Source of the DNA: Halobacteria archaeon HArc-gm2
Lineage (GTDB): Archaea; Halobacteriota; Halobacteria; Halobacteriales; Haloarculaceae
Direction of reading: 5' to 3'
DNA: 64,000 nucleotides
Assembly: GCA_025517465.1 (NCBI GenBank)
Contig: JAOPKE010000009.1
Location: 62,001-126,000 of the forward strand
The translations under genes were made by a program, and so were the position numbers. This document shows, in pieces, positions 1-64,000 of this stretch (position 1 is the stretch's first letter; the number at the start of each line of letters is the position of its first letter). The notes below the pieces were generated by a model. It searched no databases. It saw nothing but the letters and a program-made list of their open reading frames with translations, and was not told where the DNA came from.

Positions 1-1051
1 GATGTCCTCCTCGAAGGGCCACGTCGTCCTGCCCGGCGAGGCCATCGAGCGCTTCGGCGCGGACACCGTCCGCTTTTTCCTGCTGAACTCGTCCGAGCCG
101 TGGCAGGACTACGACTGGCGGGCCGACCGCGTCGGCGACACGCGCGACCAGTTAGACCGGTTCTGGAACCGGGCCCAGGAGGTCATCGACTACGGCGTCG
201 AGGACGTCGTCGACGTCACCGTCGACCTGGAGATGGAGGAGACGGAGGTGAGTTCGACGGCGGACGGCGAGATCCCCGACCTGCCCCACATCGACCGCTG
301 GCTCCTCTCGAAACTCCAGGAGACCGTCCGGACCTGCACCGACGCGATGGAGCGCTTCGAGACCCGGACCGCCAGCCAGACCGCCTTCTACGGATTCGAG
401 GAGCACCTCAAGTGGTACCGACGGCGTGCCGACCTCGACCGACCGGGCGCGAAGTGGACGCTGCGCCAGGTGCTCGACGCCCGCCTGCGCCTGCTCTCCC
501 CGTTCATCCCGTTCCTGACCAACGAGCTGTACGAGCAGCTGAACGACGAGCCCGTCGAGGAGGCCGCGTGGCCCGAACCTGACCCCGCCTTCGAGTCCGC
601 GACGACGGAAGTCCACGAGCGCCTCGTCGAGACCGTCACCGACGACGTCCACGACATCGTCGACGTCACCGACACCGACCCCGACGTCGTCCGCCTCTAC
701 GTCGCCGCCGACTGGAAGCGGACCGTCTTCGACGAGGTCCGGGAGACCGGCCCCGACGTCGGCGCGGTGATGGGCAAAGTGATGCAGAACGAAGAGCTGC
801 GTGAGAAGGGTAACGACGTCAACGACCTCGTTCAGGACCTGGTCGAACTGGTCCGCGAGCGCGACGACGAGACGCTGGACGCCCTGGCGGACGTGGACGA
901 ACAGTCCGTGTACGCGGACGCCCGCCGCTTCCTCGAAACCGAGTTCGACGCCGACGTCGCGGTGTACGCGGAGGACGACGAGGACATAGCGGACCCCGCC
1001 GGCAAGGCCAGCAACGCGATTCCGTTCCGCCCCGCGGTGCATCTGGAGTAA
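1..1051 (+). CDS. leuS: leucyl-tRNA synthetase, C-terminal part (5' end outside window)
   Basis: This class I aminoacyl-tRNA synthetase charges tRNA-Leu with leucine. Only the last 350 or so residues are visible. The fragment opens inside the KMSKS signature (MSSSKG, with the last base of the preceding codon at position 1), continues with the GADTVRFFLL segment typical of leucyl enzymes just after that loop, and then the helical anticodon-binding domain with the LSPFIPFLTNELYEQL segment. The HIGH motif and editing domain must lie upstream of the window. The extreme C-terminus ends in a short acidic and then polar tail (NAIPFRPAVHLE). The identification is firm; the true start cannot be seen. 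Confidence 0.95.
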   Translation, partial: MSSSKGHVVLPGEAIERFGADTVRFFLLNSSEPWQDYDWRADRVGDTRDQLDRFWNRAQEVIDYGVEDVVDVTVDLEMEETEVSSTADGEIPDLPHIDRWLLSKLQETVRTCTDAMERFETRTASQTAFYGFEEHLKWYRRRADLDRPGAKWTLRQVLDARLRLLSPFIPFLTNELYEQLNDEPVEEAAWPEPDPAFESATTEVHERLVETVTDDVHDIVDVTDTDPDVVRLYVAADWKRTVFDEVRETGPDVGAVMGKVMQNEELREKGNDVNDLVQDLVELVRERDDETLDALADVDEQSVYADARRFLETEFDADVAVYAEDDEDIADPAGKASNAIPFRPAVHLE

Positions 1052-1187
1052 TCGGTTTTGGGTGAGATCTTCTTTCTCGGTGTGGGGTCTTCTCACTCGG
1101 TAGGAGTGGACGCTTGGTCTGAGTGTGTGCTGAGTGGGTGGTTCTCGGTCGAGTTGGCGCTGGGAGAAACGACACCGCAAACACCCA

Positions 1188-1353
1188 GAAAGCCCTCGGC
1201 GGGGTCGGGTCGCGGGGACCACCCTGCGCTCCTCGCTGCGCTGTCGTTCGAAAGACGCTGCGCGTCTTTCGTGATGACGAGAGAGCTTCGCTCTCTCGAA
1301 CCACGGTGCTTGGGGGTCCCGGCTTCCCCGACCCCGCCTCGCCCTTTCAGTCC
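1188..1353 (-). repeat. structured intergenic repeat, locus A left unit (type II)
   Basis: One unit of the dispersed family, read on the minus strand. It begins with TGAAAGGGCGAGG (complement of 1337-1349), has arms GGCGGGGTCGGG and CCCGACCCCGCC that pair perfectly, carries the AAGCACCG box (complement of 1304-1311) and ends in GAGGGCTTTC at 1188. Two extra perfect hairpins lie inside: 1251-1269 (AAAGACGC stem) and 1279-1297 (GAGAGAGC stem). It faces outward from its partner at 1509-1613. No coding gene is credible here. Function is unknown; a structured RNA is my inference. Confidence 0.7.
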
Positions 1354-1508
1354 ACCAGGACAACACAGCAGCCCTGCGCTCCCGGCCGACCGCCGCGCGG
1401 TTGCGGATCGGTCAGGAAGCGTGATTCGCGGCGGACGCCGCGAATTCGGGGAGGGGTGGCGGAGTCGATCGCAAGCGCCCCTGTGGCGCGAGCGATGCAG
1501 TTCCTGGA
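1354..1508. other. centre between the two locus A repeat units, with a conserved module
   Basis: This 155-base spacer separates the two outward-facing units of locus A. It carries a module at 1397-1423 beginning GCGGTTGCGG and containing CGGTCAGGAAGCGTG. The same module occurs reversed in the centre of locus C (39974-40000). After it come the palindrome-rich GATTCGCGGCGGACGCCGCG and a GGGGAGG stretch. The spacer ends abut CCACCAGGA on the left and CCTGGAGGA on the right, also shared with locus C. The rest of the gene-free gap 1052-1786 outside the repeats shows nothing I recognise apart from the promoter near its end. Confidence 0.55.
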
Positions 1509-1613
1509 GGAATGAAAGGGCGAGGCAGGCTGAACGAAGCACGGACCCGCAAGCACCGAATGGAGTGAGGCGCGCAGCGTGGTCCGCGCGAGTTCAGCCT
1601 GCCGAGGGCTTTC
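1509..1613 (+). repeat. structured intergenic repeat, locus A right unit (type II)
   Basis: Partner of the unit at 1188-1353, read on the plus strand. It starts TGAAAGGGCGAG, has private arms GGCAGGCTGAAC and GTTCAGCCTGCC that pair perfectly, carries AAGCACCG at 1551-1558, and ends CGAGGGCTTTC at 1613. The flanks of the stem (CGAG on both strands) would place tandem G-A and A-G mismatches next to the GAAAG/CTTTC closing helix. The arm sequence is unlike that of any other copy in the window. Confidence 0.7.
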
Positions 1614-1752
1614 GACGTGTCGTCGTTTCCTGTCCGGTCGATAATTCTAACGCCACCAAACGATATCACATCACCCATAATCCAACAACCGCTAACCCCG
1701 GAAAGACTACGCGAACGAGAGCACATCGTCACGAGAAGAGCGAATGGAGACG

Positions 1753-1759
1753 TTTTATC
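1753..1759 (+). promoter_or_regulatory. TATA box for the small membrane protein gene
   Basis: The motif TTTTATC lies about 30 bases before the ATG at 1787, the distance expected for a leaderless or nearly leaderless haloarchaeal transcript. It supports choosing that ATG over any upstream in-frame codon. Confidence 0.6.
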
Positions 1760-1786
1760 AGCCTCGCGGGCGTAATTCGAGCCAAT

Positions 1787-1972
1787 ATGGCTACCAACGA
1801 GGCTGACGACGAAGGGTTCATCCGGTCCGTGACGCCGCTGACGGGGAGCAGTTCCAACCAGCAGATGGACGCCATCGGCTGGCTGGTGTTCCTCGGGATG
1901 CTCATCGTCCTGCTGCCACTGCTGCCCGTGTTCGTCGCCGTCTGGCTCATCTCGAAGGCGACCGGTCGCTGA
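1787..1972 (+). CDS. small single-span membrane protein (haloarchaeal, unknown function)
   Basis: A 61-residue protein. Residues 1-25 are polar and contain an FIRSVTPLTG segment; residues 29-55 form one long hydrophobic span (GWLVFLGMLIVLLPLLPVFVAV), followed by a short basic end (SKATGR) that should stay in the cytoplasm. I recall small haloarchaeal proteins with a similar SVTP...MD-IGW layout and believe they form a conserved uncharacterised family, but I cannot confirm the family name. The start is set by the TATA-like box 30 bases upstream; the frame is open much further upstream, but that part crosses the locus A repeats and is not protein-like. Confidence 0.75.
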   Translation: MATNEADDEGFIRSVTPLTGSSSNQQMDAIGWLVFLGMLIVLLPLLPVFVAVWLISKATGR

Positions 1973-2006
1973 GCCGTTCTCCTGCCGTCCTCATCGCCGC
2001 CGTCCG

Positions 2007-2993
2007 CTATACGTCGGTACCGACGAGCGTGAACTCGGTGCCGTCGCCGTTCTCGCGGGCCCGTTCGTAGGCGACGTGAGCGGTGGCGACGTCCTGGATG
2101 GCCAGGCCAGTCGAGTCGAAGACGGTGATGCCGTCCCCGTCGGTTCGCCCTTCCTTCTCGCCGGCCACGATCTCCCCTAGTTCGGCGTGCAGATCCTCGT
2201 CAGAGAGGACGCCCGCGCTCCAGGGGACGTTGATCTCGCCAGAGTGCGTACACTGGGCGTAGTCGTCGATGACGAGTGTGGCGTCGAGCAGGACGTCGTC
2301 CGATATCTCGTGTTTACCGGCAGCGTCGGCGCCGATGGCGTTGACGTGGGTGCGCTCGCCGACAGAGTGGACGAGGGGCGCTTCGACCGGTGTCACCGTC
2401 GAGAGGACGTCGCACTGTGCAGCTTCTTCGATAGACCCGCCGCGCACCGCGAAGCGGTCCGAGAAGTGGTCGACGAACGCCTGGACCGCCTCGTCGTCCT
2501 GGTCGGCGACGACCACCTCCGCGATGTCACGGACCTGGGAAATCGCTTCCAGTTGCGTGTAGGACTGGACGCCGGCGCCGACCAGGCCCATCGAGCGGGC
2601 GTCGTCGACGGCGAGGTAGTCGGTCGCCACTGCCGCGGCGGCGCCGGTCCGCTTGCGCGTGACGTGCGTGCCGTCCATCAGCGAGAGCGGGAAGGCGTTT
2701 TTCGGATCGGAGTAGATGATCGTCCCCAGCACCGTGGGGAGGTCGTACTTCTCGGGGTTGTCGGCGTGGACGTTCACCCACTTCACCGCGGCGGCGTCCC
2801 ACTCGTCGGTCGCCACGTAGGCCGGCATCGACCGGAAGTCGCCGTTGTACTGTGGCAGGTCGACGTAGGACTTGGCCGGCATCACCACGTCGCCGCGGGC
2901 GTACGCGCCGAAGGCGCCCTCGACGGCGTCGATCACGGCCGCCAGCGGCGTGTTCGCGTCGACGTCGTCGGGACCCAGAAGCAGCGTTTGCAT
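2007..2993 (-). CDS. ornithine cyclodeaminase / alanine dehydrogenase family protein
   Basis: A 328-residue NAD(P)-dependent enzyme of the ornithine cyclodeaminase/mu-crystallin family. In archaea some members are alanine dehydrogenases (alanine + NAD to pyruvate + ammonia), while others act on ornithine or on cyclic imines. Visible signatures are VKWVNVHADNP (70-80, the substrate-binding lysine region), RTGA at 115-118, the Rossmann turn GAGVQS (139-144), and the GADAAGKHEI segment that carries the catalytic aspartate. Length is normal for the family. It stands alone, convergent with the small gene ending at 1972. Sequence alone does not settle the substrate, so I leave the symbol empty. Confidence 0.85.
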   Translation of the reverse strand: MQTLLLGPDDVDANTPLAAVIDAVEGAFGAYARGDVVMPAKSYVDLPQYNGDFRSMPAYVATDEWDAAAVKWVNVHADNPEKYDLPTVLGTIIYSDPKNAFPLSLMDGTHVTRKRTGAAAAVATDYLAVDDARSMGLVGAGVQSYTQLEAISQVRDIAEVVVADQDDEAVQAFVDHFSDRFAVRGGSIEEAAQCDVLSTVTPVEAPLVHSVGERTHVNAIGADAAGKHEISDDVLLDATLVIDDYAQCTHSGEINVPWSAGVLSDEDLHAELGEIVAGEKEGRTDGDGITVFDSTGLAIQDVATAHVAYERARENGDGTEFTLVGTDV

Positions 2994-3165
2994 ACCACGA
3001 ACTCTCGGCCGCTGGTACTTAGCAGGTCCGCAGGGACGAGCGCGCGGAGCGGGTGCCCGGATCCCGCGCTACTCCCAAGATGGCCCGTAGACGGCGCAAG
3101 ACCTGTCATCACGGACGGATCTGGGGATCGGTTTTATGTGACGACGGGGAGTGTGCCCGTCTGTC

Positions 3166-4005
3166 ATGCGGGAACTCATTACGATGTGGCGGGACACGCG
3201 GATGATAATGCTCGTGGCGGTGATCGCGGCCATCTACGCCGCGGTGTTGATACCGTTCAACGCGCTGACGATCATCCCGGGGATCACCAGTATCCGGCCG
3301 GCGAACGTCTTCCCGGTCATCTTCGGCATCATGTTCGGCCCGGCGGCGGCCTGGGGGTCGGCCATCGGCAACCTGATCGGCGACGTCTTCAGCGGCCAGC
3401 TGGGCCCCGGGAGCGTCGGCGGATTCGTCGGGAACTTCTTCTTCGGTCTGGTCGGCTACAAGCTCTGGGGCAACCTCGGACCACTGTCCAGCGGCGAGGA
3501 ACCCCGGATGGACTCGGCCCGCCAGGTCGTCGAGTACCTCGTCATCGCGCTCACCGCCGCGGCCGCGTGTGCCGCCATCATCGCGTGGTGGCTCGACGTG
3601 CTGGAGCTGTTCCCCTTCTCCGTACTCGGGACGATTATCACGGTCAACAACTTCCTGGCCGCCGCGGTGCTCGGCCCGCCGCTGCTGTACCTGGTCTACC
3701 CACGCGTCAAGGAGATGGGCCTCCTCTACCCCGACGTCATGCGTGAGGACGACCTGCCGGACGTCGCGCCCTCCCGCCGACAGCTCGCGGCCACCGGCAT
3801 CGTGGCGGTCTCCATCGCCTGGGTCGCCATCGGTATCGCCATCAGCGTCGGCGTCGAGGGCACGCAGTTCCTGGCGACGACCGGCGAGACGTTCGGCCAG
3901 GGCGGGTCGGTCACCCAGCAGGTGCTGGGCGCGGTCGGCCTCCTCGTCCTCCTGGGGCTGACGGCCATCTCCGGCGACAGCCTCTCCGAGATGGTCCGTC
4001 GCTGA
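3166..4005 (+). CDS. ECF transporter S component (substrate-binding membrane subunit)
   Basis: A 279-residue membrane protein, first gene of an ECF importer operon. S components bind the vitamin or metal and dock on EcfT and the ATPases. The core shows the family's pattern: a hydrophobic first helix, then ITSIRPANVFPVIFGIMFGPAAAWGSAIGNLIGD, which resembles QueT/BioY-type loops, and further helices up to about residue 190. Residues 205-275 add about two more spans, which makes it longer than the usual 180-200 residues. The start at 3166 is preferred because TTTTAT at 3132-3137 lies about 30 bases upstream; a GTG at 3151 is possible. The substrate cannot be read from the context, as no biosynthetic gene or riboswitch is adjacent. 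Confidence 0.8.
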   Translation: MRELITMWRDTRMIMLVAVIAAIYAAVLIPFNALTIIPGITSIRPANVFPVIFGIMFGPAAAWGSAIGNLIGDVFSGQLGPGSVGGFVGNFFFGLVGYKLWGNLGPLSSGEEPRMDSARQVVEYLVIALTAAAACAAIIAWWLDVLELFPFSVLGTIITVNNFLAAAVLGPPLLYLVYPRVKEMGLLYPDVMREDDLPDVAPSRRQLAATGIVAVSIAWVAIGIAISVGVEGTQFLATTGETFGQGGSVTQQVLGAVGLLVLLGLTAISGDSLSEMVRR

Positions 4006-4062
4006 CAGGGACTCTCCCCAGAGTACGAACGTTTACAACTGTTCCCGTTCACCCTTCCGTCG

Positions 4063-5952
4063 ATGACTGGTACCGCGGACGAGCGGGACGACGGCGTCAC
4101 CGCTCGGCTCCGTGACGTGTTCTTCTCCTACGACCGCGACGCCGATTTCGACGAGGGGTCGGGCCGTCCGGACCCGGACGCCCGCGGCGGGCTCGTCCTC
4201 GACGGCCTCGACCTCGACGTTCCCGACCACTCGTTCACGGTCGTGATGGGTGCAAGCGGCGGCGGCAAGTCGACGCTCCTGCGGACGTTCAACGGCATCA
4301 TCCCCGACTTCATTACCGGCGCGTTCGACGGCGAGATAGACGTCGTCGGCCACGACGCGACGTCGACGCGGGTCAGCGAGATGGCCCGCGACGTGGGGAT
4401 GGTGATCCAGGACTACGAGGCCCAGCTGTTCGGCACGTCGATCACCGCCGAGGTCGCCTTCGGCCCGGAGAACCTCGCCGTCCCGGTCGCGGACATCGAC
4501 GACCGCATCGACGAGTCGCTGGCCGTCGCGGGGCTGACCGACCTCGACCGCGACCGTGCGCCCGACGCCCTCTCCGGCGGACAGAAGCAACGCCTCGTCT
4601 TCGCCGGCGTTCTCGCCATGCAGCCCGACCTCCTCTTGCTCGACGAACCGACCAGCGACCTCGACCCCGTGGGGAGCCGCGAGACGCTGTCGGTGATCGG
4701 TCGCCTCGCCGACGCCGCCCGCGCCGACGAGCGGGTGGGCGAGTGGGCCGGCCCCGACTCCATCGTCCTGGTCACCCACAAGATAGAGGAGGCGCTACTG
4801 GCCGACCACGCCGTCCTGCTGGAGGGCGGCCAGGTCGCTCACTCGGGGGCCGCCGAGGACGTGTTCACCGACGTCGACTCGCTGCGGGACTCCCGCGTCG
4901 CGGTCCCACCGCTGGTCGACGCCTTCGATAGGCTAGGCTTCGACCAGCCCGACCTGCCGCTGTCCGTCGACGCGGCCGCACAGACGGCCGCCGAATCAGA
5001 TCTGCCCTGGGACCCGCCGGCGACGCGCGGCGAGGCCCTGCCCGGTGCGCCCGCGGGAACGGCCCCGGACGTCGGCGACGTCCTGTTCGAACTCGAGGAC
5101 GTCGCCTACGAGTACGACGCCGACGGCGAGACCGTCCGGGCAGTCGACGGCGTCGACCTGACGATTCGAGAGGGTGAGGTCGTCGCCATCGTCGGCCACA
5201 ACGGCAGCGGCAAGACGACGCTGGCAAAGCAGCTCAACGGCCTGCTCGACCCCGACGAGGGTGTCGCCCGCTGGGACGGGAGTGACCTCACTGACCTGCA
5301 GATGTCCGAAGTCGGCCGACGCGTCGGCTTCGTCTTCCAGAACCCCGACCACCAGATTTTCGCCGCCACGGTCGAGGAGGAGGTCGCCTTCGGCCCGGAG
5401 AACTTCGGGCTGGAGGGCGAGGAACTCGACCGGCGCGTCGCCGAGGCGATTCGCACGGTGGACCTCGACGGCCTGGAGGAGGCAGACCCGTTCAACCTCT
5501 CGAAGGGCCAGCGCCAGCGCGTCGCGCTGGCGAGCATCCTCGCGACCGACCCGGACGCCATCGTCTTCGACGAGCCGACGACCGGCCTGGACGCGACCCA
5601 GCAGGAGACGTTCATGGATCTCGTCGCCGAACTCAACCGCGAACAGGGCGTCACCGTCGCGATGGTCACCCACAGCATGTCGACGGTGGCGACGTACGCG
5701 CCCCGGACGGTCGTGATGGCCGACGGCCGGAAGGTCGCCGACGCGCCGACGCGCGAGCGGTTCGCAGACGAGGACCAGCTCCACCAGTGGGACCTGCGCC
5801 CGCCACAGCCCGTCGCACTCGCCAATCGCCTGGCGGCCGACCGGGGGATCGACGACGCGCTCCCGGCGCTCTCCGTCGACGAACTCGTCGCGGGGCTCGG
5901 CGGAGGCGAGACGCGGACCGCGACGACCGACGCCGCGGGGGACGACCGATGA
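4063..5952 (+). CDS. ECF transporter ATPase with two fused ABC domains
   Basis: A 629-residue fusion of both energising subunits (EcfA and EcfA' equivalents). Domain 1 (about 12-290) has Walker A GASGGGKST at 63-71, signature LSGGQKQR and Walker B LLLLDEPTSDLDP. Domain 2 (about 345-590) has Walker A GHNGSGKTT, signature LSKGQRQR and Walker B IVFDEPTTGLD. Both keep the catalytic glutamate, so both sites look active. An acidic linker joins them. It follows the S component by 57 bases and overlaps the EcfT gene by four bases (ATGA), so the three are probably one transcript. Haloarchaea commonly fuse these two ATPases. Confidence 0.92.
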   Translation: MTGTADERDDGVTARLRDVFFSYDRDADFDEGSGRPDPDARGGLVLDGLDLDVPDHSFTVVMGASGGGKSTLLRTFNGIIPDFITGAFDGEIDVVGHDATSTRVSEMARDVGMVIQDYEAQLFGTSITAEVAFGPENLAVPVADIDDRIDESLAVAGLTDLDRDRAPDALSGGQKQRLVFAGVLAMQPDLLLLDEPTSDLDPVGSRETLSVIGRLADAARADERVGEWAGPDSIVLVTHKIEEALLADHAVLLEGGQVAHSGAAEDVFTDVDSLRDSRVAVPPLVDAFDRLGFDQPDLPLSVDAAAQTAAESDLPWDPPATRGEALPGAPAGTAPDVGDVLFELEDVAYEYDADGETVRAVDGVDLTIREGEVVAIVGHNGSGKTTLAKQLNGLLDPDEGVARWDGSDLTDLQMSEVGRRVGFVFQNPDHQIFAATVEEEVAFGPENFGLEGEELDRRVAEAIRTVDLDGLEEADPFNLSKGQRQRVALASILATDPDAIVFDEPTTGLDATQQETFMDLVAELNREQGVTVAMVTHSMSTVATYAPRTVVMADGRKVADAPTRERFADEDQLHQWDLRPPQPVALANRLAADRGIDDALPALSVDELVAGLGGGETRTATTDAAGDDR

Positions 5953-6737
5953 GCGGGGGGTCGTCGCTGTACGTCAACGGCGATTCGATTCTCCACCGGC
6001 TCGCGCCGCGGGCGAAGATCGCGCTGGCCCTCGGCGTGTTCGCCGTCGCGCTTGCCTTCGACAACCCCGCGTGGGTCGTCGTCCCGTTCGCAGTGAGCCT
6101 CGTGACGCTGCTCGCGCTGGGCGGCCTGAAGAACCTCATGCGAGTCTGGTTCGTCGTCGTCGCCATCTTCGTCGTCGGCATGGTCGTCTGGCCAGCGTTC
6201 GTTCCGGCGGGCGGCCCCGTCGTCCTCTCGACGCCGCTGCTGGACGTCACCCGGGACGAGGTACTCCTCGCGCTGGGTCGCTCGACCCGCTTCGCGTCGT
6301 TCATCGTCACCGGCCTGCTGTTCGTGACGGTCACCTCCAACGAGGAGATCGTCGCCGGCCTCCGGAGCCTGGGCGTCCCCTTCGCGTTCTGTTTCGCCGT
6401 CGGGACGGCGCTGCGGCTGTTCCCGACGCTGCTCAGCGCGACCGGGACGGTGCGACAGGCCCAGGAGGCCCGCGGCCACGACGTCGCTGCCCGGTCGCCG
6501 ATCAAGCGGATCCGCAACTACGTTCCCCTCCTGATCCCCGTGTTCATGACCGCCATCCGCAACGTCCAGACCCAGTCGATGGCGCTGGAGGCCCGCGGGT
6601 TCGACACCCGACGGGAACGGACCTTCTACGGCCGGCGGCCTCTCTCCGGCCGGGACTGGCTCGCCATTCTCGCCGGGGTCGCCCTCATCGTCGGTGCGGC
6701 CGTCGCGCGCTACGTCTTCGGACTCGGAGTAGTCTGA
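5949..6737 (+). CDS. ecfT: ECF transporter transmembrane scaffold EcfT
   Basis: A 262-residue integral membrane protein that couples ATP hydrolysis to the S component. It has about five or six hydrophobic spans. Two Ala-Arg-Gly coupling motifs, the family hallmark, are visible as EARGHD and EARGFD in the cytosolic part, separated by the usual 30 or so residues (about 174-210). The ATG overlaps the stop of the double ATPase gene, indicating translational coupling. With the two upstream genes it completes a group I or II ECF importer; only the transported substrate is open. Confidence 0.9.
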   Translation: MSGGSSLYVNGDSILHRLAPRAKIALALGVFAVALAFDNPAWVVVPFAVSLVTLLALGGLKNLMRVWFVVVAIFVVGMVVWPAFVPAGGPVVLSTPLLDVTRDEVLLALGRSTRFASFIVTGLLFVTVTSNEEIVAGLRSLGVPFAFCFAVGTALRLFPTLLSATGTVRQAQEARGHDVAARSPIKRIRNYVPLLIPVFMTAIRNVQTQSMALEARGFDTRRERTFYGRRPLSGRDWLAILAGVALIVGAAVARYVFGLGVV

Positions 6738-6814
6738 GTCAGCGGCGGCCGGAGTCGTGACGTTCGGTGTCACGCCACGGAAACCCTCATCGGGACCCCC
6801 GACCTCTCTCGGTC

Positions 6815-7285
6815 ATGCGCGACGCACCAGCGGACGAGGTACGGGCGATGGTCGACCGCGAGACGACCGCCTGGGACGAACGGGACGTGGAGACGCTGCT
6901 GGACCTGTTTCACCCCGACATGGTGTGGGCGTGGCCCCCGACCGGGTACGACCACGACCCGGCGACGTGGAATCTCGAGTTCGGTCGATTCGACCGCGAG
7001 CGGTGGCGCGAGGAGTGGCAGGGCCTGTTCGACACGCACGACCTCGTCCACAACGACCGGGAGATCGTCGACGTCTCGGTGAGCGACGAGGGCGACGGTG
7101 GGATGGCCGTCGTGGACATCGACACGCTCTGGCGTCACCGGGAGACCGGTGCGGCGTTCCACTGGGAGGGGCGGACCGCGAAGATCTACGCGCTGGTCGA
7201 CGACGAGTGGAAACTCACCGCTCACTGGGGCGCCCTGCGCTTCGACGACGAGGGGAACCCGCTCACGGCCGCGGCGGAGAGGTGA
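6815..7285 (+). CDS. NTF2-like / SnoaL-like domain protein
   Basis: A 156-residue protein with the alpha+beta barrel pattern of the NTF2/SnoaL superfamily: an N-terminal helix (VRAMVDRETTAWDERDVETLLDLFHPDMVWAWPP), then strands that end in GRTAKIYALVDDEWKLTAHWGAL. Members include small isomerases, hydrolases and ligand-binding proteins, so the activity cannot be inferred. The ATG at 6815 is chosen because codons upstream run into the intergenic space after ecfT. It is 78 bases downstream of ecfT and just upstream of an aldo/keto reductase; whether it belongs to either transcription unit is unclear. Confidence 0.75.
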   Translation: MRDAPADEVRAMVDRETTAWDERDVETLLDLFHPDMVWAWPPTGYDHDPATWNLEFGRFDRERWREEWQGLFDTHDLVHNDREIVDVSVSDEGDGGMAVVDIDTLWRHRETGAAFHWEGRTAKIYALVDDEWKLTAHWGALRFDDEGNPLTAAAER

Positions 7286-7347
7286 CGAAACGGGGCGATC
7301 TGCCCCGGCCACAACTGTTAGGTACCGGACTCCCCGACCCACGATAG

Positions 7348-8154
7348 ATGTCAGCACTCGACCTGCACCGGATCGGACTCGGCACCTGGCAGAACGACGA
7401 CCCCGAGCAGTGCGCCGCGAGCGTCCGGACGGCCCTGGAGATGGGCTATCGAAATATCGACACGGCACAGGGCTACGACAACGAGGACGCCGTGGGCCGC
7501 GGCATCGCCGAGGCCGACGTCCCCCGTGAGGAAGTCTTCCTCGCGACGAAGGTGGACACCGACAGCCTCGCCCACGACGACGTGCTCGACTCGACCGAGG
7601 AGAGCCTCGACAAACTCGGCACCGACTACGTCGACCTGCTGTACGTCCACTGGCCGATCGAGACCTACGACGCCGAGGGGACGCTCTCGGCGTTCGACGA
7701 ACTGTACGACCAGGGCAAGATCCGCCACGTCGGGGTCTCCAACTTCGAACCCCACCACCTGGACGAGGCCCGGGAGATTCTGGACGCGCCACTGTTCGCA
7801 AACCAGGTCGAGATGCATCCCTACCTCCAGCAGACAGAACTGCGCGAGTACGCCGCAGAGCACGGCCACCACGTCGTCGCCTACTCGCCGCTGGCCCGGA
7901 CGAAGGTCCTCGACGACCCCGTGCTCGAAGACATCGCAGAGAAACACGACGCGACGATTCCCCAGGTGACGCTGGCCTGGTTCCTCGCGCTGGACAACGT
8001 CACCGCCATCCCGAAGGCCACCAGCGAGGCGCACATCCGGGCCAACTGGGGCGCCTACGACGTCGATCTGGACGAGGAGGACCTGAACCGGATCGCCGAC
8101 CTCGACGAGGGCCACCGCGAGGTGGACTTCGACGGCGCCCCCTGGAACCAGTAG
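7348..8154 (+). CDS. aldo/keto reductase
   Basis: A 268-residue NADPH-dependent oxidoreductase of the aldo/keto reductase family, which reduces aldehydes and ketones to alcohols. The catalytic tetrad is complete: Asp38 and Tyr43 (NIDTAQGYDNE), Lys68 (LATKVD) and His101 (YVHWPIE). The C-terminal cofactor segment AIPKATSEAHIRANW matches the conserved NADPH 2'-phosphate loop. The length is typical for the short prokaryotic 2,5-diketogluconate-reductase-like group. The physiological substrate is unknown. Confidence 0.9.
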   Translation: MSALDLHRIGLGTWQNDDPEQCAASVRTALEMGYRNIDTAQGYDNEDAVGRGIAEADVPREEVFLATKVDTDSLAHDDVLDSTEESLDKLGTDYVDLLYVHWPIETYDAEGTLSAFDELYDQGKIRHVGVSNFEPHHLDEAREILDAPLFANQVEMHPYLQQTELREYAAEHGHHVVAYSPLARTKVLDDPVLEDIAEKHDATIPQVTLAWFLALDNVTAIPKATSEAHIRANWGAYDVDLDEEDLNRIADLDEGHREVDFDGAPWNQ

Positions 8155-8232
8155 GACCGCCACGGACGCGGTTATGGACGCGGAGACGGGCACCACAAGA
8201 CCGATACCGGATCGGTCTCATTCTCGGCCGAG

Positions 8233-8697
8233 ATGGAATTCTCGTTCCCGCACGCCAGACCCCTCCAGGCCGGCAAACTCGCCGCCACGGTCGTCGCCCT
8301 CCTCGTGAGCACCGTCGCCTTCTTCGGACTCGTGCCCGTCACCGACATCACGACCCTCTTCCTCGCACCGGTCGTCGCGTTCTTCCTGACGATGGTCGTC
8401 GTCGCCGAGGCGCTGGTCGCCGGCTATCGCGCGCTGAGCGACGACCGCCGACTGACCGAACGACTCGCCGACCGGCCGCTGTACGCCGCCGTCCGTGCGC
8501 TGGAAGCGGGACTCGCCGTCGTCGCCGTCGCGGGGTTCGTCGCGCTCGTCGCCTGGATTCCCGACGGCCCGATGGCCGGACCGGGCGCCATCGGCGTGTT
8601 CTTCGTCGTCGTGGGCCTCGCCGCGCTGGTGCTCGCGGGCACGCTCCTCCGGACGGTCGCGGAGTACGTCGACTATCGCAGGAGCAACTCGGCCTGA
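8233..8697 (+). CDS. membrane protein of unknown function (about four spans)
   Basis: A 154-residue protein. Hydrophobic segments at about 17-36, 40-62, 88-108 and 115-137 suggest four membrane helices; the segment between the second and third pair (about 67-85) is charged (ALSDDRRLTERLADR). The C-terminus is short and polar. I recognise no family motif. It lies between the aldo/keto reductase and the convergent S-adenosylhomocysteinase gene, whose stop is 31 bases away. Confidence 0.65.
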   Translation: MEFSFPHARPLQAGKLAATVVALLVSTVAFFGLVPVTDITTLFLAPVVAFFLTMVVVAEALVAGYRALSDDRRLTERLADRPLYAAVRALEAGLAVVAVAGFVALVAWIPDGPMAGPGAIGVFFVVVGLAALVLAGTLLRTVAEYVDYRRSNSA

Positions 8698-8728
8698 GAG
8701 AAAGAGAACGAGGGAGCCCGCCGTCTGC

Positions 8729-9982
8729 TCAGAAACTACTGTCGGGGTGTTCCCACTCTTCGGTGTAGGCCTGCTGGCTCTCGGTCATGTCGTCGATGGA
8801 GACCCCGAGCGTCTCCAGTTTCCGGTCGGCGACGGCGCGGTCCAGGCGGTCGGGGATGTTGTAGAGCCCCGGTTCGAGGTCCGGCCCGTCGACGAGCATG
8901 TCGTAGGCGGCGACGAACATCATCGCGAACGTCGTGTCCATCACCTCGGCGGGGTGGCCCTGGCTGAAGGGGCCAGTGAGGTTGACGAGGCGACCCTCGG
9001 CCAGCAGGTTGAGCCGCCGGCCGTCGGGCATGTGGTACTGGGTTACCCCCTCCTTCGGCGTGGAGGTGGACTCGGCAGCGTTCTCCAGGGCCTCCAGGTC
9101 GATCTCGACGTCGAAGTGCCCGGAGTTGGCGAGGATGGCGCCGTCCTGCATCCGCTCGAAGTGCTCCTCGCGCATCACCTCGCGGTTACCCGTCGCGGAG
9201 ATGAACAGGTCGCCCACCTCGCTGGCCTCGGCCATGTCCATCACGCGGTGGCCGTCCATGTGGGCCTGGAGGGCTTTTCTGGGGTCGACTTCGGTGACGA
9301 TGGTCTGGCCGCCCATCCCGCGGGCTTTCCGGGCGATGCCGCGGCCGCAGTAGCCGTACCCGCAGACGACGACGTCCTTGCCCGAGATGATGGCGTTCGT
9401 CGTGATGGCGACGTTCGTCAACGAGGACTCCCCCGTCCCGTGGACATTGTCGAAGAAGTGTTTCATCGGCGTGTCGTTGACGCCGTAGACGGGGAACTGG
9501 AGGATTCCCTCGTCCTCCATCGCTTCGAGGCGGGTGATGCCCGCCGTCGTCTGCTCGCCGCCGCCGACGACGTCCGCTGCGACGTCGGGGTGTTCGGCGT
9601 GGACCTTCGCGATGAGTTCGCAGCCGTCGTCGAGGATGAAGTCCGGTTCCTCCTCCAGCAGTTCGTGCTGGGCCGCGTCGAACTCGTCGTCGGTCATCCC
9701 CTCCCAGGCGAAGGCGGTGATCCCCTCCCGGGCGTCCAGCGCGTCGACGACGGCGCCGTGGGTGCTCTGGGGCTCGCTCGGCGCGAAGAGGACTTCGGCG
9801 CCCGCTTCACGAAGGGTCTCGATGGCCACGCCCGACTTGGTTTCCAGGTGCGAGGCGAACGCGACGGTGTACCCCTCCAGGGGTTTCGTCTCGCCGTATT
9901 CCTCCTGATAGGAGCGGAGGATCGGGGTGTACTCGCGCGCCCAGGCCAGCGGGTCGTCGGCGTCGTGGGATACCGGAGACAT
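8729..9982 (-). CDS. ahcY: S-adenosyl-L-homocysteine hydrolase (adenosylhomocysteinase)
   Basis: A 417-residue cytosolic enzyme that splits S-adenosylhomocysteine, the by-product of methyltransferases, into adenosine and homocysteine with bound NAD. Visible features are DDG at 118-120, GEQTTAGI at 142-149, the NDTPMKHFFDN segment (169-179) with the substrate lysine and aspartate, HGTGESS, and the NAD-binding turn GYGYCGRG at 208-215. It lacks the insertion seen in many bacterial and plant enzymes, as is usual for archaea. It appears monocistronic, facing repeat locus B upstream. Confidence 0.95.
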   Translation of the reverse strand: MSPVSHDADDPLAWAREYTPILRSYQEEYGETKPLEGYTVAFASHLETKSGVAIETLREAGAEVLFAPSEPQSTHGAVVDALDAREGITAFAWEGMTDDEFDAAQHELLEEEPDFILDDGCELIAKVHAEHPDVAADVVGGGEQTTAGITRLEAMEDEGILQFPVYGVNDTPMKHFFDNVHGTGESSLTNVAITTNAIISGKDVVVCGYGYCGRGIARKARGMGGQTIVTEVDPRKALQAHMDGHRVMDMAEASEVGDLFISATGNREVMREEHFERMQDGAILANSGHFDVEIDLEALENAAESTSTPKEGVTQYHMPDGRRLNLLAEGRLVNLTGPFSQGHPAEVMDTTFAMMFVAAYDMLVDGPDLEPGLYNIPDRLDRAVADRKLETLGVSIDDMTESQQAYTEEWEHPDSSF

Positions 9983-10086
9983 TCGCGATTGGTACTCCGT
10001 GACAAGGGTTAAGCGCTGTGAATCCGGAAGCGATCTTTTCGCAACGGAGAGTCCGGAACCGACGGATCAGACACCGCAAACAACCA

Positions 10087-10188
10087 GAAATCCCCGGCCC
10101 GCTACACTCCCGCGACTCGTTGCGCTCCTCGTCCTTCGGACTGCGGTGCTTACATCGTCGGGGTTCGTGTAGCGGGCCGCCCCTTTCA
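10087..10188 (-). repeat. structured intergenic repeat, locus B left unit (type I)
   Basis: Minus-strand unit: TGAAAGGGGC (complement of 10179-10188), arms GGCCCGCTACAC and GTGTAGCGGGCC pairing perfectly, AAGCACCGCAG (complement of 10141-10151), the GAGGAGCGCAACGAGTC box, and GGGGATTTC at the outer end, one change from the consensus GGGGCTTTC. Beyond the end the flank reads TGGTTGTTTGCGG on the same strand, close to the flank of the other units. It lies upstream of the divergently oriented ahcY start. Confidence 0.7.
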
Positions 10189-10228
10189 ACCCCGCCCACA
10201 GTGGCTGATCGACCGGCACGGGTGGGAA

Positions 10229-10382
10229 TGAAAGGGGCGGCGGGCTCGGCGACGGCGGACCCGACAAGCACCGCAGGCGGAGTCCTCGTGAGCGAAGCGA
10301 ACGAGGGCTCGTCAGAGCTTGCCTCTGACGGCTGCCGAGGAGCGCAGTCGCGGTCCACCGAGTCGAGCCCGCCGGGGCTTTC
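10229..10382 (+). repeat. structured intergenic repeat, locus B right unit (type I)
   Basis: Plus-strand partner of 10087-10188, separated by 40 bases. It starts GGAATGAAAGGGGC, has arms GGCGGGCTCG and CGAGCCCGCC, carries AAGCACCGCAGG at 10266-10277 and the GAGGAGCGCAG box, and ends GGGGCTTTC at 10374-10382, followed by the T-rich TTGTTGTTTGCGG. Two additional internal hairpins are present: CCTCGTGAGCGAAGCGAACGAGG and GTCAGAG-loop-CTCTGAC. The 10.0-10.5 kb gap holds nothing else I recognise. Confidence 0.7.
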
Positions 10383-10482
10383 TTGTTGTTTGCGGCAGTT
10401 CTCTCGGCCGCTCTCGTTCCAGTCCCGACCATTCCAGAGAGACCACCAGACTTTGGGCGGTGCACACCGCATACACACCATC

Positions 10483-11358
10483 ATGAACGTCGTCGTCACG
10501 GGCGGACGCGGCCAGTCGGGACGCTGGATCGTCGGCCGACTCGCCGCCGACCACGAGGTGACCGTCTTCGACCAGGCACACCCCGGGCCGGACGGCCACC
10601 CAGAGGTCTCCTACCGCGCGCTCGACCTCACCGAACCGGGCGGCGTGTTCGACGCAATCACCGAAATCGACCCCGACGCCGTCGTCCACTGGGCGGCCAT
10701 CCCCGTCGCCGGCAACCACCCCGGCGTCGACCTCTACCGGAACAACACGCTCGCGGCCCACAACGTCCTCACGGCGGCGGGGCGCGTCGGCGCCGACGTC
10801 GTCCAGGCCTCCTCCGACGGCGCCTACGGCTTCTTCTTCGCCGAAGAGACGCCGGTGCCCGACGAACTCCCGATCACCGAAGACCACGCGCTGCGGCCAG
10901 AGGACGACTACGGATTGTCGAAGGTCGTCACCGAGGAGATCGGGAAGACGATCGCCCGCCGGGACGGCGTATCGGTGGCCTCCATCCGGCCCTCGTGGAT
11001 CCAGGAGCCCGGGAACTATCTCTGCCGCGAGGACGACTACGTCGAGGACCTCGCCGCCGGCGCGGGCAACTACTGGTCTTACGTCGACGTCCGGGACGTC
11101 GTCGACCTCGTGGAGGACGCCCTCACGGGCGACCTCGACGGCCACGAGGCGTTCAACTGCGTCGGCCCGGACAACGCGCTGGGCCGGCCGCTCGCCGAAC
11201 TGATGGAGTCACACTACGGCGCGCTTCCCGAGGACTGCGACGTCGAGGGCGACGCCTCGGCCTACGCGACGGCGAAGGCCACCGAGCGACTGGGCTGGGA
11301 ACCGACGCGGTCGTGGCGCGAGGCCGCCGACGAGGACGTCGAACCGCCGGCGGTCTGA
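10483..11358 (+). CDS. NAD-dependent epimerase/dehydratase (extended SDR family)
   Basis: A 291-residue Rossmann-fold enzyme. The N-terminal dinucleotide turn TGGRGQSG covers residues 6-13, the acidic residue ending strand 2 is in VFDQ, and the catalytic pair Tyr143 and Lys147 (YGLSK) sits 32 residues after the serines at 110-111. These make it an active-looking extended short-chain dehydrogenase, as used for nucleotide-sugar epimerisation or dehydration. A C-terminal GWEPTRSWRE segment matches the family's end. No sugar-biosynthesis neighbours are present, so the substrate stays open. The ATG at 10483 begins just after the repeat locus. Confidence 0.85.
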   Translation: MNVVVTGGRGQSGRWIVGRLAADHEVTVFDQAHPGPDGHPEVSYRALDLTEPGGVFDAITEIDPDAVVHWAAIPVAGNHPGVDLYRNNTLAAHNVLTAAGRVGADVVQASSDGAYGFFFAEETPVPDELPITEDHALRPEDDYGLSKVVTEEIGKTIARRDGVSVASIRPSWIQEPGNYLCREDDYVEDLAAGAGNYWSYVDVRDVVDLVEDALTGDLDGHEAFNCVGPDNALGRPLAELMESHYGALPEDCDVEGDASAYATAKATERLGWEPTRSWREAADEDVEPPAV

Positions 11359-11388
11359 GCCGAATCTGATACCGAAAAAACGGCGACC

Positions 11389-11841
11389 TCAGTCGTCGTA
11401 CTCCTTCTGGAACCCGCGGAACTCGGTGCGGTGGGCCTCCTCGTCGGTGAGGATAGTCACCGCCAGGTCCTCCGTGACGGGGTCGTTCCCTTCCTCAGAC
11501 GCCTCGATCAGGTCACGGTAGGTCTGGATGGCGTCGTGTTCGGCGTCGAGAACTCCCTCGATGACCGACAGCACGTCCGTGGTGTCCTCCGGCGGCTGGA
11601 GCGTCTCCTGGCGAGCGACGAACTCTTCCGAGCCCGGCGGCCGTGCGTCCAGTTGCTTGAGCCGCTGACCGATCTGCTCGGCGTGGCCGAGTTCCTCCTG
11701 GACGTCGGCCCGGAGGCTCTCCTTGATCTCCTCGGCGTGGATGCCGTCCAGCACGATCGAGAGCGTCTGGTAGTTCATCACGGTCTCCATCTCGTCGCCG
11801 TAGGCCTTCTTGAGAAGGTCGATTACGCGGTCGTCCGTCAT
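11389..11841 (-). CDS. ferritin-like (four-helix di-iron) domain protein
   Basis: A 150-residue protein predicted as a four-helix bundle. Two EExxH-type motifs, EELGH (49-53) and DEEAH (133-137), together with acidic residues near 17-19 and 100-102, look like di-iron ligands as in rubrerythrin and bacterioferritin relatives. Likely roles are iron handling or peroxide detoxification; which one cannot be told. I prefer the ATG at 11841 (MTDDRVIDLLKK) because the protein fold starts there; an in-frame ATG at 11871 is also possible, given a TATA box CTTTATAATA (complement of 11901-11910). Confidence 0.75.
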   Translation of the reverse strand: MTDDRVIDLLKKAYGDEMETVMNYQTLSIVLDGIHAEEIKESLRADVQEELGHAEQIGQRLKQLDARPPGSEEFVARQETLQPPEDTTDVLSVIEGVLDAEHDAIQTYRDLIEASEEGNDPVTEDLAVTILTDEEAHRTEFRGFQKEYDD

Positions 11842-11900
11842 GACGGGTCGGAATTGTAGCGTCTGAAACATATCAGTGTCGGCTGACGAGACTGTGCCGC

Positions 11901-11910
11901 TATTATAAAG
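11901..11910 (-). promoter_or_regulatory. TATA box of the ferritin-like gene
   Basis: CTTTATAATA on the minus strand predicts a transcript start near 11880. That gives a leader of about 10 bases to the ATG at 11871 or about 40 bases to the ATG at 11841. Confidence 0.6.
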
Positions 11911-11976
11911 ATGAACAAAGGAAACCGGTACCAGCATCCACGCGAACGGAGTGAGCGCGGTTCACTGAAAAAATAC

Positions 11977-12002
11977 CGCGAGGCCGAACCGCAAGCCTCG
12001 CG
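11977..12002. repeat. perfect hairpin in the gap after the thermosome gene
   Basis: CGCGAGGC and GCCTCGCG pair perfectly around a 10-base loop. A second inverted repeat with the core GAGGAGCGCAGCGACTC, read on the minus strand, lies nearer the thermosome stop. They may form the 3' end of the thermosome transcript, but there is no clear T-run. The core is similar to a box in the dispersed repeat family. Confidence 0.45.
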
Positions 12003-12058
12003 TGTCGCTCCGCTCCCGCTCGGCATTTCGAAGGCGAGTCGCTGCGCTCCTCGCCTTC

Positions 12059-13741
12059 CTACATCATGCCGCCCATACCGCCACCCATGCCGCCGCCCAT
12101 TCCGCCGGGGGCGCCACCGGGGCCGCCTGCACCGCCCTCGTCGCCGCCGGAGGTCGACAGGTCGCCGGCAGCGATGATGTCGTCGATTTTGAGCACGAGG
12201 TTCGCGGCCTCGGCAGCGGAGGAGACGGCCTGGGTCTTGGCGTGAGCCGGTTCGACGACGCCGGCGTCGAGCGTGTCGACGACGTCGCCGGTGAAGACGT
12301 TCAGGCCCGCGGAGACGTCGCCGTCCTCGTGGGCGGCGCGCAGGTCGACCAGCGCGTCGATGGAGTCGAGCCCGGCGTTCTCGGCGAGCGTGCGGGGCAC
12401 GAGTTCGAGCGCGTCGGCGAAGGATTCGACGGCCAGTTGCTCGCGACCCTCGACGCTGTCGGCGTAGTCGCGCAGGCGTCGGGCGACCTCGACTTCGGGG
12501 GCGCCGCCGCCACCGAGGACGCGGCCGTCGGCGACGGTCGAGGAGACGACGTCGAGCGCGTCCGTGACGCCGCGTTCGAGCTCGTCGACGACGTGGTCGG
12601 TGGAGGCGCGGAGCAGGAGCGTCACGCCGTGGGACTCGTCACCGGTTCCCTCGACGTAGAACAGGCCCTCGCCCTCGTCGCGGCGGACGGACCCGCGGCC
12701 GAGGTCGTCGGCCGATGCCGAGCGGATGTCGGAGACGATGTTGGCGCCGAGCACCTCGCGGAGGAACTCGATGTCGGACTTCTTGGCGCGGCGCACGGCC
12801 AGGATGCCCTCCTTGGCGAGGTAGTGCTGGGCCATGTCGTCGATGCCCTTCTGGCAGAAGACGACGTCGGCGCCGGTGTCGACGATGGCGTCGACCAGTT
12901 CCTGGAGCTGCTCTTCCTCCTTGTCGAGGAAGTTCTGGAGCTGGCTCGGGTCGTCGACGGAGAGCTGCGCGTCGACGTCGGCCTCGTCGAGTTCGATGGG
13001 GTTATCGAGCAGGAGGACGTCGGCGTCGTCGAGGTCGGTAGGCATCCCCTCGTGGACGGGGTCCTTGTCGACGACGCCGCCCTCGATGAGTTCGGAGTTG
13101 CCGACCGTGGAGCCGGTCTGGGTCTCGATGTTGAGGAACTCAAGGTCGGCGACGACGGAGCCGTCTTCTGCCTCGACGGTGACGGCGTCGACAGCGTCGA
13201 CGATGAGCTGGGAGAGCAGCTCCTTGTTGAGTTCGGCGCCCTTGCCGGTCATGGAGGTCTCGGCGACCTTCCGGAGCAGTTCCTCGTCGTCGGGGTCGAC
13301 CGAGGTGGCGATCTCGTTGATCTGGGACTTGGCCTCCTTGGAGGCCATGTCGAAGCCCTTGATGATCGCCGTCGGGTGGATGTCCTGGTCCAGCAGTTCC
13401 TCGGCGTTCTTCAGGAGTTCGCCAGCGATGGCGACCGCGGTCGTCGTCCCGTCGCCGGCCTCGTCCTCCTGGGCCTCGGCGACTTCGACGATCATCTCCG
13501 CGGTCGGGTTGTCGATGTCCATCTCCGTGAGGATGGTGACGCCGTCGTTCGTGACGGTGACGTCACCGAGCGAGGAGACGAGCATCTTGTCCATCCCCTT
13601 CGGCCCGAGCGTCGAGCGTACCGACTCGGCCACGGCGCGGGCCGCCGAGATGTTGTGGCTCTGTGCGTCCTTGTCTTTCATCCGCTGGGAGTCCTCACCC
13701 AAGATGATCATGGGCTGGCCGCCCATCTGTCGCTGGCTCAT
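12059..13741 (-). CDS. thermosome subunit (group II chaperonin)
   Basis: A 560-residue ATP-dependent chaperonin subunit of the archaeal TCP-1/CCT-like family, which assembles into two stacked rings that fold proteins in the cytosol. It shows STLGPKGMDKMLV near the N-terminus, the ATPase segment NDGVTILTEMDI, EAGDGTTTAV, and GGGGAPEVEVARRLRDYA in the C-terminal equatorial domain. The tail after about residue 525 is a Gly-Gly-Met repeat ending GGMM, usual for haloarchaeal subunits. I choose the ATG at 13741 (MSQRQMGGQP); a GTG two codons upstream is in frame. Haloarchaea usually have two or three paralogues, so I give no specific symbol. Confidence 0.95.
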   Translation of the reverse strand: MSQRQMGGQPMIILGEDSQRMKDKDAQSHNISAARAVAESVRSTLGPKGMDKMLVSSLGDVTVTNDGVTILTEMDIDNPTAEMIVEVAEAQEDEAGDGTTTAVAIAGELLKNAEELLDQDIHPTAIIKGFDMASKEAKSQINEIATSVDPDDEELLRKVAETSMTGKGAELNKELLSQLIVDAVDAVTVEAEDGSVVADLEFLNIETQTGSTVGNSELIEGGVVDKDPVHEGMPTDLDDADVLLLDNPIELDEADVDAQLSVDDPSQLQNFLDKEEEQLQELVDAIVDTGADVVFCQKGIDDMAQHYLAKEGILAVRRAKKSDIEFLREVLGANIVSDIRSASADDLGRGSVRRDEGEGLFYVEGTGDESHGVTLLLRASTDHVVDELERGVTDALDVVSSTVADGRVLGGGGAPEVEVARRLRDYADSVEGREQLAVESFADALELVPRTLAENAGLDSIDALVDLRAAHEDGDVSAGLNVFTGDVVDTLDAGVVEPAHAKTQAVSSAAEAANLVLKIDDIIAAGDLSTSGGDEGGAGGPGGAPGGMGGGMGGGMGGMM

Positions 13742-13766
13742 AGTCACTGATTGATTGAATGTGATT

Positions 13767-13787
13767 CTATATAAAAGTGAGGGTTCG
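13767..13787 (-). promoter_or_regulatory. thermosome promoter: TATA box with upstream CGAA
   Basis: On the minus strand the TATA box CTTTTATATAG (13767-13777) lies about 30 bases before the ATG at 13741. CGAA is seen seven bases further upstream (13784-13787). In Haloferax, a CGAA element upstream of TATA was reported to matter for heat-shock induction of a chaperonin gene, so this promoter may respond to heat; that last step is inference. Confidence 0.6.
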
Positions 13788-13917
13788 GCAACGACGGTGG
13801 GTAAACGACTTCATCGCCTGCTGAGGGGATAATCACCCGACAGAGCCGCTACACCCGAGGGAGTATGTTATTCCATGTCACGGATCCCGCCGGTTCGAAT
13901 CGGACGTTTATATGGAG

Positions 13918-14310
13918 TCAGTCGACCGGCTCCTTCCAGTGGACCGTCACGGTCCCGACGACGAAGCTGTCGTCCGTCTCGGTGTCCCGCCGGAACCTGA
14001 TCGTGTTCTCGCCCTTCGTCAACCTGGCCGCGGTAACGGTGTCCATCCAGTACTGCCACCCCTCGCGCGCGGGGACGTCGAACCCCGAGAGCGGCTTGTC
14101 GTTGACGAGCACGTCGTGGTCGTAGGTCCCGACGTCGTACACCTGCATCTGGACGTAGGCGTCCTGGGGGTCCCCGGTCGGGACGTCGAACGTGTGCTGG
14201 TCCGTCTTGTCGCCCGAGTAGGACGCCCACGGGACGTCGAGGCCGTCCTCGTCCGGGCCGAGGTGCTCCTGAAACGACACCAGCGCGTAGTTGGCGCGGT
14301 ACTCTGCCAT
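13918..14310 (-). CDS. haloarchaeal protein of unknown function, beta-rich
   Basis: A 130-residue acidic protein. It begins MAEYRANYALVSFQEHLGP and contains ASYSGDKTDQHTFDVP, two Tyr/Asp-rich segments (VQMQVYDVGTYDHDVLVNDKPLSGFD) and GWQYWMDTV, and ends in alternating hydrophobic residues (DDSFVVGTVTVHWKE), suggesting a beta-sandwich like carbohydrate-binding or jelly-roll modules. I recall close relatives in haloarchaea annotated only as a domain of unknown function. There is no signal peptide. The ATG at 14310 is preferred over one at 14331 because the family-like sequence starts there. It lies 75 bases downstream of the DCC oxidoreductase gene and may be cotranscribed. Confidence 0.7.
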   Translation of the reverse strand: MAEYRANYALVSFQEHLGPDEDGLDVPWASYSGDKTDQHTFDVPTGDPQDAYVQMQVYDVGTYDHDVLVNDKPLSGFDVPAREGWQYWMDTVTAARLTKGENTIRFRRDTETDDSFVVGTVTVHWKEPVD

Positions 14311-14385
14311 ATCTACCTGGTCTCGCGGCACCCACTCGAAGGTTCGGGACGATTCGGGCGAATCGGACGGTCCAAAGGAGCCGTC

Positions 14386-14889
14386 TCACGCCTCCGGCCC
14401 GACGCCGTCGTCGAGGAACCGCTCCCCGACGTCGCCGCTCGGGAGCATGCAGGCGTCCTTCCGGCCGAACCAGTCGTACCGGTTGTTCGCGACGAGATTG
14501 TAGACCGCGTCCCGAATCGGCCGCGGGAGGACGAGGAAGTGACGAAGGAGCGGATAGAGCCCGTCGAAGTGCCGGGCGGCGCGGAGGCCGCCCTCAGACT
14601 TCGTGTACGCCTCGCCACCCTCGATCAGGACGAACGTGTCGAAGTCGTCGGTCGGCAGGTCGTGTTCCTCCAGCAGCGCCTGGCCGACGGGCGACTGGAG
14701 CGACGCGAACCGGAACGTCCCCTCGGCGTCGCGTTCGACGACGAACTGCACGATCGAATTACAGAGGTTGCAGACGCCGTCGAATAGGAGAATCGGGTGT
14801 TGGTCGGTCGGCGGGACGTCCGCGAGCAGGTCCGACTCTTCGGCCGCCTGGCCGGCGTCGTCCGTCGACGGGGAGTCGGGCCGTGACAT
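14386..14889 (-). CDS. DCC-family thiol-disulfide oxidoreductase (DUF393)
   Basis: A 167-residue protein. After an acidic N-terminal extension of about 30 residues comes FDGVCNLC (36-43), the DxxCxxC signature of the DCC family, with Cys40 and Cys43. Downstream elements include FRFASLQSPVGQALL, SEGGLRAARHFDGLYPLLRHFLVLPRPIRDAVYNLVANNRYDWFGRKDACMLP, all typical. Family members are thought to be thioredoxin-like reductants, but targets are unknown. Normal family length is about 120-140 residues; the extra length is the acidic start. Confidence 0.85.
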   Translation of the reverse strand: MSRPDSPSTDDAGQAAEESDLLADVPPTDQHPILLFDGVCNLCNSIVQFVVERDAEGTFRFASLQSPVGQALLEEHDLPTDDFDTFVLIEGGEAYTKSEGGLRAARHFDGLYPLLRHFLVLPRPIRDAVYNLVANNRYDWFGRKDACMLPSGDVGERFLDDGVGPEA

Positions 14890-15050
14890 ACCCGACGTTC
14901 GGTCGCGACCGGAGAAAGGCGTTGTGGAGAGCGGTCTGTCGGCGTGACCGAAGTAAGTGGGGGTCGGCGCGGAAACGAACCGTCGTGGAAAGTCCGCTGA
15001 AGGTCATCCAATCAAGCGACACACAGCCCAAGATCTCCCACGGCGAGCAT

Positions 15051-15169
15051 ACCGCGCGAGCGAAGCGAGCGCGGTTTCCCCGGACGCGAGCGAACGAAGT
15101 GAGCGAGACGTCCGGTTCTTTTTGGTCCAGATTTTTCGAGGAGTGGTTCGCGAGCGGAGCGAGCGAACC
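15051..15169. repeat. three successive GAGCG-type hairpins
   Basis: Three inverted repeats in a row share the core GAGCG(A)...GAGCG but have different outer stems: 15051-15075 (ACCGCGC/GCGCGGT), 15080-15115 (CCGGACG/CGTCCGG) and 15145-15169 (GGTTCGC/GCGAACC). T-runs follow the second one (TTCTTTTT from 15116) and precede the third (TTTTT at 15132-15136). They lie between the tRNA-Ser gene and the DCC gene, and could act as bidirectional terminators. The remaining sequence between 14890 and 15050 shows nothing I recognise. Confidence 0.5.
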
Positions 15170-15173
15170 CGAC

Positions 15174-15184
15174 GAAGAAAAAGG
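15174..15184 (-). terminator. T-rich terminator of the tRNA-Ser gene
   Basis: Read on the minus strand, CCTTTTTCTTC follows the tRNA 3' end within six bases. Archaeal RNA polymerase often stops at such T-runs without a hairpin. Confidence 0.6.
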
Positions 15185-15189
15185 TGGGA

Positions 15190-15271
15190 CGCCAGGACTG
15201 GGATTTGAACCCAGAATCCCGAAAGGGAACACGCTTTCCAGGCGTGCGCCTTACCGTTCGGCCATCCTGGC
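15190..15271 (-). tRNA. tRNA-Ser, anticodon GGA
   Basis: Transcribed from the minus strand. The acceptor stem GCCAGGA pairs perfectly with TCCTGGC, followed by discriminator G, which is expected for serine. The anticodon loop reads CTGGAAA, giving GGA (reads UCC and UCU). A variable arm (GTTCCCTTTCGGGAT) marks a class II tRNA, and the T loop reads GGGTTCAAATCCC. No CCA is encoded and no intron is seen. A TTAAG-type TATA box lies about 30 bases upstream (near 15300-15304), and a T-run ends the gene. Confidence 0.93.
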
Positions 15272-15340
15272 ACGCATCGATACGTCCGCGGTTGTCGGTT
15301 TAAGAACTTTCGTTCTGGGTCGCGCGAGTGGGTCGGTGAC

Positions 15341-15577
15341 TCACGGGTTTTCGTTCTCGGTCTCGTCGACGACTTTCGGACCGTCATCGTCGACCAGCTG
15401 CTGCTGAGACCGTCCGGTGACGAACGCGGCGGCGATGCCGACCACGACGGCGACGCCGAATTTGACGCCCCAGTCGACCAGGTCGCCCGTGGCCAGTTCG
15501 TAGGCCTGTATCAGGACGAGGAAGGAGAGCAGGCCGAGGGCGCCCCAGAGGAGGCGGCGTTTCGTGCGCGGGTGCAT
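15341..15577 (-). CDS. small membrane protein, two spans, unknown function
   Basis: A 78-residue protein with a basic start (MHPRTKRRLL), two hydrophobic spans (about 9-28 and 36-54) and an acidic C-terminus (VDDDGPKVVDETENENP). The positive N-terminus suggests both ends are cytoplasmic. No recognisable domain. A TATA-like GATTAATAGC (complement of 15597-15606) lies 25 bases before the ATG, pointing to a leaderless mRNA. It neighbours the tRNA-Ser gene on the same strand. Confidence 0.7.
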   Translation of the reverse strand: MHPRTKRRLLWGALGLLSFLVLIQAYELATGDLVDWGVKFGVAVVVGIAAAFVTGRSQQQLVDDDGPKVVDETENENP

Positions 15578-15686
15578 GCAATGGAGTAGCTAAATCGCTA
15601 TTAATCAATATACCCATATTGAGGGACATACTGGGATGTTCTGGTTAAGAACAGGTATGTGGCATATTTTATTATCCATTCATCAC

Positions 15687-16286
15687 TTATTGGCTAAAAT
15701 CGGAGAGGGTGCTTTGATTCGGCTCTGAAGTTGACCATTGTTCTACGAGATACATCAGTCCACTACCGAACCCCGAAAAGATGGACCATAAGCCAGATAA
15801 TATGGTAATAACTTGGGCAGCTGTTGCAAGTTCGACTACTGAATCACGCTCTTCACTACCAGTTGTGCCGTTATTTTGGGCACTTGCATCATCAACTGAC
15901 GCCGTTCCAGTATCTGGGTTTGTCGTCTGAGCTTCTGTTAGCGTTTCCGTCGAGATCCCTGTTGGTTCAGTGAGAGACTCTGTCGCAGTTTCTGCCTCGT
16001 TCGTGGCTTCAAGAGGAGTCTCAGTCTCTTTTGTTGGAGTTGCTAGTGTAGTCTCATTTAGTACCGGAGAATCAGTAACACGTGTCCCATAATTGATCTC
16101 AGTCGCTGTTCTCGTTGGCTCAGCCGAGCCAGGAGAGGCGACGGGTGGTTGCTCCGCTCCCGGATCCTGAGTTACAACCAGTGCAGACGTGATAGAGGCA
16201 AAAATAATTGCAAAAAGGCCAAAGAGCATCGCGCTCGCTGCCCAAATTCTCCAATTGAGGTAGCGAGGAATTTCATCACGGGCCAT
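15687..16286 (-). CDS. orphan membrane protein with Thr/Glu-rich linker, atypical base composition
   Basis: A 199-residue protein in a clearly AT-richer patch (about 15.6-16.4 kb). It has a first hydrophobic segment at about 12-38, then about 110 residues rich in Thr, Glu, Ser and Ala with no predicted fold (ATPTKETETPLEATNEAETA), and a second hydrophobic stretch at about 150-180, followed by a polar tail. Codons such as ACA, AGT and ATA are used much more than in neighbouring genes. No family is recognised. The layout suggests an envelope-associated protein with an extracellular low-complexity spacer. Base composition suggests acquisition by transfer. Confidence 0.6.
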   Translation of the reverse strand: MARDEIPRYLNWRIWAASAMLFGLFAIIFASITSALVVTQDPGAEQPPVASPGSAEPTRTATEINYGTRVTDSPVLNETTLATPTKETETPLEATNEAETATESLTEPTGISTETLTEAQTTNPDTGTASVDDASAQNNGTTGSEERDSVVELATAAQVITILSGLWSIFSGFGSGLMYLVEQWSTSEPNQSTLSDFSQ

Positions 16287-16391
16287 GCGATCCGTTCACA
16301 AATTGGAGTACTCAACCCCTGTTGTTAGATATTGTCATGCAACAGACTCTTGGTGGCGATCACTTAGGAACGGAAGTCTACTCAACCACTC

Positions 16392-16769
16392 TCAAACCGT
16401 CGCAATCGCCTCTATCTCGACGCCGACGCCCTTCGGGAGTTCGTCGACGCCGACGGCGCTGCGGGCCGGCGGCTCGTCGTCGAAGAAGGACTGGTAGGTG
16501 TCGTTCATCGCGTCGAAGTCGTCGATGTCGTCGAGGAAGACGGTCACCTTGAGCACGTCGGCCATGCCGGCACCGGCTTCCTCGAGGACGGCCTGGACGT
16601 TCTCCAGGGCCTGCTCGGTCTGGACGTCGACGGCGGCGTCGTCGAGCAGGTCGCCTTCGGGGGTGAGGGGGATCTGGCCGGCGGTGAACACGAGGTCGTC
16701 GGTGGCGGTCGCCTGGCTGTACGCCCCCACCGCGGCGGGGGCCGCGTCGGTGCTGACGATGCGTTTCAT
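16392..16769 (-). CDS. ridA: RidA family protein (enamine/imine deaminase)
   Basis: A 125-residue member of the YjgF/YER057c/UK114 family. RidA proteins hydrolyse reactive 2-aminoacrylate and related enamines made by PLP enzymes such as threonine/serine dehydratase. Conserved elements are GAYSQA (15-20), FTAGQIPL, DVLKVTVFLDDIDDF, and Arg103 with Glu120 in PARSAVGVDELPKGVGVEIEAIA, the residues that bind and process the imine. It sits 72 bases downstream of the threonine ammonia-lyase gene on the same strand, which supports exactly that role. Confidence 0.93.
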   Translation of the reverse strand: MKRIVSTDAAPAAVGAYSQATATDDLVFTAGQIPLTPEGDLLDDAAVDVQTEQALENVQAVLEEAGAGMADVLKVTVFLDDIDDFDAMNDTYQSFFDDEPPARSAVGVDELPKGVGVEIEAIATV

Positions 16770-16841
16770 ACCCGAAGGGGCGGCGGGGACGGCCTTGAAA
16801 CCAGCGGGCCGTCGCCCCAGGCGACGACAGACTACACGCCG

Positions 16842-18053
16842 TCAGACCAGGATCTCGACTTCGTAGCCGGCGTCCTCGAGGCCGTCGATGATCGCCGCGA
16901 CGTGGTCGTGGCCGCGGGTCTCCAGGTCGAGTTCCACCTCGGCGTCGTTCATCGCGATGTCCCGGGAGGTGCGGTCGTGCTCGATGGCGTAGATGTTGGC
17001 GTCGTGTTCGGAGAGCACCTCGACGAGGCGTTCGAGGGCGCCTGGGCGGTCCTTGAGCACGGTCCGGAGTTTGAGGTACCGACCGGTCTCGACGAGGCCG
17101 CGCATGATGACGTTCGTCAGGACGTTCAGGTCGATGTTGCCCCCGCAGAGCGCCGGTACGATGGTCTCGTCGTCGGCGTAGTCGAAGCGCTCTTCGAGGA
17201 CGGCGGCCAGCGAGACGGCGCCCGCGCCCTCAGTCAGCGTCTTTCCCCGTTCGAGCAGCGTCGTCAGCGCGACGGCGATCTCCGAGTCGGAGACGGTGAC
17301 GACCTCGTCGACGCGCTCCTGGATCACCTCAAACGTACGCTCGCCGACCTTCCGCGTCGCGATGCCGTCGGCGATGGTCTCGACGGACTCGCGGGCGACG
17401 ACCTCGCCCTTCTGGAGCGAGTCGGCGACGCTGGCGGCGCCCTCGGCCTGGACGCCCACGACGCGGACGTCGTCGACCTTGCCCTTCAGCGCCGTCGCGA
17501 TGCCGCTGATCAGCCCGCCACCGCCGATTGGGACGACGACGGTGTCGACGCTCGGCAGGTCCTCGGCGATCTCCAGGCCGATGGTCCCCTGACCGGCCAT
17601 CACCTGCCAGTCGTCGAAAGCGTGGACGTAGGTCCGGCCCTCCTCGCGCTCTATCTCGTGGGCGCGCTCGGCCGCTTCGTCGTAGTCGCGGCCGTACAGC
17701 ACGACCTCGCCGCCGTAGTTGCGCGTGGCCCGGACCTTGGAGATGGGCGCGTGCTCGGGCATGACGATGGTCGAGTCGACGCCGATTCGCGTCGCCGCCA
17801 GCGCGACGCCCTGGGCGTGGTTGCCCGCGCTCGCCGTGACGACGCCGGCGTCCTGCTCGGCTTCGGAGAGCGTCGCGATGCGGTTGGTCGCCCCCCGGAT
17901 CTTGAACGACCCCGTCCGCTGGAACAGTTCGAGCTTGAGGTGGACGTCGGCGCCGGTCATCGCCGAGAAGGTGTGCGAGTAGTCCAGCGGCGTGTGCCGG
18001 GCCGTCGCGGAAACGCGGTCCTGGGCCGCCAGCACGTCCTCGAAAGTCAGCAT
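16842..18053 (-). CDS. ilvA: threonine ammonia-lyase (threonine dehydratase) with ACT domain
   Basis: A 403-residue PLP enzyme converting threonine to 2-oxobutanoate and ammonia, the entry to isoleucine synthesis or threonine catabolism. The PLP lysine is Lys51 in SFKIRGA; the phosphate-binding loop is VVPIGGGGLISG; TASAGNHAQG is the substrate loop. The last 70-80 residues (LKLRTVLKDRPGALERLVEVLSEHDANIYAIEHDRT) form one ACT domain, as in catabolic-type or archaeal enzymes, so allosteric control by an amino acid is likely. The start at 18053 (MLTFEDVLAAQDRV) matches the family's N-terminus. Confidence 0.93.
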   Translation of the reverse strand: MLTFEDVLAAQDRVSATARHTPLDYSHTFSAMTGADVHLKLELFQRTGSFKIRGATNRIATLSEAEQDAGVVTASAGNHAQGVALAATRIGVDSTIVMPEHAPISKVRATRNYGGEVVLYGRDYDEAAERAHEIEREEGRTYVHAFDDWQVMAGQGTIGLEIAEDLPSVDTVVVPIGGGGLISGIATALKGKVDDVRVVGVQAEGAASVADSLQKGEVVARESVETIADGIATRKVGERTFEVIQERVDEVVTVSDSEIAVALTTLLERGKTLTEGAGAVSLAAVLEERFDYADDETIVPALCGGNIDLNVLTNVIMRGLVETGRYLKLRTVLKDRPGALERLVEVLSEHDANIYAIEHDRTSRDIAMNDAEVELDLETRGHDHVAAIIDGLEDAGYEVEILV

Positions 18054-18429
18054 TGCCCGAGCGTTGGACCTGCGGCTACGTAACGATCCGGTGTTCGTGG
18101 TCGTGCGAGTGTAATGTGGAGCGTTCAGGTTGCTAACTGCATTGCTACAGCGGTCTATACACTCGACATCCCACAGCCACCGCTCACGAGTGTTACTTCG
18201 AGGGGGGAACGAATAGATTGTGTGACTGCAGCCGAAGCGATGGGTGGATGGGTCATAAAGGCCACCCGTGCGGAGTGAAAGTGAAAGTGCCGGACGGAGC
18301 GGCCACAACACGGCCGTGCGACGAACGTCAGACGCCCGTCGTCGGCACGGATCGCCTGGAATAAATCGCCAGGCAGCCCCCACCATTTCGTATGGAGATC
18401 GAGTGACGATAGCGCGTTGCGAACGGTTC
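18054..18429. other. gene-free interval of about 376 bases
   Basis: I find no convincing gene here. It contains a G-tract motif, ACTTCGAGGGGGGAACG, at 18195-18211, resembling one before the winged-helix gene at 51741. It also has a GTG-initiated frame of 18 codons at 18222-18278 that I do not trust. Inverted repeats such as GGCGAT...ATCGCC occur near 18351-18373. The upstream region of ilvA shows only a weak TATA-like sequence. Confidence 0.4.
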
Positions 18430-18813
18430 TCACGGCGAGGAGCGAACGAGGACGTCCTCGTCCACGGCGTAGGCCGCCACGCGCTCGCGAAGCGGCCCGT
18501 CGCCCGGCCACGACGCGGGCGCGTCCAGTAGCTCTGGGTCGCCTACGTACGTCTGAACGGTTCCGCCGCTGGCGTGGGGGAACGGGACGCGGACGTACAG
18601 GCCACGGTCGACGCCCTCGTAGCTATCGAGGACGGCGACGTCGTCGGTGACGAGGACCCGCCCATCGACTGCGCCACCGGGTGCGAGCGTCGGGTACTCG
18701 CCCTCGACGCGGTGAAGGCCGTCGAGCGTGGCGTGGCCGTCGTACGCGAACTCGTCGAGGACGCTGCTGGCGATGTCAGGTTCACAGAGCGTGCCGTAGA
18801 CGAAGACGTGCAT
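18430..18813 (-). CDS. gamma-glutamylcyclotransferase-fold protein
   Basis: A 127-residue protein of the AIG2/GGCT fold. It begins MHVFVYGTLCEPDI, where YGTL is the fold's hallmark loop; further elements are EGEYPTLAPGGAVDGRVL and LDSYEGVDRGLYVRVPF, as in AIG2-like proteins. Relatives release 5-oxoproline from gamma-glutamyl compounds or gamma-glutamylamines. Haloarchaea use gamma-glutamylcysteine as thiol, so that is a possible substrate, but this is inference. It follows citrate synthase by 35 bases on the same strand. Confidence 0.85.
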   Translation of the reverse strand: MHVFVYGTLCEPDIASSVLDEFAYDGHATLDGLHRVEGEYPTLAPGGAVDGRVLVTDDVAVLDSYEGVDRGLYVRVPFPHASGGTVQTYVGDPELLDAPASWPGDGPLRERVAAYAVDEDVLVRSSP

Positions 18814-18848
18814 GGATCGACGGTCGGATCGAAAAGGTCGACGAACGA

Positions 18849-19988
18849 CTACCGCTCTTCGACGGGGACGAACTCCTGGTCCTCCGGGCCGGTGTAGCGG
18901 GCCCGCGGGCGGATCAGGCGATTGTCGTCGATGTACTGGAAGACGTGGGCGATCCAGCCGCCGACGCGGGACATGGCGAAGATGGGGGTGTAGATGTCGA
19001 TGGGGATGCCCATCTGGTAGTACGTCGACGCCGAGTAGAAATCGACGTTGGGGGCCAGGCCCTTCTCCTCGGCCATGTAGTCCTCGATAGTGGTGGACAT
19101 CTCGTACCATTTGATCGACCCGGCGGCTTCGCCCAGGTCCTTGGATTTCTCGCCGAGGATCTTCGCACGGGGGTCCTTGACGTCGTAGACGCGGTGGCCG
19201 AAGCCGGAGACCCGGCGGCCCTCGTCGAGAGCGCCCTTGACCCACTCCAGGGGGTCCTGCTCGGCGTCGTCGACCTCCTTGAGCATCTCCATGACGTCCT
19301 GGTTGGCGCCGCCGTGGAGCGGGCCCTTGAGGGTGCCGATGGCGGAGGTGACGGAGCTATGCAGGTCCGAGAGCGTCGAAGCCGTCACGATGGCGGAGAA
19401 CGTCGACGCGTTGAGGCCGTGGTCCGCGTGGAGCACCAGCGCCATGTCGAACGTCTCCGCGAGGACGTCGTCGGGTTCCTCGCCGTTGAGCATGTAGAGG
19501 AAGTTCGCGGCGTGAGAGAGGTCTTCCCGGGGCTGGACGGGGTCGTCCCCCTGGCGGATCCGTGCGAACGCCGCGAGGATAGTCGGAATCTTGGCGGTGA
19601 TGCGACGGGCCTTGCGGAGGTTGGCCTCGTCGTCGGTCGGGTCCGCGTCGCCGTCGTCGGGGTCGAACGCCGACAGCGTCGACACCCCGGTCCGCAGCGC
19701 CGCCATCGGATTCTCGTCGGCCTCGGCGAGCGCACGGACCACTTCGATAACCGCGTCGTCGACCGCCCGTTCGGCCACCATCGAGTCGGTGAACTCCGCG
19801 AGTTCGCCCTCGTCCGGGAGGTGGCCGTACCAGAGGAGGTAGAGCACCTCCTCGTAGCTCGCACCCTTCGCCAGGTCCTCGATCGTGTACCCGCGATAGA
19901 CGAGCTTGCCAACCTCGCCATCGATGTCGCTCAGATCCGACTCGGCGACGAGGACACCCTCGAGCCCTTTCTTGAGGTCGTCTGACAT
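18849..19988 (-). CDS. gltA: citrate synthase
   Basis: A 379-residue enzyme joining oxaloacetate and acetyl-CoA to form citrate and CoA, the first step of the citric acid cycle. The catalytic triad regions are visible: GPLHGGANQ (first histidine), GFGHRVYDVKDPRAKIL (second histidine and CoA/oxaloacetate contacts) and PNVDFYSAS (aspartate). The N-terminus VLVAESDLSDIDGEVGKLVYRGY is typical of archaeal and Gram-positive type I short enzymes. I choose MSDDLKKG at 19988; five codons upstream is another in-frame ATG. Methylcitrate synthases are close relatives, so a side role there cannot be excluded. Confidence 0.92.
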   Translation of the reverse strand: MSDDLKKGLEGVLVAESDLSDIDGEVGKLVYRGYTIEDLAKGASYEEVLYLLWYGHLPDEGELAEFTDSMVAERAVDDAVIEVVRALAEADENPMAALRTGVSTLSAFDPDDGDADPTDDEANLRKARRITAKIPTILAAFARIRQGDDPVQPREDLSHAANFLYMLNGEEPDDVLAETFDMALVLHADHGLNASTFSAIVTASTLSDLHSSVTSAIGTLKGPLHGGANQDVMEMLKEVDDAEQDPLEWVKGALDEGRRVSGFGHRVYDVKDPRAKILGEKSKDLGEAAGSIKWYEMSTTIEDYMAEEKGLAPNVDFYSASTYYQMGIPIDIYTPIFAMSRVGGWIAHVFQYIDDNRLIRPRARYTGPEDQEFVPVEER

Positions 19989-20206
19989 ACGGTAAGCGTT
20001 CACTACGTGCCGGGAAAAGCATTATCTTTCGAAGACCGACACGAGCGGACTGACCGCCCCATTTTGTGGATATTCGTTCAATAATCTGGAAAACAGTGGG
20101 CGAGGATCGTCGGAATCGGCGGTCAACGAAAGCATCTTTCGGATCTGTCGATACCGCATGAATGGTGACAACACGGCGCACGAGTTCGGTCGCGTCTCCA
20201 CCACTA

Positions 20207-20749
20207 TCAGTCGCGCCACTCCGTCCGTAGTAGCCCGTACTGGACCATGTCCCGGTGCTCGCCGTTCACGAACATGAACTTCCGACGGCGACCCTCCTCG
20301 GTGAATCCCAGGGACTCTAGCAGGCCACGGGAGGCGTCGTTGAACGCGAACGCGCCCGCCCCGACGGCCGGCGTGTCGTAGGTCCGGAACGTGTAGTCGA
20401 CGGCGAGGGCGACGGCCTCGCTCCCGTATCCTTCGCCGTGGACCGCTGGGACGAGCCAGTAGCCCAGTTCGGGACGCTTCCAGTCGGCGTCCTCCACGGA
20501 GACGACGCCGATGCGGTCCACGTCTTCGGCGTCGACCCGCCCCGATCCGGCGTCGTCGTCGAGACAGACGAGGAACCGATCGTCGTCTCCTTCCTCGAAC
20601 GCCGTCTCGATCTGTTTGCTGGTCCTGACCGGGGTTCCGAGCGGATAGCGTAGTTCGGGCTCGTTGCCCCGCTGGAGGAACGGCACGTCCTCGCTCTCGA
20701 CCGTCCGGAGCGTGACGCGCTCGCCGCTCGCGACGCGTGCGCCTGGCAT
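20207..20749 (-). CDS. GNAT family N-acetyltransferase (RimJ/RimL-like)
   Basis: A 180-residue protein with the GNAT fold of the RimJ/RimL branch. It starts VTLRTVESEDVPFLQRGNEPELRY, and has the acetyl-CoA loop VPAVHGEGYGSEAVALAVDYTF and the closing NDASRGLLESLGFTEEGRRRKFMFVNGEHRDMVQYGLL, which matches the branch's NxxSxxLxxxxGF motif. Such enzymes acetylate protein N-termini, antibiotics or small amines; the substrate is unknown. About 218 bases separate its stop from the citrate synthase start, with nothing recognised between. Confidence 0.88.
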   Translation of the reverse strand: MPGARVASGERVTLRTVESEDVPFLQRGNEPELRYPLGTPVRTSKQIETAFEEGDDDRFLVCLDDDAGSGRVDAEDVDRIGVVSVEDADWKRPELGYWLVPAVHGEGYGSEAVALAVDYTFRTYDTPAVGAGAFAFNDASRGLLESLGFTEEGRRRKFMFVNGEHRDMVQYGLLRTEWRD

Positions 20750-20855
20750 GGCTGGACGGTCACGAACGGCCGGTAAATGTCTTCTGCGTCGGCCGGGCTC
20801 GACCAGCGGTGGCGCAACGACCGGTTTTTTGCCCGGCGGTCACGGAGAGTAACGT

Positions 20856-22076
20856 ATGCCCGGCGACGAGGTGGCCTACGAGCCGGTCAGCGTCAAGGCG
20901 ATGCTGGCCGAGATGAAAGACACCGCCGAGCTGCTGATCGACCTGTCGTACTCCGCCGTCCTGCTGGGCAGCGACGAGGTGGCCGCCGAGGTGCTGGAAC
21001 TGGAAGAGCAGATGGACGTCCTCCAGCTACGGGCCCGGATGAGCCTGCTGATGGCCGCCCGGACCACAGAGGACGCCGAGGCGCTGGCGCCGGTGCTGGG
21101 GATGGTCGGCGCCGCCGAGAAGATCTCCGACGCCGCCGGCGACATCGCCAAAGTAGTACTCGAGGACATCGGCCTCCCCGACGCGATGCGGGCGGCCCTG
21201 CCCGAGGCCGTCGAGACGCTCGTTCGAGCGACGATCGCCGCCGAGTCGCCGTTCGCCGGCGAGACGCTGGCGGCCATCAACCTGGAGACCGAGACGGGCG
21301 TCCGCGCTATCGCCGTCCGTCGGCAGGGCGACTGGCTGCTCAACCCCGACGCCGACACCGCGCTCCGGGCCGGTGACGTCGTCCTCTTCCGCGGTCCCGA
21401 GGAGGGGATCCTTGAGGTGTACCGGGACGCCACTGGCGGGAAGACGTACGAACCCCCGGAGCCGCCCGAGGGCGAACTCGGCGACCTGGAGCGAGCCGTC
21501 GACTCCATCGTCCTGATGAAGGACATGGGCGAACTCGCCGTCGACCTGGCCTACGGCGCCGTCCTCTTCGACAGCCAGGACGTCGCCGAGGAGGTCGTCG
21601 AACTCGAAGCCGAAGTGGACGCCCTCCAGTCCCGCTTCGAGGCCTGGACGCTCCAGGCCGCCGGCCGCGTCGAGGATCCGGTGAGCCTCCGGGGGCTGGT
21701 CCACCTCGCCCGCTCGACGGAGGTCATCTCCGACGCCGCCCTGGAGATCAGCGAGGGCGTCCTGCGCGGGCTCTCGACCCACCCCGTCGTCGCCGAGGCG
21801 GTCAAGGAATCGGACGAGATAATCGTCCGCGTCGCGGTGGAGTCGGGCAGCGCCTTCGACGGCACCACCATCGGCGCCGAGCAGGTGAAGACCGAGACCG
21901 GGATGCGCGTCATCGCGATTCGTCGAGCTGCCGGGAGCGAGCGCGCCACCCGCGAGGGGAGCGACTGGGTGGTCTCCCCCAGCGCGGAGACGACCCTCGG
22001 CAGCGGCGACGTCCTGATCGCCAAGGGGACGCGCTCGGGTGCCGAGCGATTCACCGCGCTGGCGACGGCCGACTAA
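20856..22076 (+). CDS. duplicated PhoU-like / RCK_C (TrkA-C) protein
   Basis: A 406-residue cytosolic protein made of two repeats of the same pair: a helical PhoU-like half (about 8-120 and 210-300) followed by an RCK_C ligand-binding domain (about 125-195 and 310-400). The repeats align visibly: VKAMLAEMKDTAELLIDLSYSAVLLGSDEVAAEV against IVLMKDMGELAVDLAYGAVLFDSQDVAEEV, and SPFAGETLAAINLETETGVRAIAVRR against SAFDGTTIGAEQVKTETGMRVIAIRR. RCK_C domains bind nucleotides or ions and gate potassium or other transporters. No channel gene is adjacent, so the partner is unknown. Confidence 0.85.
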   Translation: MPGDEVAYEPVSVKAMLAEMKDTAELLIDLSYSAVLLGSDEVAAEVLELEEQMDVLQLRARMSLLMAARTTEDAEALAPVLGMVGAAEKISDAAGDIAKVVLEDIGLPDAMRAALPEAVETLVRATIAAESPFAGETLAAINLETETGVRAIAVRRQGDWLLNPDADTALRAGDVVLFRGPEEGILEVYRDATGGKTYEPPEPPEGELGDLERAVDSIVLMKDMGELAVDLAYGAVLFDSQDVAEEVVELEAEVDALQSRFEAWTLQAAGRVEDPVSLRGLVHLARSTEVISDAALEISEGVLRGLSTHPVVAEAVKESDEIIVRVAVESGSAFDGTTIGAEQVKTETGMRVIAIRRAAGSERATREGSDWVVSPSAETTLGSGDVLIAKGTRSGAERFTALATAD

Positions 22077-22270
22077 TAGACGGTCTGGGCGCGTCGCTCT
22101 AGGGTATTCTCGATCTGTTTCGTGTAACGAGCGATATCGGTGGACGATGTGGTACGGCGAGTCGCGACGTGTTTCTGGACTGTCGGGACATTCGTGGAAG
22201 GCCCAGAGGTGGATACAGCAAACGGACTAGAATATCTGTGGCGACGAACCCGTGCTGAAAACGAGCAACG

Positions 22271-22636
22271 CTATCCATTCGAGCGCTCTTTCGAGCGCTC
22301 GTCGACAGTTGCTCGCTCTTCGCGCTCCGTATCGATCAGTCGGTCCAATCGCCGCTCGAACTCTTCGTCTGAGATTTCACCGGCGGCGTACCGGTCTTTG
22401 AGCGTTTCGAGTGGATTGGGCTGAGTCGGTTCTGCACTGTCTCGTAGCCGCCACCACCGGAGGCCCAGCCACCCGCCATAGACTCCGAGTATGAGTGCCG
22501 TCACCGCGACCGCTACCGCCCCCGACACAATGCCAGCAATCGCCAACGGAACCACGACCAGAATGATATCCGCCCCAAACACCAAAAAGAGACCGAGGAA
22601 CTCCCCGGTTACGAGTCGCTCTCCTTCCTGTGTCAT
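22271..22636 (-). CDS. membrane protein with C-terminal SHOCT domain
   Basis: A 121-residue protein. Two hydrophobic spans lie at about 12-35 and 38-60, followed by a Trp/Arg-rich boundary (WLGLRWWRLRD). Residues 74-101 (PLETLKDRYAAGEISDEEFERRLDRLID) form a SHOCT motif, a short helical hairpin common at the ends of prokaryotic membrane proteins and thought to mediate oligomerisation. The C-terminus is charged. No adjacent gene suggests a specific job. Upstream, 22637-22907 holds no gene I can support. Confidence 0.8.
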   Translation of the reverse strand: MTQEGERLVTGEFLGLFLVFGADIILVVVPLAIAGIVSGAVAVAVTALILGVYGGWLGLRWWRLRDSAEPTQPNPLETLKDRYAAGEISDEEFERRLDRLIDTEREERATVDERSKERSNG

Positions 22637-22907
22637 AGCGTTGTCTTGTTACGCCGTCGTTGTGAGACTTTCTCTTGTCGGATGCCACCGAAGGTTATCC
22701 TGGAGATGCGAACAGACGACTACCGGCGACATCTGACCCGAGGCTATCCTACTGGTAGATTTCGTCGCACGCTGAACACAGACGTTCCATCATTGTACGG
22801 CGATTAGAATACTTACCCAATCTGTCGGGCCTTCCGATGGTCAATACCCATCCACACTGATCAGCAGCGTCACGTGAAGGTGATTGAACCCAGCCGGCCC
22901 AGACCAC

Positions 22908-23165
22908 CTACGTCTCACGGGCCAGCCTGATAGCCGAAAACAGCGTGAACACGGCCGTCGTCAGGCCACCCAGGGAGACGGCGAGGACGAACCCCAGGGC
23001 GACGTAGAGCACCGACGGACGCGTGGTCCCGGGAACGACGACGAAGAAACCGAACACTGCCAGCGTGACGACCAGGGAGACGGCGAACCCCCACTTCGCG
23101 TTGCGCCTGACGTTCAGCGCGCGGACGAACGCCGCCCGCCCTGACGGTTCGGTGCGTTCTGACAC
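22908..23165 (-). CDS. small two-span membrane protein with leaderless GTG start
   Basis: An 85-residue protein (MSERTEPSGRAAFVRALNVRRNAKWGF...) with two hydrophobic spans at about 27-47 and 53-78, and a short basic end. The GTG at 23165 is supported by the TATA box CCCTTTATCG (complement of 23186-23195) 25 bases upstream, so the transcript should begin at the GTG itself; an ATG at 23228 would lie upstream of that box. I recall similar small haloarchaeal membrane proteins of unknown function with this NVRRNAKWG pattern. Confidence 0.7.
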   Translation of the reverse strand: MSERTEPSGRAAFVRALNVRRNAKWGFAVSLVVTLAVFGFFVVVPGTTRPSVLYVALGFVLAVSLGGLTTAVFTLFSAIRLARET

Positions 23166-23185
23166 GTCCGCGGGTTGGGCGGGGG

Positions 23186-23195
23186 CGATAAAGGG
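23186..23195 (-). promoter_or_regulatory. TATA box fixing the GTG start at 23165
   Basis: CCCTTTATCG on the minus strand ends 20 bases before the GTG, which puts the transcript start on or next to that codon. Confidence 0.6.
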
Positions 23196-23250
23196 CGCGT
23201 CGGTTCGGAGCGGCGACGTGTTTTTCAACTAACCGGTCGTCTTCGGAGGT

Positions 23251-23295
23251 ATGGGCCACGGTACCATGACGCTCGCCGCGGCGGTGGTCGGATGA
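23251..23295 (+). other. possible 14-residue leader ORF (MGHGTMTLAAAVVG)
   Basis: An ATG at 23251 opens a 14-codon frame that ends in TGA overlapping the ATG of the next gene (ATGA at 23292-23295). GGAGGT directly precedes the ATG. The coupling geometry is that of adjacent translated genes, but I cannot tell whether the peptide is made. Confidence 0.35.
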
Positions 23296-23957
23296 GCGCC
23301 GCCGGCGATTCCGACGACGCCGAAGAGCCGGAAGATGCCGAGGACGCCGCCGGCGCCGCGAACGCCGAGGACGAGGACGAACTCGACGTCCCCAACTGGG
23401 ACGACGAGTACCTCGACCGGGTGGGCGACAGGTTGCGCCACAGCTACGACCTGGCGAAGGACCACCAGGTCGACGTCGGCGGGAGCGTCGCGGGCGGACG
23501 GTTCGACCTCTACGGACGCCTGGCGATCACGTCCCAGCGACACTTCATCCACCCGAACCTCACGTACGGCCACCACGAGCAGACCGAGCACCTCTACGCG
23601 CGGCGGGCCGAGTCGGTGACGGTCGCCGACCTGGAGGCCCTCGTCGAACTGGGCCACGATATGGCCGACGAGCGCGTGGCGGCCAGCGAGGAGCACTTCA
23701 GCACCGACTTCACGTTCGCGCTGATCGTTCCGGAAATTCCGGAGAAAGTTCGCTCGTTCGTCGACGGCTTCAGCGACCGGACGCTCCTGAGATACGGCTA
23801 TCACGGCCACTACGAGGTGAACCTGGTCGTCGTCGCGCCGGAACGGGAGGACGTGGTCGCGAGCGAGTCGACCGACGTCGCCCGCGCGTTCGCGCTGTGG
23901 GAGTCGGGCGACGAGGGAGAGTCGTCGTCGGGACTCCTCTCGCGGCTACTCCCTTAG
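23292..23957 (+). CDS. haloarchaeal protein of unknown function
   Basis: A 221-residue soluble acidic protein. The first 30 residues are an Asp/Glu/Ala-rich, probably disordered tail. The rest looks like one compact alpha/beta domain: EYLDRVGDRLRHSYDLAKDH, GRFDLYGRLAITSQRHFIHPNLTYGHHEQTEHLYARR, AVVELGH-like helix and a beta-rich end (GHYEVNLVVVAPERED). The His-rich segment around 110-125 could bind a metal, but no defined motif is present. I know of no functional assignment. The stop overlaps the convergent cstA stop by four bases. Confidence 0.65.
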   Translation: MSAAGDSDDAEEPEDAEDAAGAANAEDEDELDVPNWDDEYLDRVGDRLRHSYDLAKDHQVDVGGSVAGGRFDLYGRLAITSQRHFIHPNLTYGHHEQTEHLYARRAESVTVADLEALVELGHDMADERVAASEEHFSTDFTFALIVPEIPEKVRSFVDGFSDRTLLRYGYHGHYEVNLVVVAPEREDVVASESTDVARAFALWESGDEGESSSGLLSRLLP

Positions 23958-25819
23958 TCGTCGGAGGCCTCCGCGGGGCCGCTGCCGCCCCTCCCCGTGA
24001 GCGAGTCGCGGTCGAGGCCGCCCCGGGCCTCCCTGATGTCGTCGACGCTGTAGCGCACCAGGCCGAAGATGAGGCCGACCAGCACCAGCGCGATGAGGCT
24101 CTGGAGCACGAGCGAGAGCGTCGCGAAGAAGCCGCCCGCCTCACCGGCGAGGATGGTCGACGGGTTGCGAAGCAGCCCGATCCACAGCAGCGCGACGACG
24201 GTGACGGCGAGCATGAACACCAGCGGCACCCCGGTCGAGACGAGCTGTTTGTCGTCGTCCCAGTTGGCGAGCCACACCGTGGCGACCAGCAGGGCCAGGG
24301 CCGCCAGCGACTGGTTCGCGCCGCCGAACAGCGGCCAGATGTTCTCCCAGGTGCCGCTGGCGACGAGCAGGTAGCCCGCCGTCGCGAGAATGCCGGCGTT
24401 GACGTACCTGTTCGTCGTCGTCCGCTCCAGGCTGGTCTCCGGCGTGCCGACGACCTCCTCGTACATGTACCGGCCCAGGCGCATCGCCGTGTCCGTGCTC
24501 GTCAGGAGGAAGCTGACGAACACGAGGCCGATGAACGTCGCCGCGGCGGTGACGCCGAGGCCGAACACCGTGAGCAGCGCGCCGCCGCCGGCCGGGAAGG
24601 TGACGAGCGCGGAGCTCAGCGTCTCGGTGCCGCCGGCGATGATGGAGACGGCGATGACCGCCGTGATGGCCAGCAGCCCCTCGCCGAGCATCCCGCCGTA
24701 GCCGATGACGCGGGCGTCGGACTCCCTGTCCAGCTGTTTCGCCGTCGTCCCCGAGGAGACCAGCGAGTGGAAGCCGCTGATCGTCCCGCAGGCGATGGTG
24801 ACGAAGAGGAAGGGGAACAGCGGCCCGAGAGCCGGGTGGACGAAGCCGGTCCAGCCCGGGATCTGGGTCGTCAGCGACGCCACTTCGACGCCCTCGATGC
24901 CGGCCGAGGCGACGTCGACGGTGATGGGCGAGAACCCGATCACGGTGCCGGCGATGGCCCCGAGGATCATCCCGCCGACGCCGACGTACAGCAGGCTGGA
25001 CGTGAGGAAGTCACGGGGCTGGAGCAACACCCACACCGGCAGCACGCTCGCGGCGAAGGCGTAGAGGACGGTGACGAACACCCAGGCCGCCATGTTCGCG
25101 TTCGTCGCGGCCGCCAGCGGGAGCCAGCTACCCCCGTCGCCCAGCAGGACGATGGTCCCGGCGGGCAATCCCTCGCGGGCGAAGACGGCGATGGGGTACT
25201 GGAGTCCCACCCAGACGCCGCCGAACACCATCGCGACGAAGGCGACGGCCCCCGGCAAGAAGGGCAGGTTCAGCTGGTAGAGGTAGACGCCGAACAGGAC
25301 CGCCAGGGCGATGTACACGAGTGACGCCGTCGCCGTCCACGGGAAGGCGTCGAACACCAGCCCGATGAGGTACGCGAACGCGGCGATGACGAGGATGATC
25401 GTCAGGTACGCGAACCACAGCAGCATGTTCTTGCCCCGCTCGCCGACGTACTCGCCGATGATGTAGCCGATCGACTTGCCTTCGTGGCGGACCGACGACG
25501 ACAGCGCCATGAAGTCGTGGACCGCGCCGAACAGCGGGTTGCCGATGGCGATCCAGATCAGCGCCGGGATCCAGCCGAAGGCCGCCGCGGCCGTGATGGG
25601 ACCGGCGATGGGCGCGCCGCCGGCGATGGAGGAGTAGTGGTGCCCGAGCAGCACGGACCGCTTCGAGGGCACGTACTCCTGGCCGTCGTCGTACTTGTGG
25701 GCCGGCGTCTCGTTCTCGTCGTCCAGTTCGACGAACCGCGCCAGGTACCGGGAGTACCCGACGTAGCCGACCGAGAACGTGACCAGTGCCAGAACCGCCA
25801 TCCACATGACCTGAACCAT
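23954..25819 (-). CDS. cstA: carbon starvation protein CstA-type transporter
   Basis: A 621-residue integral membrane protein with some 15-16 hydrophobic spans. CstA relatives take up peptides or pyruvate when carbon is limiting. Visible family segments are HHYSSIAGGAPIAGPITAA (about 60-78), PALIWIAIGNPLFGAVHDF, GFHSLVSSGTTAKQLD and ENIWPLFGGANQSLAALALL. The N-terminus starts with a hydrophobic helix (MVQVMWMAVLALVTFSVGYVGYSRYLA). The upstream gap 25820-26063 has no gene. Whether it prefers pyruvate or peptides cannot be read from sequence. Confidence 0.92.
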   Translation of the reverse strand: MVQVMWMAVLALVTFSVGYVGYSRYLARFVELDDENETPAHKYDDGQEYVPSKRSVLLGHHYSSIAGGAPIAGPITAAAAFGWIPALIWIAIGNPLFGAVHDFMALSSSVRHEGKSIGYIIGEYVGERGKNMLLWFAYLTIILVIAAFAYLIGLVFDAFPWTATASLVYIALAVLFGVYLYQLNLPFLPGAVAFVAMVFGGVWVGLQYPIAVFAREGLPAGTIVLLGDGGSWLPLAAATNANMAAWVFVTVLYAFAASVLPVWVLLQPRDFLTSSLLYVGVGGMILGAIAGTVIGFSPITVDVASAGIEGVEVASLTTQIPGWTGFVHPALGPLFPFLFVTIACGTISGFHSLVSSGTTAKQLDRESDARVIGYGGMLGEGLLAITAVIAVSIIAGGTETLSSALVTFPAGGGALLTVFGLGVTAAATFIGLVFVSFLLTSTDTAMRLGRYMYEEVVGTPETSLERTTTNRYVNAGILATAGYLLVASGTWENIWPLFGGANQSLAALALLVATVWLANWDDDKQLVSTGVPLVFMLAVTVVALLWIGLLRNPSTILAGEAGGFFATLSLVLQSLIALVLVGLIFGLVRYSVDDIREARGGLDRDSLTGRGGSGPAEASDD

Positions 25820-26063
25820 GGTATGGGAACACCTATCAGAAACGGAACGCCGAGCGCCGCCTTAATTACACCCGAAAGTATATGACGAATGGTGTTTCTA
25901 ACACCTTGCTATTGCCACGTTCGAAGGCAGTAGCGAGGGCTTTCTGAGCTTGCAATGTCACATGCCGCAAATATCTGCGGTCGTTCCCACCAATAACTGG
26001 TACGTGACGTGAGCCCGGACGGTGAGGTCCGCCCGCCACCTCGGTCAGCGGCGACAGCACCCG

Positions 26064-27032
26064 TCACGCCTCGACGGAACCGGCAACCTCGACGTCCAGT
26101 TCGTCGGCGACCGCTGCCAGCAGGTCCGAATCGACGTCGCCCGAGCGGGTCTCCACGACCCCGACGACGGGCTCGTCGAACCCGTCTCGGATCTGGGCGA
26201 GGTGCTCGCGCTCGGTCGCGACGCGCTCGCGGAGGTAGCGGGCGCCCCGGCCCTGCTCGTCGTCGTCGGGCGCCGGCGTCACCCGGTTGACGACGAGGCC
26301 GTCGACGGTCAGGCCGGTGTCGGCCAGCTGGTCGACGGCCCGTTCCGTCTCGCTAACCGAGAGCCCGTCCAGGTTGAGGACGAGGAAGAACCCTGACGCT
26401 TCGCGGAGGGTCTGCGCCGCGAACTCGAACTTCTCTTTCCGGTCCCGGAGGTGGGCGATGATGGGGTCGTCGTCGAGCCGCCGCCGGGCCGCCTGCTTCC
26501 CGATGGCCGCCTTCTCGAACAGGTCGACGCTCTGGACGCGCTTGGCGACGAGGCGCTCGATCCAGTCCTCGAGGAACTCCGGGAGGGCGAGCAGGCGGAG
26601 GGTGCCGCCCGTCGGCGAGGTGTCGAAGACGACGCGGTCGTAGTCGTCCGCGTTTTGCATGACGTGAATGAACCGGTCGAACAGCGCCGCCTCGTACGCG
26701 CCGGGCGTCTGGTGGGCCAGTTCGATCTGGCGGTCGAGTTCGTTGACGATGGACGCGCTCACCTGGTCGTTCATCCGGCGGCGGACTTCCTGCAGGTGGC
26801 GCTCCACCTCCTCGTCGGGGTCGATTTCCATCGCCCAGAGGTGGTCGAACCCCTCGACTCGGCGGGCCTCGTCGCCGAACTGCTGGCCGAACACGTCCGA
26901 GGTGCTGTGGGCCGGGTCCGTCGAGACGACGAGGGTATCCAGCCCTGCCGCGGCGCACTTCGTCGCGTAGGCGGCGGAGACGGTCGTCTTGCCGACGCCG
27001 CCCTTGCCGCCGAAGAAGACGAATTTCTCCAT
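26064..27032 (-). CDS. ArsA/GET3-family ATPase
   Basis: A 322-residue P-loop ATPase. The deviant Walker A GGKGGVGKTT spans 8-17, switch I carries STDPAHSTSD, and switch II includes VVFDTSPTGGTLRLLALP. These are hallmarks of the ArsA/Get3 family, which pumps arsenite with ArsB or delivers tail-anchored membrane proteins. No ars genes are nearby. NGXG-type substrate groove features and a CxxC zinc dimer motif are not evident. The ATG shares one base with the stop of the 104-residue gene upstream, so both are probably cotranslated and may work together. Confidence 0.88.
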   Translation of the reverse strand: MEKFVFFGGKGGVGKTTVSAAYATKCAAAGLDTLVVSTDPAHSTSDVFGQQFGDEARRVEGFDHLWAMEIDPDEEVERHLQEVRRRMNDQVSASIVNELDRQIELAHQTPGAYEAALFDRFIHVMQNADDYDRVVFDTSPTGGTLRLLALPEFLEDWIERLVAKRVQSVDLFEKAAIGKQAARRRLDDDPIIAHLRDRKEKFEFAAQTLREASGFFLVLNLDGLSVSETERAVDQLADTGLTVDGLVVNRVTPAPDDDEQGRGARYLRERVATEREHLAQIRDGFDEPVVGVVETRSGDVDSDLLAAVADELDVEVAGSVEA

Positions 27033-27346
27033 CAGTGGACGTGGTACTGCTGACCCTTCCGTTCGAGCAGCGATCCGCGATCCCACATCCGCCGCTCCCA
27101 GGCCTCGAACTCGTCGCCGAGGTAAGGCAGCAGTTCGACGGTGTAGTAGGAGATGGGACTCGGGATGCCGAAGGCGTCGGCGAAGCAGGCGAAGAGGAAC
27201 GCGTCCTCGACGTCCTCCGCCTCCTTCTCTATCTTCTCGCTGGCGGGGTGTTCGACCATCCCGTGCCAGAGACCGTGGGCCCACTCCTCGACCCACTCGC
27301 GGAACGCGGCGATGCGTCGGTCGAGCCGGGCGCGTCGGTCGCTCAT
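27032..27346 (-). CDS. small haloarchaeal protein coupled to the ArsA-type ATPase gene
   Basis: A 104-residue soluble protein rich in Trp, Glu and aromatic residues (LDRRIAAFREWVEEWAHGLWHGMVEHPASEKIEKEAEDVEDAFLFACFADAFGIPSPISYYTVELLPYLGDEF), predicted mainly helical. A Cys occurs in AFLFACFADAFG. I recognise no domain with known activity. Its TGA stop and the ATG of the ATPase share a base, so the two gene products are made together; a role as cofactor or substrate adaptor of that ATPase is a guess. Confidence 0.65.
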   Translation of the reverse strand: MSDRRARLDRRIAAFREWVEEWAHGLWHGMVEHPASEKIEKEAEDVEDAFLFACFADAFGIPSPISYYTVELLPYLGDEFEAWERRMWDRGSLLERKGQQYHVH

Positions 27347-27545
27347 ACGCCCCTCTCACCGCCGGGCGCCGTACCGTGGGCGTCAATGACAACCATGCAA
27401 GGAACTTCGCAATCGAGCAACATAAGCGTGCGGTCGCGGCGGATAGCGGCTCTACGGCCCCCCTTCGGGGTCGGCGAGGACCAGCGGGCGCGTTCCACAT
27501 GCGTAGGAGCCACATACCAAAGCCGTTCGTGGGACCAGCGACCCC

Positions 27546-27725
27546 ATGGCCGCCGAGGGCGACCTGCGCGTCCTGCTCGCGCTCGATCTGGTGCTCTCTT
27601 TGCTGTTCAGCGTCATGGTCGTCACCCTCCTGGATTTCGCGGGTATCAACGAGTTCTCCTGGCCGACCGTCGCCGCGTCGACGCTCTTTCTCGCGATAGT
27701 GACCTACGTCGTCGTGTTGCGGTGA
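27546..27725 (+). CDS. small two-span membrane protein (59 residues)
   Basis: A short gene encoding MAAEGDLRVLLALDLVLS..., 59 residues. The first span covers about 8-30 (LLALDLVLSLLFSVMVVTLLDF), then a loop GINEFSWPTV, then a second span to the end (AASTLFLAIVTYVVVLR). Codon third positions are strongly GC-biased, as in real genes here, and the acidic start is typical. No promoter is clear. Function unknown. The gap between this gene and the divergent 104-residue gene (27347-27545) shows nothing else. Confidence 0.6.
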   Translation: MAAEGDLRVLLALDLVLSLLFSVMVVTLLDFAGINEFSWPTVAASTLFLAIVTYVVVLR

Positions 27726-27808
27726 CTGTCAGTGACGGGACCGTGCGAGACGTGGCTGCTCGCTGCGTGAAACAGAAGGTATTCATGTCACCTGTATGAT
27801 CGGCTGCT

Positions 27809-28261
27809 ATGCGACGTCTCAGCGCTACCGGGGCCCTCAGTTCGCTCGCCTTCCTCTTCGGGTTCTCTCTCGTCGGGCTTTCTGCGTGGGTGGTGGCGGG
27901 CTTCCACGCTAACCCCCCGCAGGGTGAAGCGTTCGGTGCAGGACTCGCTTACTTCGGCACGTACGCGCTCGGCGCTGTCGGGGTCGCAGGCATCGGCTTC
28001 GCACTGGTCATCTCGCCCGCGCGGGCAGACGGCGGCGGGCTTCTCACGGTGGGTCGCCGCCAGCGCCAGCTCTCCGGCGCTGGACTGACCGTTCTCGTGG
28101 CGAGTCTGGTCGCCCCGGTCGTCGCTATCCAGGTAACTGGCATCGTCAACACCATCCTCACCTTCCTCGGACTGGTCGCGACGGGGACGCTACTCGTCGT
28201 CGTTGCGCTCCTCTGGACCGTTAGCGAAGCAGTGCTGATCCGCGCCGGCGTCGTCGACTAG
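27809..28261 (+). CDS. membrane protein of unknown function (about four spans)
   Basis: A 150-residue protein with hydrophobic segments at about 8-30, 46-70, 89-110 and 115-140. No charged or cysteine motif stands out. Its end overlaps the stop of the PiT-type transporter on the other strand (shared CTAG at 28258-28261). Codon use fits the genome. Function cannot be assigned. Confidence 0.6.
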   Translation: MRRLSATGALSSLAFLFGFSLVGLSAWVVAGFHANPPQGEAFGAGLAYFGTYALGAVGVAGIGFALVISPARADGGGLLTVGRRQRQLSGAGLTVLVASLVAPVVAIQVTGIVNTILTFLGLVATGTLLVVVALLWTVSEAVLIRAGVVD

Positions 28262-29454
28262 AAGAACAACAGCGAGATGCCAGTGTACACGCCGTAGCTC
28301 AGACCGAACGCGAGCACCAGCGACCCGATCCAGGCCAGTACCGTGTACCCGATCTTTCGGGCACTAACCTCGCCCTCGCCGGCCGCGAAGCCGCTGCCGA
28401 TGATCGAGAAGATGATTATCTCGTTGAACGAGACGGGCACGCCCAGGTACACCGCGGACTGGGCCAGCGCGAACGCCGCCATCAGCGCCGCGATGGATCG
28501 GCGCGGCCCCAGCGAGGAGTAGTCCTGGCTGACGGCCTTGATCATCCGCGGTGCGCCGGTCCAGGAGCCCGCGATCAGCCCGATGCCGCCGAACACCAGC
28601 AGGACGGTTATCGAAACCGTCGGCCCGGACTCCGAGAGCAATAGCGGTTGGAGCGGTCCGATAGCAAGCCCGACCTGGCTCCCCCCGGCGGAGAAGGCCA
28701 CCAGCCCGCCGAGCGCAAGCAGGAACCGTCGCTGTCCGCCAGTCGCGTCGCGGCGCATGTCGGCCGTCAGGAGGCCCGCGGCGAGGACGACGGCGGCGAG
28801 TGAGACCAGTATTTCGACCAGCGATCCGCCGCCGACCGCCCGCGCGACCGCCGTCGCGATAGAGGCCTGGTTCTCGCCCGGCGCGAGCAGCACGAACTTG
28901 ATGTGGACGAGCGCCAGGCCGACGAGCGCGCCCAGCAGCGCCACAGCCCGGCGTTCGGGCACGGACTCGTTCCGGAGGAATCGCGCGGTCAGGTACGCCA
29001 TCGCGGCACCGACGAACGGCATCGCGATCCACATCCCGCCGATGACGACGTACTGGTCCCAGGCCGGGCCACCGCCCATCGCGATCCCGACGCCGATGAC
29101 TGCGCCCGTGACGGTAAAGGCCGTCGCGATGGGGTAGCCGGCGAAGATGCCGACGGCGACCAGGAGCGCGGCGATAGTCAACGCAATCGTCGCGGCCACG
29201 GCAGTTAGTCCGCCGCCGGGTAGTACGACCAGCTCGTTCCCGACAGTGTCGGTGACTGCCGCGCCCTGCAACACCGCCCCCGCGAATCCGAGAATCCCGA
29301 CGAAGAAGCCCGCTCGCATCACCGAGATGGCGTTCGCACCCACTGCCGGGGCGAACGGCGTGGAGCCGGAGGACCCGGCGCCGATGGCCCACGCCATGAA
29401 GAGGCTCGCCGCTGCCGCGACGACCAGCGTAGCCAGTGTGGCTGTCGCGACCAT
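28258..29454 (-). CDS. inorganic phosphate (PiT) family transporter, divergent member
   Basis: A 398-residue membrane protein of the PiT family (about 10-11 spans), secondary transporters of phosphate or sulfate with H+ or Na+. The N-terminal repeat has FMAWAIGAGSSGSTPFAPAVGANAISVMRAG in place of the canonical GANDVANAxG signature, and the C-terminal repeat lacks a clear copy (VPVSFNEIIIFSIIGSGFA). It is the most diverged of three PiT-like genes in this window. I choose the start MVATATLATLVVAAAA at 29454; an open frame extends further upstream but is charged and unlikely. A CTAATAC TATA-like box lies about 30 bases upstream. Confidence 0.8.
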   Translation of the reverse strand: MVATATLATLVVAAAASLFMAWAIGAGSSGSTPFAPAVGANAISVMRAGFFVGILGFAGAVLQGAAVTDTVGNELVVLPGGGLTAVAATIALTIAALLVAVGIFAGYPIATAFTVTGAVIGVGIAMGGGPAWDQYVVIGGMWIAMPFVGAAMAYLTARFLRNESVPERRAVALLGALVGLALVHIKFVLLAPGENQASIATAVARAVGGGSLVEILVSLAAVVLAAGLLTADMRRDATGGQRRFLLALGGLVAFSAGGSQVGLAIGPLQPLLLSESGPTVSITVLLVFGGIGLIAGSWTGAPRMIKAVSQDYSSLGPRRSIAALMAAFALAQSAVYLGVPVSFNEIIIFSIIGSGFAAGEGEVSARKIGYTVLAWIGSLVLAFGLSYGVYTGISLLFF

Positions 29455-29571
29455 CTGCCCCGGAGTTATTGTCGGTTCTGTATTAGGCTGCCGGTTACCT
29501 GCCCCGTTTGCGTGGTGTTCAGCGCGTCGATCCGAGCGCAAGCGACACCCACCGCGGCGGCTACGATCAGA

Positions 29572-29579
29572 TTTATATC
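29572..29579 (+). promoter_or_regulatory. TATA box of the zinc-ribbon gene
   Basis: TTTATATC lies about 38 bases before the ATG at 29614, giving a short leader of some 10-14 bases that contains GAGGAAGAGG. Confidence 0.6.
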
Positions 29580-29613
29580 AATTCGAGGTGTCACTTCACG
29601 TCCGAGGAAGAGG

Positions 29614-29760
29614 ATGTTTCGACAGATCGTTCGCGGCCTGTTCGGTGACGACGGCGGGCACGGGGAGTACCAGTGCCAGCGCTGCGGACGAGCGTTCGAA
29701 CACCGCCGACAGGTCTGCCCGACCTGTGACAGCTACCGCATCGAACGACGGGAGTGGTGA
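29614..29760 (+). CDS. small zinc-ribbon protein
   Basis: A 48-residue protein with two CxxC knuckles, Cys21/Cys24 (CQRC) and Cys35/Cys38 (CPTC), the spacing of a rubredoxin-type zinc ribbon. A short hydrophobic/basic helix precedes them (MFRQIVRGLFG). Haloarchaea encode many such micro-zinc-finger proteins, some tied to biofilm formation and regulation, but this one's role is unknown. The frame extends upstream without a good start, so the ATG at 29614 is taken. Confidence 0.75.
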   Translation: MFRQIVRGLFGDDGGHGEYQCQRCGRAFEHRRQVCPTCDSYRIERREW

Positions 29761-29784
29761 CGCCGAAGGTTCGCGCCGCCAGAG

Positions 29785-29940
29785 CCTCGTCAGTTCGTCT
29801 TGCCACCTGCCCGACGTCAACCCGAAATTGACTCGGCCGGCGCCTCGTCAGTTCGTCTTGCCACCTCCCCGACGTCAACCCGAAATTGACTCGGCCGGCG
29901 CCTCGTCAGTTCGTCTTGCCGCCGGGATCCTTCTCCGGTT
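29785..29940. repeat. 58-base tandem repeat at the 3' end of the DUF5828-like gene
   Basis: Starts of the repeated sequence CCTCGTCAGTTCGTCTTGCC fall at 29785, 29843 and 29901, exactly 58 bases apart. The first two copies are nearly identical through ACCCGAAATTGACTCGGCC; the third is partial and includes the stop and last codons of the gene read on the minus strand. The unit therefore arose by duplication outward from the gene end. Confidence 0.85.
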
Positions 29941-30634
29941 CCGCCATCACTTCCTCCTCCGTGACTTCGAGCCCCTCGGCGGCCTGGGCGACCTCGGTCT
30001 CCTTCTCGGTGTTGACGTGCCAGCGGTCGACGGAGGTCTCGTAGTCGGCCAGCCGATTGGAGACGCGCTCTTTGAGGTCGTCGTCGTTGACGTTGACCTC
30101 GAAGACGTACTCCGGCCGGTCGTCGCCGTTGACGCGCTGGAGGTTCGCGCTGACGAGTTCGTTGTCGAAGTAGTACGGCGCGATCTGGGTCATCACGTTC
30201 TTGTACACCTTGTCCTCGACGGCGCGCAGGGCCTTCCGGCCGGCCGAGTCCGCCGCGCGCGCGACGTAGTCGAGGCTCTCGCCCCAGGATTCGACGGCGT
30301 CCTCGGGCTCGTCGAGGTTCTCGTAGGAGTCGGCCAGTTTCTCGCCCGCGGTCCGGAGGTCGTCGTCGGGGTCCTTGCCGGCCTTCTCGCCCTTGCCTTC
30401 GCCGACGCTCGCCTGCTCGGCCGTCTTCTCGTTGACGTCGTCGTCGAGGCGTTCGTGGCTCTTGGGCCGCCACTCGTCGAACCCGTCGAGGGCGTCGCTG
30501 CCCACCTCTTCTTCCACGTCTTCGTCGTCGGCCAGGTCGTGTAGCGCCTGCGTGATGCGCTCGCCGTGCTCGACGACGTCGACCCAGCCGCCGCGTCGTT
30601 TGAAGCCGGAGACGCTCTCCTCTATGTCCTTCAT
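29906..30634 (-). CDS. conserved haloarchaeal protein (DUF5828-like)
   Basis: A 242-residue, very acidic soluble protein. It starts MKDIEESVSGFKRRGGWVDVVEHGERITQAL, has a low-complexity middle (about 55-110), then a globular part (ESLDYVARAADSAGRKALRAVEDKVYKNVMTQIAPYYFDNELVSANLQRV) and a beta segment YVFEVNVNDDDLKERVSNRL. I believe this matches a haloarchaea-wide domain of unknown function, from memory and not by search. The last codons lie inside a 58-base repeat unit. No operon partner. Confidence 0.75.
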   Translation of the reverse strand: MKDIEESVSGFKRRGGWVDVVEHGERITQALHDLADDEDVEEEVGSDALDGFDEWRPKSHERLDDDVNEKTAEQASVGEGKGEKAGKDPDDDLRTAGEKLADSYENLDEPEDAVESWGESLDYVARAADSAGRKALRAVEDKVYKNVMTQIAPYYFDNELVSANLQRVNGDDRPEYVFEVNVNDDDLKERVSNRLADYETSVDRWHVNTEKETEVAQAAEGLEVTEEEVMAEPEKDPGGKTN

Positions 30635-30796
30635 GGTAGCTCAGAATACTCGTGCGGCACCGCCCAGGGGTGGCTGCGTCGGGGGGCCATTCGTCGTTAG
30701 CAGTCCTTGTCGATACGTGCCCATAAACCTTCTAGTCGGAGAGAGAGTGACAGCCACAGTGACATTTTTTGCCGTGGCACCCGAAGCCGAGCCACC

Positions 30797-31486
30797 ATGC
30801 CATCGGCACTGATCGTCGTCAGCGAACACGGCTACTGGGGCGAAGAATGTATAGACCCGCTGACAGCGCTGGACTCGGCCGGTGTCGACGCCACCGTCGC
30901 GACGCCGTCGGGTGACCCGCCGGAGATAGACGAGCGCTCGGTCGACCCCGACAGCGTCGGCGAGGAAGAGGCCGAGCGGATCCGCGAGATTCACGAGACC
31001 GACGAGCGCCTGAACGACCCGGAACCGATCGCGACGGTCGACGCCGCCGACTACGACGCCGTCGTCTTCCCGGGCGGCCACGGGGCGGAGTGGGACGTCA
31101 ACCAGGACACCCACGCCCGCGCGCTCCTGCGCGACGCGGTCGAGGGCGAGGAGGGCACGGCGCTGGTCGTCTGCCACGCCGTCGGCATCCTGGCCTTCAC
31201 TCGCGCTTCCGACGGCGAGTTGCTCGTCGAGGGCCGCGACGTCACCGGCTTCCCGAACGAGTGGGAGGAGGGCATCGTCGACGAGGACGACCGCCTGCCT
31301 GACGGCCGGAAGCTCCCCTACTGGGTCGAGGACGAGGTCGTCGCGGCGGGCGGCAACTGGGACGCCGAACTCGACGCCGATTCGAGCGTCACCGTCGACG
31401 GCGACCTGATCACCGCTCGCGGCCCGGAGTCCTCGACCGAGGCCGCCCAGACGTTGATCGACGAGCTCGGGATTCCCGCCGAGTAA
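30797..31486 (+). CDS. DJ-1/PfpI family protein (glutamine amidotransferase-like)
   Basis: A 229-residue protein of the DJ-1/PfpI superfamily, including Hsp31-like glyoxalases and deglycases. The nucleophile elbow is VVCHAVG with Cys126 and His127; the acidic residue expected near the N-terminus is Glu16 or Glu17 (GEECIDP), and GGHGAEWDV (93-101) is the oxyanion loop. The insertion between the first and third strands (about 40-80) and the FPNEWEEGI segment resemble the Hsp31 group. Methylglyoxal detoxification is a plausible role. A CGTTTTTT run right after the gene should end its transcript. Confidence 0.88.
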   Translation: MPSALIVVSEHGYWGEECIDPLTALDSAGVDATVATPSGDPPEIDERSVDPDSVGEEEAERIREIHETDERLNDPEPIATVDAADYDAVVFPGGHGAEWDVNQDTHARALLRDAVEGEEGTALVVCHAVGILAFTRASDGELLVEGRDVTGFPNEWEEGIVDEDDRLPDGRKLPYWVEDEVVAAGGNWDAELDADSSVTVDGDLITARGPESSTEAAQTLIDELGIPAE

Positions 31487-31499
31487 CGACAGCCATACG

Positions 31500-31509
31500 C
31501 CGTTTTTTG
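31500..31509 (+). terminator. T-run terminator after the DJ-1 gene
   Basis: CCGTTTTTTG starts 14 bases after the stop codon. It separates this gene from the TAXI-TRAP operon, whose TATA-like CATAACTATG lies at 31515-31524. Confidence 0.55.
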
Positions 31510-31549
31510 CATCGCATAACTATGCGCCCGTCTCCGGTATCTGTGGGGT

Positions 31550-32611
31550 ATGACGCGTGATCAGACCAGACGGAACTTCCTTCGCGTAGCCGGTCTCAGT
31601 GGCGTCGTCGCGCTCGCCGGGTGTGGCGAGGGCGGTGACGGCGGCGACGGCGGCGACGGTGGCGCCGAGACGGAGACCGAGACCGACGGCGACGGGGGCG
31701 GGTCGCCGGCGGAGACGACGACGCCGAGCGAGGCGGACGGCGGCGACGGTGGCGCCGAGACCAGGCTCTCCTGGCACGCCGGCGGCCAGGGCGGGACCTA
31801 CTACCCGCTCTCGAACGAGTTCAAGACCATCGTCGAGGACAACACCGACTTCACGCTGAACGTCCAGTCGACGGGCGCGAGCGTGGAGAACGTCGGCAGC
31901 CTGGCCAACGGCGACGCCGACTTCGCGCTCATCCAGAACGACGTCGCGTCGTTCGCGAAGAACGGCACCGGCATCGAGGCCTTCGAGGGCAACGCCATCG
32001 AGAACCTGATGGGCGTCGCGACGCTGTACCCCGAGACGATAACTATCGTCACGCTGGCGGACACGGGCATCGAACAGCTCTCCGGCCTGGAGGGTGCGAC
32101 GATCAACACCGGCGACCTCGGGTCGGGGACGCAGGTGAACGCCCTCCAGATCCTGGAGGCGGTCGGCATCGAGGAGTTCGACGAGCAGAACGCCTCCTTC
32201 TCGCAGGCGGCCGACCAGCTCCGGAACGGTGACATCGACGCGGCCTTCGTCGTCGGCGGCTGGCCCGTCGGCGCCATCGAGGACCTGGCCAACACCAACG
32301 ACATCAACATCGTCCCCATCGAGGGCGAGAACCGCCAGGCCGTCATGGACGCCGCCGACTGGTTCTCGGAGGACGAGATTCCCGGCGGGACGTACTCCGG
32401 CGTCGACGATGCCGTCCCCACGGTCGCCGTCCAGGCGATGATCGCCACCAACGCCGAACAGCCCGCCGAGACGGTCGAGACCGTCACCGCGGCCATCTTC
32501 GACAACACCGACGCGCTGTCGACCAAGACCGACTTCATCACCGCGGACTCGGCACAGGACGGGATGTCGATCGAACTCCACGAGGGAGCGGCCGCGTACT
32601 TCGACGCCTGA
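31550..32611 (+). CDS. TAXI-family TRAP transporter solute-binding lipoprotein
   Basis: A 353-residue secreted lipoprotein that captures substrate for a TRAP importer. The signal contains the twin arginines at 7-8 (RRNFLRV), a short hydrophobic core and the lipobox ALAGC (21-25), so it is a Tat lipoprotein anchored at Cys25, as usual in haloarchaea. A Gly/Asp/Thr/Glu spacer follows (about 26-70). The mature domain has the TAXI beginning GGQGGTYYPLSNEFKTIVED, and LGSGTQVNALQILEAVGI. It heads an operon with a DUF1850 gene and a fused permease. Relatives bind glutamate or other dicarboxylates, but the ligand is not known here. Confidence 0.93.
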   Translation: MTRDQTRRNFLRVAGLSGVVALAGCGEGGDGGDGGDGGAETETETDGDGGGSPAETTTPSEADGGDGGAETRLSWHAGGQGGTYYPLSNEFKTIVEDNTDFTLNVQSTGASVENVGSLANGDADFALIQNDVASFAKNGTGIEAFEGNAIENLMGVATLYPETITIVTLADTGIEQLSGLEGATINTGDLGSGTQVNALQILEAVGIEEFDEQNASFSQAADQLRNGDIDAAFVVGGWPVGAIEDLANTNDINIVPIEGENRQAVMDAADWFSEDEIPGGTYSGVDDAVPTVAVQAMIATNAEQPAETVETVTAAIFDNTDALSTKTDFITADSAQDGMSIELHEGAAAYFDA

Positions 32612-32621
32612 ACGGGCTCGG

Positions 32622-33158
32622 ATGGTCCGGACACGGACGGCCCTCGGCGCGTTGCTCGTGCTGGCCCTCGTCGTCGCAGCGGGTGCGCTCGCCGCGACCG
32701 GTGGCGGGTCCACGGTGGCCAGCGCCCTCGACGCCGACTCGGCCGACCGGACGCTGGTCGTCGCGGACGTCGAGACCGGCGAAGCGTACCTCGTGACGCC
32801 GGTCGAGAACGGGACCACGGTCGCGCTAGAGTACACCCACAGCGTCGAGAAGTCCCGCGTCTACGACGAGTACGCGGTCCGGGGCGACCGCCTGGAGATG
32901 ACCCGCATGGAGTTCGAGTCCTACGGCTGGGGGCTGCCCGCCGACGCGAACGTCACCCTGGAGAACGGGACGTTCGTCTACGATCCGGACGGCAACGTCT
33001 CGGAACTGACGGTCAAGCCCGGCCGAATCGCCGGCCACCGGCTCCACGTCGGTGACCGAACCTACGACCTGGTGAACCGGACCGACGCGCGCTCGGTCCG
33101 GATCCGCGTGACGCGACGCTCGACGATAGCCGCGACGTTCGAGGACGTGATCCCATGA
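32622..33158 (+). CDS. DUF1850 protein of the TAXI-TRAP operon
   Basis: A 178-residue protein with an N-terminal hydrophobic signal or anchor (about 7-27) and an extracellular beta-rich domain containing TLEYTHSVEKSRVYDEYAVRGDRLEMTRMEFESYGWGLPAD, the core of the DUF1850 family. The domain is almost always found beside TAXI-TRAP genes and is presumed an accessory subunit. Here it lies 10 bases after the binding-protein gene and overlaps the permease gene by four bases (ATGA), strongly suggesting a functional link. No mechanism is known. Confidence 0.88.
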   Translation: MVRTRTALGALLVLALVVAAGALAATGGGSTVASALDADSADRTLVVADVETGEAYLVTPVENGTTVALEYTHSVEKSRVYDEYAVRGDRLEMTRMEFESYGWGLPADANVTLENGTFVYDPDGNVSELTVKPGRIAGHRLHVGDRTYDLVNRTDARSVRIRVTRRSTIAATFEDVIP

Positions 33159-35953
33159 CTGCCGACCCAGGAGACGACCCAGACCGACCGGACGACGACT
33201 CGGACCGACCGGACGACGAGCCACCCCGTGACGCGGCGGACGGAACACCACCGGGCGAGCCGGCCGACGCTGCGACCGATACTGACCCGGACGCCGAGAC
33301 TGACACCGACGCTGACGAGGAAACCGACACCGACGCGATCCTCCAGGAGATAGAACGAAAGCGGTCGATCCGGGGATGGCTCGCCGTCGCCGTCGCGGCC
33401 ATCGGCATCGCCTTCTCGGCCTTCCAGCTCTGGTTCGCCGCCCGCGGCCAGGCGTTCGAGGTGACGCTCCCGGTGTACGGCGAGTTCGAACTGGCGACGC
33501 TCCAGTTGCTCCAGGTCAACGCCATCCACGTCGGCTTCGCGCTCGTCTTGACGTTCCTCATGTACCCCGCGACGACCGGTGACGGGCCGGTGACGCGACG
33601 GCTGGCGGCGTTCGGCGAGGGTGTCCGGGGGCGCTTCGGCGCGAGCCACCCGGTGACCCGCGGCGTCGAACGAGTCGGCGACGGTCTGCGGTGGGCCTTC
33701 GTCGACCCCGACCTCGACCGGGTCACGCCGATGGACCTCGTGCTCATCGCGATCGCCTTCCTCTCGGTGGCCTACTTCATCACGGACTTCCAGGAGATTC
33801 AGAACATGCGCGTGTTCGGCCTCAGCGCCGGCCGCCCGGTCCAGGAGGTGTTCACGTTCCTCGAGCCGATATCGGCACTCTTCGGTCCGCTCGCCGACAC
33901 CTCCTACGCGTTCGCGCTGGGCGTCGTCGGCGTCGTGCTCGTCCTGGAGGCGACCCGTCGGGCGATCAGCCTCTACCTGATGATCATCGTCGCCGCGTTC
34001 ATCGTCTACGCCCGGTGGGGATTCGTGATCCCCCAGGACGCCGCCTACGTCGGCGTGCTCTCCATCCCACCGCTCTCCTGGGAGTCGATCGTCCAGAACC
34101 TCTGGTACAACACGGAGAACGGCGTCTTCGGCATCCCGGTGACGGTGTCGGTGCAGTTCATCTACATCTTCATCCTCTTCGGCGCGTTCCTGGAGATGTC
34201 CGGCGCCGGCCAGTGGTTCATCGACCTGGCCTACGCGGTCACGGGTACCCGGAAGGGCGGGCCGGCGAAAGCGTCCATCCTCGCCAGCGGGTTCATGGGC
34301 ACCATCTCCGGCTCCTCCATCGCGAACACGGTGACGACCGGGGCGTTCACCATCCCGCTGATGAAACGGTCGGGCTACAGCCCGGAGTTCGCCGGCGGAG
34401 TCGAGTCGTCGGCCTCCTCAGGCGGCCAGATCCTCCCGCCGGTGATGGGCGCGGCCGCGTTCCTCATCGTCCAGTACACGGCGACGCCGTTCGCGGACGT
34501 GATCATCGTCGCGACCATCCCGGCCATCGTCTTCTTCTTCGGCGTCTGGGTGATGGTCCACTTCGAGGCCTCGCGGGTCGGCATCGGCGGCCTCGATCCC
34601 GCCGACCTCGTGCAGCCGCGGGGTCACCTCCGGACCGGCTGGTTCTACCTCGTCCCCATCGTCCTCCTCCTGTACTACCTCATCGTCGCGCGACTCTCGG
34701 TCGCCCGCTCGGCCTGGTTCACGCTGATCGCCATCACGGCGCTCATCGCGCTCGTCGCGGCCTACAGTGACGAGACGCGCGGGAGACTCGTCGCCAGCTT
34801 CGTCGGCATCTCGCTGCTCGCGTTCGCCTGGAACCTCGTCGGGAGCGCCGACGCGGGGACGGCCGGCGCGGCCCTGACCGCCACGCTCGGCCAGATTGGC
34901 TGGATCCTCATGGGCGCGGGCGTGTTCACACTGGCGTCGAAACCGCGGCTGGATTCGTCGCTGCTGGAACTCGACCAGCAGGTCGACGACTCGCTGATCG
35001 CCGTCACCGGGTGGATATCCCGTCCCGGCCTGCGCGACAACGGCCTCGCCCGGTTCACCGGATTCGTCGGCAAGTCGATGGACGCCGGCGCGCGCACGGC
35101 GGTCCCCATCGTCATCGCCGTCGCCGCCGCGGGCGTGATCCCCGGCGTCATCAGCGTCTCCGGCCTCGGCCCCAACCTGGTCGCGCTCATCCGGTCGGTC
35201 GCCGGCGGCTCGCTCGTCCTCTTGCTCCTCATCACCGCCGTCTCGTGTATCATCCTCGGGATGGGGATGCCCACGACCGTCACCTACATCATCCTCGTCT
35301 CGATGCTCGGGCCCGCCCTGGTCGGCTTCGGCATCCCGGAACTGGCCGCCCACCTGTTCATCCTCTACTTCGGCGTCATCGCCGACATCACCCCGCCCGT
35401 CGCCGTCGCGGCCTACGCCGCCTCCGGCGTGGCCAAGTCCGACCCGTTCCAGACGGGCATCGAGGCGTTCTCGCTGTCGCTCAACAAGGCCATCGTCCCC
35501 TTCGCGTTCGTCCTGACGCCCGGCATCGTGTTGCTCCGGGAGAACCCCGACGCCGCCGACCTCCCCGCCGGCGAGAAGTTCCGGGTCCTCACCACCGCCG
35601 ACCTGGCCGACCCGACCTGGGTCGTTCCGGAGGTGGTTATCCCCGTCGTCGGAGTGTTCCTCGGCGTCATCGCGCTCGCGGCGACGGTCATCGGCTACGT
35701 CTACGCCGACGTCTCCCGCGCCGACCGCGCGCTGTTCGCGCTCAGCTCGCTCCTCCTGATGGCGCCGGGCCTTGCCGTCTCGGGCACCTACGACGTCCTC
35801 GAACTCGTCGGCGTCGCCAGCGGCGAGGTGACGCTCTTCCTCGACCTGACGCTCCGTGCGGTCGGCCTGGCTCTGTTCGCCGCCCTGCTCGTTCGGAACC
35901 GTCGACGGGGAAGTGCCGGGACCGAGCCAGGGCGGACCGCAGAGGCGGTCTGA
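33155..35953 (+). CDS. TRAP transporter permease, fused 4TM/12TM type
   Basis: A 932-residue membrane protein carrying both TRAP membrane subunits. The first 65 residues are a hyperacidic Asp/Thr/Pro/Glu leader. The small-subunit part (about 70-290) is followed by the large transport part with SGFMGTISGSSIANTVTTGAFTIPLMKRSGYSPEFAGGVESSASSGGQILPPVMGAAAF, the hallmark of the DctM-like module, and later GMGMPTTVTYIILVSMLGPAL, as in TAXI permeases. It is longer than the typical 650-850 residues because of the acidic start and extra C-terminal spans. It completes the importer with the two genes upstream. Confidence 0.93.
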   Translation: MTADPGDDPDRPDDDSDRPDDEPPRDAADGTPPGEPADAATDTDPDAETDTDADEETDTDAILQEIERKRSIRGWLAVAVAAIGIAFSAFQLWFAARGQAFEVTLPVYGEFELATLQLLQVNAIHVGFALVLTFLMYPATTGDGPVTRRLAAFGEGVRGRFGASHPVTRGVERVGDGLRWAFVDPDLDRVTPMDLVLIAIAFLSVAYFITDFQEIQNMRVFGLSAGRPVQEVFTFLEPISALFGPLADTSYAFALGVVGVVLVLEATRRAISLYLMIIVAAFIVYARWGFVIPQDAAYVGVLSIPPLSWESIVQNLWYNTENGVFGIPVTVSVQFIYIFILFGAFLEMSGAGQWFIDLAYAVTGTRKGGPAKASILASGFMGTISGSSIANTVTTGAFTIPLMKRSGYSPEFAGGVESSASSGGQILPPVMGAAAFLIVQYTATPFADVIIVATIPAIVFFFGVWVMVHFEASRVGIGGLDPADLVQPRGHLRTGWFYLVPIVLLLYYLIVARLSVARSAWFTLIAITALIALVAAYSDETRGRLVASFVGISLLAFAWNLVGSADAGTAGAALTATLGQIGWILMGAGVFTLASKPRLDSSLLELDQQVDDSLIAVTGWISRPGLRDNGLARFTGFVGKSMDAGARTAVPIVIAVAAAGVIPGVISVSGLGPNLVALIRSVAGGSLVLLLLITAVSCIILGMGMPTTVTYIILVSMLGPALVGFGIPELAAHLFILYFGVIADITPPVAVAAYAASGVAKSDPFQTGIEAFSLSLNKAIVPFAFVLTPGIVLLRENPDAADLPAGEKFRVLTTADLADPTWVVPEVVIPVVGVFLGVIALAATVIGYVYADVSRADRALFALSSLLLMAPGLAVSGTYDVLELVGVASGEVTLFLDLTLRAVGLALFAALLVRNRRRGSAGTEPGRTAEAV

Positions 35954-36047
35954 GTGGGGTTTGGCTATATGTTCTGGTTGTCAATACACAACTCGGCACG
36001 GTCAGCACGAGCAGTTGCCTGCGATCCACGACGGAGCGGAAGTTAAC

Positions 36048-36057
36048 ACATATATCC
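36048..36057 (+). promoter_or_regulatory. TATA box of the TFS-like gene
   Basis: ACATATATCC lies about 30 bases before the ATG at 36082, supporting that start and a leaderless mRNA. Confidence 0.6.
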
Positions 36058-36081
36058 GACAACCGTGCATGCCTCCGTTAT

Positions 36082-36399
36082 ATGCAATTCTGTGACGAGT
36101 GTGGCTCGATGATGCACACGGAGGGCGACGCGTGGGTGTGTCGCTCCTGTGAGAACGAGGAGCCGCGGGACTCGCGAGCAGAAGCGGCGATGACGACCCA
36201 GGACGGACAGCGGGACGACGGGGCACCCACCGTGGCCGACGCGACCCAGGACACCACCGAGACGATGCAGGAGCCCTGTCCGGCGGACGGATGCGACAGC
36301 GACCGGGCCTCCTACGAGATGATGCCGAAGCCGGGCGGCTCCTACGAGGTTCGGCTGTTCACCTGCGTCGAGTGCGGCCACAAGTGGCGCGAGTCCTGA
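36082..36399 (+). CDS. TFS / RpoM-like zinc-ribbon protein with altered cleavage motif
   Basis: A 105-residue protein with an N-terminal ribbon Cys4/Cys7...Cys20/Cys23 and a C-terminal ribbon Cys66, Cys71, Cys95/Cys98, the layout of archaeal transcription factor S, which reactivates backtracked RNA polymerase by RNA cleavage. The end [11 protein letters not shown] matches the family. However, the Asp-Glu pair that promotes cleavage is replaced by Gly-Ser ([13 protein letters not shown]), and the first C-terminal pair is C-x4-C instead of C-x2-C. It may therefore be a paralogue that binds polymerase without stimulating cleavage, as known for some archaeal TFS variants. A disordered linker (25-62) joins the ribbons. 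Confidence 0.8.
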
Positions 36400-36553
36400 C
36401 GGCGCATCTCGCGAACCCCGCCGCGTGAAATTGCACAGACCGCCACGTCAGACTCTCCAGTTCGATTCACCCACTCGAACTACATTCTCACACACCAACC
36501 CTACTCGCGGGAACCCAACATCGTTTAGACGCTGGCCGGCAACGAAACTTCCA

Positions 36554-37231
36554 ATGACAATCGAGGACAGAGGCGATGCCTCAGTCGTCACGCACGCCCT
36601 CGCACGGGATCAGCTCTCGACGCTGCGCGACGTCGAGACCGAGCAGGTCGCCTTCCGCAAGGGACTCGTCCGCCTGGGCCGCATCTGCGGCTACGAGATT
36701 ATCGATGGCCGGATGGAGACCGAATACGTCGAGATTCAGACCCCCCTCACGGAGACGATGGGCGAGCGCGTGAAGGGGCTCGACGACGTCGTCATCGTCA
36801 ACGTGCTGCGCGCGGCGACGCCGTTCGTCGAGGGGCTGCTCAAGGCGTTCCCCCGCGCTCGCCAGGGCGTCATCTCCGCCAGCCGCGACGAGGAGGCCGG
36901 CCAGGGTGAGGACGGAAGCTTCCCCATCTCCGTCGACTACGTCAAGATGCCGGAGATCACCGAAGAGGACACCGTCATCGTGGCCGACCCGATGCTGGCG
37001 ACGGGAAGTACGATGGTCGCCGTCCTCGACGAAATCCTCTCTGGCTCCCCCGAACCCGAGAACCTGATCGTCCTCTCGGCCGTGAGCGCGCCGCCGGGGC
37101 TCGTCCGACTGAACGAACGGTTCCCCGACGTCGACCTGCTCACCGTCTCTATCGACGACGAACTCGACGACGACGGCTTCATCGTCCCCGGCCTCGGCGA
37201 CGCCGGCGACCGGGCGTTCCGCACGACCTGA
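36554..37231 (+). CDS. upp: uracil phosphoribosyltransferase
   Basis: A 225-residue salvage enzyme making UMP from uracil and phosphoribosyl diphosphate. The PRPP loop [12 protein letters not shown], the R-rich [12 protein letters not shown] region and the C-terminal uracil loop ([15 protein letters not shown]) are all present. Length and the C-terminal PGLGDAGDR signature are typical. The ATG at 36554 follows a TTTAGA TATA-like box by about 28 bases. It is a single gene between the TFS-like gene and a repeat-rich gap. Confidence 0.94.
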
Positions 37232-37640
37232 CCCCGGAAGCCGCCACCTACTTCGACGATCCGCGAACCCGATCGTTTCGGGTGGAAACCACCAGCGGGT
37301 AGGACGACAGATTCGAAAATTCGGTATTATTCTCCATCTGAAATGGTGGTTCTATTTCGCACGTGCGAGAAAACTAGTCGGACGACGAACTGGGCTCGAT
37401 AACTGTCCGTTCGGTCTCACGGGTCGTTCCTCCCTGCTCGCTCATTCGTCGGCCCCTCGTTCCACTCGGGCCCGACCGCTGCTCGCGTGTCGTTCGCTAC
37501 GCTCACTCCCGCTCGCCCGCTGCTCACGGCTCCCGCTGGTCGCCGTTCGCTCATTCGTCGGCCCCTCGTTCCACTCGGGCCCGACCGCTGCTCACGTGTC
37601 GCTTACTCCGTTCGCTCCCGCTCGCATATTCGGCGACCGC
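37232..37640. other. gene-free gap with direct repeats after upp
   Basis: No gene is supported. From 37430 onward the plus strand is a run of short CGCTC/CACTC/TTCGCTC words, the usual complement of GAGCG-type hairpin elements. It contains two 52-base direct copies (37441-37492 and 37550-37601). The first 200 bases are AT-richer (TCGGTATTATTCTCCATCTG around 37320) and carry nothing I recognise. Confidence 0.45.
37441..37601. repeat. direct repeat, two 52-base copies 109 bases apart
   Basis: Copies at 37441-37492 and 37550-37601 both read CTCATTCGTCGGCCCCTCGT and continue identically through TGCTC, differing by one base near the end (GCGTGTCG versus ACGTGTCG). Between them lies more CGCTC-rich sequence. 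A recent local duplication is the simplest explanation. Confidence 0.8.
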
Positions 37641-38252
37641 TCACTCCGTTCGCGCTCGCCCACTCGTCGCACTCGCGATCCGATCCCTCAGGTCGGCGGC
37701 CTCTACCACCGGAACACGAACGTCGAACGTCACATCCTCGCCGTAGTCGGCGTCGAACTCGACGCCGGCGCTCTCCAGGATGCCCCTGACGTCACCCGAA
37801 TCGTCGTACTCGACAGTGATGGAAAATCGCTCGTGGGGCCGTTCGGTGACGATGCCGGCGTCGTCGACGGCCTTCTTCACGGCCCGGGAGTACGAGCGGG
37901 CCAGGCCGCCGACGCCGAGGTTGGTCCCGCCGTAGTAACGGGTGACGACGGCGACGACGTTCTCGACGTCGCGCTGCTGGAGGACGTTGAGCGCGGGCTT
38001 GCCGGCGCTCCCGGACGGTTCGGCGTCGTCGCTGGAATACTCGCGCAGCGGGTCGGCCCGGACGCGGTAGGCCGGGACGTTGTGCGTGGCGTCGTCGTAC
38101 TCCGACTCGATGGCGGTGACGAACGCCTCGGCCTCGTCGACGGTGGTCGCCGGCGCGACGTGGCCGATGAACTCCGAGCCACGCACCTCGAAGGCGGCCT
38201 GCCCTCGCTCCCCCACCGTCCGGTACGCCTCGTCCTCGCTACTCACGCCCAC
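37641..38252 (-). CDS. YigZ/IMPACT family protein
   Basis: A 203-residue protein of the UPF0029 / IMPACT family. The N-terminal domain shows KGSEF-like VRGSEFIGHVAPATTVDEAEAFV and HNVPAYRVR, then PSGSAGKPALNVLQQRDVENVVAVVTRYYGGTNLGVGGLARSYSRAV, the family's strongest signature. The C-terminal part is the usual ferredoxin-like DUF1949. The role is uncertain; eukaryotic IMPACT acts in translation control and bacterial members have been proposed to act on translation or ribosome-related targets. The gene stands alone; 38253-38467 downstream of the ACT gene shows nothing else. Confidence 0.9.
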   Translation of the reverse strand: MGVSSEDEAYRTVGERGQAAFEVRGSEFIGHVAPATTVDEAEAFVTAIESEYDDATHNVPAYRVRADPLREYSSDDAEPSGSAGKPALNVLQQRDVENVVAVVTRYYGGTNLGVGGLARSYSRAVKKAVDDAGIVTERPHERFSITVEYDDSGDVRGILESAGVEFDADYGEDVTFDVRVPVVEAADLRDRIASATSGRARTE

Positions 38253-38467
38253 CGCTTGGGACCTCCCGCTCTTCGCTCTTGCCCTCGCCGACCGAGCGGT
38301 CGGACACCCACTGGAGGACGAGTCGCCCCATCGGCTTCGTCGCCACGGTGACGCTCCTCGTCAGATCACTCGGCTTCGACGGCCCGGACGGTTCGGACCA
38401 AACTGCATCGGAGCAGTCGCTGGCGGACTGAATTCGGAGAAACGGTCGAACGGCCCGCCCCGCTCGT

Positions 38468-39001
38468 TCACTCGATTTCGATACGCCGCACGAACTCGAA
38501 CGCGCGGAGTTCGTTGATCAACTCGCCGGGCAGGTCCTCGTCGGTGATGACGTACAGCACGGGCTCGTCGGTGAACTCCGGGTCCTCGGAGATGACCTGG
38601 CGGATCGTGAGCTCGTGGTCGGCGATGGCGTCGGTGACGGTGGCGACGATGCCCGTCTCCTCGGCGTCCCGCACCGCGACGGTGAGGACGGTGAGGTCCA
38701 GCACCGGCGCCAGGTCCATCAGGCTCGGAATGGCCGAGATGTTCGTGAAGATGCGCGTCAACTCCTCGTCGTCGAGGATGGCGCTCGTCGTCGCGTCGAC
38801 GACGCGGCGGTCGACGCCCACCTCCCGGGCGATGCCGGTGTTGGGGATCTCGATCCCACCGGAGACGACGCGTCCCTCGTCGTTGACGGAGAAGCCTCGT
38901 TCGAGCAGCAGGCGGATGACGGCCTGCTGGCCGGGGGAGTCCGAGAACTTCTCCATTATCTCGTCGAACGTCGCGCCGCCCGGCGGGCCGTCGTCGCTCA
39001 T
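38468..39001 (-). CDS. ACT-domain regulator of amino-acid metabolism
   Basis: A 177-residue protein. An N-terminal helical region with a winged-helix look (EIMEKFSDSPGQQAVIRLLLERGFSVNDEGRVVSGGIEIPNTGIAREVGVDRRVVDATTSAIL) suggests DNA binding, and the C-terminal half (LDLTVLTVAVRDAEETGIVATVTDAIADHELTIRQVISED) is an ACT domain that would bind an amino acid. It lies 18 bases after hisB on the same strand, so both are likely in one transcript and the ligand could be histidine or a related amino acid; that is inference. Confidence 0.85.
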   Translation of the reverse strand: MSDDGPPGGATFDEIMEKFSDSPGQQAVIRLLLERGFSVNDEGRVVSGGIEIPNTGIAREVGVDRRVVDATTSAILDDEELTRIFTNISAIPSLMDLAPVLDLTVLTVAVRDAEETGIVATVTDAIADHELTIRQVISEDPEFTDEPVLYVITDEDLPGELINELRAFEFVRRIEIE

Positions 39002-39019
39002 CGTTCCCCTCGCATTCGC

Positions 39020-39607
39020 TTACAGCTCCCCTTTCGTGCTCGCCACGTCGCCGCGGCGCTCGTCGATCCGGGTCGCGTCGTCCAGCGAGCGCGCGAGGCC
39101 CTTGAACAGCGCCTCTATCTCGTGGTGGGCGTTCTCGCCAGAGACCTCGACGTGGAGCGTCAGCCCGGCGTTGTGCGCAAGCGAGCGACAGAAGTGCTCG
39201 GCCATGTTGCTCGTCAGCCCGCCGACGCGGCCCTGGGAGAACTCGCCGTCGAACTCGAAGTACGGGCGGCCCGAGACGTCGACGACGACGCCCGCGACGG
39301 CCTCGTCGAGGGGGACCTTGCGGTCGGCGAAGCGGACGATACCGCGCTTGTCGCCCAGCGCCTCCTCGAAGGCCTCGCCCAGCGTGATGGCCACGTCCTC
39401 GACGGTGTGGTGCTCGTCCACCTCCAGATCGCCGTCGCAGGTGACGGTGAGGTCGAACAGCCCGTGGGTCGCGAAGGAGTCCAGCATGTGGTCGAGGAAG
39501 CCGACGCCGGTGTCGACCGTGGAGTCGCCGTCGCCGTCGAGGTCCAGGGTGACCTCCACGTCGGTCTCGGCGGTCTCCCGGGCGACGGCCGCGGTTCTGT
39601 CGGTCAT
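39020..39607 (-). CDS. hisB: imidazoleglycerol-phosphate dehydratase
   Basis: A 195-residue enzyme catalysing the sixth step of histidine synthesis, dehydration of imidazole glycerol phosphate to imidazole acetol phosphate. Metal-binding histidine motifs are visible: [19 protein letters not shown] and [11 protein letters not shown], and the C-terminal half repeats the fold as expected. It is the monofunctional form. The stop lies 18 bases before the ACT-domain gene. Upstream is the repeat locus C. hisA and hisI are elsewhere in the window, so the pathway genes are not clustered. Confidence 0.95.
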
Positions 39608-39736
39608 GGTTCGACTGTTTCGGCCCTCGTACTTGGCGATTGCGTCTAGGAGAGGTTGTTTTGGGTGATGATTCGGATGATGGCCGAATTTCTTCGGCCT
39701 ACACGAGAGCCGTCGATCACAGCACCGGGAACAGTT

Positions 39737-39753
39737 GAAAGCCCTCGGCCCGC
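39737..39753 (-). repeat. fragment of a structured repeat unit at locus C
   Basis: GAAAGCCCTCGGCCCGC repeats the outer end of the intact unit that begins at 39788. The sequence around both (CACAGCA...CAGTTGAAAGCC and CACAGCA...CAGTGGAAAGCC) is duplicated too, giving about 50-base spacing. It looks like a partial duplication of the unit's end. Confidence 0.55.
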
Positions 39754-39787
39754 CCGCTAGCAGTTGATCACAGCAACACAATCAGTG

Positions 39788-39888
39788 GAAAGCCCTCGGC
39801 CCGCTCGACTCGCGGGACTCGCTGCGCTCCTCGCTAGCGCTGCGGTGCTTGCGTCGTCCGGCGTCGCCGAGCGAGCCTCGCCCTTTCA
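39788..39888 (-). repeat. structured intergenic repeat, locus C left unit (type II)
   Basis: Minus-strand unit: TGAAAGGGCGAGG, arms GGCTCGCTCG and CGAGCGGGCC with one G-U-type position, AAGCACCGCAG (complement of 39840-39850), the full GAGGAGCGCAGCGAGTC box, and GAGGGCTTTC at 39788. The single imperfect pair makes it the least perfect arm in the family. Confidence 0.65.
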
Positions 39889-40068
39889 TCCACCAGGATC
39901 AGCCTTGCTCGCGCGATAAAACGCGCTCGCGATTAAAACCACCAAACCTCCCCGGTCGCGCCTGGCGGCGCGACACGCTTCCTGACCGCTCGGCAACCGC
40001 CCGGCCGGGAGGCCGTCTCGTCGGCCGACCAGGGGAAGGGCAGGGCTGCGGTGCGGTACCTGGAGGAA
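39889..40068. other. centre between the two locus C repeat units, with inverted module
   Basis: This 180-base spacer holds at 39974-40000 the reverse complement of the module seen at 1397-1423 (GCGGTTGCCGAGCGGTCAGG on the minus strand, then AAGCGTG). It also has a GCGCGATAAAACGCGCTCGCG inverted stretch near 39911-39932. The same CCACCAGGA and CCTGGAGGA ends as in locus A flank it. Confidence 0.55.
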
Positions 40069-40170
40069 TGAAAGGGCGAGGCGGGCTCCGGGAACCCCGG
40101 TCCCGTAAGCACCGCAGCGTCAGCGAGGAGCGCAGCGGGACCGCGGGACTGGAGCCCGCCGAGGGCTTTC
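40069..40170 (+). repeat. structured intergenic repeat, locus C right unit (type II)
   Basis: Plus-strand unit: TGAAAGGGCGAG, arms GGCGGGCTCC and GGAGCCCGCC pairing perfectly, AAGCACCGCAG at 40107-40117, GAGGAGCGCAGCGGGAC, and CGAGGGCTTTC ending at 40170, followed by the pyrimidine-rich CTTTCTTTGCGG. It is the most compact unit (about 102 bases) and so shows the minimal core. Confidence 0.7.
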
Positions 40171-40264
40171 CTTTCTTTGCGGTCCTGTCTCTTCCGACAA
40201 GTCGATCCATCCGTTAGTCACTTGATCGTCAGACACTCGTCGGCGGGGCGTCTGCCGGGGGTTT

Positions 40265-40456
40265 ATGACCGATTTTCGGCCACCAGTGGACGTGAACTAC
40301 GAGACGGAGGTGGGTGCAGCGCTGCTCATGGCGTCGGGGTTTTTCTTCTACGTGACGCTGGAGCCCGACATCGTCGGCGCGGTACTGGTCACCATCGGCG
40401 CGTGGGCGATGGTGCTCCCCCGGGTCTTCCGGTCCGGGACGTCGACGTCGTGGTAG
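40265..40456 (+). CDS. small two-span membrane protein
   Basis: A 63-residue protein: a short polar start (MTDFRPPVDVNYETE), two hydrophobic spans (about 16-33 and 35-53) and a small basic tail (RVFRSGTSTSW). The stop adjoins the stop of the convergent MFS gene with no space between. Unknown function; coding character is supported by composition and by the tight packing. Confidence 0.6.
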   Translation: MTDFRPPVDVNYETEVGAALLMASGFFFYVTLEPDIVGAVLVTIGAWAMVLPRVFRSGTSTSW

Positions 40457-41656
40457 TCAGGCGTCGGGGCTCGTGGCGGCCTCCCGACGGCGTTCGGCGA
40501 CGCGGGCCGCGACGAGGACGACGAGCGCCAGCCCGAGCGGGACGAGCAGGAGTTGCATCGCGAGTGTGGCGTCGGAGCCGCTGATGACGACGCCCATCAG
40601 GGCGGGGACGGAGCCGACGCCGAGCGAGGAGGAGACGGCGGCGATGGCGGTGACGGGGCCGCTATGGTGGGGGACCGCCTCCGTCGCGTAGCTGATCAGC
40701 AGCGGGAAGATGCCGCCGATGCCGGCGCCGATGGCGGCGACGCAGGCGAGTATCCACAGTCCCTCGGCGTATACGAACGTGACGTAGAACAGCGGGACGA
40801 GCGCGACGAGGATGGGGAGGAGCAGCCGGAGGTAGCCCACGCGGTCGGCGACGCGGCCGTAGACGAACCGCGCGGGGACGTAGCCAGCGATCATCACCGA
40901 GAGCGTGATGCTCGCCAGGTGGGAGGGGAGTTCACCGTTGGCGTAGGTGGGCAGCCAGATGAACAGACCGCCCTCGACGCCGGTGCCGAAGAACATCGCC
41001 GCGGCCATGCCGACGACCTCCGGGCGGCGGAGGAGTGCGGCGACGTCGGCCCGGTCGATCGGTTCCTCTGAGGACTCGACGGCGGGCGCGTCGAGGCGCC
41101 AGACCAGCAGGGCGAGCGCGCCCATGCCGGCGGCCAGCGCGTAGTAGGTGAGGCGCCAGTCGAGGAGAGCGACGGCGGCGATGACCAGCAGCGGGCCGAC
41201 GACGGCGCCGGCGGCCCACGCCATGTCGTAGTAGCCGTAAACGCGGCCGCGACTGTCGGGGTAGAAGTGGCTCAACAGCGGTCGGTTCAGGCCGCGGACG
41301 ACGCCGTTCATCGTCCCCCGAATGAGGACGGCCAGCAGGAAGACCGCGAGCACGGGCGCGATTCCCATCGCGAGCAGGGCCAGGGCGCTGCCGACGAGCC
41401 CGAGGGTGACGAAGCGCTGGGCGTCGAGGTGGCCAGCGCCGAAGCCGACGAACGCGATGACGACGAGGTAGCCGGCGGTCCCGGCGGGCGCGATGAGGCC
41501 GAGTTGCCACTCCGGCGCGTCGAACGCCTCGCCGAGTTCGACGATGACCGGACCGCGGGCCATCATCGCGATACCGGCCAGCACCATCGCCGCGAAGATC
41601 GCGAGCGTCCAGAGTCGTCTGTTCGACTCGTCGGCCTGGTCGTCCGACCGCGTCAC
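40457..41656 (-). CDS. MFS transporter
   Basis: A 399-residue major facilitator with about 12 spans. Typical loops are YFDMAWAAG-like VYGYYDMAWAAGAVVGPLLV (motif between helices 4 and 5) and ARFVYGRVADRVGYLRLLLP between helices 8 and 9, an A-type motif. The first A motif (helix 2-3) is degenerate (GFGAGHLDAQRFVTLG). The substrate is unknown. I choose GTG at 41656 (reads VTRSDDQADESNRR) because it overlaps the stop of a 22-codon frame upstream (GTGA); no ATG near the start is in frame. A perfect ACTGACTAGTCAGT palindrome lies further upstream. Confidence 0.8.
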   Translation of the reverse strand: MTRSDDQADESNRRLWTLAIFAAMVLAGIAMMARGPVIVELGEAFDAPEWQLGLIAPAGTAGYLVVIAFVGFGAGHLDAQRFVTLGLVGSALALLAMGIAPVLAVFLLAVLIRGTMNGVVRGLNRPLLSHFYPDSRGRVYGYYDMAWAAGAVVGPLLVIAAVALLDWRLTYYALAAGMGALALLVWRLDAPAVESSEEPIDRADVAALLRRPEVVGMAAAMFFGTGVEGGLFIWLPTYANGELPSHLASITLSVMIAGYVPARFVYGRVADRVGYLRLLLPILVALVPLFYVTFVYAEGLWILACVAAIGAGIGGIFPLLISYATEAVPHHSGPVTAIAAVSSSLGVGSVPALMGVVISGSDATLAMQLLLVPLGLALVVLVAARVAERRREAATSPDA

Positions 41657-41721
41657 GCCCCACCCTCCCACGACGCCGACGGTCCCACGCGCCGGCCAGC
41701 AGGGGCTATCTGTGCGGTCAT
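41653..41721 (-). other. possible 22-codon leader ORF before the MFS gene
   Basis: An ATG at 41721 opens a 22-codon frame (MTAQIAPAGRRVGPSASWEG...) whose TGA overlaps the GTG of the MFS gene. If translated, it would couple translation into the transporter. Composition is not very haloarchaeal, so this stays uncertain. Confidence 0.35.
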
Positions 41722-41765
41722 GCCCGTTCCTGCGTACCGGTCGGCAAAAGCGTTTCGAGATCCTC

Positions 41766-41779
41766 ACTGACTAGTCAGT
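41766..41779. promoter_or_regulatory. perfect palindrome ACTGACTAGTCAGT, candidate repressor operator
   Basis: A 14-base perfect palindrome lies about 110 bases before the MFS start and about 45 bases before the leader ATG. Its half-site ACTGAC matches the inverted repeat in front of the TetR gene at 53663-53680, though the spacing between halves differs (0 versus 4 bases). TetR-family sites often have this form. Confidence 0.5.
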
Positions 41780-41835
41780 CAGCCGGGCCGAAGCGCCCGA
41801 CTGCGGCGGCCCCACCCTGCACGACTACGGCGGCT

Positions 41836-42555
41836 CTACAGCGCGTCGCGCGCGTCCGCCAGCGAAAAACGCCCCTCGTACAGCGCGCTGCCGACGACGA
41901 CCGCACCGGCGCCCGCATCGCGCAGCGCCACTACGTCCTCGACCGTCGCGACGCCGCCGCTGGCGACGACGGGGATGTCGACGGCCTCGACGACGTCCCT
42001 CACGGGGTCGGTCCGAACCCCCTCCAGCTGTCCCTCGACGTCGACGTCGGTGAACAGGATTGCGCCGGCACCCAGGTCCTCGTAGCGCTCGGCGGCCTCG
42101 GCGGGGTCGAGTCCGGTCCCCTCGGTCCACCCCGAGACGACGACCTCCCCGTCTTTCGCGTCGAGGCTGACGACGACGCTGCCGGGGTGCTCGTCGCTGA
42201 TCTCGCCGACGAGGTCCGGCTCCTCGACCGCTGCCGTCCCGAGAATTACCCGGTCGACGCCGCGGTCGAGCAGCGAGACTGCGTCCCCGGCCGTTCGGAT
42301 CCCCCCACCGAGCTGGACGTCCACGTCGACGGCGTCGAGCACGGCATCGATGGCGTCGGCGTTCTGTCGCTCCCCCTCGAACGCCCCGTCGAGGTCCACC
42401 AGGTGGAGCGTCTCGGCGCCCGCTTCGACCCACCGCTCGGCGGCCTCGACGGGGTCGCCGTACGTCTTGCCGGTCCCGCGCTCGCCCCCGACGAGCTGGA
42501 CGACCTGCCCGTCCTGCATGTCCACCGCCGGAATCACCTCGAACGTCTCGAACAT
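41836..42555 (-). CDS. hisA: phosphoribosylformimino-5-aminoimidazole carboxamide ribotide isomerase
   Basis: A 239-residue TIM-barrel isomerase of histidine synthesis (ProFAR to PRFAR). It begins FEVIPAVDMQDGQVVQLVGGERGTGKTYGDP, with the catalytic Asp in AVDMQDG; the phosphate sites are GGGIRT and VVASGGV; the second catalytic Asp is in LFTDVDVEGQLEGV. The start at 42555 gives MFETFEV, the usual length. Downstream toward the MFS gene lie only about 55 bases. Upstream is repeat locus D. Confidence 0.95.
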   Translation of the reverse strand: MFETFEVIPAVDMQDGQVVQLVGGERGTGKTYGDPVEAAERWVEAGAETLHLVDLDGAFEGERQNADAIDAVLDAVDVDVQLGGGIRTAGDAVSLLDRGVDRVILGTAAVEEPDLVGEISDEHPGSVVVSLDAKDGEVVVSGWTEGTGLDPAEAAERYEDLGAGAILFTDVDVEGQLEGVRTDPVRDVVEAVDIPVVASGGVATVEDVVALRDAGAGAVVVGSALYEGRFSLADARDAL

Positions 42556-42648
42556 GGGTTGTGGTGGTCGCGGTGCCCGTGAAAGCGTGTCGGTCCTAGG
42601 AGTGAAAGCGATGAACTGGACCGGGAGGGAGACTGCTACAAACAACAA

Positions 42649-42753
42649 GAAAGCCCCCGGACGCTCGGGTCGCGCGCCTCGCTGCGCGCGCTCGTTGCAC
42701 TCGCGTGCTTGCGTCGTCGTGCTTCCCCGAGCGTCCGGCCCCTTTCAGTCCCA
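42649..42753 (-). repeat. structured intergenic repeat, locus D left unit (type I)
   Basis: Minus-strand unit: GGACTGAAAGGGGC, arms CCGGACGCTCGG and CCGAGCGTCCGG pairing perfectly, a slightly changed box AAGCACGCGAG, a GAGCGCGCAGCGAG box, and GGGGGCTTTC at 42649, followed on that strand by TTGTTGTTTGT. It lies upstream of hisA. Confidence 0.7.
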
Positions 42754-42777
42754 CCCCGTGGATCATCCGAACGGGCG

Positions 42778-42895
42778 GGACTGAAAGGGGCGACCGGTTC
42801 GGCGAACCCCGGCGAAGTAAGCACTGCACGGAACGAACGAAGTGAGTGGAGGAAGCGCGCAACGAGTCGCGGGAGCCGAACCGGTCGGGGCTTTC
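42778..42895 (+). repeat. structured intergenic repeat, locus D right unit (type I)
   Basis: Plus-strand unit: GGACTGAAAGGGGC, arms GACCGGTTCGGC and GCCGAACCGGTC pairing perfectly, AAGCACTGCA at 42819-42828, an internal ACGAACGAAGTGAGT hairpin-like word, and GGGGCTTTC at 42887-42895, followed by TTGTTGTCG. Only about 30 bases separate it from its partner, so the inner GGACTGAAAGGGG ends form a near-continuous palindrome. The gap 42556-42991 holds nothing else except the promoter of the next gene. Confidence 0.7.
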
Positions 42896-42960
42896 TTGTT
42901 GTCGTTAGAACCAGCAGTCGCACAGACCCACGAGATTCCAACCCTACTCTCGCCCCGAAG

Positions 42961-42968
42961 CCTTATCC
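42961..42968 (+). promoter_or_regulatory. TATA box of the coiled-coil membrane protein gene
   Basis: CCTTATCC lies 27 bases before the ATG at 42992, fitting a leaderless start and fixing it against upstream frames that run through the repeat. Confidence 0.55.
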
Positions 42969-42991
42969 GCGCCGTCCGTCATTCCCCGGCA

Positions 42992-43708
42992 ATGACTGCG
43001 GACTCACCCATGTCGCGGCTCGAGCGGACCATGGTCGGCCGAGAGAAGTCGACCTATCGCCAGTTCGTCAGGGCCATCACGGTCGTCACCATCGCGCTGG
43101 TGCTGGCCTGGCTGCTCACTCGCTTCGGCGTGGCGGGCCTCGACACCGACCTGGCGCCGCTGTTCGCCACCGCCGCCGGGGTCGCCGTCGCGGCCTACGT
43201 CGTGATGGGGATGGTCCAGTTCGTCGTGCTCGCTCGCGCGTACGACCGCGGGGCGACGGAGGTGGCCCAGACCGCCGAGGAACTCGAGGAAGCCGCCGAC
43301 ACCGTCGCGAAGACGGCGGACGAGCTCGACGAGACCGTCGAGACCGTGGAGAAGGCCGCCGAACAGGTCGACGAGGCCGCCGGCCAGGTCGACCAGAGCG
43401 CGGAGACGGTCGAGGAAGTCGTCGAGCAGGCCGACGAGGTCGCCGCCGACCCCGACAAGGCAGTCGAGGCGAGCGAGCAGGTGAAAGAGGCCACCGAGCA
43501 GGTCGACGAAGTGACCGAACAGGTCGACCAGGCCGTCGAGCAGGCCAGCGAGGCAAAGCAGAAGACCGACGAGGCCAAGGAGACGGCCGATTCGGTCAAG
43601 GAGACCGTCGAGAAAGAGAAAGAACACCTGCCCCAGGCCGAGAAGGGCGACGAAAGCGACGAAACGGACGGTGGGACGGACGACGAAAGTGGTGCGGGCG
43701 GGCGATAG
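42992..43708 (+). CDS. membrane-anchored coiled-coil protein with Glu/Val/Ala repeats
   Basis: A 238-residue protein. Two hydrophobic spans at about 28-48 and 54-75 anchor it. From about 85 to 215 comes a long helix of imperfect repeats such as EQVDEAAGQVDQSAETVEEVVEQADEV and EQVDEVTEQVDQAVEQA, with hydrophobic residues spaced 3-4 apart, predicting a cytosolic coiled coil about 20 nm long. The tail is acidic and Gly-rich. It resembles methyl-accepting or LEA-like helical rods in composition but has no signalling domain. Function unknown; a scaffold or spacer role is possible. Confidence 0.7.
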   Translation: MTADSPMSRLERTMVGREKSTYRQFVRAITVVTIALVLAWLLTRFGVAGLDTDLAPLFATAAGVAVAAYVVMGMVQFVVLARAYDRGATEVAQTAEELEEAADTVAKTADELDETVETVEKAAEQVDEAAGQVDQSAETVEEVVEQADEVAADPDKAVEASEQVKEATEQVDEVTEQVDQAVEQASEAKQKTDEAKETADSVKETVEKEKEHLPQAEKGDESDETDGGTDDESGAGGR

Positions 43709-43790
43709 ACGGCCGCGCTAAGGACTCCCCGGCCCGCCGGACTTCTCCAGATGTCGACAGCATTTAACCGAGCCACGGCGTTGCCCGTGT

Positions 43791-44960
43791 ATGGTCGAAG
43801 TGCTTCTCGTCGTCGGTCTTCTCGTCGCGGTGTTCGTCGGGTTCAACATCGGCGGGTCGTCGACGGGCGTCGCGTTCGGCCCCGCGGTCGGGAGCGACAT
43901 CATCTCGAAGACGGCCGCTGCTGCCCTGATGACCGGATTCGCGCTGCTGGGCGGGGCGACCGTGGGGACGCGCGTCATCGAGACGATGGGCGGCGACATC
44001 GTCCCCCAGGCCGAGTTCACCCTGGCGGCCAGCGTCACCGTCCTCTTCTTCGTCGGCCTCGCACTGTTGATCTCGAACCTCTTCGGCGTTCCCGCCTCGA
44101 CGTCGATGACCGCTGTCGGCGCCATCGCCGGTCTCGGCGTCGCCTCCGGCACGATAAACTGGGAGGTGATGGGGCAGATCGTCACCTGGTGGCTCGTCGC
44201 GCCCATCACGGCGTTCTGGGTGTGTGCGATGATCGGCCGCTACCTCTATCCCCACCTCGAAGCCCGGTTCGCGATCGAATCGCCGGGCGAGGAGAAGTCG
44301 GTGCGCGAGCGGGTCGGCGGGATTCTCGTCGTCGCCATCGCCTGTTACATGGCCTTCGCGGCCGGCGCGTCGAACGTCGCCAACGCCGTCGCCCCGCTGG
44401 TCGGAAGCGGCGATCTCGGCCTCTACCCGGGGGTCGCGCTCGCCGGTGGGGCCATCGGTCTCGGCGCGTTCACCATCGCTCGCCGGACGCTGGACACGGT
44501 GGGCAGCGGCCTCACCCAGCTCCCGATACTGGCGTCGCTCATCGTCGAGATCGTGAGCGCGAGCATCATCACCGGGCTCTCCCAGATCGGCATCCCGGCG
44601 AGCCTGGCCGTCTCCGCGACGATGTGTATCGTCGGCCTCGGCTGGGGCCGGGCCACGCGGACGACGCGCCTCGCCGACGCCGCGGAGGCCGCCGTCACCG
44701 GGAAAGCGGCCGTCGGGAGCGGTGACGGGGGCGGCGTCTCCGTCAACGCCATCGCGGCGGACGACGGCACCGACGCCACCGCCAACGGCGGCACCAGAGA
44801 CGTCGCACCGATCGGCGAGGAGGACCCGGACGACGTCGCCACCGCGGCCGACCTGTTCGACCCGGACGCGACCGGGCGGGTGGTGATGCTGTGGATCCTC
44901 ACGCCGACCATCGCCGCGACGGCTTCCTTCCTCGTCTTCGAGTACCTCCCCGTCTTCTGA
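43791..44960 (+). CDS. inorganic phosphate (PiT) family transporter, copy 1
   Basis: A 389-residue PiT-family permease with about 10-11 spans. The first repeat carries FNIGGSSTGVAFGPAVG where classical members have GANDxANAxG; the second has FAAGASNVANAVAPLVG, close to the classical form. An acidic loop (about 305-350) precedes the last span. It is a paralogue of the gene at 45519 (both begin MVEVL, share the loops word for word in places and use the same TTTAACCG promoter word 26 bases before the ATG). Phosphate is the likely substrate; a related anion is possible. Confidence 0.88.
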   Translation: MVEVLLVVGLLVAVFVGFNIGGSSTGVAFGPAVGSDIISKTAAAALMTGFALLGGATVGTRVIETMGGDIVPQAEFTLAASVTVLFFVGLALLISNLFGVPASTSMTAVGAIAGLGVASGTINWEVMGQIVTWWLVAPITAFWVCAMIGRYLYPHLEARFAIESPGEEKSVRERVGGILVVAIACYMAFAAGASNVANAVAPLVGSGDLGLYPGVALAGGAIGLGAFTIARRTLDTVGSGLTQLPILASLIVEIVSASIITGLSQIGIPASLAVSATMCIVGLGWGRATRTTRLADAAEAAVTGKAAVGSGDGGGVSVNAIAADDGTDATANGGTRDVAPIGEEDPDDVATAADLFDPDATGRVVMLWILTPTIAATASFLVFEYLPVF

Positions 44961-45047
44961 ACCGGTGCCGGCCTCGCCGGCCCGCAGTCAGCCGCTCTCG
45001 TCTCACCAGGAGACCGCCGTGTGTCGCTCTCCCAAACCTGAAGTAAA

Positions 45048-45058
45048 TTTAATATATC
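45048..45058 (+). promoter_or_regulatory. strong TATA box before a six-codon ORF
   Basis: TTTAATATATC lies 28 bases before ATG 45081, which opens MPDVTS and stops at 45101. The transcript would start at or near that ATG and continue to the 62-residue gene at 45199, leaving a roughly 120-base leader. Confidence 0.55.
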
Positions 45059-45080
45059 GGCACTCACAGGTCGGAGTACC

Positions 45081-45101
45081 ATGCCAGACGTGACTAGCTG
45101 A
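45081..45101 (+). other. possible six-codon leader ORF (MPDVTS)
   Basis: A minimal frame placed exactly where a leaderless start is expected from the upstream TATA box. It may be a translated leader peptide or chance. There is no stable hairpin right after it that I can see. Confidence 0.3.
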
Positions 45102-45198
45102 CCGCGAGCCCGTCGTGGTGGTGCCGTCGAGACTGCCGTGGCAGGGCTCCCCGTTCGCGAGTACCGTCCGCCGACCGTCTACACGTACTCCCCTGCCA

Positions 45199-45387
45199 AT
45201 GAGAGACACACGCAATCCGCACGAACCGCCACCGCCACCGCCGCCGATAACGCCGCCCCGTCTGCTGGCCATCACCGCAGGCATCGCGGCGATTCCGGCG
45301 ATACTGTTCGCGATCGAACACCCGACCGCTACCGCCACCGCGCTCCTGTTTTTCGGCGCGGTCGCGACGGCCGTCAGGCTGGAGTGA
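45199..45387 (+). CDS. small proline-rich membrane protein
   Basis: A 62-residue protein starting MRDTRNPHE, then seven prolines and a PITPPRLL stretch (10-22), then one long hydrophobic segment of about 35 residues that could form two short spans. It lies between the paralogous PiT genes on the same strand, so a link to phosphate transport is possible but unproven. An open frame extends upstream; I chose the ATG because the sequence before it is arginine- and serine-rich and not haloarchaeal in style. Confidence 0.5.
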   Translation: MRDTRNPHEPPPPPPPITPPRLLAITAGIAAIPAILFAIEHPTATATALLFFGAVATAVRLE

Positions 45388-45518
45388 CCGCCGCCAGCGG
45401 TCGGCGCCCCGTTCCACCCCACCGTTGCTCCGGGCTCTCGCCCCCCTCTCGTTCGGGGCCGCCGCCTCGCCGAGACCGCTGTCGGTAGCCTTTAACCGCC
45501 GCTGGCCGAGCATCCGGT

Positions 45519-46721
45519 ATGGTCGAGGTCCTCTTCCTGTTCGGCCTTCTCGTCGCCGTGTTCGTCGGCTTCAACATCGGTGGCTCGTCGACGGGCGTCG
45601 CCTTCGGGCCCGCGGTGGGCGCCGGCACCGTCTCGAAGTTCGGCGCCGCGGTGCTGATGACCGCCTTCGCGCTCGCGGGCGGGTTGACGGTCGGGCGCGA
45701 AGTCGTCGACACGCTCGGCAACAACCTCGTCACGACCGAGTTCACGATGACCGTCAGCATCGTCGTGCTGTTCTTCATCGGCTTCGCCCTGTTCCTCTCG
45801 AACGTCGCCGGCGTCCCCGCGTCGACGTCGATGACTGCCGTCGGGGCGATGGCGGGACTCGGCATCGCACAGGGGACGCTCAACTGGGACGAGATGGGCC
45901 GAATCGTCATCTGGTGGCTCGTCTCGCCCATCCTGGCGTTCTGGGTCAGCGGCGTCGTCGGTCGCTACTTCTACCCGGCGCTGGTCGAGCGTTTCGCCGT
46001 CTCCCAGACAAAGGGGTCGTTGCTCCAGCTCGACCGGTCGGGAACCGTCCCGTCGCCCGAACTCGGCGAGAACACCACCCAGCGGGAGTTCGTCGGGACC
46101 GTCCTCGTCGTCGGCATCGGCTGTTACATGGCCTTCTCGGCGGGGGCGTCGAACGTCGCCAACGCCGTCGCCCCGCTCGTGGGCAACGGCTCGCTCCAGA
46201 TGACGCCGGCTATCCTCCTGGGAGGTGGGGCTATCGGGCTGGGCGCGTTCACCATCGCCCGCCGGACGATGGACACCGTCGGCAACGACCTGACGGACCT
46301 CCCGCTGCTGGCTGCGCTGCTGGTCGCCATCGTCAGTTCCACCATCGTCACCTTCCTCTCGGCGCTGGGCATCCCGGCGAGTTTCGTCATCATCGCCACG
46401 ATGAGTATCGTCGGCCTCGGCTGGGGACGAGCGACCCGGACCACCAAGCTCTCTCAGACCGTCCGCGGCGAGGTGCCGGGCGCCTCACCCGGCGCGCTCA
46501 AGGCCGACGCCGAGGACGCGCCGACCGTGGGCGGCGGCCAGTCGACGCCGACGCCGGGCGAGCACGCCCCCATCGGCGACGAGGAACGCGAGGACATCCC
46601 CCGGTCCTCCGACCTGTTCGAACCCGAGGCCACCGCCCGTATCATCCTGCTCCAGAACATCGTCCCGATGGTCGCGACGATCGCCGCGTTTCTGGTCTTC
46701 CGGTTCACCCCGATAGCGTGA
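45519..46721 (+). CDS. inorganic phosphate (PiT) family transporter, copy 2
   Basis: A 400-residue PiT-family permease paralogous to the gene at 43791: MVEVLFLFGLLVAVFVGFNIGGSSTGVAFGPAVG and FSAGASNVANAVAPLVGNGSLQMTPAILLGGGAIGLGAFTIARRTMDTVG are nearly shared. It differs in a longer cytosolic loop (about 165-190, QTKGSLLQLDRSGTVPSPELGEN) and in the acidic C-terminal loop. The TATA word CCTTTAACCG (45489-45498) sits 26 bases before the ATG. The pair probably arose by local duplication and may differ in affinity or regulation. Confidence 0.88.
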   Translation: MVEVLFLFGLLVAVFVGFNIGGSSTGVAFGPAVGAGTVSKFGAAVLMTAFALAGGLTVGREVVDTLGNNLVTTEFTMTVSIVVLFFIGFALFLSNVAGVPASTSMTAVGAMAGLGIAQGTLNWDEMGRIVIWWLVSPILAFWVSGVVGRYFYPALVERFAVSQTKGSLLQLDRSGTVPSPELGENTTQREFVGTVLVVGIGCYMAFSAGASNVANAVAPLVGNGSLQMTPAILLGGGAIGLGAFTIARRTMDTVGNDLTDLPLLAALLVAIVSSTIVTFLSALGIPASFVIIATMSIVGLGWGRATRTTKLSQTVRGEVPGASPGALKADAEDAPTVGGGQSTPTPGEHAPIGDEEREDIPRSSDLFEPEATARIILLQNIVPMVATIAAFLVFRFTPIA

Positions 46722-46898
46722 GGCGATCACCGGCACGCTCGCCCCGGCAGTGGGTGTGAGTATCTACCACTCTCGTGCCAGCCAGGTTGTCACCCGCGGT
46801 AGCGAAACGGGGCCTGGGTTACGATAGAGAGGATATTTTCCGCTTTCGCTTGAACGAACAGCAAAGTCTAACAGTAGGGCGGGCGAACTGGTCTACTG

Positions 46899-47288
46899 AT
46901 GCCCACGGTAGAATACCTAAACTACGAAGTAGTCGACGATCAGGGCTGGGACATGTACGACGACGACGTCTTCGGCGAGGCCGCCGATATGGACCTCGAC
47001 GGCGAGGACTACGGTACCCTCGACGTCAACGAAGGCGAGTACATCCTCGAGGCCGCCGAGGCACAGGGCTACGACTGGCCCTTCTCGTGCCGCGCCGGCG
47101 CCTGTGCGAACTGCGCAGCCATCGTCCTCGAAGGCGACATCGACATGGACATGCAGCAGATCCTCTCCGACGAGGAGGTCGAAGAGAAGAACGTCCGCCT
47201 GACCTGCATCGGGTCGGCCGCGGAGGACGAGGTCAAGATCGTCTACAACGCCAAGCACCTCGACTACCTGCAGAACCGCGTCATCTGA
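46899..47288 (+). CDS. fer: 2Fe-2S ferredoxin, haloarchaeal type
   Basis: A 129-residue plant-type ferredoxin carrying one 2Fe-2S cluster. The ligands are Cys64, Cys69, Cys72 (CRAGACANC) and Cys103 (TCIG). The insertion at about 20-42, with many Asp and Glu ([21 protein letters not shown]), is the haloarchaeal halophilic domain. It is likely the electron acceptor of 2-oxoacid:ferredoxin oxidoreductases, as in Halobacterium. The acidic surface helps solubility in high salt. It is monocistronic. Confidence 0.95.
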
Positions 47289-47457
47289 ACGTCGACGTTC
47301 GACCACCGGTCGAGAGTCGGCGACCCAGGGTTGCACTCGGCAACTCTGTCGTTCTCGTGCGATCTTCTCGGAGCCGTTGCGCCGTCTGTGTCTCTCGCCA
47401 GTCCCGCGACTCCGTCGCCACGACAACGATTTAGTACGCGCGCGGGACACCCAGCAT

Positions 47458-48789
47458 ATGGCACAGGAACGGGCCGAGGCCGCGGGGCCGATCGACGCCT
47501 TCCGGCAGTTCTTCGCCCTCCGGCGGGACGTTCTGGTCCTCTCGCTGGCGATGTTCGCCTTCAGCCTGGGGTTCCAGATGACCAGCCGGTTCCTGCCGGA
47601 GTACATGGTCGCGCTGGGCGCCTCGGGCTTCGTCGTCGGCCTGTTCGGCACCTTCGGCAACGTCATCTCGGCGGTGTTCCCCTACCCCGGCGGGGCCGTC
47701 TCGGACCGGATCGGTTCCCGGTACGCCCTGACGCTGTTCGGCCTGCTCTCGACGCTCGGCTTCGCGGTCTGGCTCGTGGCGCCCGGCGTCGGCGCGTTCG
47801 AGCTCGGCGGCGTCACCGTCGAACCGTGGATCTGGATCTTCGTCGGTCTCGTCCTCGCCCAGGCCTGGAAGTCCTTCGGCCTCGGCGCCACCTTCGCCGT
47901 CGTCAAGCAGGCCACCGACCCCTCGCGGCTGGCGGCGGGCTTTGCCAGCACGGAGACGTTCCGCCGGACGGCGTTCCTGATAGGCCCGGTGCTGGCCGCC
48001 GTCCTCATCGGCTTCCACCCTGCGTTCACGGTGAGCTTCCAGTACGTCCTCGCCGTCGCCGTCTTGTTCGGGATTCTCGGCACCGTCGTCCAGCATCTCC
48101 TCTACGACGCCTCCTCGGACACCATCGGCGGCTCCTTCGAAGGGGTCGACCAGATTCGCCGTGACCTCCGGGACATGCCCGGCGAACTCCGCCCGCTGCT
48201 CGTCGGCGACACGCTCGTCCGCTTCGCCAACGGGATGGTGTACGTCTTCTTCGTGCTCGTGGTCACCCAGTACCTCCAGGTGGGCCTGGAGACGACCGTC
48301 GCTATCGCCGGATTCACCTACCCGGTCGACTTCTCGCCGGCGGCCTTCTTCGGCTACCTCCTCGGCGTGGAGATGCTCGTCGCCCTGCTGGTGATGGCCC
48401 CAGCCGCCAAGGCCGCCGAGCGGGTCGGGCTCAAACCCGTCGTCGCGCTGGGCTTCGCCGTCTACGCGATCTTCCCAGTCGTCCTCATCAACGCACCCGC
48501 CAGCGCACCCGCGATGGTCCTCGTCTTCGCCTTCTCGGGCCTCCGGTTCGCCGGCCTGCCCTCCCACAAGGCGCTCATCGTGGGTCCGGCCGAGCAGGAC
48601 GCGGGCGGCCGCGTCACCGGGACGTACTACCTCCTTCGCAACACCGTGGTCATCCCCAGCGCCGCCCTCGGCGGCTACCTCTGGCAGTACGTCACCCCCG
48701 AAGTCGCCTTCACCGTCGCGGCCGCCATCGGCCTCCTCGGAACGGGCTACTTCCTCGTCTTCGGCGAGGAGTTCGAGGCGTACAAATAG
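47458..48789 (+). CDS. MFS transporter
   Basis: A 443-residue major facilitator with about 12 spans. Loop 2-3 shows the A motif in GAVSDRIGSRYALTLFG, and the start of the second half carries a cytosolic segment FEGVDQIRRDLRDMPGELRPLLVGDTLVRF. It resembles drug or sugar permeases only at the family level. The start at 47458 is chosen because MAQERAEAAGPIDAFRQFFALRRD precedes the first span in the usual way. It is independent of its neighbours; repeat locus E follows its stop by about 50 bases. Confidence 0.85.
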   Translation: MAQERAEAAGPIDAFRQFFALRRDVLVLSLAMFAFSLGFQMTSRFLPEYMVALGASGFVVGLFGTFGNVISAVFPYPGGAVSDRIGSRYALTLFGLLSTLGFAVWLVAPGVGAFELGGVTVEPWIWIFVGLVLAQAWKSFGLGATFAVVKQATDPSRLAAGFASTETFRRTAFLIGPVLAAVLIGFHPAFTVSFQYVLAVAVLFGILGTVVQHLLYDASSDTIGGSFEGVDQIRRDLRDMPGELRPLLVGDTLVRFANGMVYVFFVLVVTQYLQVGLETTVAIAGFTYPVDFSPAAFFGYLLGVEMLVALLVMAPAAKAAERVGLKPVVALGFAVYAIFPVVLINAPASAPAMVLVFAFSGLRFAGLPSHKALIVGPAEQDAGGRVTGTYYLLRNTVVIPSAALGGYLWQYVTPEVAFTVAAAIGLLGTGYFLVFGEEFEAYK

Positions 48790-48840
48790 AGCCGACGCCG
48801 CTTTCGACGTGCTAAGACTGGTATACAGCCGGCATGGGTG

Positions 48841-48956
48841 GGACTGAAAGGGGCGGCCGTCTGGACGACGGCGGACGCCGCAAGCACCGCAGGAACGAAC
48901 GCAGTGAGTGACGAGGAGCACAGCAAGTCCCCCGAGTCCAGACGGCCGGGGCTTTC
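48841..48956 (+). repeat. structured intergenic repeat, locus E, solitary unit (type I)
   Basis: The only unpaired unit. It starts GGACTGAAAGGGGC, has arms CGGCCGTCTGGAC and GTCCAGACGGCCG pairing perfectly, AAGCACCGCAGG at 48882-48893 followed by AACGAACGCAGTGAGTG, a GAGGAGCACAGCAAGTC box, and ends GGGGCTTTC at 48948-48956, then AAGTTGTTCGTGG. A TATA-like GGTATAC at 48820-48826 is about 25 bases before TGAAAG, which could be its promoter. That it stands alone shows a single half is a complete unit. Confidence 0.72.
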
Positions 48957-49030
48957 AAGTTGTTCGTGGTTTTGGCCGTTGCAGTTTTCAGGTGACATAC
49001 ACCAACACACCATTCACGAGAGCGCCGCAA

Positions 49031-49040
49031 ACGCTATACC
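49031..49040 (+). promoter_or_regulatory. TATA box fixing the GTG start of the A24 peptidase gene
   Basis: ACGCTATACC lies about 27 bases before GTG 49063; there is no ATG in frame nearby, so a leaderless GTG start is the best reading. Confidence 0.55.
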
Positions 49041-49062
49041 GGACCGGTCGCATCACCGAATC

Positions 49063-50061
49063 GTGCTCGCATCGACGCCCGACCTCCTCAGACTCGTCGC
49101 CGTCCCGGTCCTGGGATGGGCCGCCTGGCGCGACGTGAAGACCCGCCGGGTCCCCAACCGGACCTGGAAACCGCTGGCCGTCCTGGCCGTCGTCCTCCTG
49201 CTCTGGGAGGGCGCCGGTGCGTGGGCGACCGGCGACCGGCTGTTCTTCCTGCAGGTGGCAATCAGCGTCGGGTTCATCGTACCGCTGTCGACGGCATTCT
49301 GGTACGTGGGGAGTTTCGGCGGTGCCGACGCCAAGGCGTTCTACGTCGTCGCCATCCTGTTCCCGGTCTACCCCGTGTTCTACCTGCCGTGGGCGGCGCT
49401 GCCGCTCGAACCGACGCCGGTCGGCGTCTTCTCGCTGACCATCCTCTCCAACACGGTGGTCGTCGGCGCGGCCTACCCGCTGGCGGTCGCGCTGGGGAAC
49501 CTCCTCCGGGGCCACGTCGGCTGGCCGATGCTCATCGGCAAGCCCGTCGCCTGGAACCGGGCGACCGACGAGTACGGCATGCTCCTGGAGACGCCCGACG
49601 GGTTCACCCGCGGCGGTCTGGACCTCGACGCGCTCCGGATGTACCTCCAGTGGCGCGGCGAGTCGCTGGCCGCGCTCCGCGAGGACCCGGAGCGACTCCG
49701 CCATCCCGACACTCTCCCCAGGGTCCCCAACGCGCCGGGTGACGGTGGCCTGGCCACCGACGGCGGCGTACCCGTCGACGGGACGGCCGCGCCGGACGAC
49801 GGTGAGAGAGGCGCTGCTCCCCCCACACCGCCAGCCGAGGACCCCTGGGGCGCCCAGGCCTTCCTCGACGACATCGACCACTCGGCCTACGGCACCTCGC
49901 CGGCGCAACTGCGCGAGGGACTGGAGGTGCTCACCACCGCCGAGGAGGTGTGGATATCGCCGGGCATCCCCTTCATCGTCCCCATGTTCTTCGGGCTACT
50001 CCTCTCGCTCACCTACGGCGACGTCCTGTTCACCGTGGTCGCGGCCCTCGGATTCGCGTAG
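49063..50061 (+). CDS. A24-family prepilin/preflagellin peptidase
   Basis: A 332-residue membrane aspartyl protease that would remove the short leader of type IV pilins and archaellins at the membrane (PibD/FlaK group). The two catalytic aspartates are Asp24 ([11 protein letters not shown]) and Asp89 (GGADAK, 86-91), each next to a span. About six spans are visible. Residues 150-290 are a large cytosolic insertion with a Gly/Pro/Asp-rich part ([23 protein letters not shown]) before the last span ([18 protein letters not shown]). Pilin genes are not in the window. Confidence 0.88.
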
Positions 50062-50124
50062 GGAGTCCACCGCTCGAACGCCGCGAGCAGAAAGCCTATC
50101 CGGACCACGCGCCTCCGCTCGTCC

Positions 50125-50508
50125 ATGAGCGACGCCGCCGAGACCGCCGAGCCAGAGCTGGCCTTCGACGAGCAGGAGTTGCTGCCCGCGGTGGCTCAGG
50201 ACGCCGACACCGGCGAGGTGCTGATGCTCGCGTACGTCACCGAGGAGGCCCTCGACCGGACCCGCGAGACGGGGTTCGCCCACTACTACTCGCGCAGCCG
50301 CGACGAACTCTGGAAGAAGGGCGGCTCCAGCGGCCACACCCAGGAAATCGATGAGGTCCGCGTCGACTGCGACGGCGACGCGATCCTCTACCTCGTCGAC
50401 CAGGAAGGCGGCGCCTGCCACACCGGTTACGAGTCCTGCTTCTACCGCACCGTCGACGGCGAAACGGTCGGCGAGCGCGTCTTCGACCCGGACGAGGTGT
50501 ACGAGTAG
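50125..50508 (+). CDS. hisI: phosphoribosyl-AMP cyclohydrolase
   Basis: A 127-residue enzyme of histidine synthesis that opens the adenine ring of phosphoribosyl-AMP. The metal sites are visible: Asp81, Asp83 and Asp85 for magnesium in DCDGDA, and Cys82, Cys98 and Cys105 for zinc ([13 protein letters not shown]). The core [19 protein letters not shown] is conserved. The protein is monofunctional, as in archaea that carry the pyrophosphohydrolase separately. Its stop lies four bases before the next gene's ATG. Confidence 0.95.
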
Positions 50509-50512
50509 GCCG

Positions 50513-51622
50513 ATGGCGGACCCGGTCGCCCGCCTCGAACGCGCGGACGCGGACCGGCGGGACGCCAGGGAGCGGATCGAATCCGTCGGTGAGGGCGACC
50601 TACGCGACCTCCGCGAGGCGGTCGCGGACCTGCGGGAGATCCTCACCGCGTACGAGGACCGGGCCGTCCGCGACGAGGACTTCGCGGCCTTCATCGAGTT
50701 CCAGGACCGCATCGGCCACTTCACGAACGACCTCCCGGAGGACCTGCCCGAGCGCGACACCTTCGAAGCCATCGACGACCTGCTTCAGCAGCGCCGCCTC
50801 GTCGAGAGCGACTTCGCCGAGGCCCGGGAGCGACTGAACGAGGCCGAAGCGGCGCTCGAACCCCTGGAAGACTGGGAGGACGCGACCGACCGCTACCGCG
50901 AGGCCCGCCGCGCCGTCGGCCGCCGACTCGACGAGGTCCGCGACGAAATCGCCGATCGGGAACGCCTCCAGCGCCTCGGCGAGGCCGACCTGGACGCGCC
51001 CGTCGAACGCCTTCGGGACCCTATCGAGACGTACGACGCGAACGTACGGGAGGCGTTTGCATCGTTCAGAGCCGACTCGTCGGCCCGCGCGGTGCTCGAC
51101 TTCCTGGCGACGACGACCAACTTCCCGCTCGTCCCCTTCGAGCGGCCGCCCGACGACCTCCGGGAGTTCGTCCGGACCCACGAGGCCGGCACCGAGTCGA
51201 TCCCCCAGTTGCTGGAGTACGCGGGCTTCTCGCGGTCGAAACTCGACCACTACGTCGAGGATCCGGACGCGCTCAAGCGCGCCGTGGCGACCCAGCAGAC
51301 CTACCTGGAGCGCCTCGACGCCGGCCCGCTCACCGTCGACTGGCCCCCGCCGGAAGCCGACGTCCTGCGCTGGCAGTGCGACGAGCGCATTTCGGTGGTC
51401 GGCCGGTTCGCACCGGACGTGGTGCCGGACCTGCGACGGGTTCGGGAACTCACCCGTCGCGAGGACTACGACCGGTTGCGAACCACTGCGCAGGCCCGCG
51501 ACCAGTTGACCGACACGGAACGCGAGCGGCTCCGGAGCGGCGCCGTCGAGCAGGAGCTCGCGGAGTTACGCGAGGAACGCGAGCAGCTAGAAGCCGCGCT
51601 GGAAACGTATCCGGAACGGTGA
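50513..51622 (+). CDS. haloarchaeal coiled-coil protein of unknown function
   Basis: A 369-residue, highly charged, mostly helical protein. Residues 1-170 show heptad patterns (LREAVADLREILTAYEDRAVRDEDF, ERLNEAEAALEPLEDW) and the end (about 325-369) again forms a coiled coil (ELAELREEREQLEAALETYPER). The middle (about 200-300) is more globular, with FLATTTNFPLVPFERPPDDLREFV and IPQLLEYAGFSRSKLDHYVEDP, the latter looking like a small helix-hairpin. I think it belongs to a haloarchaea-specific family of unknown function. It follows hisI closely and may be cotranscribed. Confidence 0.7.
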   Translation: MADPVARLERADADRRDARERIESVGEGDLRDLREAVADLREILTAYEDRAVRDEDFAAFIEFQDRIGHFTNDLPEDLPERDTFEAIDDLLQQRRLVESDFAEARERLNEAEAALEPLEDWEDATDRYREARRAVGRRLDEVRDEIADRERLQRLGEADLDAPVERLRDPIETYDANVREAFASFRADSSARAVLDFLATTTNFPLVPFERPPDDLREFVRTHEAGTESIPQLLEYAGFSRSKLDHYVEDPDALKRAVATQQTYLERLDAGPLTVDWPPPEADVLRWQCDERISVVGRFAPDVVPDLRRVRELTRREDYDRLRTTAQARDQLTDTERERLRSGAVEQELAELREEREQLEAALETYPER

Positions 51623-51740
51623 GCGCTATTTCAGTCACCCGAACCCGGAGTGGACGCCCACCGTTGTAGCCTCAATCCAACATCCTCGTTCGCTCAGACG
51701 CACATTCAAGTGGGAGGGGGGAGAACGTCAGCCAATAGCC

Positions 51741-52094
51741 ATGTCGAAACGAGCCCCCGAAGAAGCGGCCGCCGACGGGACCCCGCTCGTCGAACTGTTC
51801 GGCGACGGAGCCAGGGCGCGAATGCTCAGCGTCTTCGTCGACGAGCGCAAGCGCGACCTGAGTATCAGCGAGATCGCTCGCCAGGCGGGCGTCGCCCGGA
51901 GCACCGTCTACGACCACCTGGACGACTTCCTCGACCTCGGCGTCGTCGAGTTCACCAGAGAGACCGGCCCGAGCAAGCGCTACCAGTTCAACGCCGACAG
52001 CGACATCGCGGACTTCCTCTACAAACTCGACGGCACAGTATTATCGAAACTGCTGGCAAACCGGGACGACGTCGACTACGACGGGAACGACTAG
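51741..52094 (+). CDS. winged-helix transcriptional regulator
   Basis: A 117-residue DNA-binding protein. The winged helix spans about 18-85: LVELFGDGARARMLSVFVDERKRDLSISEIARQAGVARSTVYDHLDDFLDLGVVEFTRETGPSKRYQFN, with a recognition helix around ARSTVYDHLDDF and a short wing (RETGPSKRYQF). The last 30 residues form a helix for dimerisation. It has no ligand-binding domain. The G-rich TTCAAGTGGGAGGGGGGAG lies just upstream (from 51705). The stop overlaps the convergent phosphohexomutase stop. Confidence 0.88.
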   Translation: MSKRAPEEAAADGTPLVELFGDGARARMLSVFVDERKRDLSISEIARQAGVARSTVYDHLDDFLDLGVVEFTRETGPSKRYQFNADSDIADFLYKLDGTVLSKLLANRDDVDYDGND

Positions 52095-53449
52095 TCCTGC
52101 ACGCGCCCCAGTGCGTCGCCGAACATCGCCGCCAGTTCCTCCGCACGACTTTCGGTCCGAGCCTCGGCGTAGATACGGATCACCGGCTCGGTGCCGGAGG
52201 GGCGGGCCAGCACCCAGCCGTCGCCGTAGTCCAGGCGATAGCCGTCGGTCGTGTCCAGTTCGGCGACGGCGTCGCGGGCAGTGTCCTCGATGGCCCCGAT
52301 CATCGCCGTCTCCTCGGCCTCGTCGGCGTAGCCGACGGCCTCGCGGACGTTGGCGTAGCCGTCGAACGCGCCGGCGACCTCGCTGGCCGGTCGCTCGGCG
52401 ACCAGTTCGCAGAACTTCGCGGCGGTGTAGGCGCCGTCCCGGGCGATGCGGTAGTCGGGGTAGATGACGCCGCCGTTGCCCTCGCCGGCGATGGCGACGC
52501 GCTCGCCGTCGGCCTGTAGCTCCCGGACCCGGGTGATGATGTTCGTGCTGCCGATGGCGGTCAGAGTGAGGTCGGCGTCGGCCGCCTCGACGACGTCGGC
52601 GACGCGCTGGGAGGCGTTGACCGCCGAGACGACCGCGTCGCCGGGCTCCAGGGCGGCCTCGACCAGCGCGGCCAGCGCGGCGTCGCCGTTGACGAACTCG
52701 CCATCTTCGTCGACGAACGTCGCCCGGTCGGCGTCGCCGTCGTGGGCGACGCCCAGGTCCGCGTCGGTCGCTTTCACGTGTTCGGCCAGGTCGGCGAGGT
52801 TGGCGGCGACTGGCTCCGGGTCGCGACCGGGGAAGTGACCGTCGGGCTGGGCGTTGACGGTGTGGACCGTACAGCCCAGTTCCCGGAAGAAGTCGGGGCT
52901 GGTGTGACAGCCGGCGCCGTGGCCGGGGTCGACGACGACGGTGAGGTCGGCGTCGGCGATGGCCTCGCGGTCGACGGCGTCGAGGATCCCCTCGACGTAG
53001 GACTCGCCGACGCCGTCGACGTGGCGGGCCGCGCCGACGTCGGCCCAGGAGACCGGCGTCCACGCCTCGGCCTCGAGTCGCTCCTCCACGCTGTCGAGCG
53101 TCGCCCGGTCGAGTTCGACGCCGTCCGGACCGACCAGCTTCACGCCGTTGTACGCCGGCGGGTTGTGCGAGGCGGTGATCATCAGTCCCGGTACCCCCTC
53201 CGCGGCGCAGTAGGCCTGCAGCCCCGGCGTCGGCAGTTCGCCGAGTCGGTCGACGTCGAGGCCGACGCTGGCCAGGCCGCTGGCGGCCGCGTTCGCGAAC
53301 AGCTGTCCCGTCGTCCGGGTGTCGCGCGCGAGCGCGGCGCGGTCGGCCTCCCACACCGTCCCCGCCGCCTGCGCGATCTGGAGGACGTACGACGGCGTCA
53401 ACTCCTCGTTGGCGACTCCCCGGACGCCGCTCGACCCGAACACTTGCAT
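52091..53449 (-). CDS. phosphohexomutase (phosphoglucomutase/phosphomannomutase/phosphoglucosamine mutase family)
   Basis: A 452-residue enzyme moving phosphate between the 1- and 6-position of hexose phosphates, needed for N-glycans, the S-layer and polysaccharides. It shows FGSSGVRG at the N-terminus, the phosphoserine loop TASHNP (92-97, Ser94), the metal loop DGDADR, and the C-terminal phosphate clamp RPSGTEP. These do not separate PGM, PMM and GlmM; archaeal members of this type are often GlmM. I start at ATG 53449 (MQVFGSSG) because a CACTAAG TATA-like word lies about 27 bases upstream; ATG 53461 is an alternative. Confidence 0.9.
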   Translation of the reverse strand: MQVFGSSGVRGVANEELTPSYVLQIAQAAGTVWEADRAALARDTRTTGQLFANAAASGLASVGLDVDRLGELPTPGLQAYCAAEGVPGLMITASHNPPAYNGVKLVGPDGVELDRATLDSVEERLEAEAWTPVSWADVGAARHVDGVGESYVEGILDAVDREAIADADLTVVVDPGHGAGCHTSPDFFRELGCTVHTVNAQPDGHFPGRDPEPVAANLADLAEHVKATDADLGVAHDGDADRATFVDEDGEFVNGDAALAALVEAALEPGDAVVSAVNASQRVADVVEAADADLTLTAIGSTNIITRVRELQADGERVAIAGEGNGGVIYPDYRIARDGAYTAAKFCELVAERPASEVAGAFDGYANVREAVGYADEAEETAMIGAIEDTARDAVAELDTTDGYRLDYGDGWVLARPSGTEPVIRIYAEARTESRAEELAAMFGDALGRVQD

Positions 53450-53662
53450 CCAAGTGGGCATGTGGTGGCGAGTTGCTTAGTGGTACCGCTCGTATCACGA
53501 CGTATCCGGCGGGCTCGTGGCATCTCGCTGACTTTCAGGGGAGCGGCCGGACGGTATCTCGCACGGATCTGGCAACCTCGAGACGGCGAGCAACCTCGAG
53601 ACGGCCTCGACGAACGCACGCTGACCACACTTTCCCGGCCGACGACCGACGCCTATTTGTAT

Positions 53663-53680
53663 ACTGACCAGATAGTCAGT
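53663..53680. promoter_or_regulatory. inverted repeat between TATA and start of the TetR gene, likely operator
   Basis: ACTGACCAGATAGTCAGT is an inverted repeat (ACTGACY and its complement around a 4-base centre). It sits directly after the TATA-like TTTGTATAC (about 53655-53663) and five bases before ATG 53686, so bound repressor would block transcription. This position is typical for autoregulation by TetR proteins. Confidence 0.65.
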
Positions 53681-53685
53681 CGGTA

Positions 53686-54294
53686 ATGGCTCCGGACGAC
53701 TCGTCCAGGGAGGCGATCATGTCGGCCACGTTCGACGCCCTCTGTGAGCACGGCTACGCGAACCTCACGATGCAGTCCATCGCGGACGAGTTCGACAAGA
53801 GCAAGTCGCTCATCCACTACCACTACGACTCCAAGGACGACCTGCTCGCGGCGTTCATGGACCACCTGCTGGAGAACTTCGTCGAGATGGTCACCGGCTG
53901 CGGCGGCCAGGACCCGGTCGAGGAACTCCGCAGAATGGCCGATATCGTCGTCGTCGGTGCTGACGACGGCAACGACGCCAACGACTTTCACACGGCGCTA
54001 CTCGGCCTGCGCGCCCAGGCGCCGTACGACGAGAAGCTACGCGACCAACTGGCGCGCAACGACGCGCGGATCCGCGAACTGATCGCCGACATCGTTCGCG
54101 ACGGACAGGAGCAGGGACAGTTCGACGAGTCGGTCGACCCCGAGGAGTTCGCCGCGCTGTTTCGCTCGGCCATCGAGGGCGCCCAGGCACACGGCGTCGT
54201 CCTCGGTGACGCGGCGCCCACCGACGAGGTGATGGCCGCCGTCGACGACCTGCTCGTGGACCGACTCCTCGTCGGCGAGGAGGGCGGCGAGTGA
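53686..54294 (+). CDS. TetR/AcrR family regulator
   Basis: A 202-residue repressor. The N-terminal helix-turn-helix (about 6-55) reads REAIMSATFDALCEHGYANLTMQSIADEFDKSKSLIHYHYDSKDDLLAAFMDHLL, a very clear TetR signature. The C-terminal part is the helical ligand-binding and dimer domain, similar to the TetR_C_6/BetI-like group (FHTALLGLRAQAPYDEKLRDQLARND, FAALFRSAIEGAQAHGVVLG). It overlaps the MATE gene by four bases (GTGA), so it likely controls that pump and itself through the inverted repeat in front of it. Confidence 0.92.
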   Translation: MAPDDSSREAIMSATFDALCEHGYANLTMQSIADEFDKSKSLIHYHYDSKDDLLAAFMDHLLENFVEMVTGCGGQDPVEELRRMADIVVVGADDGNDANDFHTALLGLRAQAPYDEKLRDQLARNDARIRELIADIVRDGQEQGQFDESVDPEEFAALFRSAIEGAQAHGVVLGDAAPTDEVMAAVDDLLVDRLLVGEEGGE

Positions 54295-55757
54295 GCGAGG
54301 ACCCGGACCGCGACCTGACCTCGGGGTCGCTGTGGCGCCCGCTGCTCGCCCTCTCGGCGCCAATCGTCGTCACGCAGCTCCTGCAGGTGCTGTACAACCT
54401 CGTCGACACCATCTGGGTCGGGCAACTGGGGAAGGACGCGGTGAGCGCGCTCTCCTTCTCCTGGCCGCCGGTGTTCGTCCTCATCTCGCTGGGCGGCGGC
54501 CTCACGCTGGCCGGGAGCGTCCTCGTCGCCCAGAACAAGGGCGCCGACAAGCTGGACCGGGTCAACGAGGTGGCCGGCCAGACGCTGGCGTTCGTCACGC
54601 TGTTCTCGCTCGTGCTCGGTGTCGTGGGGTACTTCATGACGCCGACGTTCCTGCGACTCATCGGCGCCGAACCGGGGACGAACGTCTTCGCGTACTCCGT
54701 CGAGTACATGCGCGTCATCTTCGTCGGCGTCTGGTTCATGTTCGGCTTCTTCGTCTTCCAGTCGCTGTTGCGCGGCTGGGGCGACACGAAGACGCCGATG
54801 TACCTGATGGGCCTCAGCGTCGCCGTGAACATCGTCCTCGACCCGATCTTCATCTTCGGGTTCCAGGAGAATCCGCTGTTCGCGCTGGTGAACCTGGAAT
54901 CGCTCCAGGCGTCGCTGTACGCCGCCACCGGCTTCACCGGCTACGGCGTCCAGGGCGCGGCCATCGCGACCATCATCTCGCGCTCGCTCGCGACGATTCC
55001 GGGCATCGCGCTCCTGTTCACCGGCCACCTGGGGCTCTCGCTGTCGCTCTCGGACCTGCGACTGGAACTGGAGACGATGAAGAAGATCGTCGAGATCGGG
55101 TACCCCGCCAGCATCGAACAGAGCTCCGGCGCACTATCCTACAGCGCGATGACGGCCATCGTCGCCATCGTCGGCCCGACCGCCGTGGCGTCGTTCGGCA
55201 TCTCCTCGCGGATCAACTCGCTGGTGTTCCTGCTGGCGGTCGGCCTCGGGATGGGCGTCGAGACCGCCGTCGGCCAGAACCTCGGCGCCGAGCGGGCCGA
55301 GCGGGCCCGGCGCGTCGTCTTCATGGCCGTCGGGATGCTCGTCTCCGTCTATCTCGTCCTGACGCTGGTCGCCGTCACCTACGCCGAGCCCATCGTCTCG
55401 GTGTTCATCGACGGGGAGGGCGCCGCCGAGGTGGTCGCCATCGGCGTGCGGTTCCTCTACATCGTCGCGCCGACGTGGGGGCTGATGGGCGTCTTCCACG
55501 TCATCAAGGGCTGTTTCAACGGCGCCGGCTCCACCCGCGCGGCGATGATCTTCTCGGTCACGGCCGTCTGGGGACTGCAGGTGATCCCTGCGTACGTCCT
55601 CCTCCGGTGGTTCGAGATGGGCACCGACGGGGCCTGGTGGGCCATCGCCCTGATGCACGTCGGGGCGGCGCTGCTCGTGACGGCGTGGTTCGCCAGGGAC
55701 ACCTGGTCGGACAGGGTCGTCGACGAAGACGACCTGGCGGCGACGCCGGCCGATTGA
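54291..55757 (+). CDS. MATE family efflux transporter
   Basis: A 488-residue multidrug/toxin extrusion protein with 12 expected spans in two similar halves. Helix 1-2 region LLALSAPIVVTQLLQVLYNLVDTIWVGQLGKDAVSALSFSWP is typical, and the second half begins IGYPASIEQSSGALSYSAMTAIVAIVGPTAVASFGISSRI. It would export cationic or other toxic compounds using Na+ or H+. The GTG start overlaps the TetR stop, implying translational coupling. The 202-base gap after it has an imperfect GACCCCG...CGGGGTC hairpin and no gene. Confidence 0.92.
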   Translation: MSEDPDRDLTSGSLWRPLLALSAPIVVTQLLQVLYNLVDTIWVGQLGKDAVSALSFSWPPVFVLISLGGGLTLAGSVLVAQNKGADKLDRVNEVAGQTLAFVTLFSLVLGVVGYFMTPTFLRLIGAEPGTNVFAYSVEYMRVIFVGVWFMFGFFVFQSLLRGWGDTKTPMYLMGLSVAVNIVLDPIFIFGFQENPLFALVNLESLQASLYAATGFTGYGVQGAAIATIISRSLATIPGIALLFTGHLGLSLSLSDLRLELETMKKIVEIGYPASIEQSSGALSYSAMTAIVAIVGPTAVASFGISSRINSLVFLLAVGLGMGVETAVGQNLGAERAERARRVVFMAVGMLVSVYLVLTLVAVTYAEPIVSVFIDGEGAAEVVAIGVRFLYIVAPTWGLMGVFHVIKGCFNGAGSTRAAMIFSVTAVWGLQVIPAYVLLRWFEMGTDGAWWAIALMHVGAALLVTAWFARDTWSDRVVDEDDLAATPAD

Positions 55758-55959
55758 CGAACTCGCATCTACCGATGTTTCACTGCTCTCACGCCCGTCG
55801 ACCTAGTTCGACCCCGCGCAGTCGTGGGACGGGGTCGTACGCCTGTGGTACTCACACCCACAGAAATCACAGGGCTCCGGAACGACACGTCCCGTCCGTC
55901 GTCTGCGAATCGCCGTCCTCTCCCGTGCGTTTCGACCACCGCAGTTCGCGAGGTAACAC

Positions 55960-59792
<3,833 letters not shown>

Positions 59793-59853
59793 GCCGCAGT
59801 GCGGTCACCGAACCGGCCTCGATTCGAGTGATGAAAACGAACAGGGACCCCAC

Positions 59854-62800
59854 CTACGCCGCCACTAGCTCAGGCGCCTCCTCGTCGAACAACTGGGCGA
59901 GCAGCCGCTGCTGGCCCAGGCGGAGGTGCCGGTTCACCGTCGGCTGGGTGACGTCGAGCATCTCCGCGACCTCCTCGCCGGTGCTCTGGCGGGGCCACTC
60001 GAAGAAGCCGGCGAAGTAGGCCGTCCGGAGTACCTCCAGTTGTCGGTCGGTCAGCTCGCCCAGTAGCGACGAGAGGAGCTGCTGGCGGGTCCCCATGCCT
60101 CGCTCGACGTTGCGCCGGGCGGCGAGTTCGACGGAGGGGAACTCCTCGCGGAGCGTCTCGACGAACTCGCGGACGTCCGTCGACGTCGGCAGGTCGACGA
60201 CGGCTTCCATGCCGGTCGCCGTGGCGCGGATGGACCGCGGCGAGGCGCCCTGGTCCACCAGCGCCGACGGGAGGACCGCCCCGGAGACGGTGACCTCGAA
60301 CAGGCACCGGCCGTCGTCGCTCTCGCTCACGAGTCGGCACTCCGTCACCGCGTAGAGGCCCTCGAGGACGTCGGCGACGGCGTCGGCGGCCGCCCCGGTG
60401 GTGGCGAAGAACAGCCGGGTCTCGTCGGCCGACCGGGTCGAGATGCCCTCGTACTCGACGTCGCAGTCGGCGTCGCGGGCGACCCGCGCCAGTACGCCGG
60501 TGGGGTCCTCGAACTGGAGCGTCAGCTCGACGACGGTGTCGGCGTGGAGCGCCTCGCGGGCCGAGACGGCGTTGATGGCGTTGGCGATGGACCGCCCGAG
60601 TTCGGCGAACACCGTCCGTTCGAGGTCGCCGAAGGTGTCCGGCTCGCCGGCGTAGACGGTGAGGGCGCCGTGGCTGTACTCGTCGACGGCCAGCGGGACG
60701 CTGATCACCGAGTGGAAGTCGTTGGCCAGCGCGCCCCGGCGCCAGGCGTCCTCGCGCAACCGGTCGACGACGTTGCCGACGACCGTCGCCTCGCCGGAGC
60801 GGGCGGTCGCCAGCGATGGCTCGGCCGAGCCTTCCAGGTCGTCGAGCGCGAGCGTGTCGAGGTAGGTCTGGCCGGACCCTGCCCACGTCCGGGGAACGAG
60901 TTCGTCACCGTCGCCGTCGAACCCACCGATCCAGGCGAAGGCGACGTCGTCGGACTCGACCAGGCGGTCGCAGACGGCCGACTCCACCTCCTCGCGGCTG
61001 GTGGCGCCGACGAGCGACTGGTCGACCCGGCGGATGATGTCGTTTATCTGGATCTGTCGGCGGAGTCGCTGGTTCTGGGCTTCGAGTTCCGCGTCGCGCT
61101 TCCTGAGGTCGGCCTCGCTGGCCAGGCGGTCGAAGGCGGCCTCCGTCGTCGCCACGAGCGTCTCGGCCAGGCGCCGGGTGTCGTCGTCGATGCGGGGGCC
61201 GTCGGTCGCCACGACGAACACGCCGTGGTCGCCCATCGGGACGAGCAGCCCCCCGTCGACGGACTCGCCGAACACCCGCGACTGGCGGGCGGTCTCGGCG
61301 TCGTCGAACACCACGCGCTCTCCCGTCGCGAAGCAGTTCCAGACGGCCGCGTCGTCGCCGACGCCGACGGCCGGCGCCCCGTCGGAGAGCGTCTCGAACG
61401 CGTCGGTGTAGGCCGCCGGGACCAGCCGGTTCGACGCGTCGTCGATGGTGTAGACGGCGACGCCCGGGACGTCGAACAGCGACGCCGCCGTCTCGACGAC
61501 CAGGTCGGCGACCTCCGTCTCGGATTCGGTGTGGAGCAGGTCTCTGGTGGCGTCGTGGAGCGACTGCAGGGCCAGTTCGCGCTCCTTCTGCCTGGTGATG
61601 TTCTGGAACGCCCCGCGGAGCTTGACAGTCTCCCCGTCTTCTCGTATCGCCTTCCCGATGGTCCTGATCCACCGTTGCTCGCCGTCGGCGGCCTGGATCC
61701 GCGCCTCCTCGTCGTACCTCCCACCGGCCTGGACGATGGTCTCGACCGCGTCGCGGATACGGTCCCTGTCCTCGGGGTGGTAGAACTCGAAGGCCTCCTC
61801 GACGGTCAGGTCCGTTCCCGGCTGGAGGCCGTGGATGTGGTACAGTTCGTCGGTCCAGGTCAGCCCGTACGGCTCGCTGGTCACGTCCACCTCCCACCCG
61901 CCGACCGCGGCGAGTTGCTGGGCCTGTGCGAGCATGTCCTTCGTCCGTTCGAGTTCCCGCTGGCGCTCCTTACGCCTGGAGATGTCCTCGCTGACGCCGA
62001 GATTGCCGACGATGGTTCCGTCGGCGTCGCGCAGCGGCGCGGCGGAGAGACTCAACTCGATTCGCTCCCCGTCCCTGGTCTGGCGGAGGACTTCGGCGCC
62101 CCGGACTGTCTCACCGCCGGCGAGGCGACGCAGGATATCGGCGTGTTCCTCGGCCCGCTCGGCCGGGACGATCGGCATCGGTTCGCCGAGAATCTCGTCT
62201 TCGCGCCAGCCGAAGATTCGCTCGGCCGCCGGGTTCCACAGCGTGACGGTCCCGTCCGTGTCGAGGGCGACGATGGCGTCCGGCGAGGCGTCGATGACGG
62301 CGTTGAGCCGTTCGTTCGTCTCCTGGAGTTCGCGCTCGCGTTCCTTGCGTTCGGTGATGTCCTCGATGTACCCCACGACCTCGCTGATGTCCCCCGTCGC
62401 GTCGTACACCGGTCCCGTCGACAGCGAGACGTCGATCCGCTCGCCGCCTTTCGTCACCCGTTCGAGTTCGACCTGCGAGATGGCCTCGCCGTCGAGAACG
62501 CGCTGGCGGACCGGGTCCGGGTCGTCGTCGTCGCCGTCGGGGATCGCCGGGTACGGTTCTCCCAGCACCTCCTCGGCGGACCACCCGAATATCTGCTCCA
62601 TCGCGTCGTTCCAGAGCGTGACGACGCCATCGGGTGTGGTTCCGACGACGCCGACCGGTGACGTCTCGATGAATTTCTGCATCCGGTTCTTGGTCGCCCG
62701 TAGCTCCCGTTCTCGCTCTTTCTGTTCGGTGATGTCCTGAATCGACCCGCGGAGCTTGACGACCTCGCCGTCCTCGTAGACCGCCTCGCCCAGCGCCCGC

Positions 62801-64000
62801 ACCCACCGGTGCTGGTCCCCCTGCGACTGGATCCGGACCTCCATGTCGTAGCTCTCGCCGCGTTCGATGGCCGCCTGGAACCTCTCCTGGATGTAGTCTC
62901 GGTCGTCGGGGTGGTAGAGGCCGACGGCCATCTCGACGTCGACCGCCGTGCCGGGTTCCACGCCGTGGATGTCGTACAGTTCGTCCGACCAGGTCATCTC
63001 CGGCGGGTCGGTGGTCAGGTCGAATTCCCACCCACCGATGCGGGCGATCCGTCCCGCCTGTTCGAGGAGGTCCGTGGTCCGTTCGAGTTCGCTCTCCCGT
63101 TCCTTCCGCTCGGTGACGTCCTGGAGCGCTCCCCGGTACTTGACGAGCTCGCCGTCCTCGTAGATCGCGTCGGCCAGCGTGTGTATCCAGCGTACCTCCC
63201 CGTCGTCGGTGATCATCCGTGCCTCGAAGTCAGTGGCCGGCCCCCCCGAGAAGATCGCCTCGAGGTTCTCGCCGACCCGGTCCTGGTCGTCCGGGTGATA
63301 CTTGGCGACGATCTCGTCGAAGTCTATCTCGTCGCCCGGCTCCATGTCGTGGAGCCGGTACATCTCTTCGGACCACCTCGGTTCCGGCGGGTCGGTCGTC
63401 ACGTCGAGTTCCCACCCGCCGATGTCCGCCATCTCCTGGACGCGCTGGAGCAGGCCGGTCGTCCGTTCGAGTTTCCGTTCGTACGTTCGCTGTCTGGTGA
63501 CGTCGATGACGACGCCCTCGATCGCCTCGACCGAGCCGTCGTCGGCGTAGACGCCGCGCCCCTGTTCCTTGACCCAGCGTCGCTCCCCGTCGGCGGTGTC
63601 GATGGGATACAGCAAGAAGAACGGCTCCCGTTCCTCGACCGCCGCCTCGATTTCGGCGGCGATCGCCTCGTTCCGGTCGGCGATCACGTCCTCGTCCCAG
63701 TTCACCTCGCCACTCTCTAGCACTTCGGGGTCGTAGCCGGTGATGTCGCTGACCCCCTCGCTGACGAACTCGGTCCGCCACGGCGGGGCCGCCTCGGACC
63801 GGTAGACGTACCCGGGAACGTTGTCGATAAGCCGCGAGAGCTGCCGTTCCTTCTCCTTGCGCTCGCTGATGTTCCGGCCGATCCCGGCGATCACGTCGTT
63901 CCCGTCAGGGTCCGTCAGCGGCGCCGCGACGAACTCGAGCGGGATCGAATCGCCCTCTTTCGTCCGGTAGTCGACTTCGAGCGGTTCGCCCACGCGGTTC
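59854..64000 (-). CDS. Bat-type multi-PAS/GAF sensor-regulator with C-terminal HTH (start outside window)
   Basis: At least 1380 residues are visible and the frame remains open at the window's edge. Seven PAS/PAC modules are seen, each ending in a conserved link such as DITERKERERELQ. Three of them (about 180-290, 300-410 and 700-810) are close repeats beginning GGWE(V/F/L)D and including YHPDDRD. Two GAF domains follow (about 830-970 and 985-1140), then a Bat-type ligand domain (about 1150-1270), and finally the HTH_10 domain LTDRQLEVLRTAYFAGFFEWPRQSTGEEVAEMLDVTQPTVNRHLRLGQQRLLAQLF. No kinase domain, so signal and DNA binding are in one chain. PAS ligands (light, oxygen, redox) cannot be read. 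Confidence 0.92.
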   Translation of the reverse strand, partial: NRVGEPLEVDYRTKEGDSIPLEFVAAPLTDPDGNDVIAGIGRNISERKEKERQLSRLIDNVPGYVYRSEAAPPWRTEFVSEGVSDITGYDPEVLESGEVNWDEDVIADRNEAIAAEIEAAVEEREPFFLLYPIDTADGERRWVKEQGRGVYADDGSVEAIEGVVIDVTRQRTYERKLERTTGLLQRVQEMADIGGWELDVTTDPPEPRWSEEMYRLHDMEPGDEIDFDEIVAKYHPDDQDRVGENLEAIFSGGPATDFEARMITDDGEVRWIHTLADAIYEDGELVKYRGALQDVTERKERESELERTTDLLEQAGRIARIGGWEFDLTTDPPEMTWSDELYDIHGVEPGTAVDVEMAVGLYHPDDRDYIQERFQAAIERGESYDMEVRIQSQGDQHRWVRALGEAVYEDGEVVKLRGSIQDITEQKERERELRATKNRMQKFIETSPVGVVGTTPDGVVTLWNDAMEQIFGWSAEEVLGEPYPAIPDGDDDDPDPVRQRVLDGEAISQVELERVTKGGERIDVSLSTGPVYDATGDISEVVGYIEDITERKERERELQETNERLNAVIDASPDAIVALDTDGTVTLWNPAAERIFGWREDEILGEPMPIVPAERAEEHADILRRLAGGETVRGAEVLRQTRDGERIELSLSAAPLRDADGTIVGNLGVSEDISRRKERQRELERTKDMLAQAQQLAAVGGWEVDVTSEPYGLTWTDELYHIHGLQPGTDLTVEEAFEFYHPEDRDRIRDAVETIVQAGGRYDEEARIQAADGEQRWIRTIGKAIREDGETVKLRGAFQNITRQKERELALQSLHDATRDLLHTESETEVADLVVETAASLFDVPGVAVYTIDDASNRLVPAAYTDAFETLSDGAPAVGVGDDAAVWNCFATGERVVFDDAETARQSRVFGESVDGGLLVPMGDHGVFVVATDGPRIDDDTRRLAETLVATTEAAFDRLASEADLRKRDAELEAQNQRLRRQIQINDIIRRVDQSLVGATSREEVESAVCDRLVESDDVAFAWIGGFDGDGDELVPRTWAGSGQTYLDTLALDDLEGSAEPSLATARSGEATVVGNVVDRLREDAWRRGALANDFHSVISVPLAVDEYSHGALTVYAGEPDTFGDLERTVFAELGRSIANAINAVSAREALHADTVVELTLQFEDPTGVLARVARDADCDVEYEGISTRSADETRLFFATTGAAADAVADVLEGLYAVTECRLVSESDDGRCLFEVTVSGAVLPSALVDQGASPRSIRATATGMEAVVDLPTSTDVREFVETLREEFPSVELAARRNVERGMGTRQQLLSSLLGELTDRQLEVLRTAYFAGFFEWPRQSTGEEVAEMLDVTQPTVNRHLRLGQQRLLAQLFDEEAPELVAA

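What the first reader, a model, noticed from the sequence alone, without database searches (positions are those of the whole stretch)
1509..1613. Arms differ in every copy yet still pair
Arm sequences (for example GGCAGGCTGAAC at 1.5 kb, GGCCCGCTACAC at 10.1 kb, GACCGGTTCGGC at 42.8 kb, CGGCCGTCTGGAC at 48.8 kb) have little in common, but in eight of nine units the second arm is the exact complement, and in the ninth it is nearly so. Flanks and boxes stay conserved. Either strong selection keeps a helix while letting its sequence drift, or the arms are copy-specific recognition or guide sequences. The second option would be novel.
Basis: partly seen in the sequence, partly recalled or inferred. 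Interest (0 to 1): 0.8.

Follow-up and report, generated by a model that had tools for sequence, protein, structure and literature searches.

The report
Haloarchaeal hairpin repeats with drifting stems
The nine hairpins are copies of a large, apparently undescribed family of structured intergenic repeats in salt-loving archaea, whose stems change sequence but keep pairing because the folded shape is conserved; the arms do not behave like targeting sequences.

Summary
The window carries nine ~100-nt units; a covariance model recovers all nine (E 1.8e-11 to 4.2e-21), and the genome holds about 150-200. Across 42 units from many haloarchaeal genera the stems covary strongly: 289 double-sided changes against 92 in shuffles. 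At orthologous loci of a sister species (flanks ~91% identical) arms change by compensated pairs, drift through G·U wobbles, or are swapped whole. Option 2 (guides) is not supported: no antisense bias, only a weak match excess, a nearly invariant U-A pair inside the arm. Mismatches are strand-biased (G·T 53, A·C 5), so selection sees one strand, most likely as RNA.

New here: units usually form head-to-head pairs of two different subtypes (16/18 and 40/44). The one whole pair folded forms a four-way cloverleaf, and two pairs are inverted between sister species. The family was found only in haloarchaea and has no Rfam match. Best reading: a haloarchaeal counterpart of bacterial REP/BIME repeats with a larger fold. 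Mobility mechanism and transcription are untested.

The parts
1513..1613 (+). Type-2 unit of the finding: head TGAAAGGGCGAG 1513-1524, arm 1 GCAGGCTGAAC 1525-1535, inner helices and loops, arm 2 GTTCAGCCTGC 1592-1602, closing CGAGGGCTTTC 1603-1613
   Evidence: 11 of 11 arm positions pair
1188..1349 (-). Type-2 partner unit, head-to-head with 1513-1613 (11-bp arm run); its cap holds a nested two-hairpin insert at 1243-1304
10087..10188 (-). Type-1 unit (13-bp arm run), left half of pair; orthologous unit in G191 has five compensated arm changes
10229..10382 (+). Type-1 unit, right half of pair; missing in G191 with GGG microhomology at the junction
39788..39888 (-). Type-2 unit, the 'ninth' with two G-T wobbles in the arms
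40069..40170 (+). Type-2 unit, right half of pair (9-bp run, then one wobble)
42649..42747 (-). Type-1 unit (13-bp run), left half of pair; G191 orthologue shows A-T to T-A and C-G to G-C changes compensated in the partner arm
42748..42781 (.). Centre spacer of the pair; with both heads it forms the centre stem GCCCCTTTCAGTCCC/GGGACTGAAAGGGGC
42782..42895 (+). Type-1 unit (13-bp run), right half of pair
42638..42906 (.). Whole pair with tails: minimum-energy fold is a four-way cloverleaf (outer stem, left hairpin, centre hairpin, right hairpin); z -8.0 as RNA, -8.7 as DNA for the fold of 42610-42935
48845..48956 (+). Single type-1 unit (13-bp arm run)

Best explanation
The units belong to a multi-copy family of structured intergenic repeats of haloarchaea. 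Each ~100-nt unit folds, on one defined strand, into a long hairpin: a closing stem (GAAAG/CTTTC), the ~12-bp 'arm' helix, a GAA/GA internal loop, a second variable helix with a fixed C-C or A-C mismatch, a further GAN/GA loop, and an AAGCAC/GCGCA section capped by a variable hairpin. Shown: the helices covary, the internal loops do not, and wobbles are tolerated with a strong strand bias. Inferred: selection acts on the folded single strand, more likely RNA than DNA, so arm sequence is free as long as it pairs. Arms also change because units recombine with one another (gene conversion or swapping of whole units) and because hairpins and pairs are lost or inverted. In this genome the units mostly form head-to-head pairs of two different subtypes, and a pair can fold as one four-way cloverleaf. 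They behave like bacterial REP/BIME repeats: non-coding, without a gene of their own, intergenic, dimeric and expanded in some lineages. How they are copied, and which protein if any recognises the fold, is not known.
For: Covariation: 97.2% of cells paired against 74.1% shuffled; 289 double-changed cells against 92; score 0.574 against 0.161 shuffled and 0.05-0.10 slid. The closing stem also varies between genomes as GAAAG/CTTTC, CAAAG/CTTTG and CGAAG/CTTCG. Strand polarity: type-2 arms hold G-T plus T-G 53 against A-C plus C-A 5, and G-G 60 against C-C 1 (p 1.7e-11 if cells were independent). Orthologues at ~91% flank identity, 33 shared units: 53 arm positions changed on both sides with pairing kept, 20 wobble-type changes, 38 one-sided losses or gains; mean arm divergence 24%. 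Copies: at least 147 (G000), 144 (G191), 83-88 (G004, G033), but 11-12 in two congeners. No unit inside a predicted gene; all gene arrangements are used. Pairs are heterotypic: 16/18 (9.8 expected, 4/1000 shuffles) and 40/44 (31.4 expected, 2/1000). Type-1 outer tails pair within a pair above re-paired tails. Two type-1 pairs are inverted against syntenic flanks in G191.
Against: No transcript data were available and no conserved promoter is visible next to the heads, so the RNA reading is inferred; single-stranded DNA would also favour G-T over A-C. No clean empty site with a target duplication was found, so active transposition is not shown; gene conversion plus loss could explain the turnover. 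The Y1 (IS200/REP-type) transposase domain does not track copy number, so the REP analogy lacks its enzyme. Pairing of the type-2 outer tails and of the centre flanks is no better than expected from the conserved boxes. A mutational route (template switching that copies one arm onto the other) could add to the complementarity, although it would tend to erase the conserved internal loops.
Confidence: 0.62

Rival explanations
1. The arms are copy-specific guide or recognition sequences, each directed to its own target, and the second arm only masks or presents the guide.
For: Arms differ widely between copies, and exact arm 12-mers occur outside elements 64 times against 34-58 in eight dinucleotide shuffles.
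Against: The slight excess lies in coding DNA with equal sense and antisense hits (29/28), as shared base composition would give. Arms contain a nearly invariant U-A pair and vary by compensated single pairs. The same arm recurs in several copies.
Confidence: 0.04
2. The folded form that is selected is single-stranded or cruciform DNA, read by a nuclease, transposase or chromosome protein; the elements are DNA-level mobile or structural repeats.
For: Pairs are inverted and hairpins deleted at palindromes; pairs lie between divergent promoters as often as elsewhere; the DNA fold is as significant as the RNA fold; hairpin loops of the nested insert occur in both orientations.
Against: A cruciform exposes both strands and would not give the strong strand bias of mismatches. 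The U-G cells in helix 37-45 (12 U-G, 0 C-A) are typical of RNA. No Y1 transposase correlation.
Confidence: 0.27
3. The units are transcription terminators: a GC-rich hairpin followed by CTTTC and a T-rich tail.
For: Tails are 43-45% T in the first 10 nt in this genus; Haloferax volcanii terminates at T stretches ending in C and at some hairpins (PMC7237163); 10 of 21 units in G033 lie between convergent genes.
Against: 16 of 55 classified pairs in the two sister genomes lie between divergent genes, where no terminator is needed, and no orientation preference is seen in tandem contexts of G033 (4 against 4). A terminator needs neither conserved internal loops nor heterotypic head-to-head pairs. 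Tails in other genera are less T-rich (29%).
Confidence: 0.05
4. Complementarity is a mutational by-product: template switching at quasi-palindromes copies one arm onto the other, with no selection for the helix.
For: Arms diverge faster (24%) than flanks (9%); double transversions occur at single loci; hairpin deletions and inversions show that palindromes are processed here.
Against: Conserved unpaired loops (GAA/GA, C-C, A-C mismatch, AAGCAC) persist inside the hairpin across genera, and mismatches are strand-biased; copying one arm onto the other would erase both.
Confidence: 0.06

Closest known systems
REP / BIME repeats (GTAG- and CGTC-tagged palindromic repeats of bacteria)
   Same: High-copy palindromes; head-to-head dimers predominate; heterodimers of different stem types; stems vary by complementary residues; G-T pairs in stems read as a sign of RNA (PMC3733652).
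   Different: About 100 nt with several helices and fixed non-canonical loops instead of one 5-13 bp stem; no GTAG or CGTC tag in the consensus flanks; found only in haloarchaea; no association with Y1/RAYT-type transposases.
Small mobile repeats (SMR-A) of Haloquadratum walsbyi
   Same: About 110 bp, terminal inverted repeats, no transposase, no target duplication, tens to >100 copies, inserted in other palindromes (PMC3119063). The ~60-nt nested insert seen inside our units resembles this habit.
   Different: SMR copies are described as highly similar to each other, whereas these units share a fold with variable stems. Sequence identity with HqIRS42/43/55 was not tested.
PATEs and IS200/IS605-type elements
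   Same: Haloarchaeal, non-coding, palindromes near the ends (PMC3119063).
   Different: PATEs lack terminal inverted repeats and keep a core between two palindromes; here head-to-head units of opposite polarity; no Y1 transposase link.
Integron attC sites
   Same: Arms vary while the fold is kept, and one strand is read (own knowledge).
   Different: No attC core boxes seen by eye, no cassette arrays and no integrase family among the tested neighbour genes.

Membership tests
REP superfamilies (GTAG/CGTC) | Terminal unpaired GTAG or CGTC tag | tested here: not met
   Flank consensus is GGGTGGGAC or CCTGGAGGAC before the head and a TGTT-rich tail after it; tag definition from PMC3733652.
REP superfamilies (GTAG/CGTC) | High copy number, intergenic, head-to-head dimers including heterodimers | tested here: met
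   At least 147 units, none in a predicted gene, pairs heterotypic 16/18 and 40/44.
REP superfamilies (GTAG/CGTC) | Associated Y1/RAYT transposase (GTAG class) | tested here: not met
   PF01797 count does not follow unit count: one in G000 (>=147 units), several in genomes without pattern hits, none in some with 12-29 hits.
IS200/IS605 / PATE | Subterminal palindromes of one polarity and a Y1 transposase in trans | tested here: not met
   Paired units have opposite polarity; no Y1 correlation.
SMR-A of Haloquadratum | Sequence relationship to HqIRS42, HqIRS43 or HqIRS55 | not tested
Known structured RNA family (Rfam 15) | Match above a family's gathering score | tested here: not met
   No Rfam match over the units; only tRNAs reached gathering score in the stretches scanned.
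Structured RNA or ssDNA element (generic) | Covariation of helices above shuffled and slid controls | tested here: met
   Score 0.574 against 0.161 and 0.05-0.10.
Structured RNA | Transcribed | not testable with these tools
   No expression data; no conserved promoter next to heads.
Classical MITE | Near-identical copies with target-site duplication | tested here: inconclusive
   No clean empty site found; loci without the element show short or remnant intergenic DNA.
RNA guide elements | Variable segment complementary to targets | tested here: not met
   No antisense bias, only a weak excess over dinucleotide shuffles. Only ~300 kb of the genome was scanned.
Intrinsic transcription terminator | Hairpin plus T-rich tail located at gene 3' ends | tested here: inconclusive
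   T-rich tail present in this genus but units also lie between divergent genes.

The most novel reading that the evidence does not exclude
A selfish structured RNA, or RNA-like single strand, of haloarchaea that spreads without a dedicated transposase, exists as heterotypic head-to-head pairs forming an invertible four-way cloverleaf, and diversifies its stems so that the two hairpins of a pair fold on themselves rather than on each other.
Probability: 0.2. Interest if true: 0.85.

Novelty: new variant of a known kind. Interest (0 to 1): 0.6.

Why it matters
A hairpin family with up to ~150-200 copies per genome, present across many haloarchaeal genera and without an Rfam entry, is a sizeable unannotated part of archaeal intergenic DNA. 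If the fold is transcribed or bound, it points to an undescribed RNA or to a protein that reads the structure. If it is purely selfish, it spreads by a route that the fast turnover between sister species makes testable. The heterotypic pairs and pair inversions also give a natural system for studying how cells tolerate and process large cruciform-forming sequences.

Tried and rejected
Rfam at gathering and permissive thresholds: no match over the units. Y1 transposase correlation: none. Genes flanking singles and window pairs: mostly unrelated housekeeping genes, no shared mobile or defence family. Phage collection: no match; plasmids: the organisms listed are haloarchaea, the matches mostly unannotated. 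Loose pattern scans of named genomes and viral contigs mostly returned unrelated organisms, judged chance matches. Covariance model in ~100 non-haloarchaeal genomes of the phylum: no match. Guide test: a simple shuffle suggested a 3-fold excess that shrank to 64 against 34-58 with dinucleotide shuffles and showed no strand bias. Covariation of the centre stem between partner units: not above the conserved consensus. Literature search by element sequence: no relevant paper.

Full report
OBSERVATION. The pattern TGAAAGGG-N15-35-AAGCAC gives ten matches (nine distinct units) in the window and none in shuffles. A covariance model built from 42 units, four of them from this window, finds exactly those nine, E 1.8e-11 to 4.2e-21. 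Eight units have exact arm runs of 9-13 bp; the ninth pairs over 11 positions with two G-T wobbles.

ANATOMY. Two types exist. Type 1 begins TGAAAGGGGC and ends GGGGCTTTC; type 2 begins TGAAAGGGCGAG and ends CGAGGGCTTTC. Inside, mutual information and pair counts give: closing stem GAAAG/CTTTC; arm helix of 13 pairs; loop GAA/GA; a six-pair helix broken by a constant C-C or A-C mismatch; loop GAN/GA; two pairs; an AA/A loop; the AAGCAC/GCGCA section; a variable cap. Conserved flanks are GGGTGGGAC (type 1) or CCTGGAGGAC (type 2) upstream and a T-rich ~14-nt tail downstream; nothing further out is conserved in this genus.

PAIRS. Most units in this genome lie head-to-head. For the pair with tails at 42638-42906 the minimum-energy fold is a four-way cloverleaf: the two tails pair as an outer stem, the two heads pair as a centre hairpin, and left and right units form the side hairpins (z -8.0 as RNA, -8.7 as DNA). 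The GGG/GGG internal loop of a single unit becomes the junction in this fold. Pairs are heterotypic: 16 of 18 type-1 pairs join two subtypes (9.8 expected, 4/1000 shuffles) and 40 of 44 type-2 pairs join different core classes (31.4 expected, 2/1000). Arms of the two partners are less alike than randomly re-paired arms (all 300 shuffles higher), as two subtypes per pair would produce. Type-1 tails match within a pair more than re-paired tails (0.670 against 0.508, 0/300); type-2 tails and both kinds of centre flank do not.

COVARIATION AND POLARITY. On 42 units from many genera the named structure has 97.2% of cells paired (shuffled 74.1), 289 double-changed cells (92) and score 0.574 (0.161; slid 0.05-0.10). 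In genus g16 the closing stem itself is CAAAG/CTTTG or CGAAG/CTTCG. Mismatches are strand-biased: type-2 arms of this genome hold 53 G-T/T-G against 5 A-C/C-A, and 60 G-G against 1 C-C. A double-stranded palindrome would show no such bias, so one single strand is the selected form. Tolerance of G-U favours RNA, but ssDNA is not excluded. Many cells share ancestry, so the formal p values are optimistic; in type 1, where arms are nearly perfect, the bias is weak.

ORTHOLOGUES. Sister genome G191 is syntenic at ~92% identity over 180 kb. Over the loci compared in C18 and C11, 24 units have no counterpart in G191, 28 are present in the same orientation and 5 were scored as inverted. Two type-1 pairs, at C18:144288 and C11:394977, have left and right units exchanged; at the first the tails stayed with their flanks, so the breakpoints lie at the outer ends of the units. 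Of 363 arm positions in shared units, 248 are unchanged, 53 changed on both sides with pairing kept, 20 changed on one side through a wobble, 38 lost or gained a pair and 4 changed on both sides unpaired in one species. Some differences are wholesale replacement by a unit of another core class. At 42.65 kb the arm CCGGACGCTCG is CCGGTCGCTGG in G191, with the partner arm changed to match. Losses look like hairpin deletions: the unit at 10229-10382 is missing with GGG microhomology.

DISTRIBUTION. The pattern occurs in 172 of 293 genomes of the order, 63 of 87 genera, although low counts may include chance matches. With the model, copies are at least 147 and 144 in the two sister species (150 candidates scored), 38, 22, 11 and 12 in congeners, 67-88 in G104, G268, G004 and G033, and none in ~100 non-haloarchaeal genomes of the phylum. 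In genus g16 the unit is the 3' part of a longer repeated element (~245 nt) with further variable hairpins upstream, so the unit is probably a module.

CONTEXT. No unit lies inside a predicted gene (own codon-usage gene finder). Pairs occur between convergent, divergent and tandem genes. In G033 10 of 21 are between convergent genes, and there is no orientation preference in tandem contexts. Window neighbours are mostly housekeeping genes (methionyl-tRNA-synthetase-like C-terminal part, adenosylhomocysteinase, HisA, HisB, MFS transporters). This fits insertion or survival wherever it is harmless better than a fixed regulatory role.

GUIDE TEST. Exact arm 12-mers match 64 places outside elements in ~300 kb. 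Eight dinucleotide shuffles give 34-58 matches; the observed ones are in genes (57 of 64), 29 sense and 28 antisense. This does not support guides.

MECHANISM. Shown: conserved fold, strand polarity, compensated drift, unit swapping, pair inversion, loss, lineage-specific expansion. Inferred: selection on a folded single strand (RNA about twice as likely as ssDNA, my judgement); recombination among the many copies reshuffles arms; palindrome processing inverts and deletes. Unknown: copying mechanism and binding protein.

COMPARISON. The behaviour closely parallels bacterial REPs as surveyed in PMC3733652: head-to-head dimers, heterodimers, complementary stem variants, G-T pairing. The unit fails the REP tag and transposase tests, so it works like a REP but is not filed as one. 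SMRs and PATEs of Haloquadratum (PMC3119063) are the nearest haloarchaeal elements described. I found no paper describing this family in the open-access library searched, which omits most subscription journals.

Noticed in passing
window 1243-1304, and the caps of many of the 27 longer units in several genera: A ~60-nt two-hairpin insert (GTGGTTCG-hairpin-GTCATCAC-hairpin-CGAACGAC) sits inside the units. Its stems vary but pair, and both the insert and its hairpin loops occur in either orientation (for example GCGAAGC against GCTTCGC), as if loops flip.
   Followed up: partly
G000 C18:144288-144546 and C11:394977-395240: Whole type-1 pairs are inverted relative to syntenic flanks between two sister species.
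   Followed up: partly
L402-L421 (genus g16): The unit is the 3' module of a ~245-nt element beginning GCGGTGGCGCGCC, with further hairpins carrying tandem GA loops and a conserved GAGGCTGGGGAGGCGTGAGG stretch; 83-88 units per genome.
   Followed up: partly
L394, L395, L418: Another repeat upstream of some g16 elements, containing GCTCCTCGAAAAACCTGGAGGGAAAAA.
   Followed up: no
L026 and L101 upstream of the unit: Two units share 93% identity that includes the 3' end of a gene and stops exactly at the unit's CTTTC end, suggesting a recombination boundary there.
   Followed up: no
window 55960-59792: Two adjacent large ORFs share a 300-nt repeat (57475 and 59472, 78% identical); probably paired ABC half-exporters, judged from the sequence only.
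   Followed up: no
window 43010-43705: A protein with a repetitive 21-base coding period beside an element pair; weak MCP-signal-domain match below cut-off, likely coiled coil.
   Followed up: no

Follow-up and report, generated by a model that had tools for sequence, protein, structure and literature searches.

A conserved type of TFS paralogue, in which the catalytic Asp-Glu pair is swapped for another fixed tip, is encoded by a small gene of Halobacteria archaeon HArc-gm2. This gene, the Gly-Ser TFS gene, looks like a mobile passenger and not like a resident paralogue. We suggest, with a probability of roughly 0.55, that its product is a cleavage-dead paralogue that was spread by small non-autonomous IS5-type elements and by megaplasmids, and that it competes with TFS. 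The window, i.e. the whole stretch of DNA that was analysed, comprises 64,000 nucleotides (contig JAOPKE010000009.1, positions 62,001 to 126,000).

Results

The open frame is uninterrupted, and its 105-residue product has two Cys4 zinc ribbons (Table 1). The cysteines of the N-ribbon are spaced C4-x2-C7...C20-x2-C23, and this part matches Pfam Zn_ribbon_RPB9 (PF02150) above its cut-off. Those of the C-ribbon are C66-x4-C71...C95-x2-C98, and the widened C-x4-C knuckle described in the first-pass annotation can be read directly in the sequence. The Gly-Ser reported there in place of Asp-Glu was confirmed: G86 and S87 occupy the catalytic D/E positions of L002 both in an alignment with the two canonical TFS proteins of the same genome (G000:C13 and G000:C14, or L002 and L001) and in a gapless count backwards from C95, and the catalytic pair is absent from the tip of the C-ribbon. 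The tip has a single lysine, K83. Acidic residues outnumber basic ones in the C-ribbon (5 K+R versus 7 D+E), but this charge alone says little because the ribbon of core haloarchaeal TFS is acidic as well (5 K+R, 9 D+E).

Table 1. Positions in the window of the Gly-Ser TFS gene, its parts and the surrounding DNA unit
Feature	Position	Strand	Basis
Stretch unmatched at the equivalent site of G191	35965..36477	+	comparison with nearest relative
DNA unit of ~470 bp common to this and other copies; IS5-type ends not recognisable	35987..36457	+	DNA comparison
Conserved promoter-like block, TATA-like CATATAT ~30 nt before ATG	36037..36064	+	comparison of copies
TFS/RPB9-type double zinc ribbon gene with Gly-Ser tip, 105 aa and stop	36082..36399	+	open frame
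N-terminal zinc ribbon, residues 1-31, Zn_ribbon_RPB9	36082..36174	+	38.6 bits, cut-off 25.2
C-terminal zinc ribbon, residues 66-105	36277..36396	+	PF01096 15.3 bits, under the TFIIS ribbon cut-off of 21
Widened knuckle C66-P-A-D-G-C71	36277..36294	+	sequence; C-x4-C also in genus g9 TFS
Tip P82-K-P-G-G-S87	36325..36342	+	alignment and copy comparison
G86-S87 replacing Asp-Glu	36337-36342	+	alignment

The protein scored 39.7 bits with the archaeal TFS model TIGR01384, below the curated cut-off of 64.75, and the two core TFS copies of its genome scored 79.3 and 78.0 bits; one TFS with Asp-Glu from genus g9 also fell under the cut-off, at 61.9 bits. With the TFS4 model NF047723 (cut-off 120) it reached 28.3 bits, about the same as a core TFS (30.8). 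The best four PDB matches by sequence were RPB9 and RPC10 chains, with RPB9 at the top. The AlphaFold model was modest (pLDDT 73, and 65 for residues 81-90). Its top Foldseek matches were RPB9-like, RPA12 and RPC10-type chains, and the TFS4 chain 7oqy_Y was at rank 9. The TM-scores were low (0.28-0.41 in the first ten matches), which may reflect the floppy linker between the two ribbons. A TFS-type match was found in 55 of 59 genomes, mostly two or three in each (E <= 1e-8), and Asp-Glu was present in all 20 core TFS proteins inspected from genomes that carry the Gly-Ser type (14 of type A and 6 of type B). The sampled haloarchaea usually had two canonical TFS genes, which fell into separate groups A and B.

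Matches to the Gly-Ser protein at E <= 1e-40 occurred in 133 of the 392 genomes of the window's order, covering 51 of 95 genera, and the best 80 of 192 relatives in a scan of named genomes were 81-92% identical. Among 196 genomes drawn phylum-wide, for which the share from outside the order was not counted, 11 had a match (E <= 1e-25), all from this order. All frames were open in 97 distinct copies (the window included), 94 of them with 105 residues and three with 104, and residues 82-87 (PKPGGS) were invariant in 94/94 copies of 105 residues; rows L087 and L031, whose starts were not found, were left out. In an enlarged set, from which rows L196 and L218 were dropped, PKPGG was present in 134/134 copies, the next residue being S in 133 copies and A in the remaining one, although 37 copies had been added by a tip-centred probe and the set was thus partly selected for an intact tip. 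The median NG86 dN/dS was 0.22 (600 pairs), third codon positions were the most divergent, and the tip stayed constant while the flanks decayed. This shows purifying selection. Because the frames are open, PKPGG is invariant and dN/dS is about 0.22, the gene is a conserved type with a replaced tip and not a decayed copy.

Broken copies also exist. Stop codons interrupt the gene in G019 (TGA) and in one copy of G390 (TAG); truncated or shifted copies were found in G223, G138, G158 and G290 and as a second copy in G132, and fragments lie on plasmids of Halobacterium and Halorubrum. All these degenerate copies, including the plasmid fragments, are outside the 134-copy set. On the Halobacterium salinarum plasmids NC_002608.1 (pNRC200, 274921-275076) and NC_010369.1 the fragment corresponds to residues 1-52 with no listed gene, and that on pNRC200 sits between the ISH8E and ISH27-2 transposase genes.

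The copies lie at sites that are unrelated to one another, some of them on megaplasmids, and their neighbours differ. Full or near-full copies (97-100% of the query, 82-92% identity) were present in 18 plasmid records, with carriers that include Halomicrobium, Halorussus, Haloplanus, Haloferax and Natronosalvus. In the records inspected the gene was mostly annotated as 'DNA-directed RNA polymerase subunit M', which conceals both the mobility and the altered tip. We compared 14 genomes that have both genes (91 pairs, 87 of which cross families). The Gly-Ser copies were closer to each other than the core TFS genes in 90 of the 91 pairs (medians 0.81 versus 0.635), and dS was lower for the Gly-Ser copies in all 89 usable pairs (0.28 versus 0.87). 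The identities of the two genes correlate (Spearman 0.53), and this suggests that some vertical descent is mixed with the transfer.

No gene family recurred in more than nine of 78 loci (up to 10 kb) in a search for a recurrent partner or a defence island, and the neighbour families that did recur were mostly at scattered distances. The best matches were weak in PADLOC (E 0.67) and in PHROGs (E 0.025). Since the neighbours vary and the matches are weak, we rejected the idea that the gene has a fixed partner or belongs to a defence island. Carriage by viruses was likewise rejected: the phage collection gave no match, and the four pattern-matching stretches in viral contigs do not encode a relative. 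An RNase J-type gene lies about 0.4-3.3 kb from the Gly-Ser copy in L048, L085, L012/L033 and L186, with a fragment in L097, and macro-domain, DUF5786 and amphi-Trp genes are near the copies at a few loci.

The window gene is flanked by a TRAP-type transporter gene and upp, both recognised by eye. DNA similarity of other copies to the window stops within about 35987-36461, the window's own locus aside; between other pairs of copies, same-site close relatives aside, the shared DNA reaches at most from about -422 to +683 relative to the start codon, and the alignments that reach into the flanks keep about 85-94% identity. In G265 the two flanking genes are just ~114 nt apart and the site looks empty. 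The nearest relative, G191, whose upp protein is identical, does not offer a clean empty site, because a different stretch of ~620 bp is present there. Several hundred bases of other sequence also occupy the site in G059, G103 and G172 (the sequence of G172 was inspected). Rfam and sigma-70/terminator scans of the window site gave no result. The exact CATATAT was found in 64 of 97 copies, and in 60 of these it precedes the start codon by 29-30 nt. Because this upstream block is conserved, each copy seems to carry its own promoter and probably yields a nearly leaderless mRNA.

Inward repeats of the GGCTCTGTTGAA type were found on both sides of six copies at four independent sites (L015; L050/L053; L061; L094/L185) when 134 distinct copies were scanned with up to 2 mismatches within 800 bp of the copy. 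All six are flanked by imperfect 8-bp duplications, in which 5-7 of the 8 bases are equal and none is perfect. Most Gly-Ser copies have no recognisable ends on both sides. None were found around the window copy; we infer from its relatives that it was once mobile, with IS5-type ends. The GGCTCTGTTGAA motif had first pointed to IS6-family ends. This idea was dropped because at L077 a complete element with ends of this kind, bounded by a perfect 8-bp duplication, codes for a transposase of the IS5 family (NF033579, 1.4e-71). The window's own genome holds a 46% relative of this element, the ends of which have 3 and 1 mismatches, with no clear duplication.

Within 800 bp of 97 copies there were 24 inward ends against a shuffle mean of 3.8, 8 outward ends against 4.0, and 5 two-sided cases against 0.025. 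The one-sided enrichment is unspecific: the control region 2-2.8 kb away had 10 inward versus 2 outward ends (115 kb), compared with 24 versus 8 near the copies (154 kb). Because inward ends are also common at that distance, it is the two-sided copies with repeated flanks that carry the argument.

A Haloferax larsenii mini-element of 591 bp (L019:6968-7559), which has IS5-type ends and is flanked by a perfect 8-bp duplication (GAAGAAAT), lies ~1.7 kb from a Gly-Ser copy; its passenger frame is lipoprotein-like by eye and has no Pfam family. L008, L051, L057 and L059 have a short inverted-repeat insertion (TACGGTTTGCTGTA...CCGTATGA type, by eye) just past the TGA of the TFS-like gene. Longer units in L106 and L020 include broken hydrophobic frames beside the TFS-like gene (...LAAGIEISLDLFGIKTLAELQR, L106 minus strand), which are perhaps the remains of other cargo.

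A possible source of the gene was found in genus g9, which has six genomes and belongs to the window's family. The resident TFS of this genus has both Asp-Glu and the C-x4-C knuckle in 6/6 genomes, and the knuckle was seen in 0/20 other core TFS proteins inspected. A gene of the Gly-Ser type lies upstream of this TFS in two of the six, at a distance of 72 bp in G187 (GTG start, tip PEPRGS) and of ~360 bp in G392 (small frame between, tip PKPGGS). The gene downstream of the window genome's own core TFS has a relative downstream of TFS in all six g9 genomes (29-41% identity), and the place of the g9 TFS is considered native because of this common neighbour. No IS5-type ends were found in the two tandem stretches searched. 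In a tree of 58 rows, with few columns for that number, the Gly-Ser copies, the g9 TFS and the g9 tandem copies formed one group (99/97), separate from core types A and B. In the simplest reading, TFS was duplicated locally in a g9-like lineage, and the new copy lost Asp-Glu before an element captured it; our trust in this origin is moderate because the tandem copies are long branches.

Discussion

Binding of the Gly-Ser protein to RNA polymerase is likely, because in sequence and predicted fold it groups with RPB9, RPA12, RPC10 and TFS. Loss of RNA cleavage is very likely, because substitutions of Asp/Glu in TFIIS cut cleavage sharply, as described in an excerpt of PMC4026522. Among the possible consequences we favour competition with TFS on the polymerase, because TFIIS D290A/E291A serves as a dominant negative (in part of PMC11122683) and TFS1 and TFS4 compete for RNA polymerase (in the section of PMC8448823 used here). 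The protein would be made from its own promoter and its N-ribbon would dock on the polymerase as that of TFS or RPB9 does, so that a tip unable to activate cleavage would enter the funnel. Competition with the host TFS proteins would then leave less rescue of backtracked polymerase, in a natural counterpart of the dominant-negative TFIIS mutant, and the unit would be mobilised in trans by an IS5 transposase.

The first-pass annotation was right about a TFS-like factor without Asp-Glu, but its analogy with inhibitors of the TFS4 kind has been weakened by the missing tip lysine cluster. According to the relevant portion of PMC5715097, inhibition by TFS4 needs three tip lysines and is lost when alanines take their place. 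A homologue that does not cleave is therefore not necessarily an inhibitor. With these lysines missing, TFS4-type inhibition appears less likely. We consider it quite unlikely that the gene encodes a direct RNA polymerase inhibitor, perhaps a virus- or stress-induced shut-off gene on mobile DNA. Asp-Glu is missing as in TFS4, the gene is patchy and apparently mobile like many defence genes, and there is a weak match to the TFS4 model. However, the score is far under the 120-bit cut-off and about equal to that of a core TFS, PADLOC offered no convincing match, the phage collection had none, and none was confirmed in viral contigs.

An RPB9-like accessory subunit, which would bind stably and alter start-site use, fidelity or termination with TFS left unblocked, agrees with the best PDB sequence matches and with the description of RPB9, in the same portion of PMC5715097, as a paralogue that itself lost cleavage. 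A subunit is not usually so patchily distributed or apparently mobile, and the host retains two canonical TFS genes, which makes this role unlikely. It is very unlikely that the gene has no function and simply rides on a repeat element, with its conservation due solely to recent spread. The 85-94% identity of the flank-reaching alignments and the broken copies would fit such a history, but the dN/dS of about 0.22, the greater divergence of third positions and a tip that is invariant while the flanks decay do not.

A tentative and rather improbable extension of the favoured reading is that the transposon passenger acts as a natural dominant-negative elongation factor. With its PKPGGS tip it would tune or stall the host RNA polymerase, and haloarchaea would have acquired it repeatedly through IS5-type mini-elements. 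It could serve them as a transferable means of dormancy or of defence against viruses, or it could benefit the element itself. In the open-licence literature on haloarchaeal TFS paralogues, TFS mobility and mini-elements (titles and abstract starts), no paper among the matches listed concerned a TFS that is mobile or of the Gly-Ser type. The part of PMC5715097 cited above mentions that tfs genes have multiplied in Halobacteria, and the non-cleaving TFS paralogue with a described function there is the lysine-tipped TFS4 of Sulfolobales. The Gly-Ser type is a separate, apparently mobile type with another invariant tip, and it occurs in genetically tractable haloarchaea. Such a type would open two questions to experiment: how an elongation factor behaves once Asp-Glu is replaced and not recharged, and why a transposable unit carries a polymerase-binding protein.

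Among known systems, archaeal TFS (TIGR01384) has in common with the Gly-Ser protein two Cys4 ribbons, a similar N-ribbon and equal length, and the two copies of the same genome are 47% and 38% identical to it. In contrast to the TFS tip Q-I-R-x-A-D-E, the Gly-Ser protein has P-K-P-G-G-S, a loop one residue shorter and the C-x4-C knuckle. TFS4 of Sulfolobales (NF047723; PDB 7oqy) is likewise a TFS paralogue without Asp-Glu, but its C-ribbon is described as highly positive (same section of PMC8448823), whereas the Gly-Ser protein has an acidic ribbon, no tip lysine cluster and apparent mobility. Eukaryotic RPB9 belongs to the same family of double ribbons and has lost cleavage, as the Gly-Ser protein very probably has. 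It is a polymerase subunit and is not known to be mobile, unlike the apparently mobile Gly-Ser gene. At four sites the Gly-Ser unit resembles non-autonomous IS5-type (MITE-like) elements in its ends of the GGCTCTGTTGAA type and its imperfect 8-bp duplications, but most copies have no such recognisable ends on both sides; unlike those elements, it bears a conserved protein gene and a promoter-like block.
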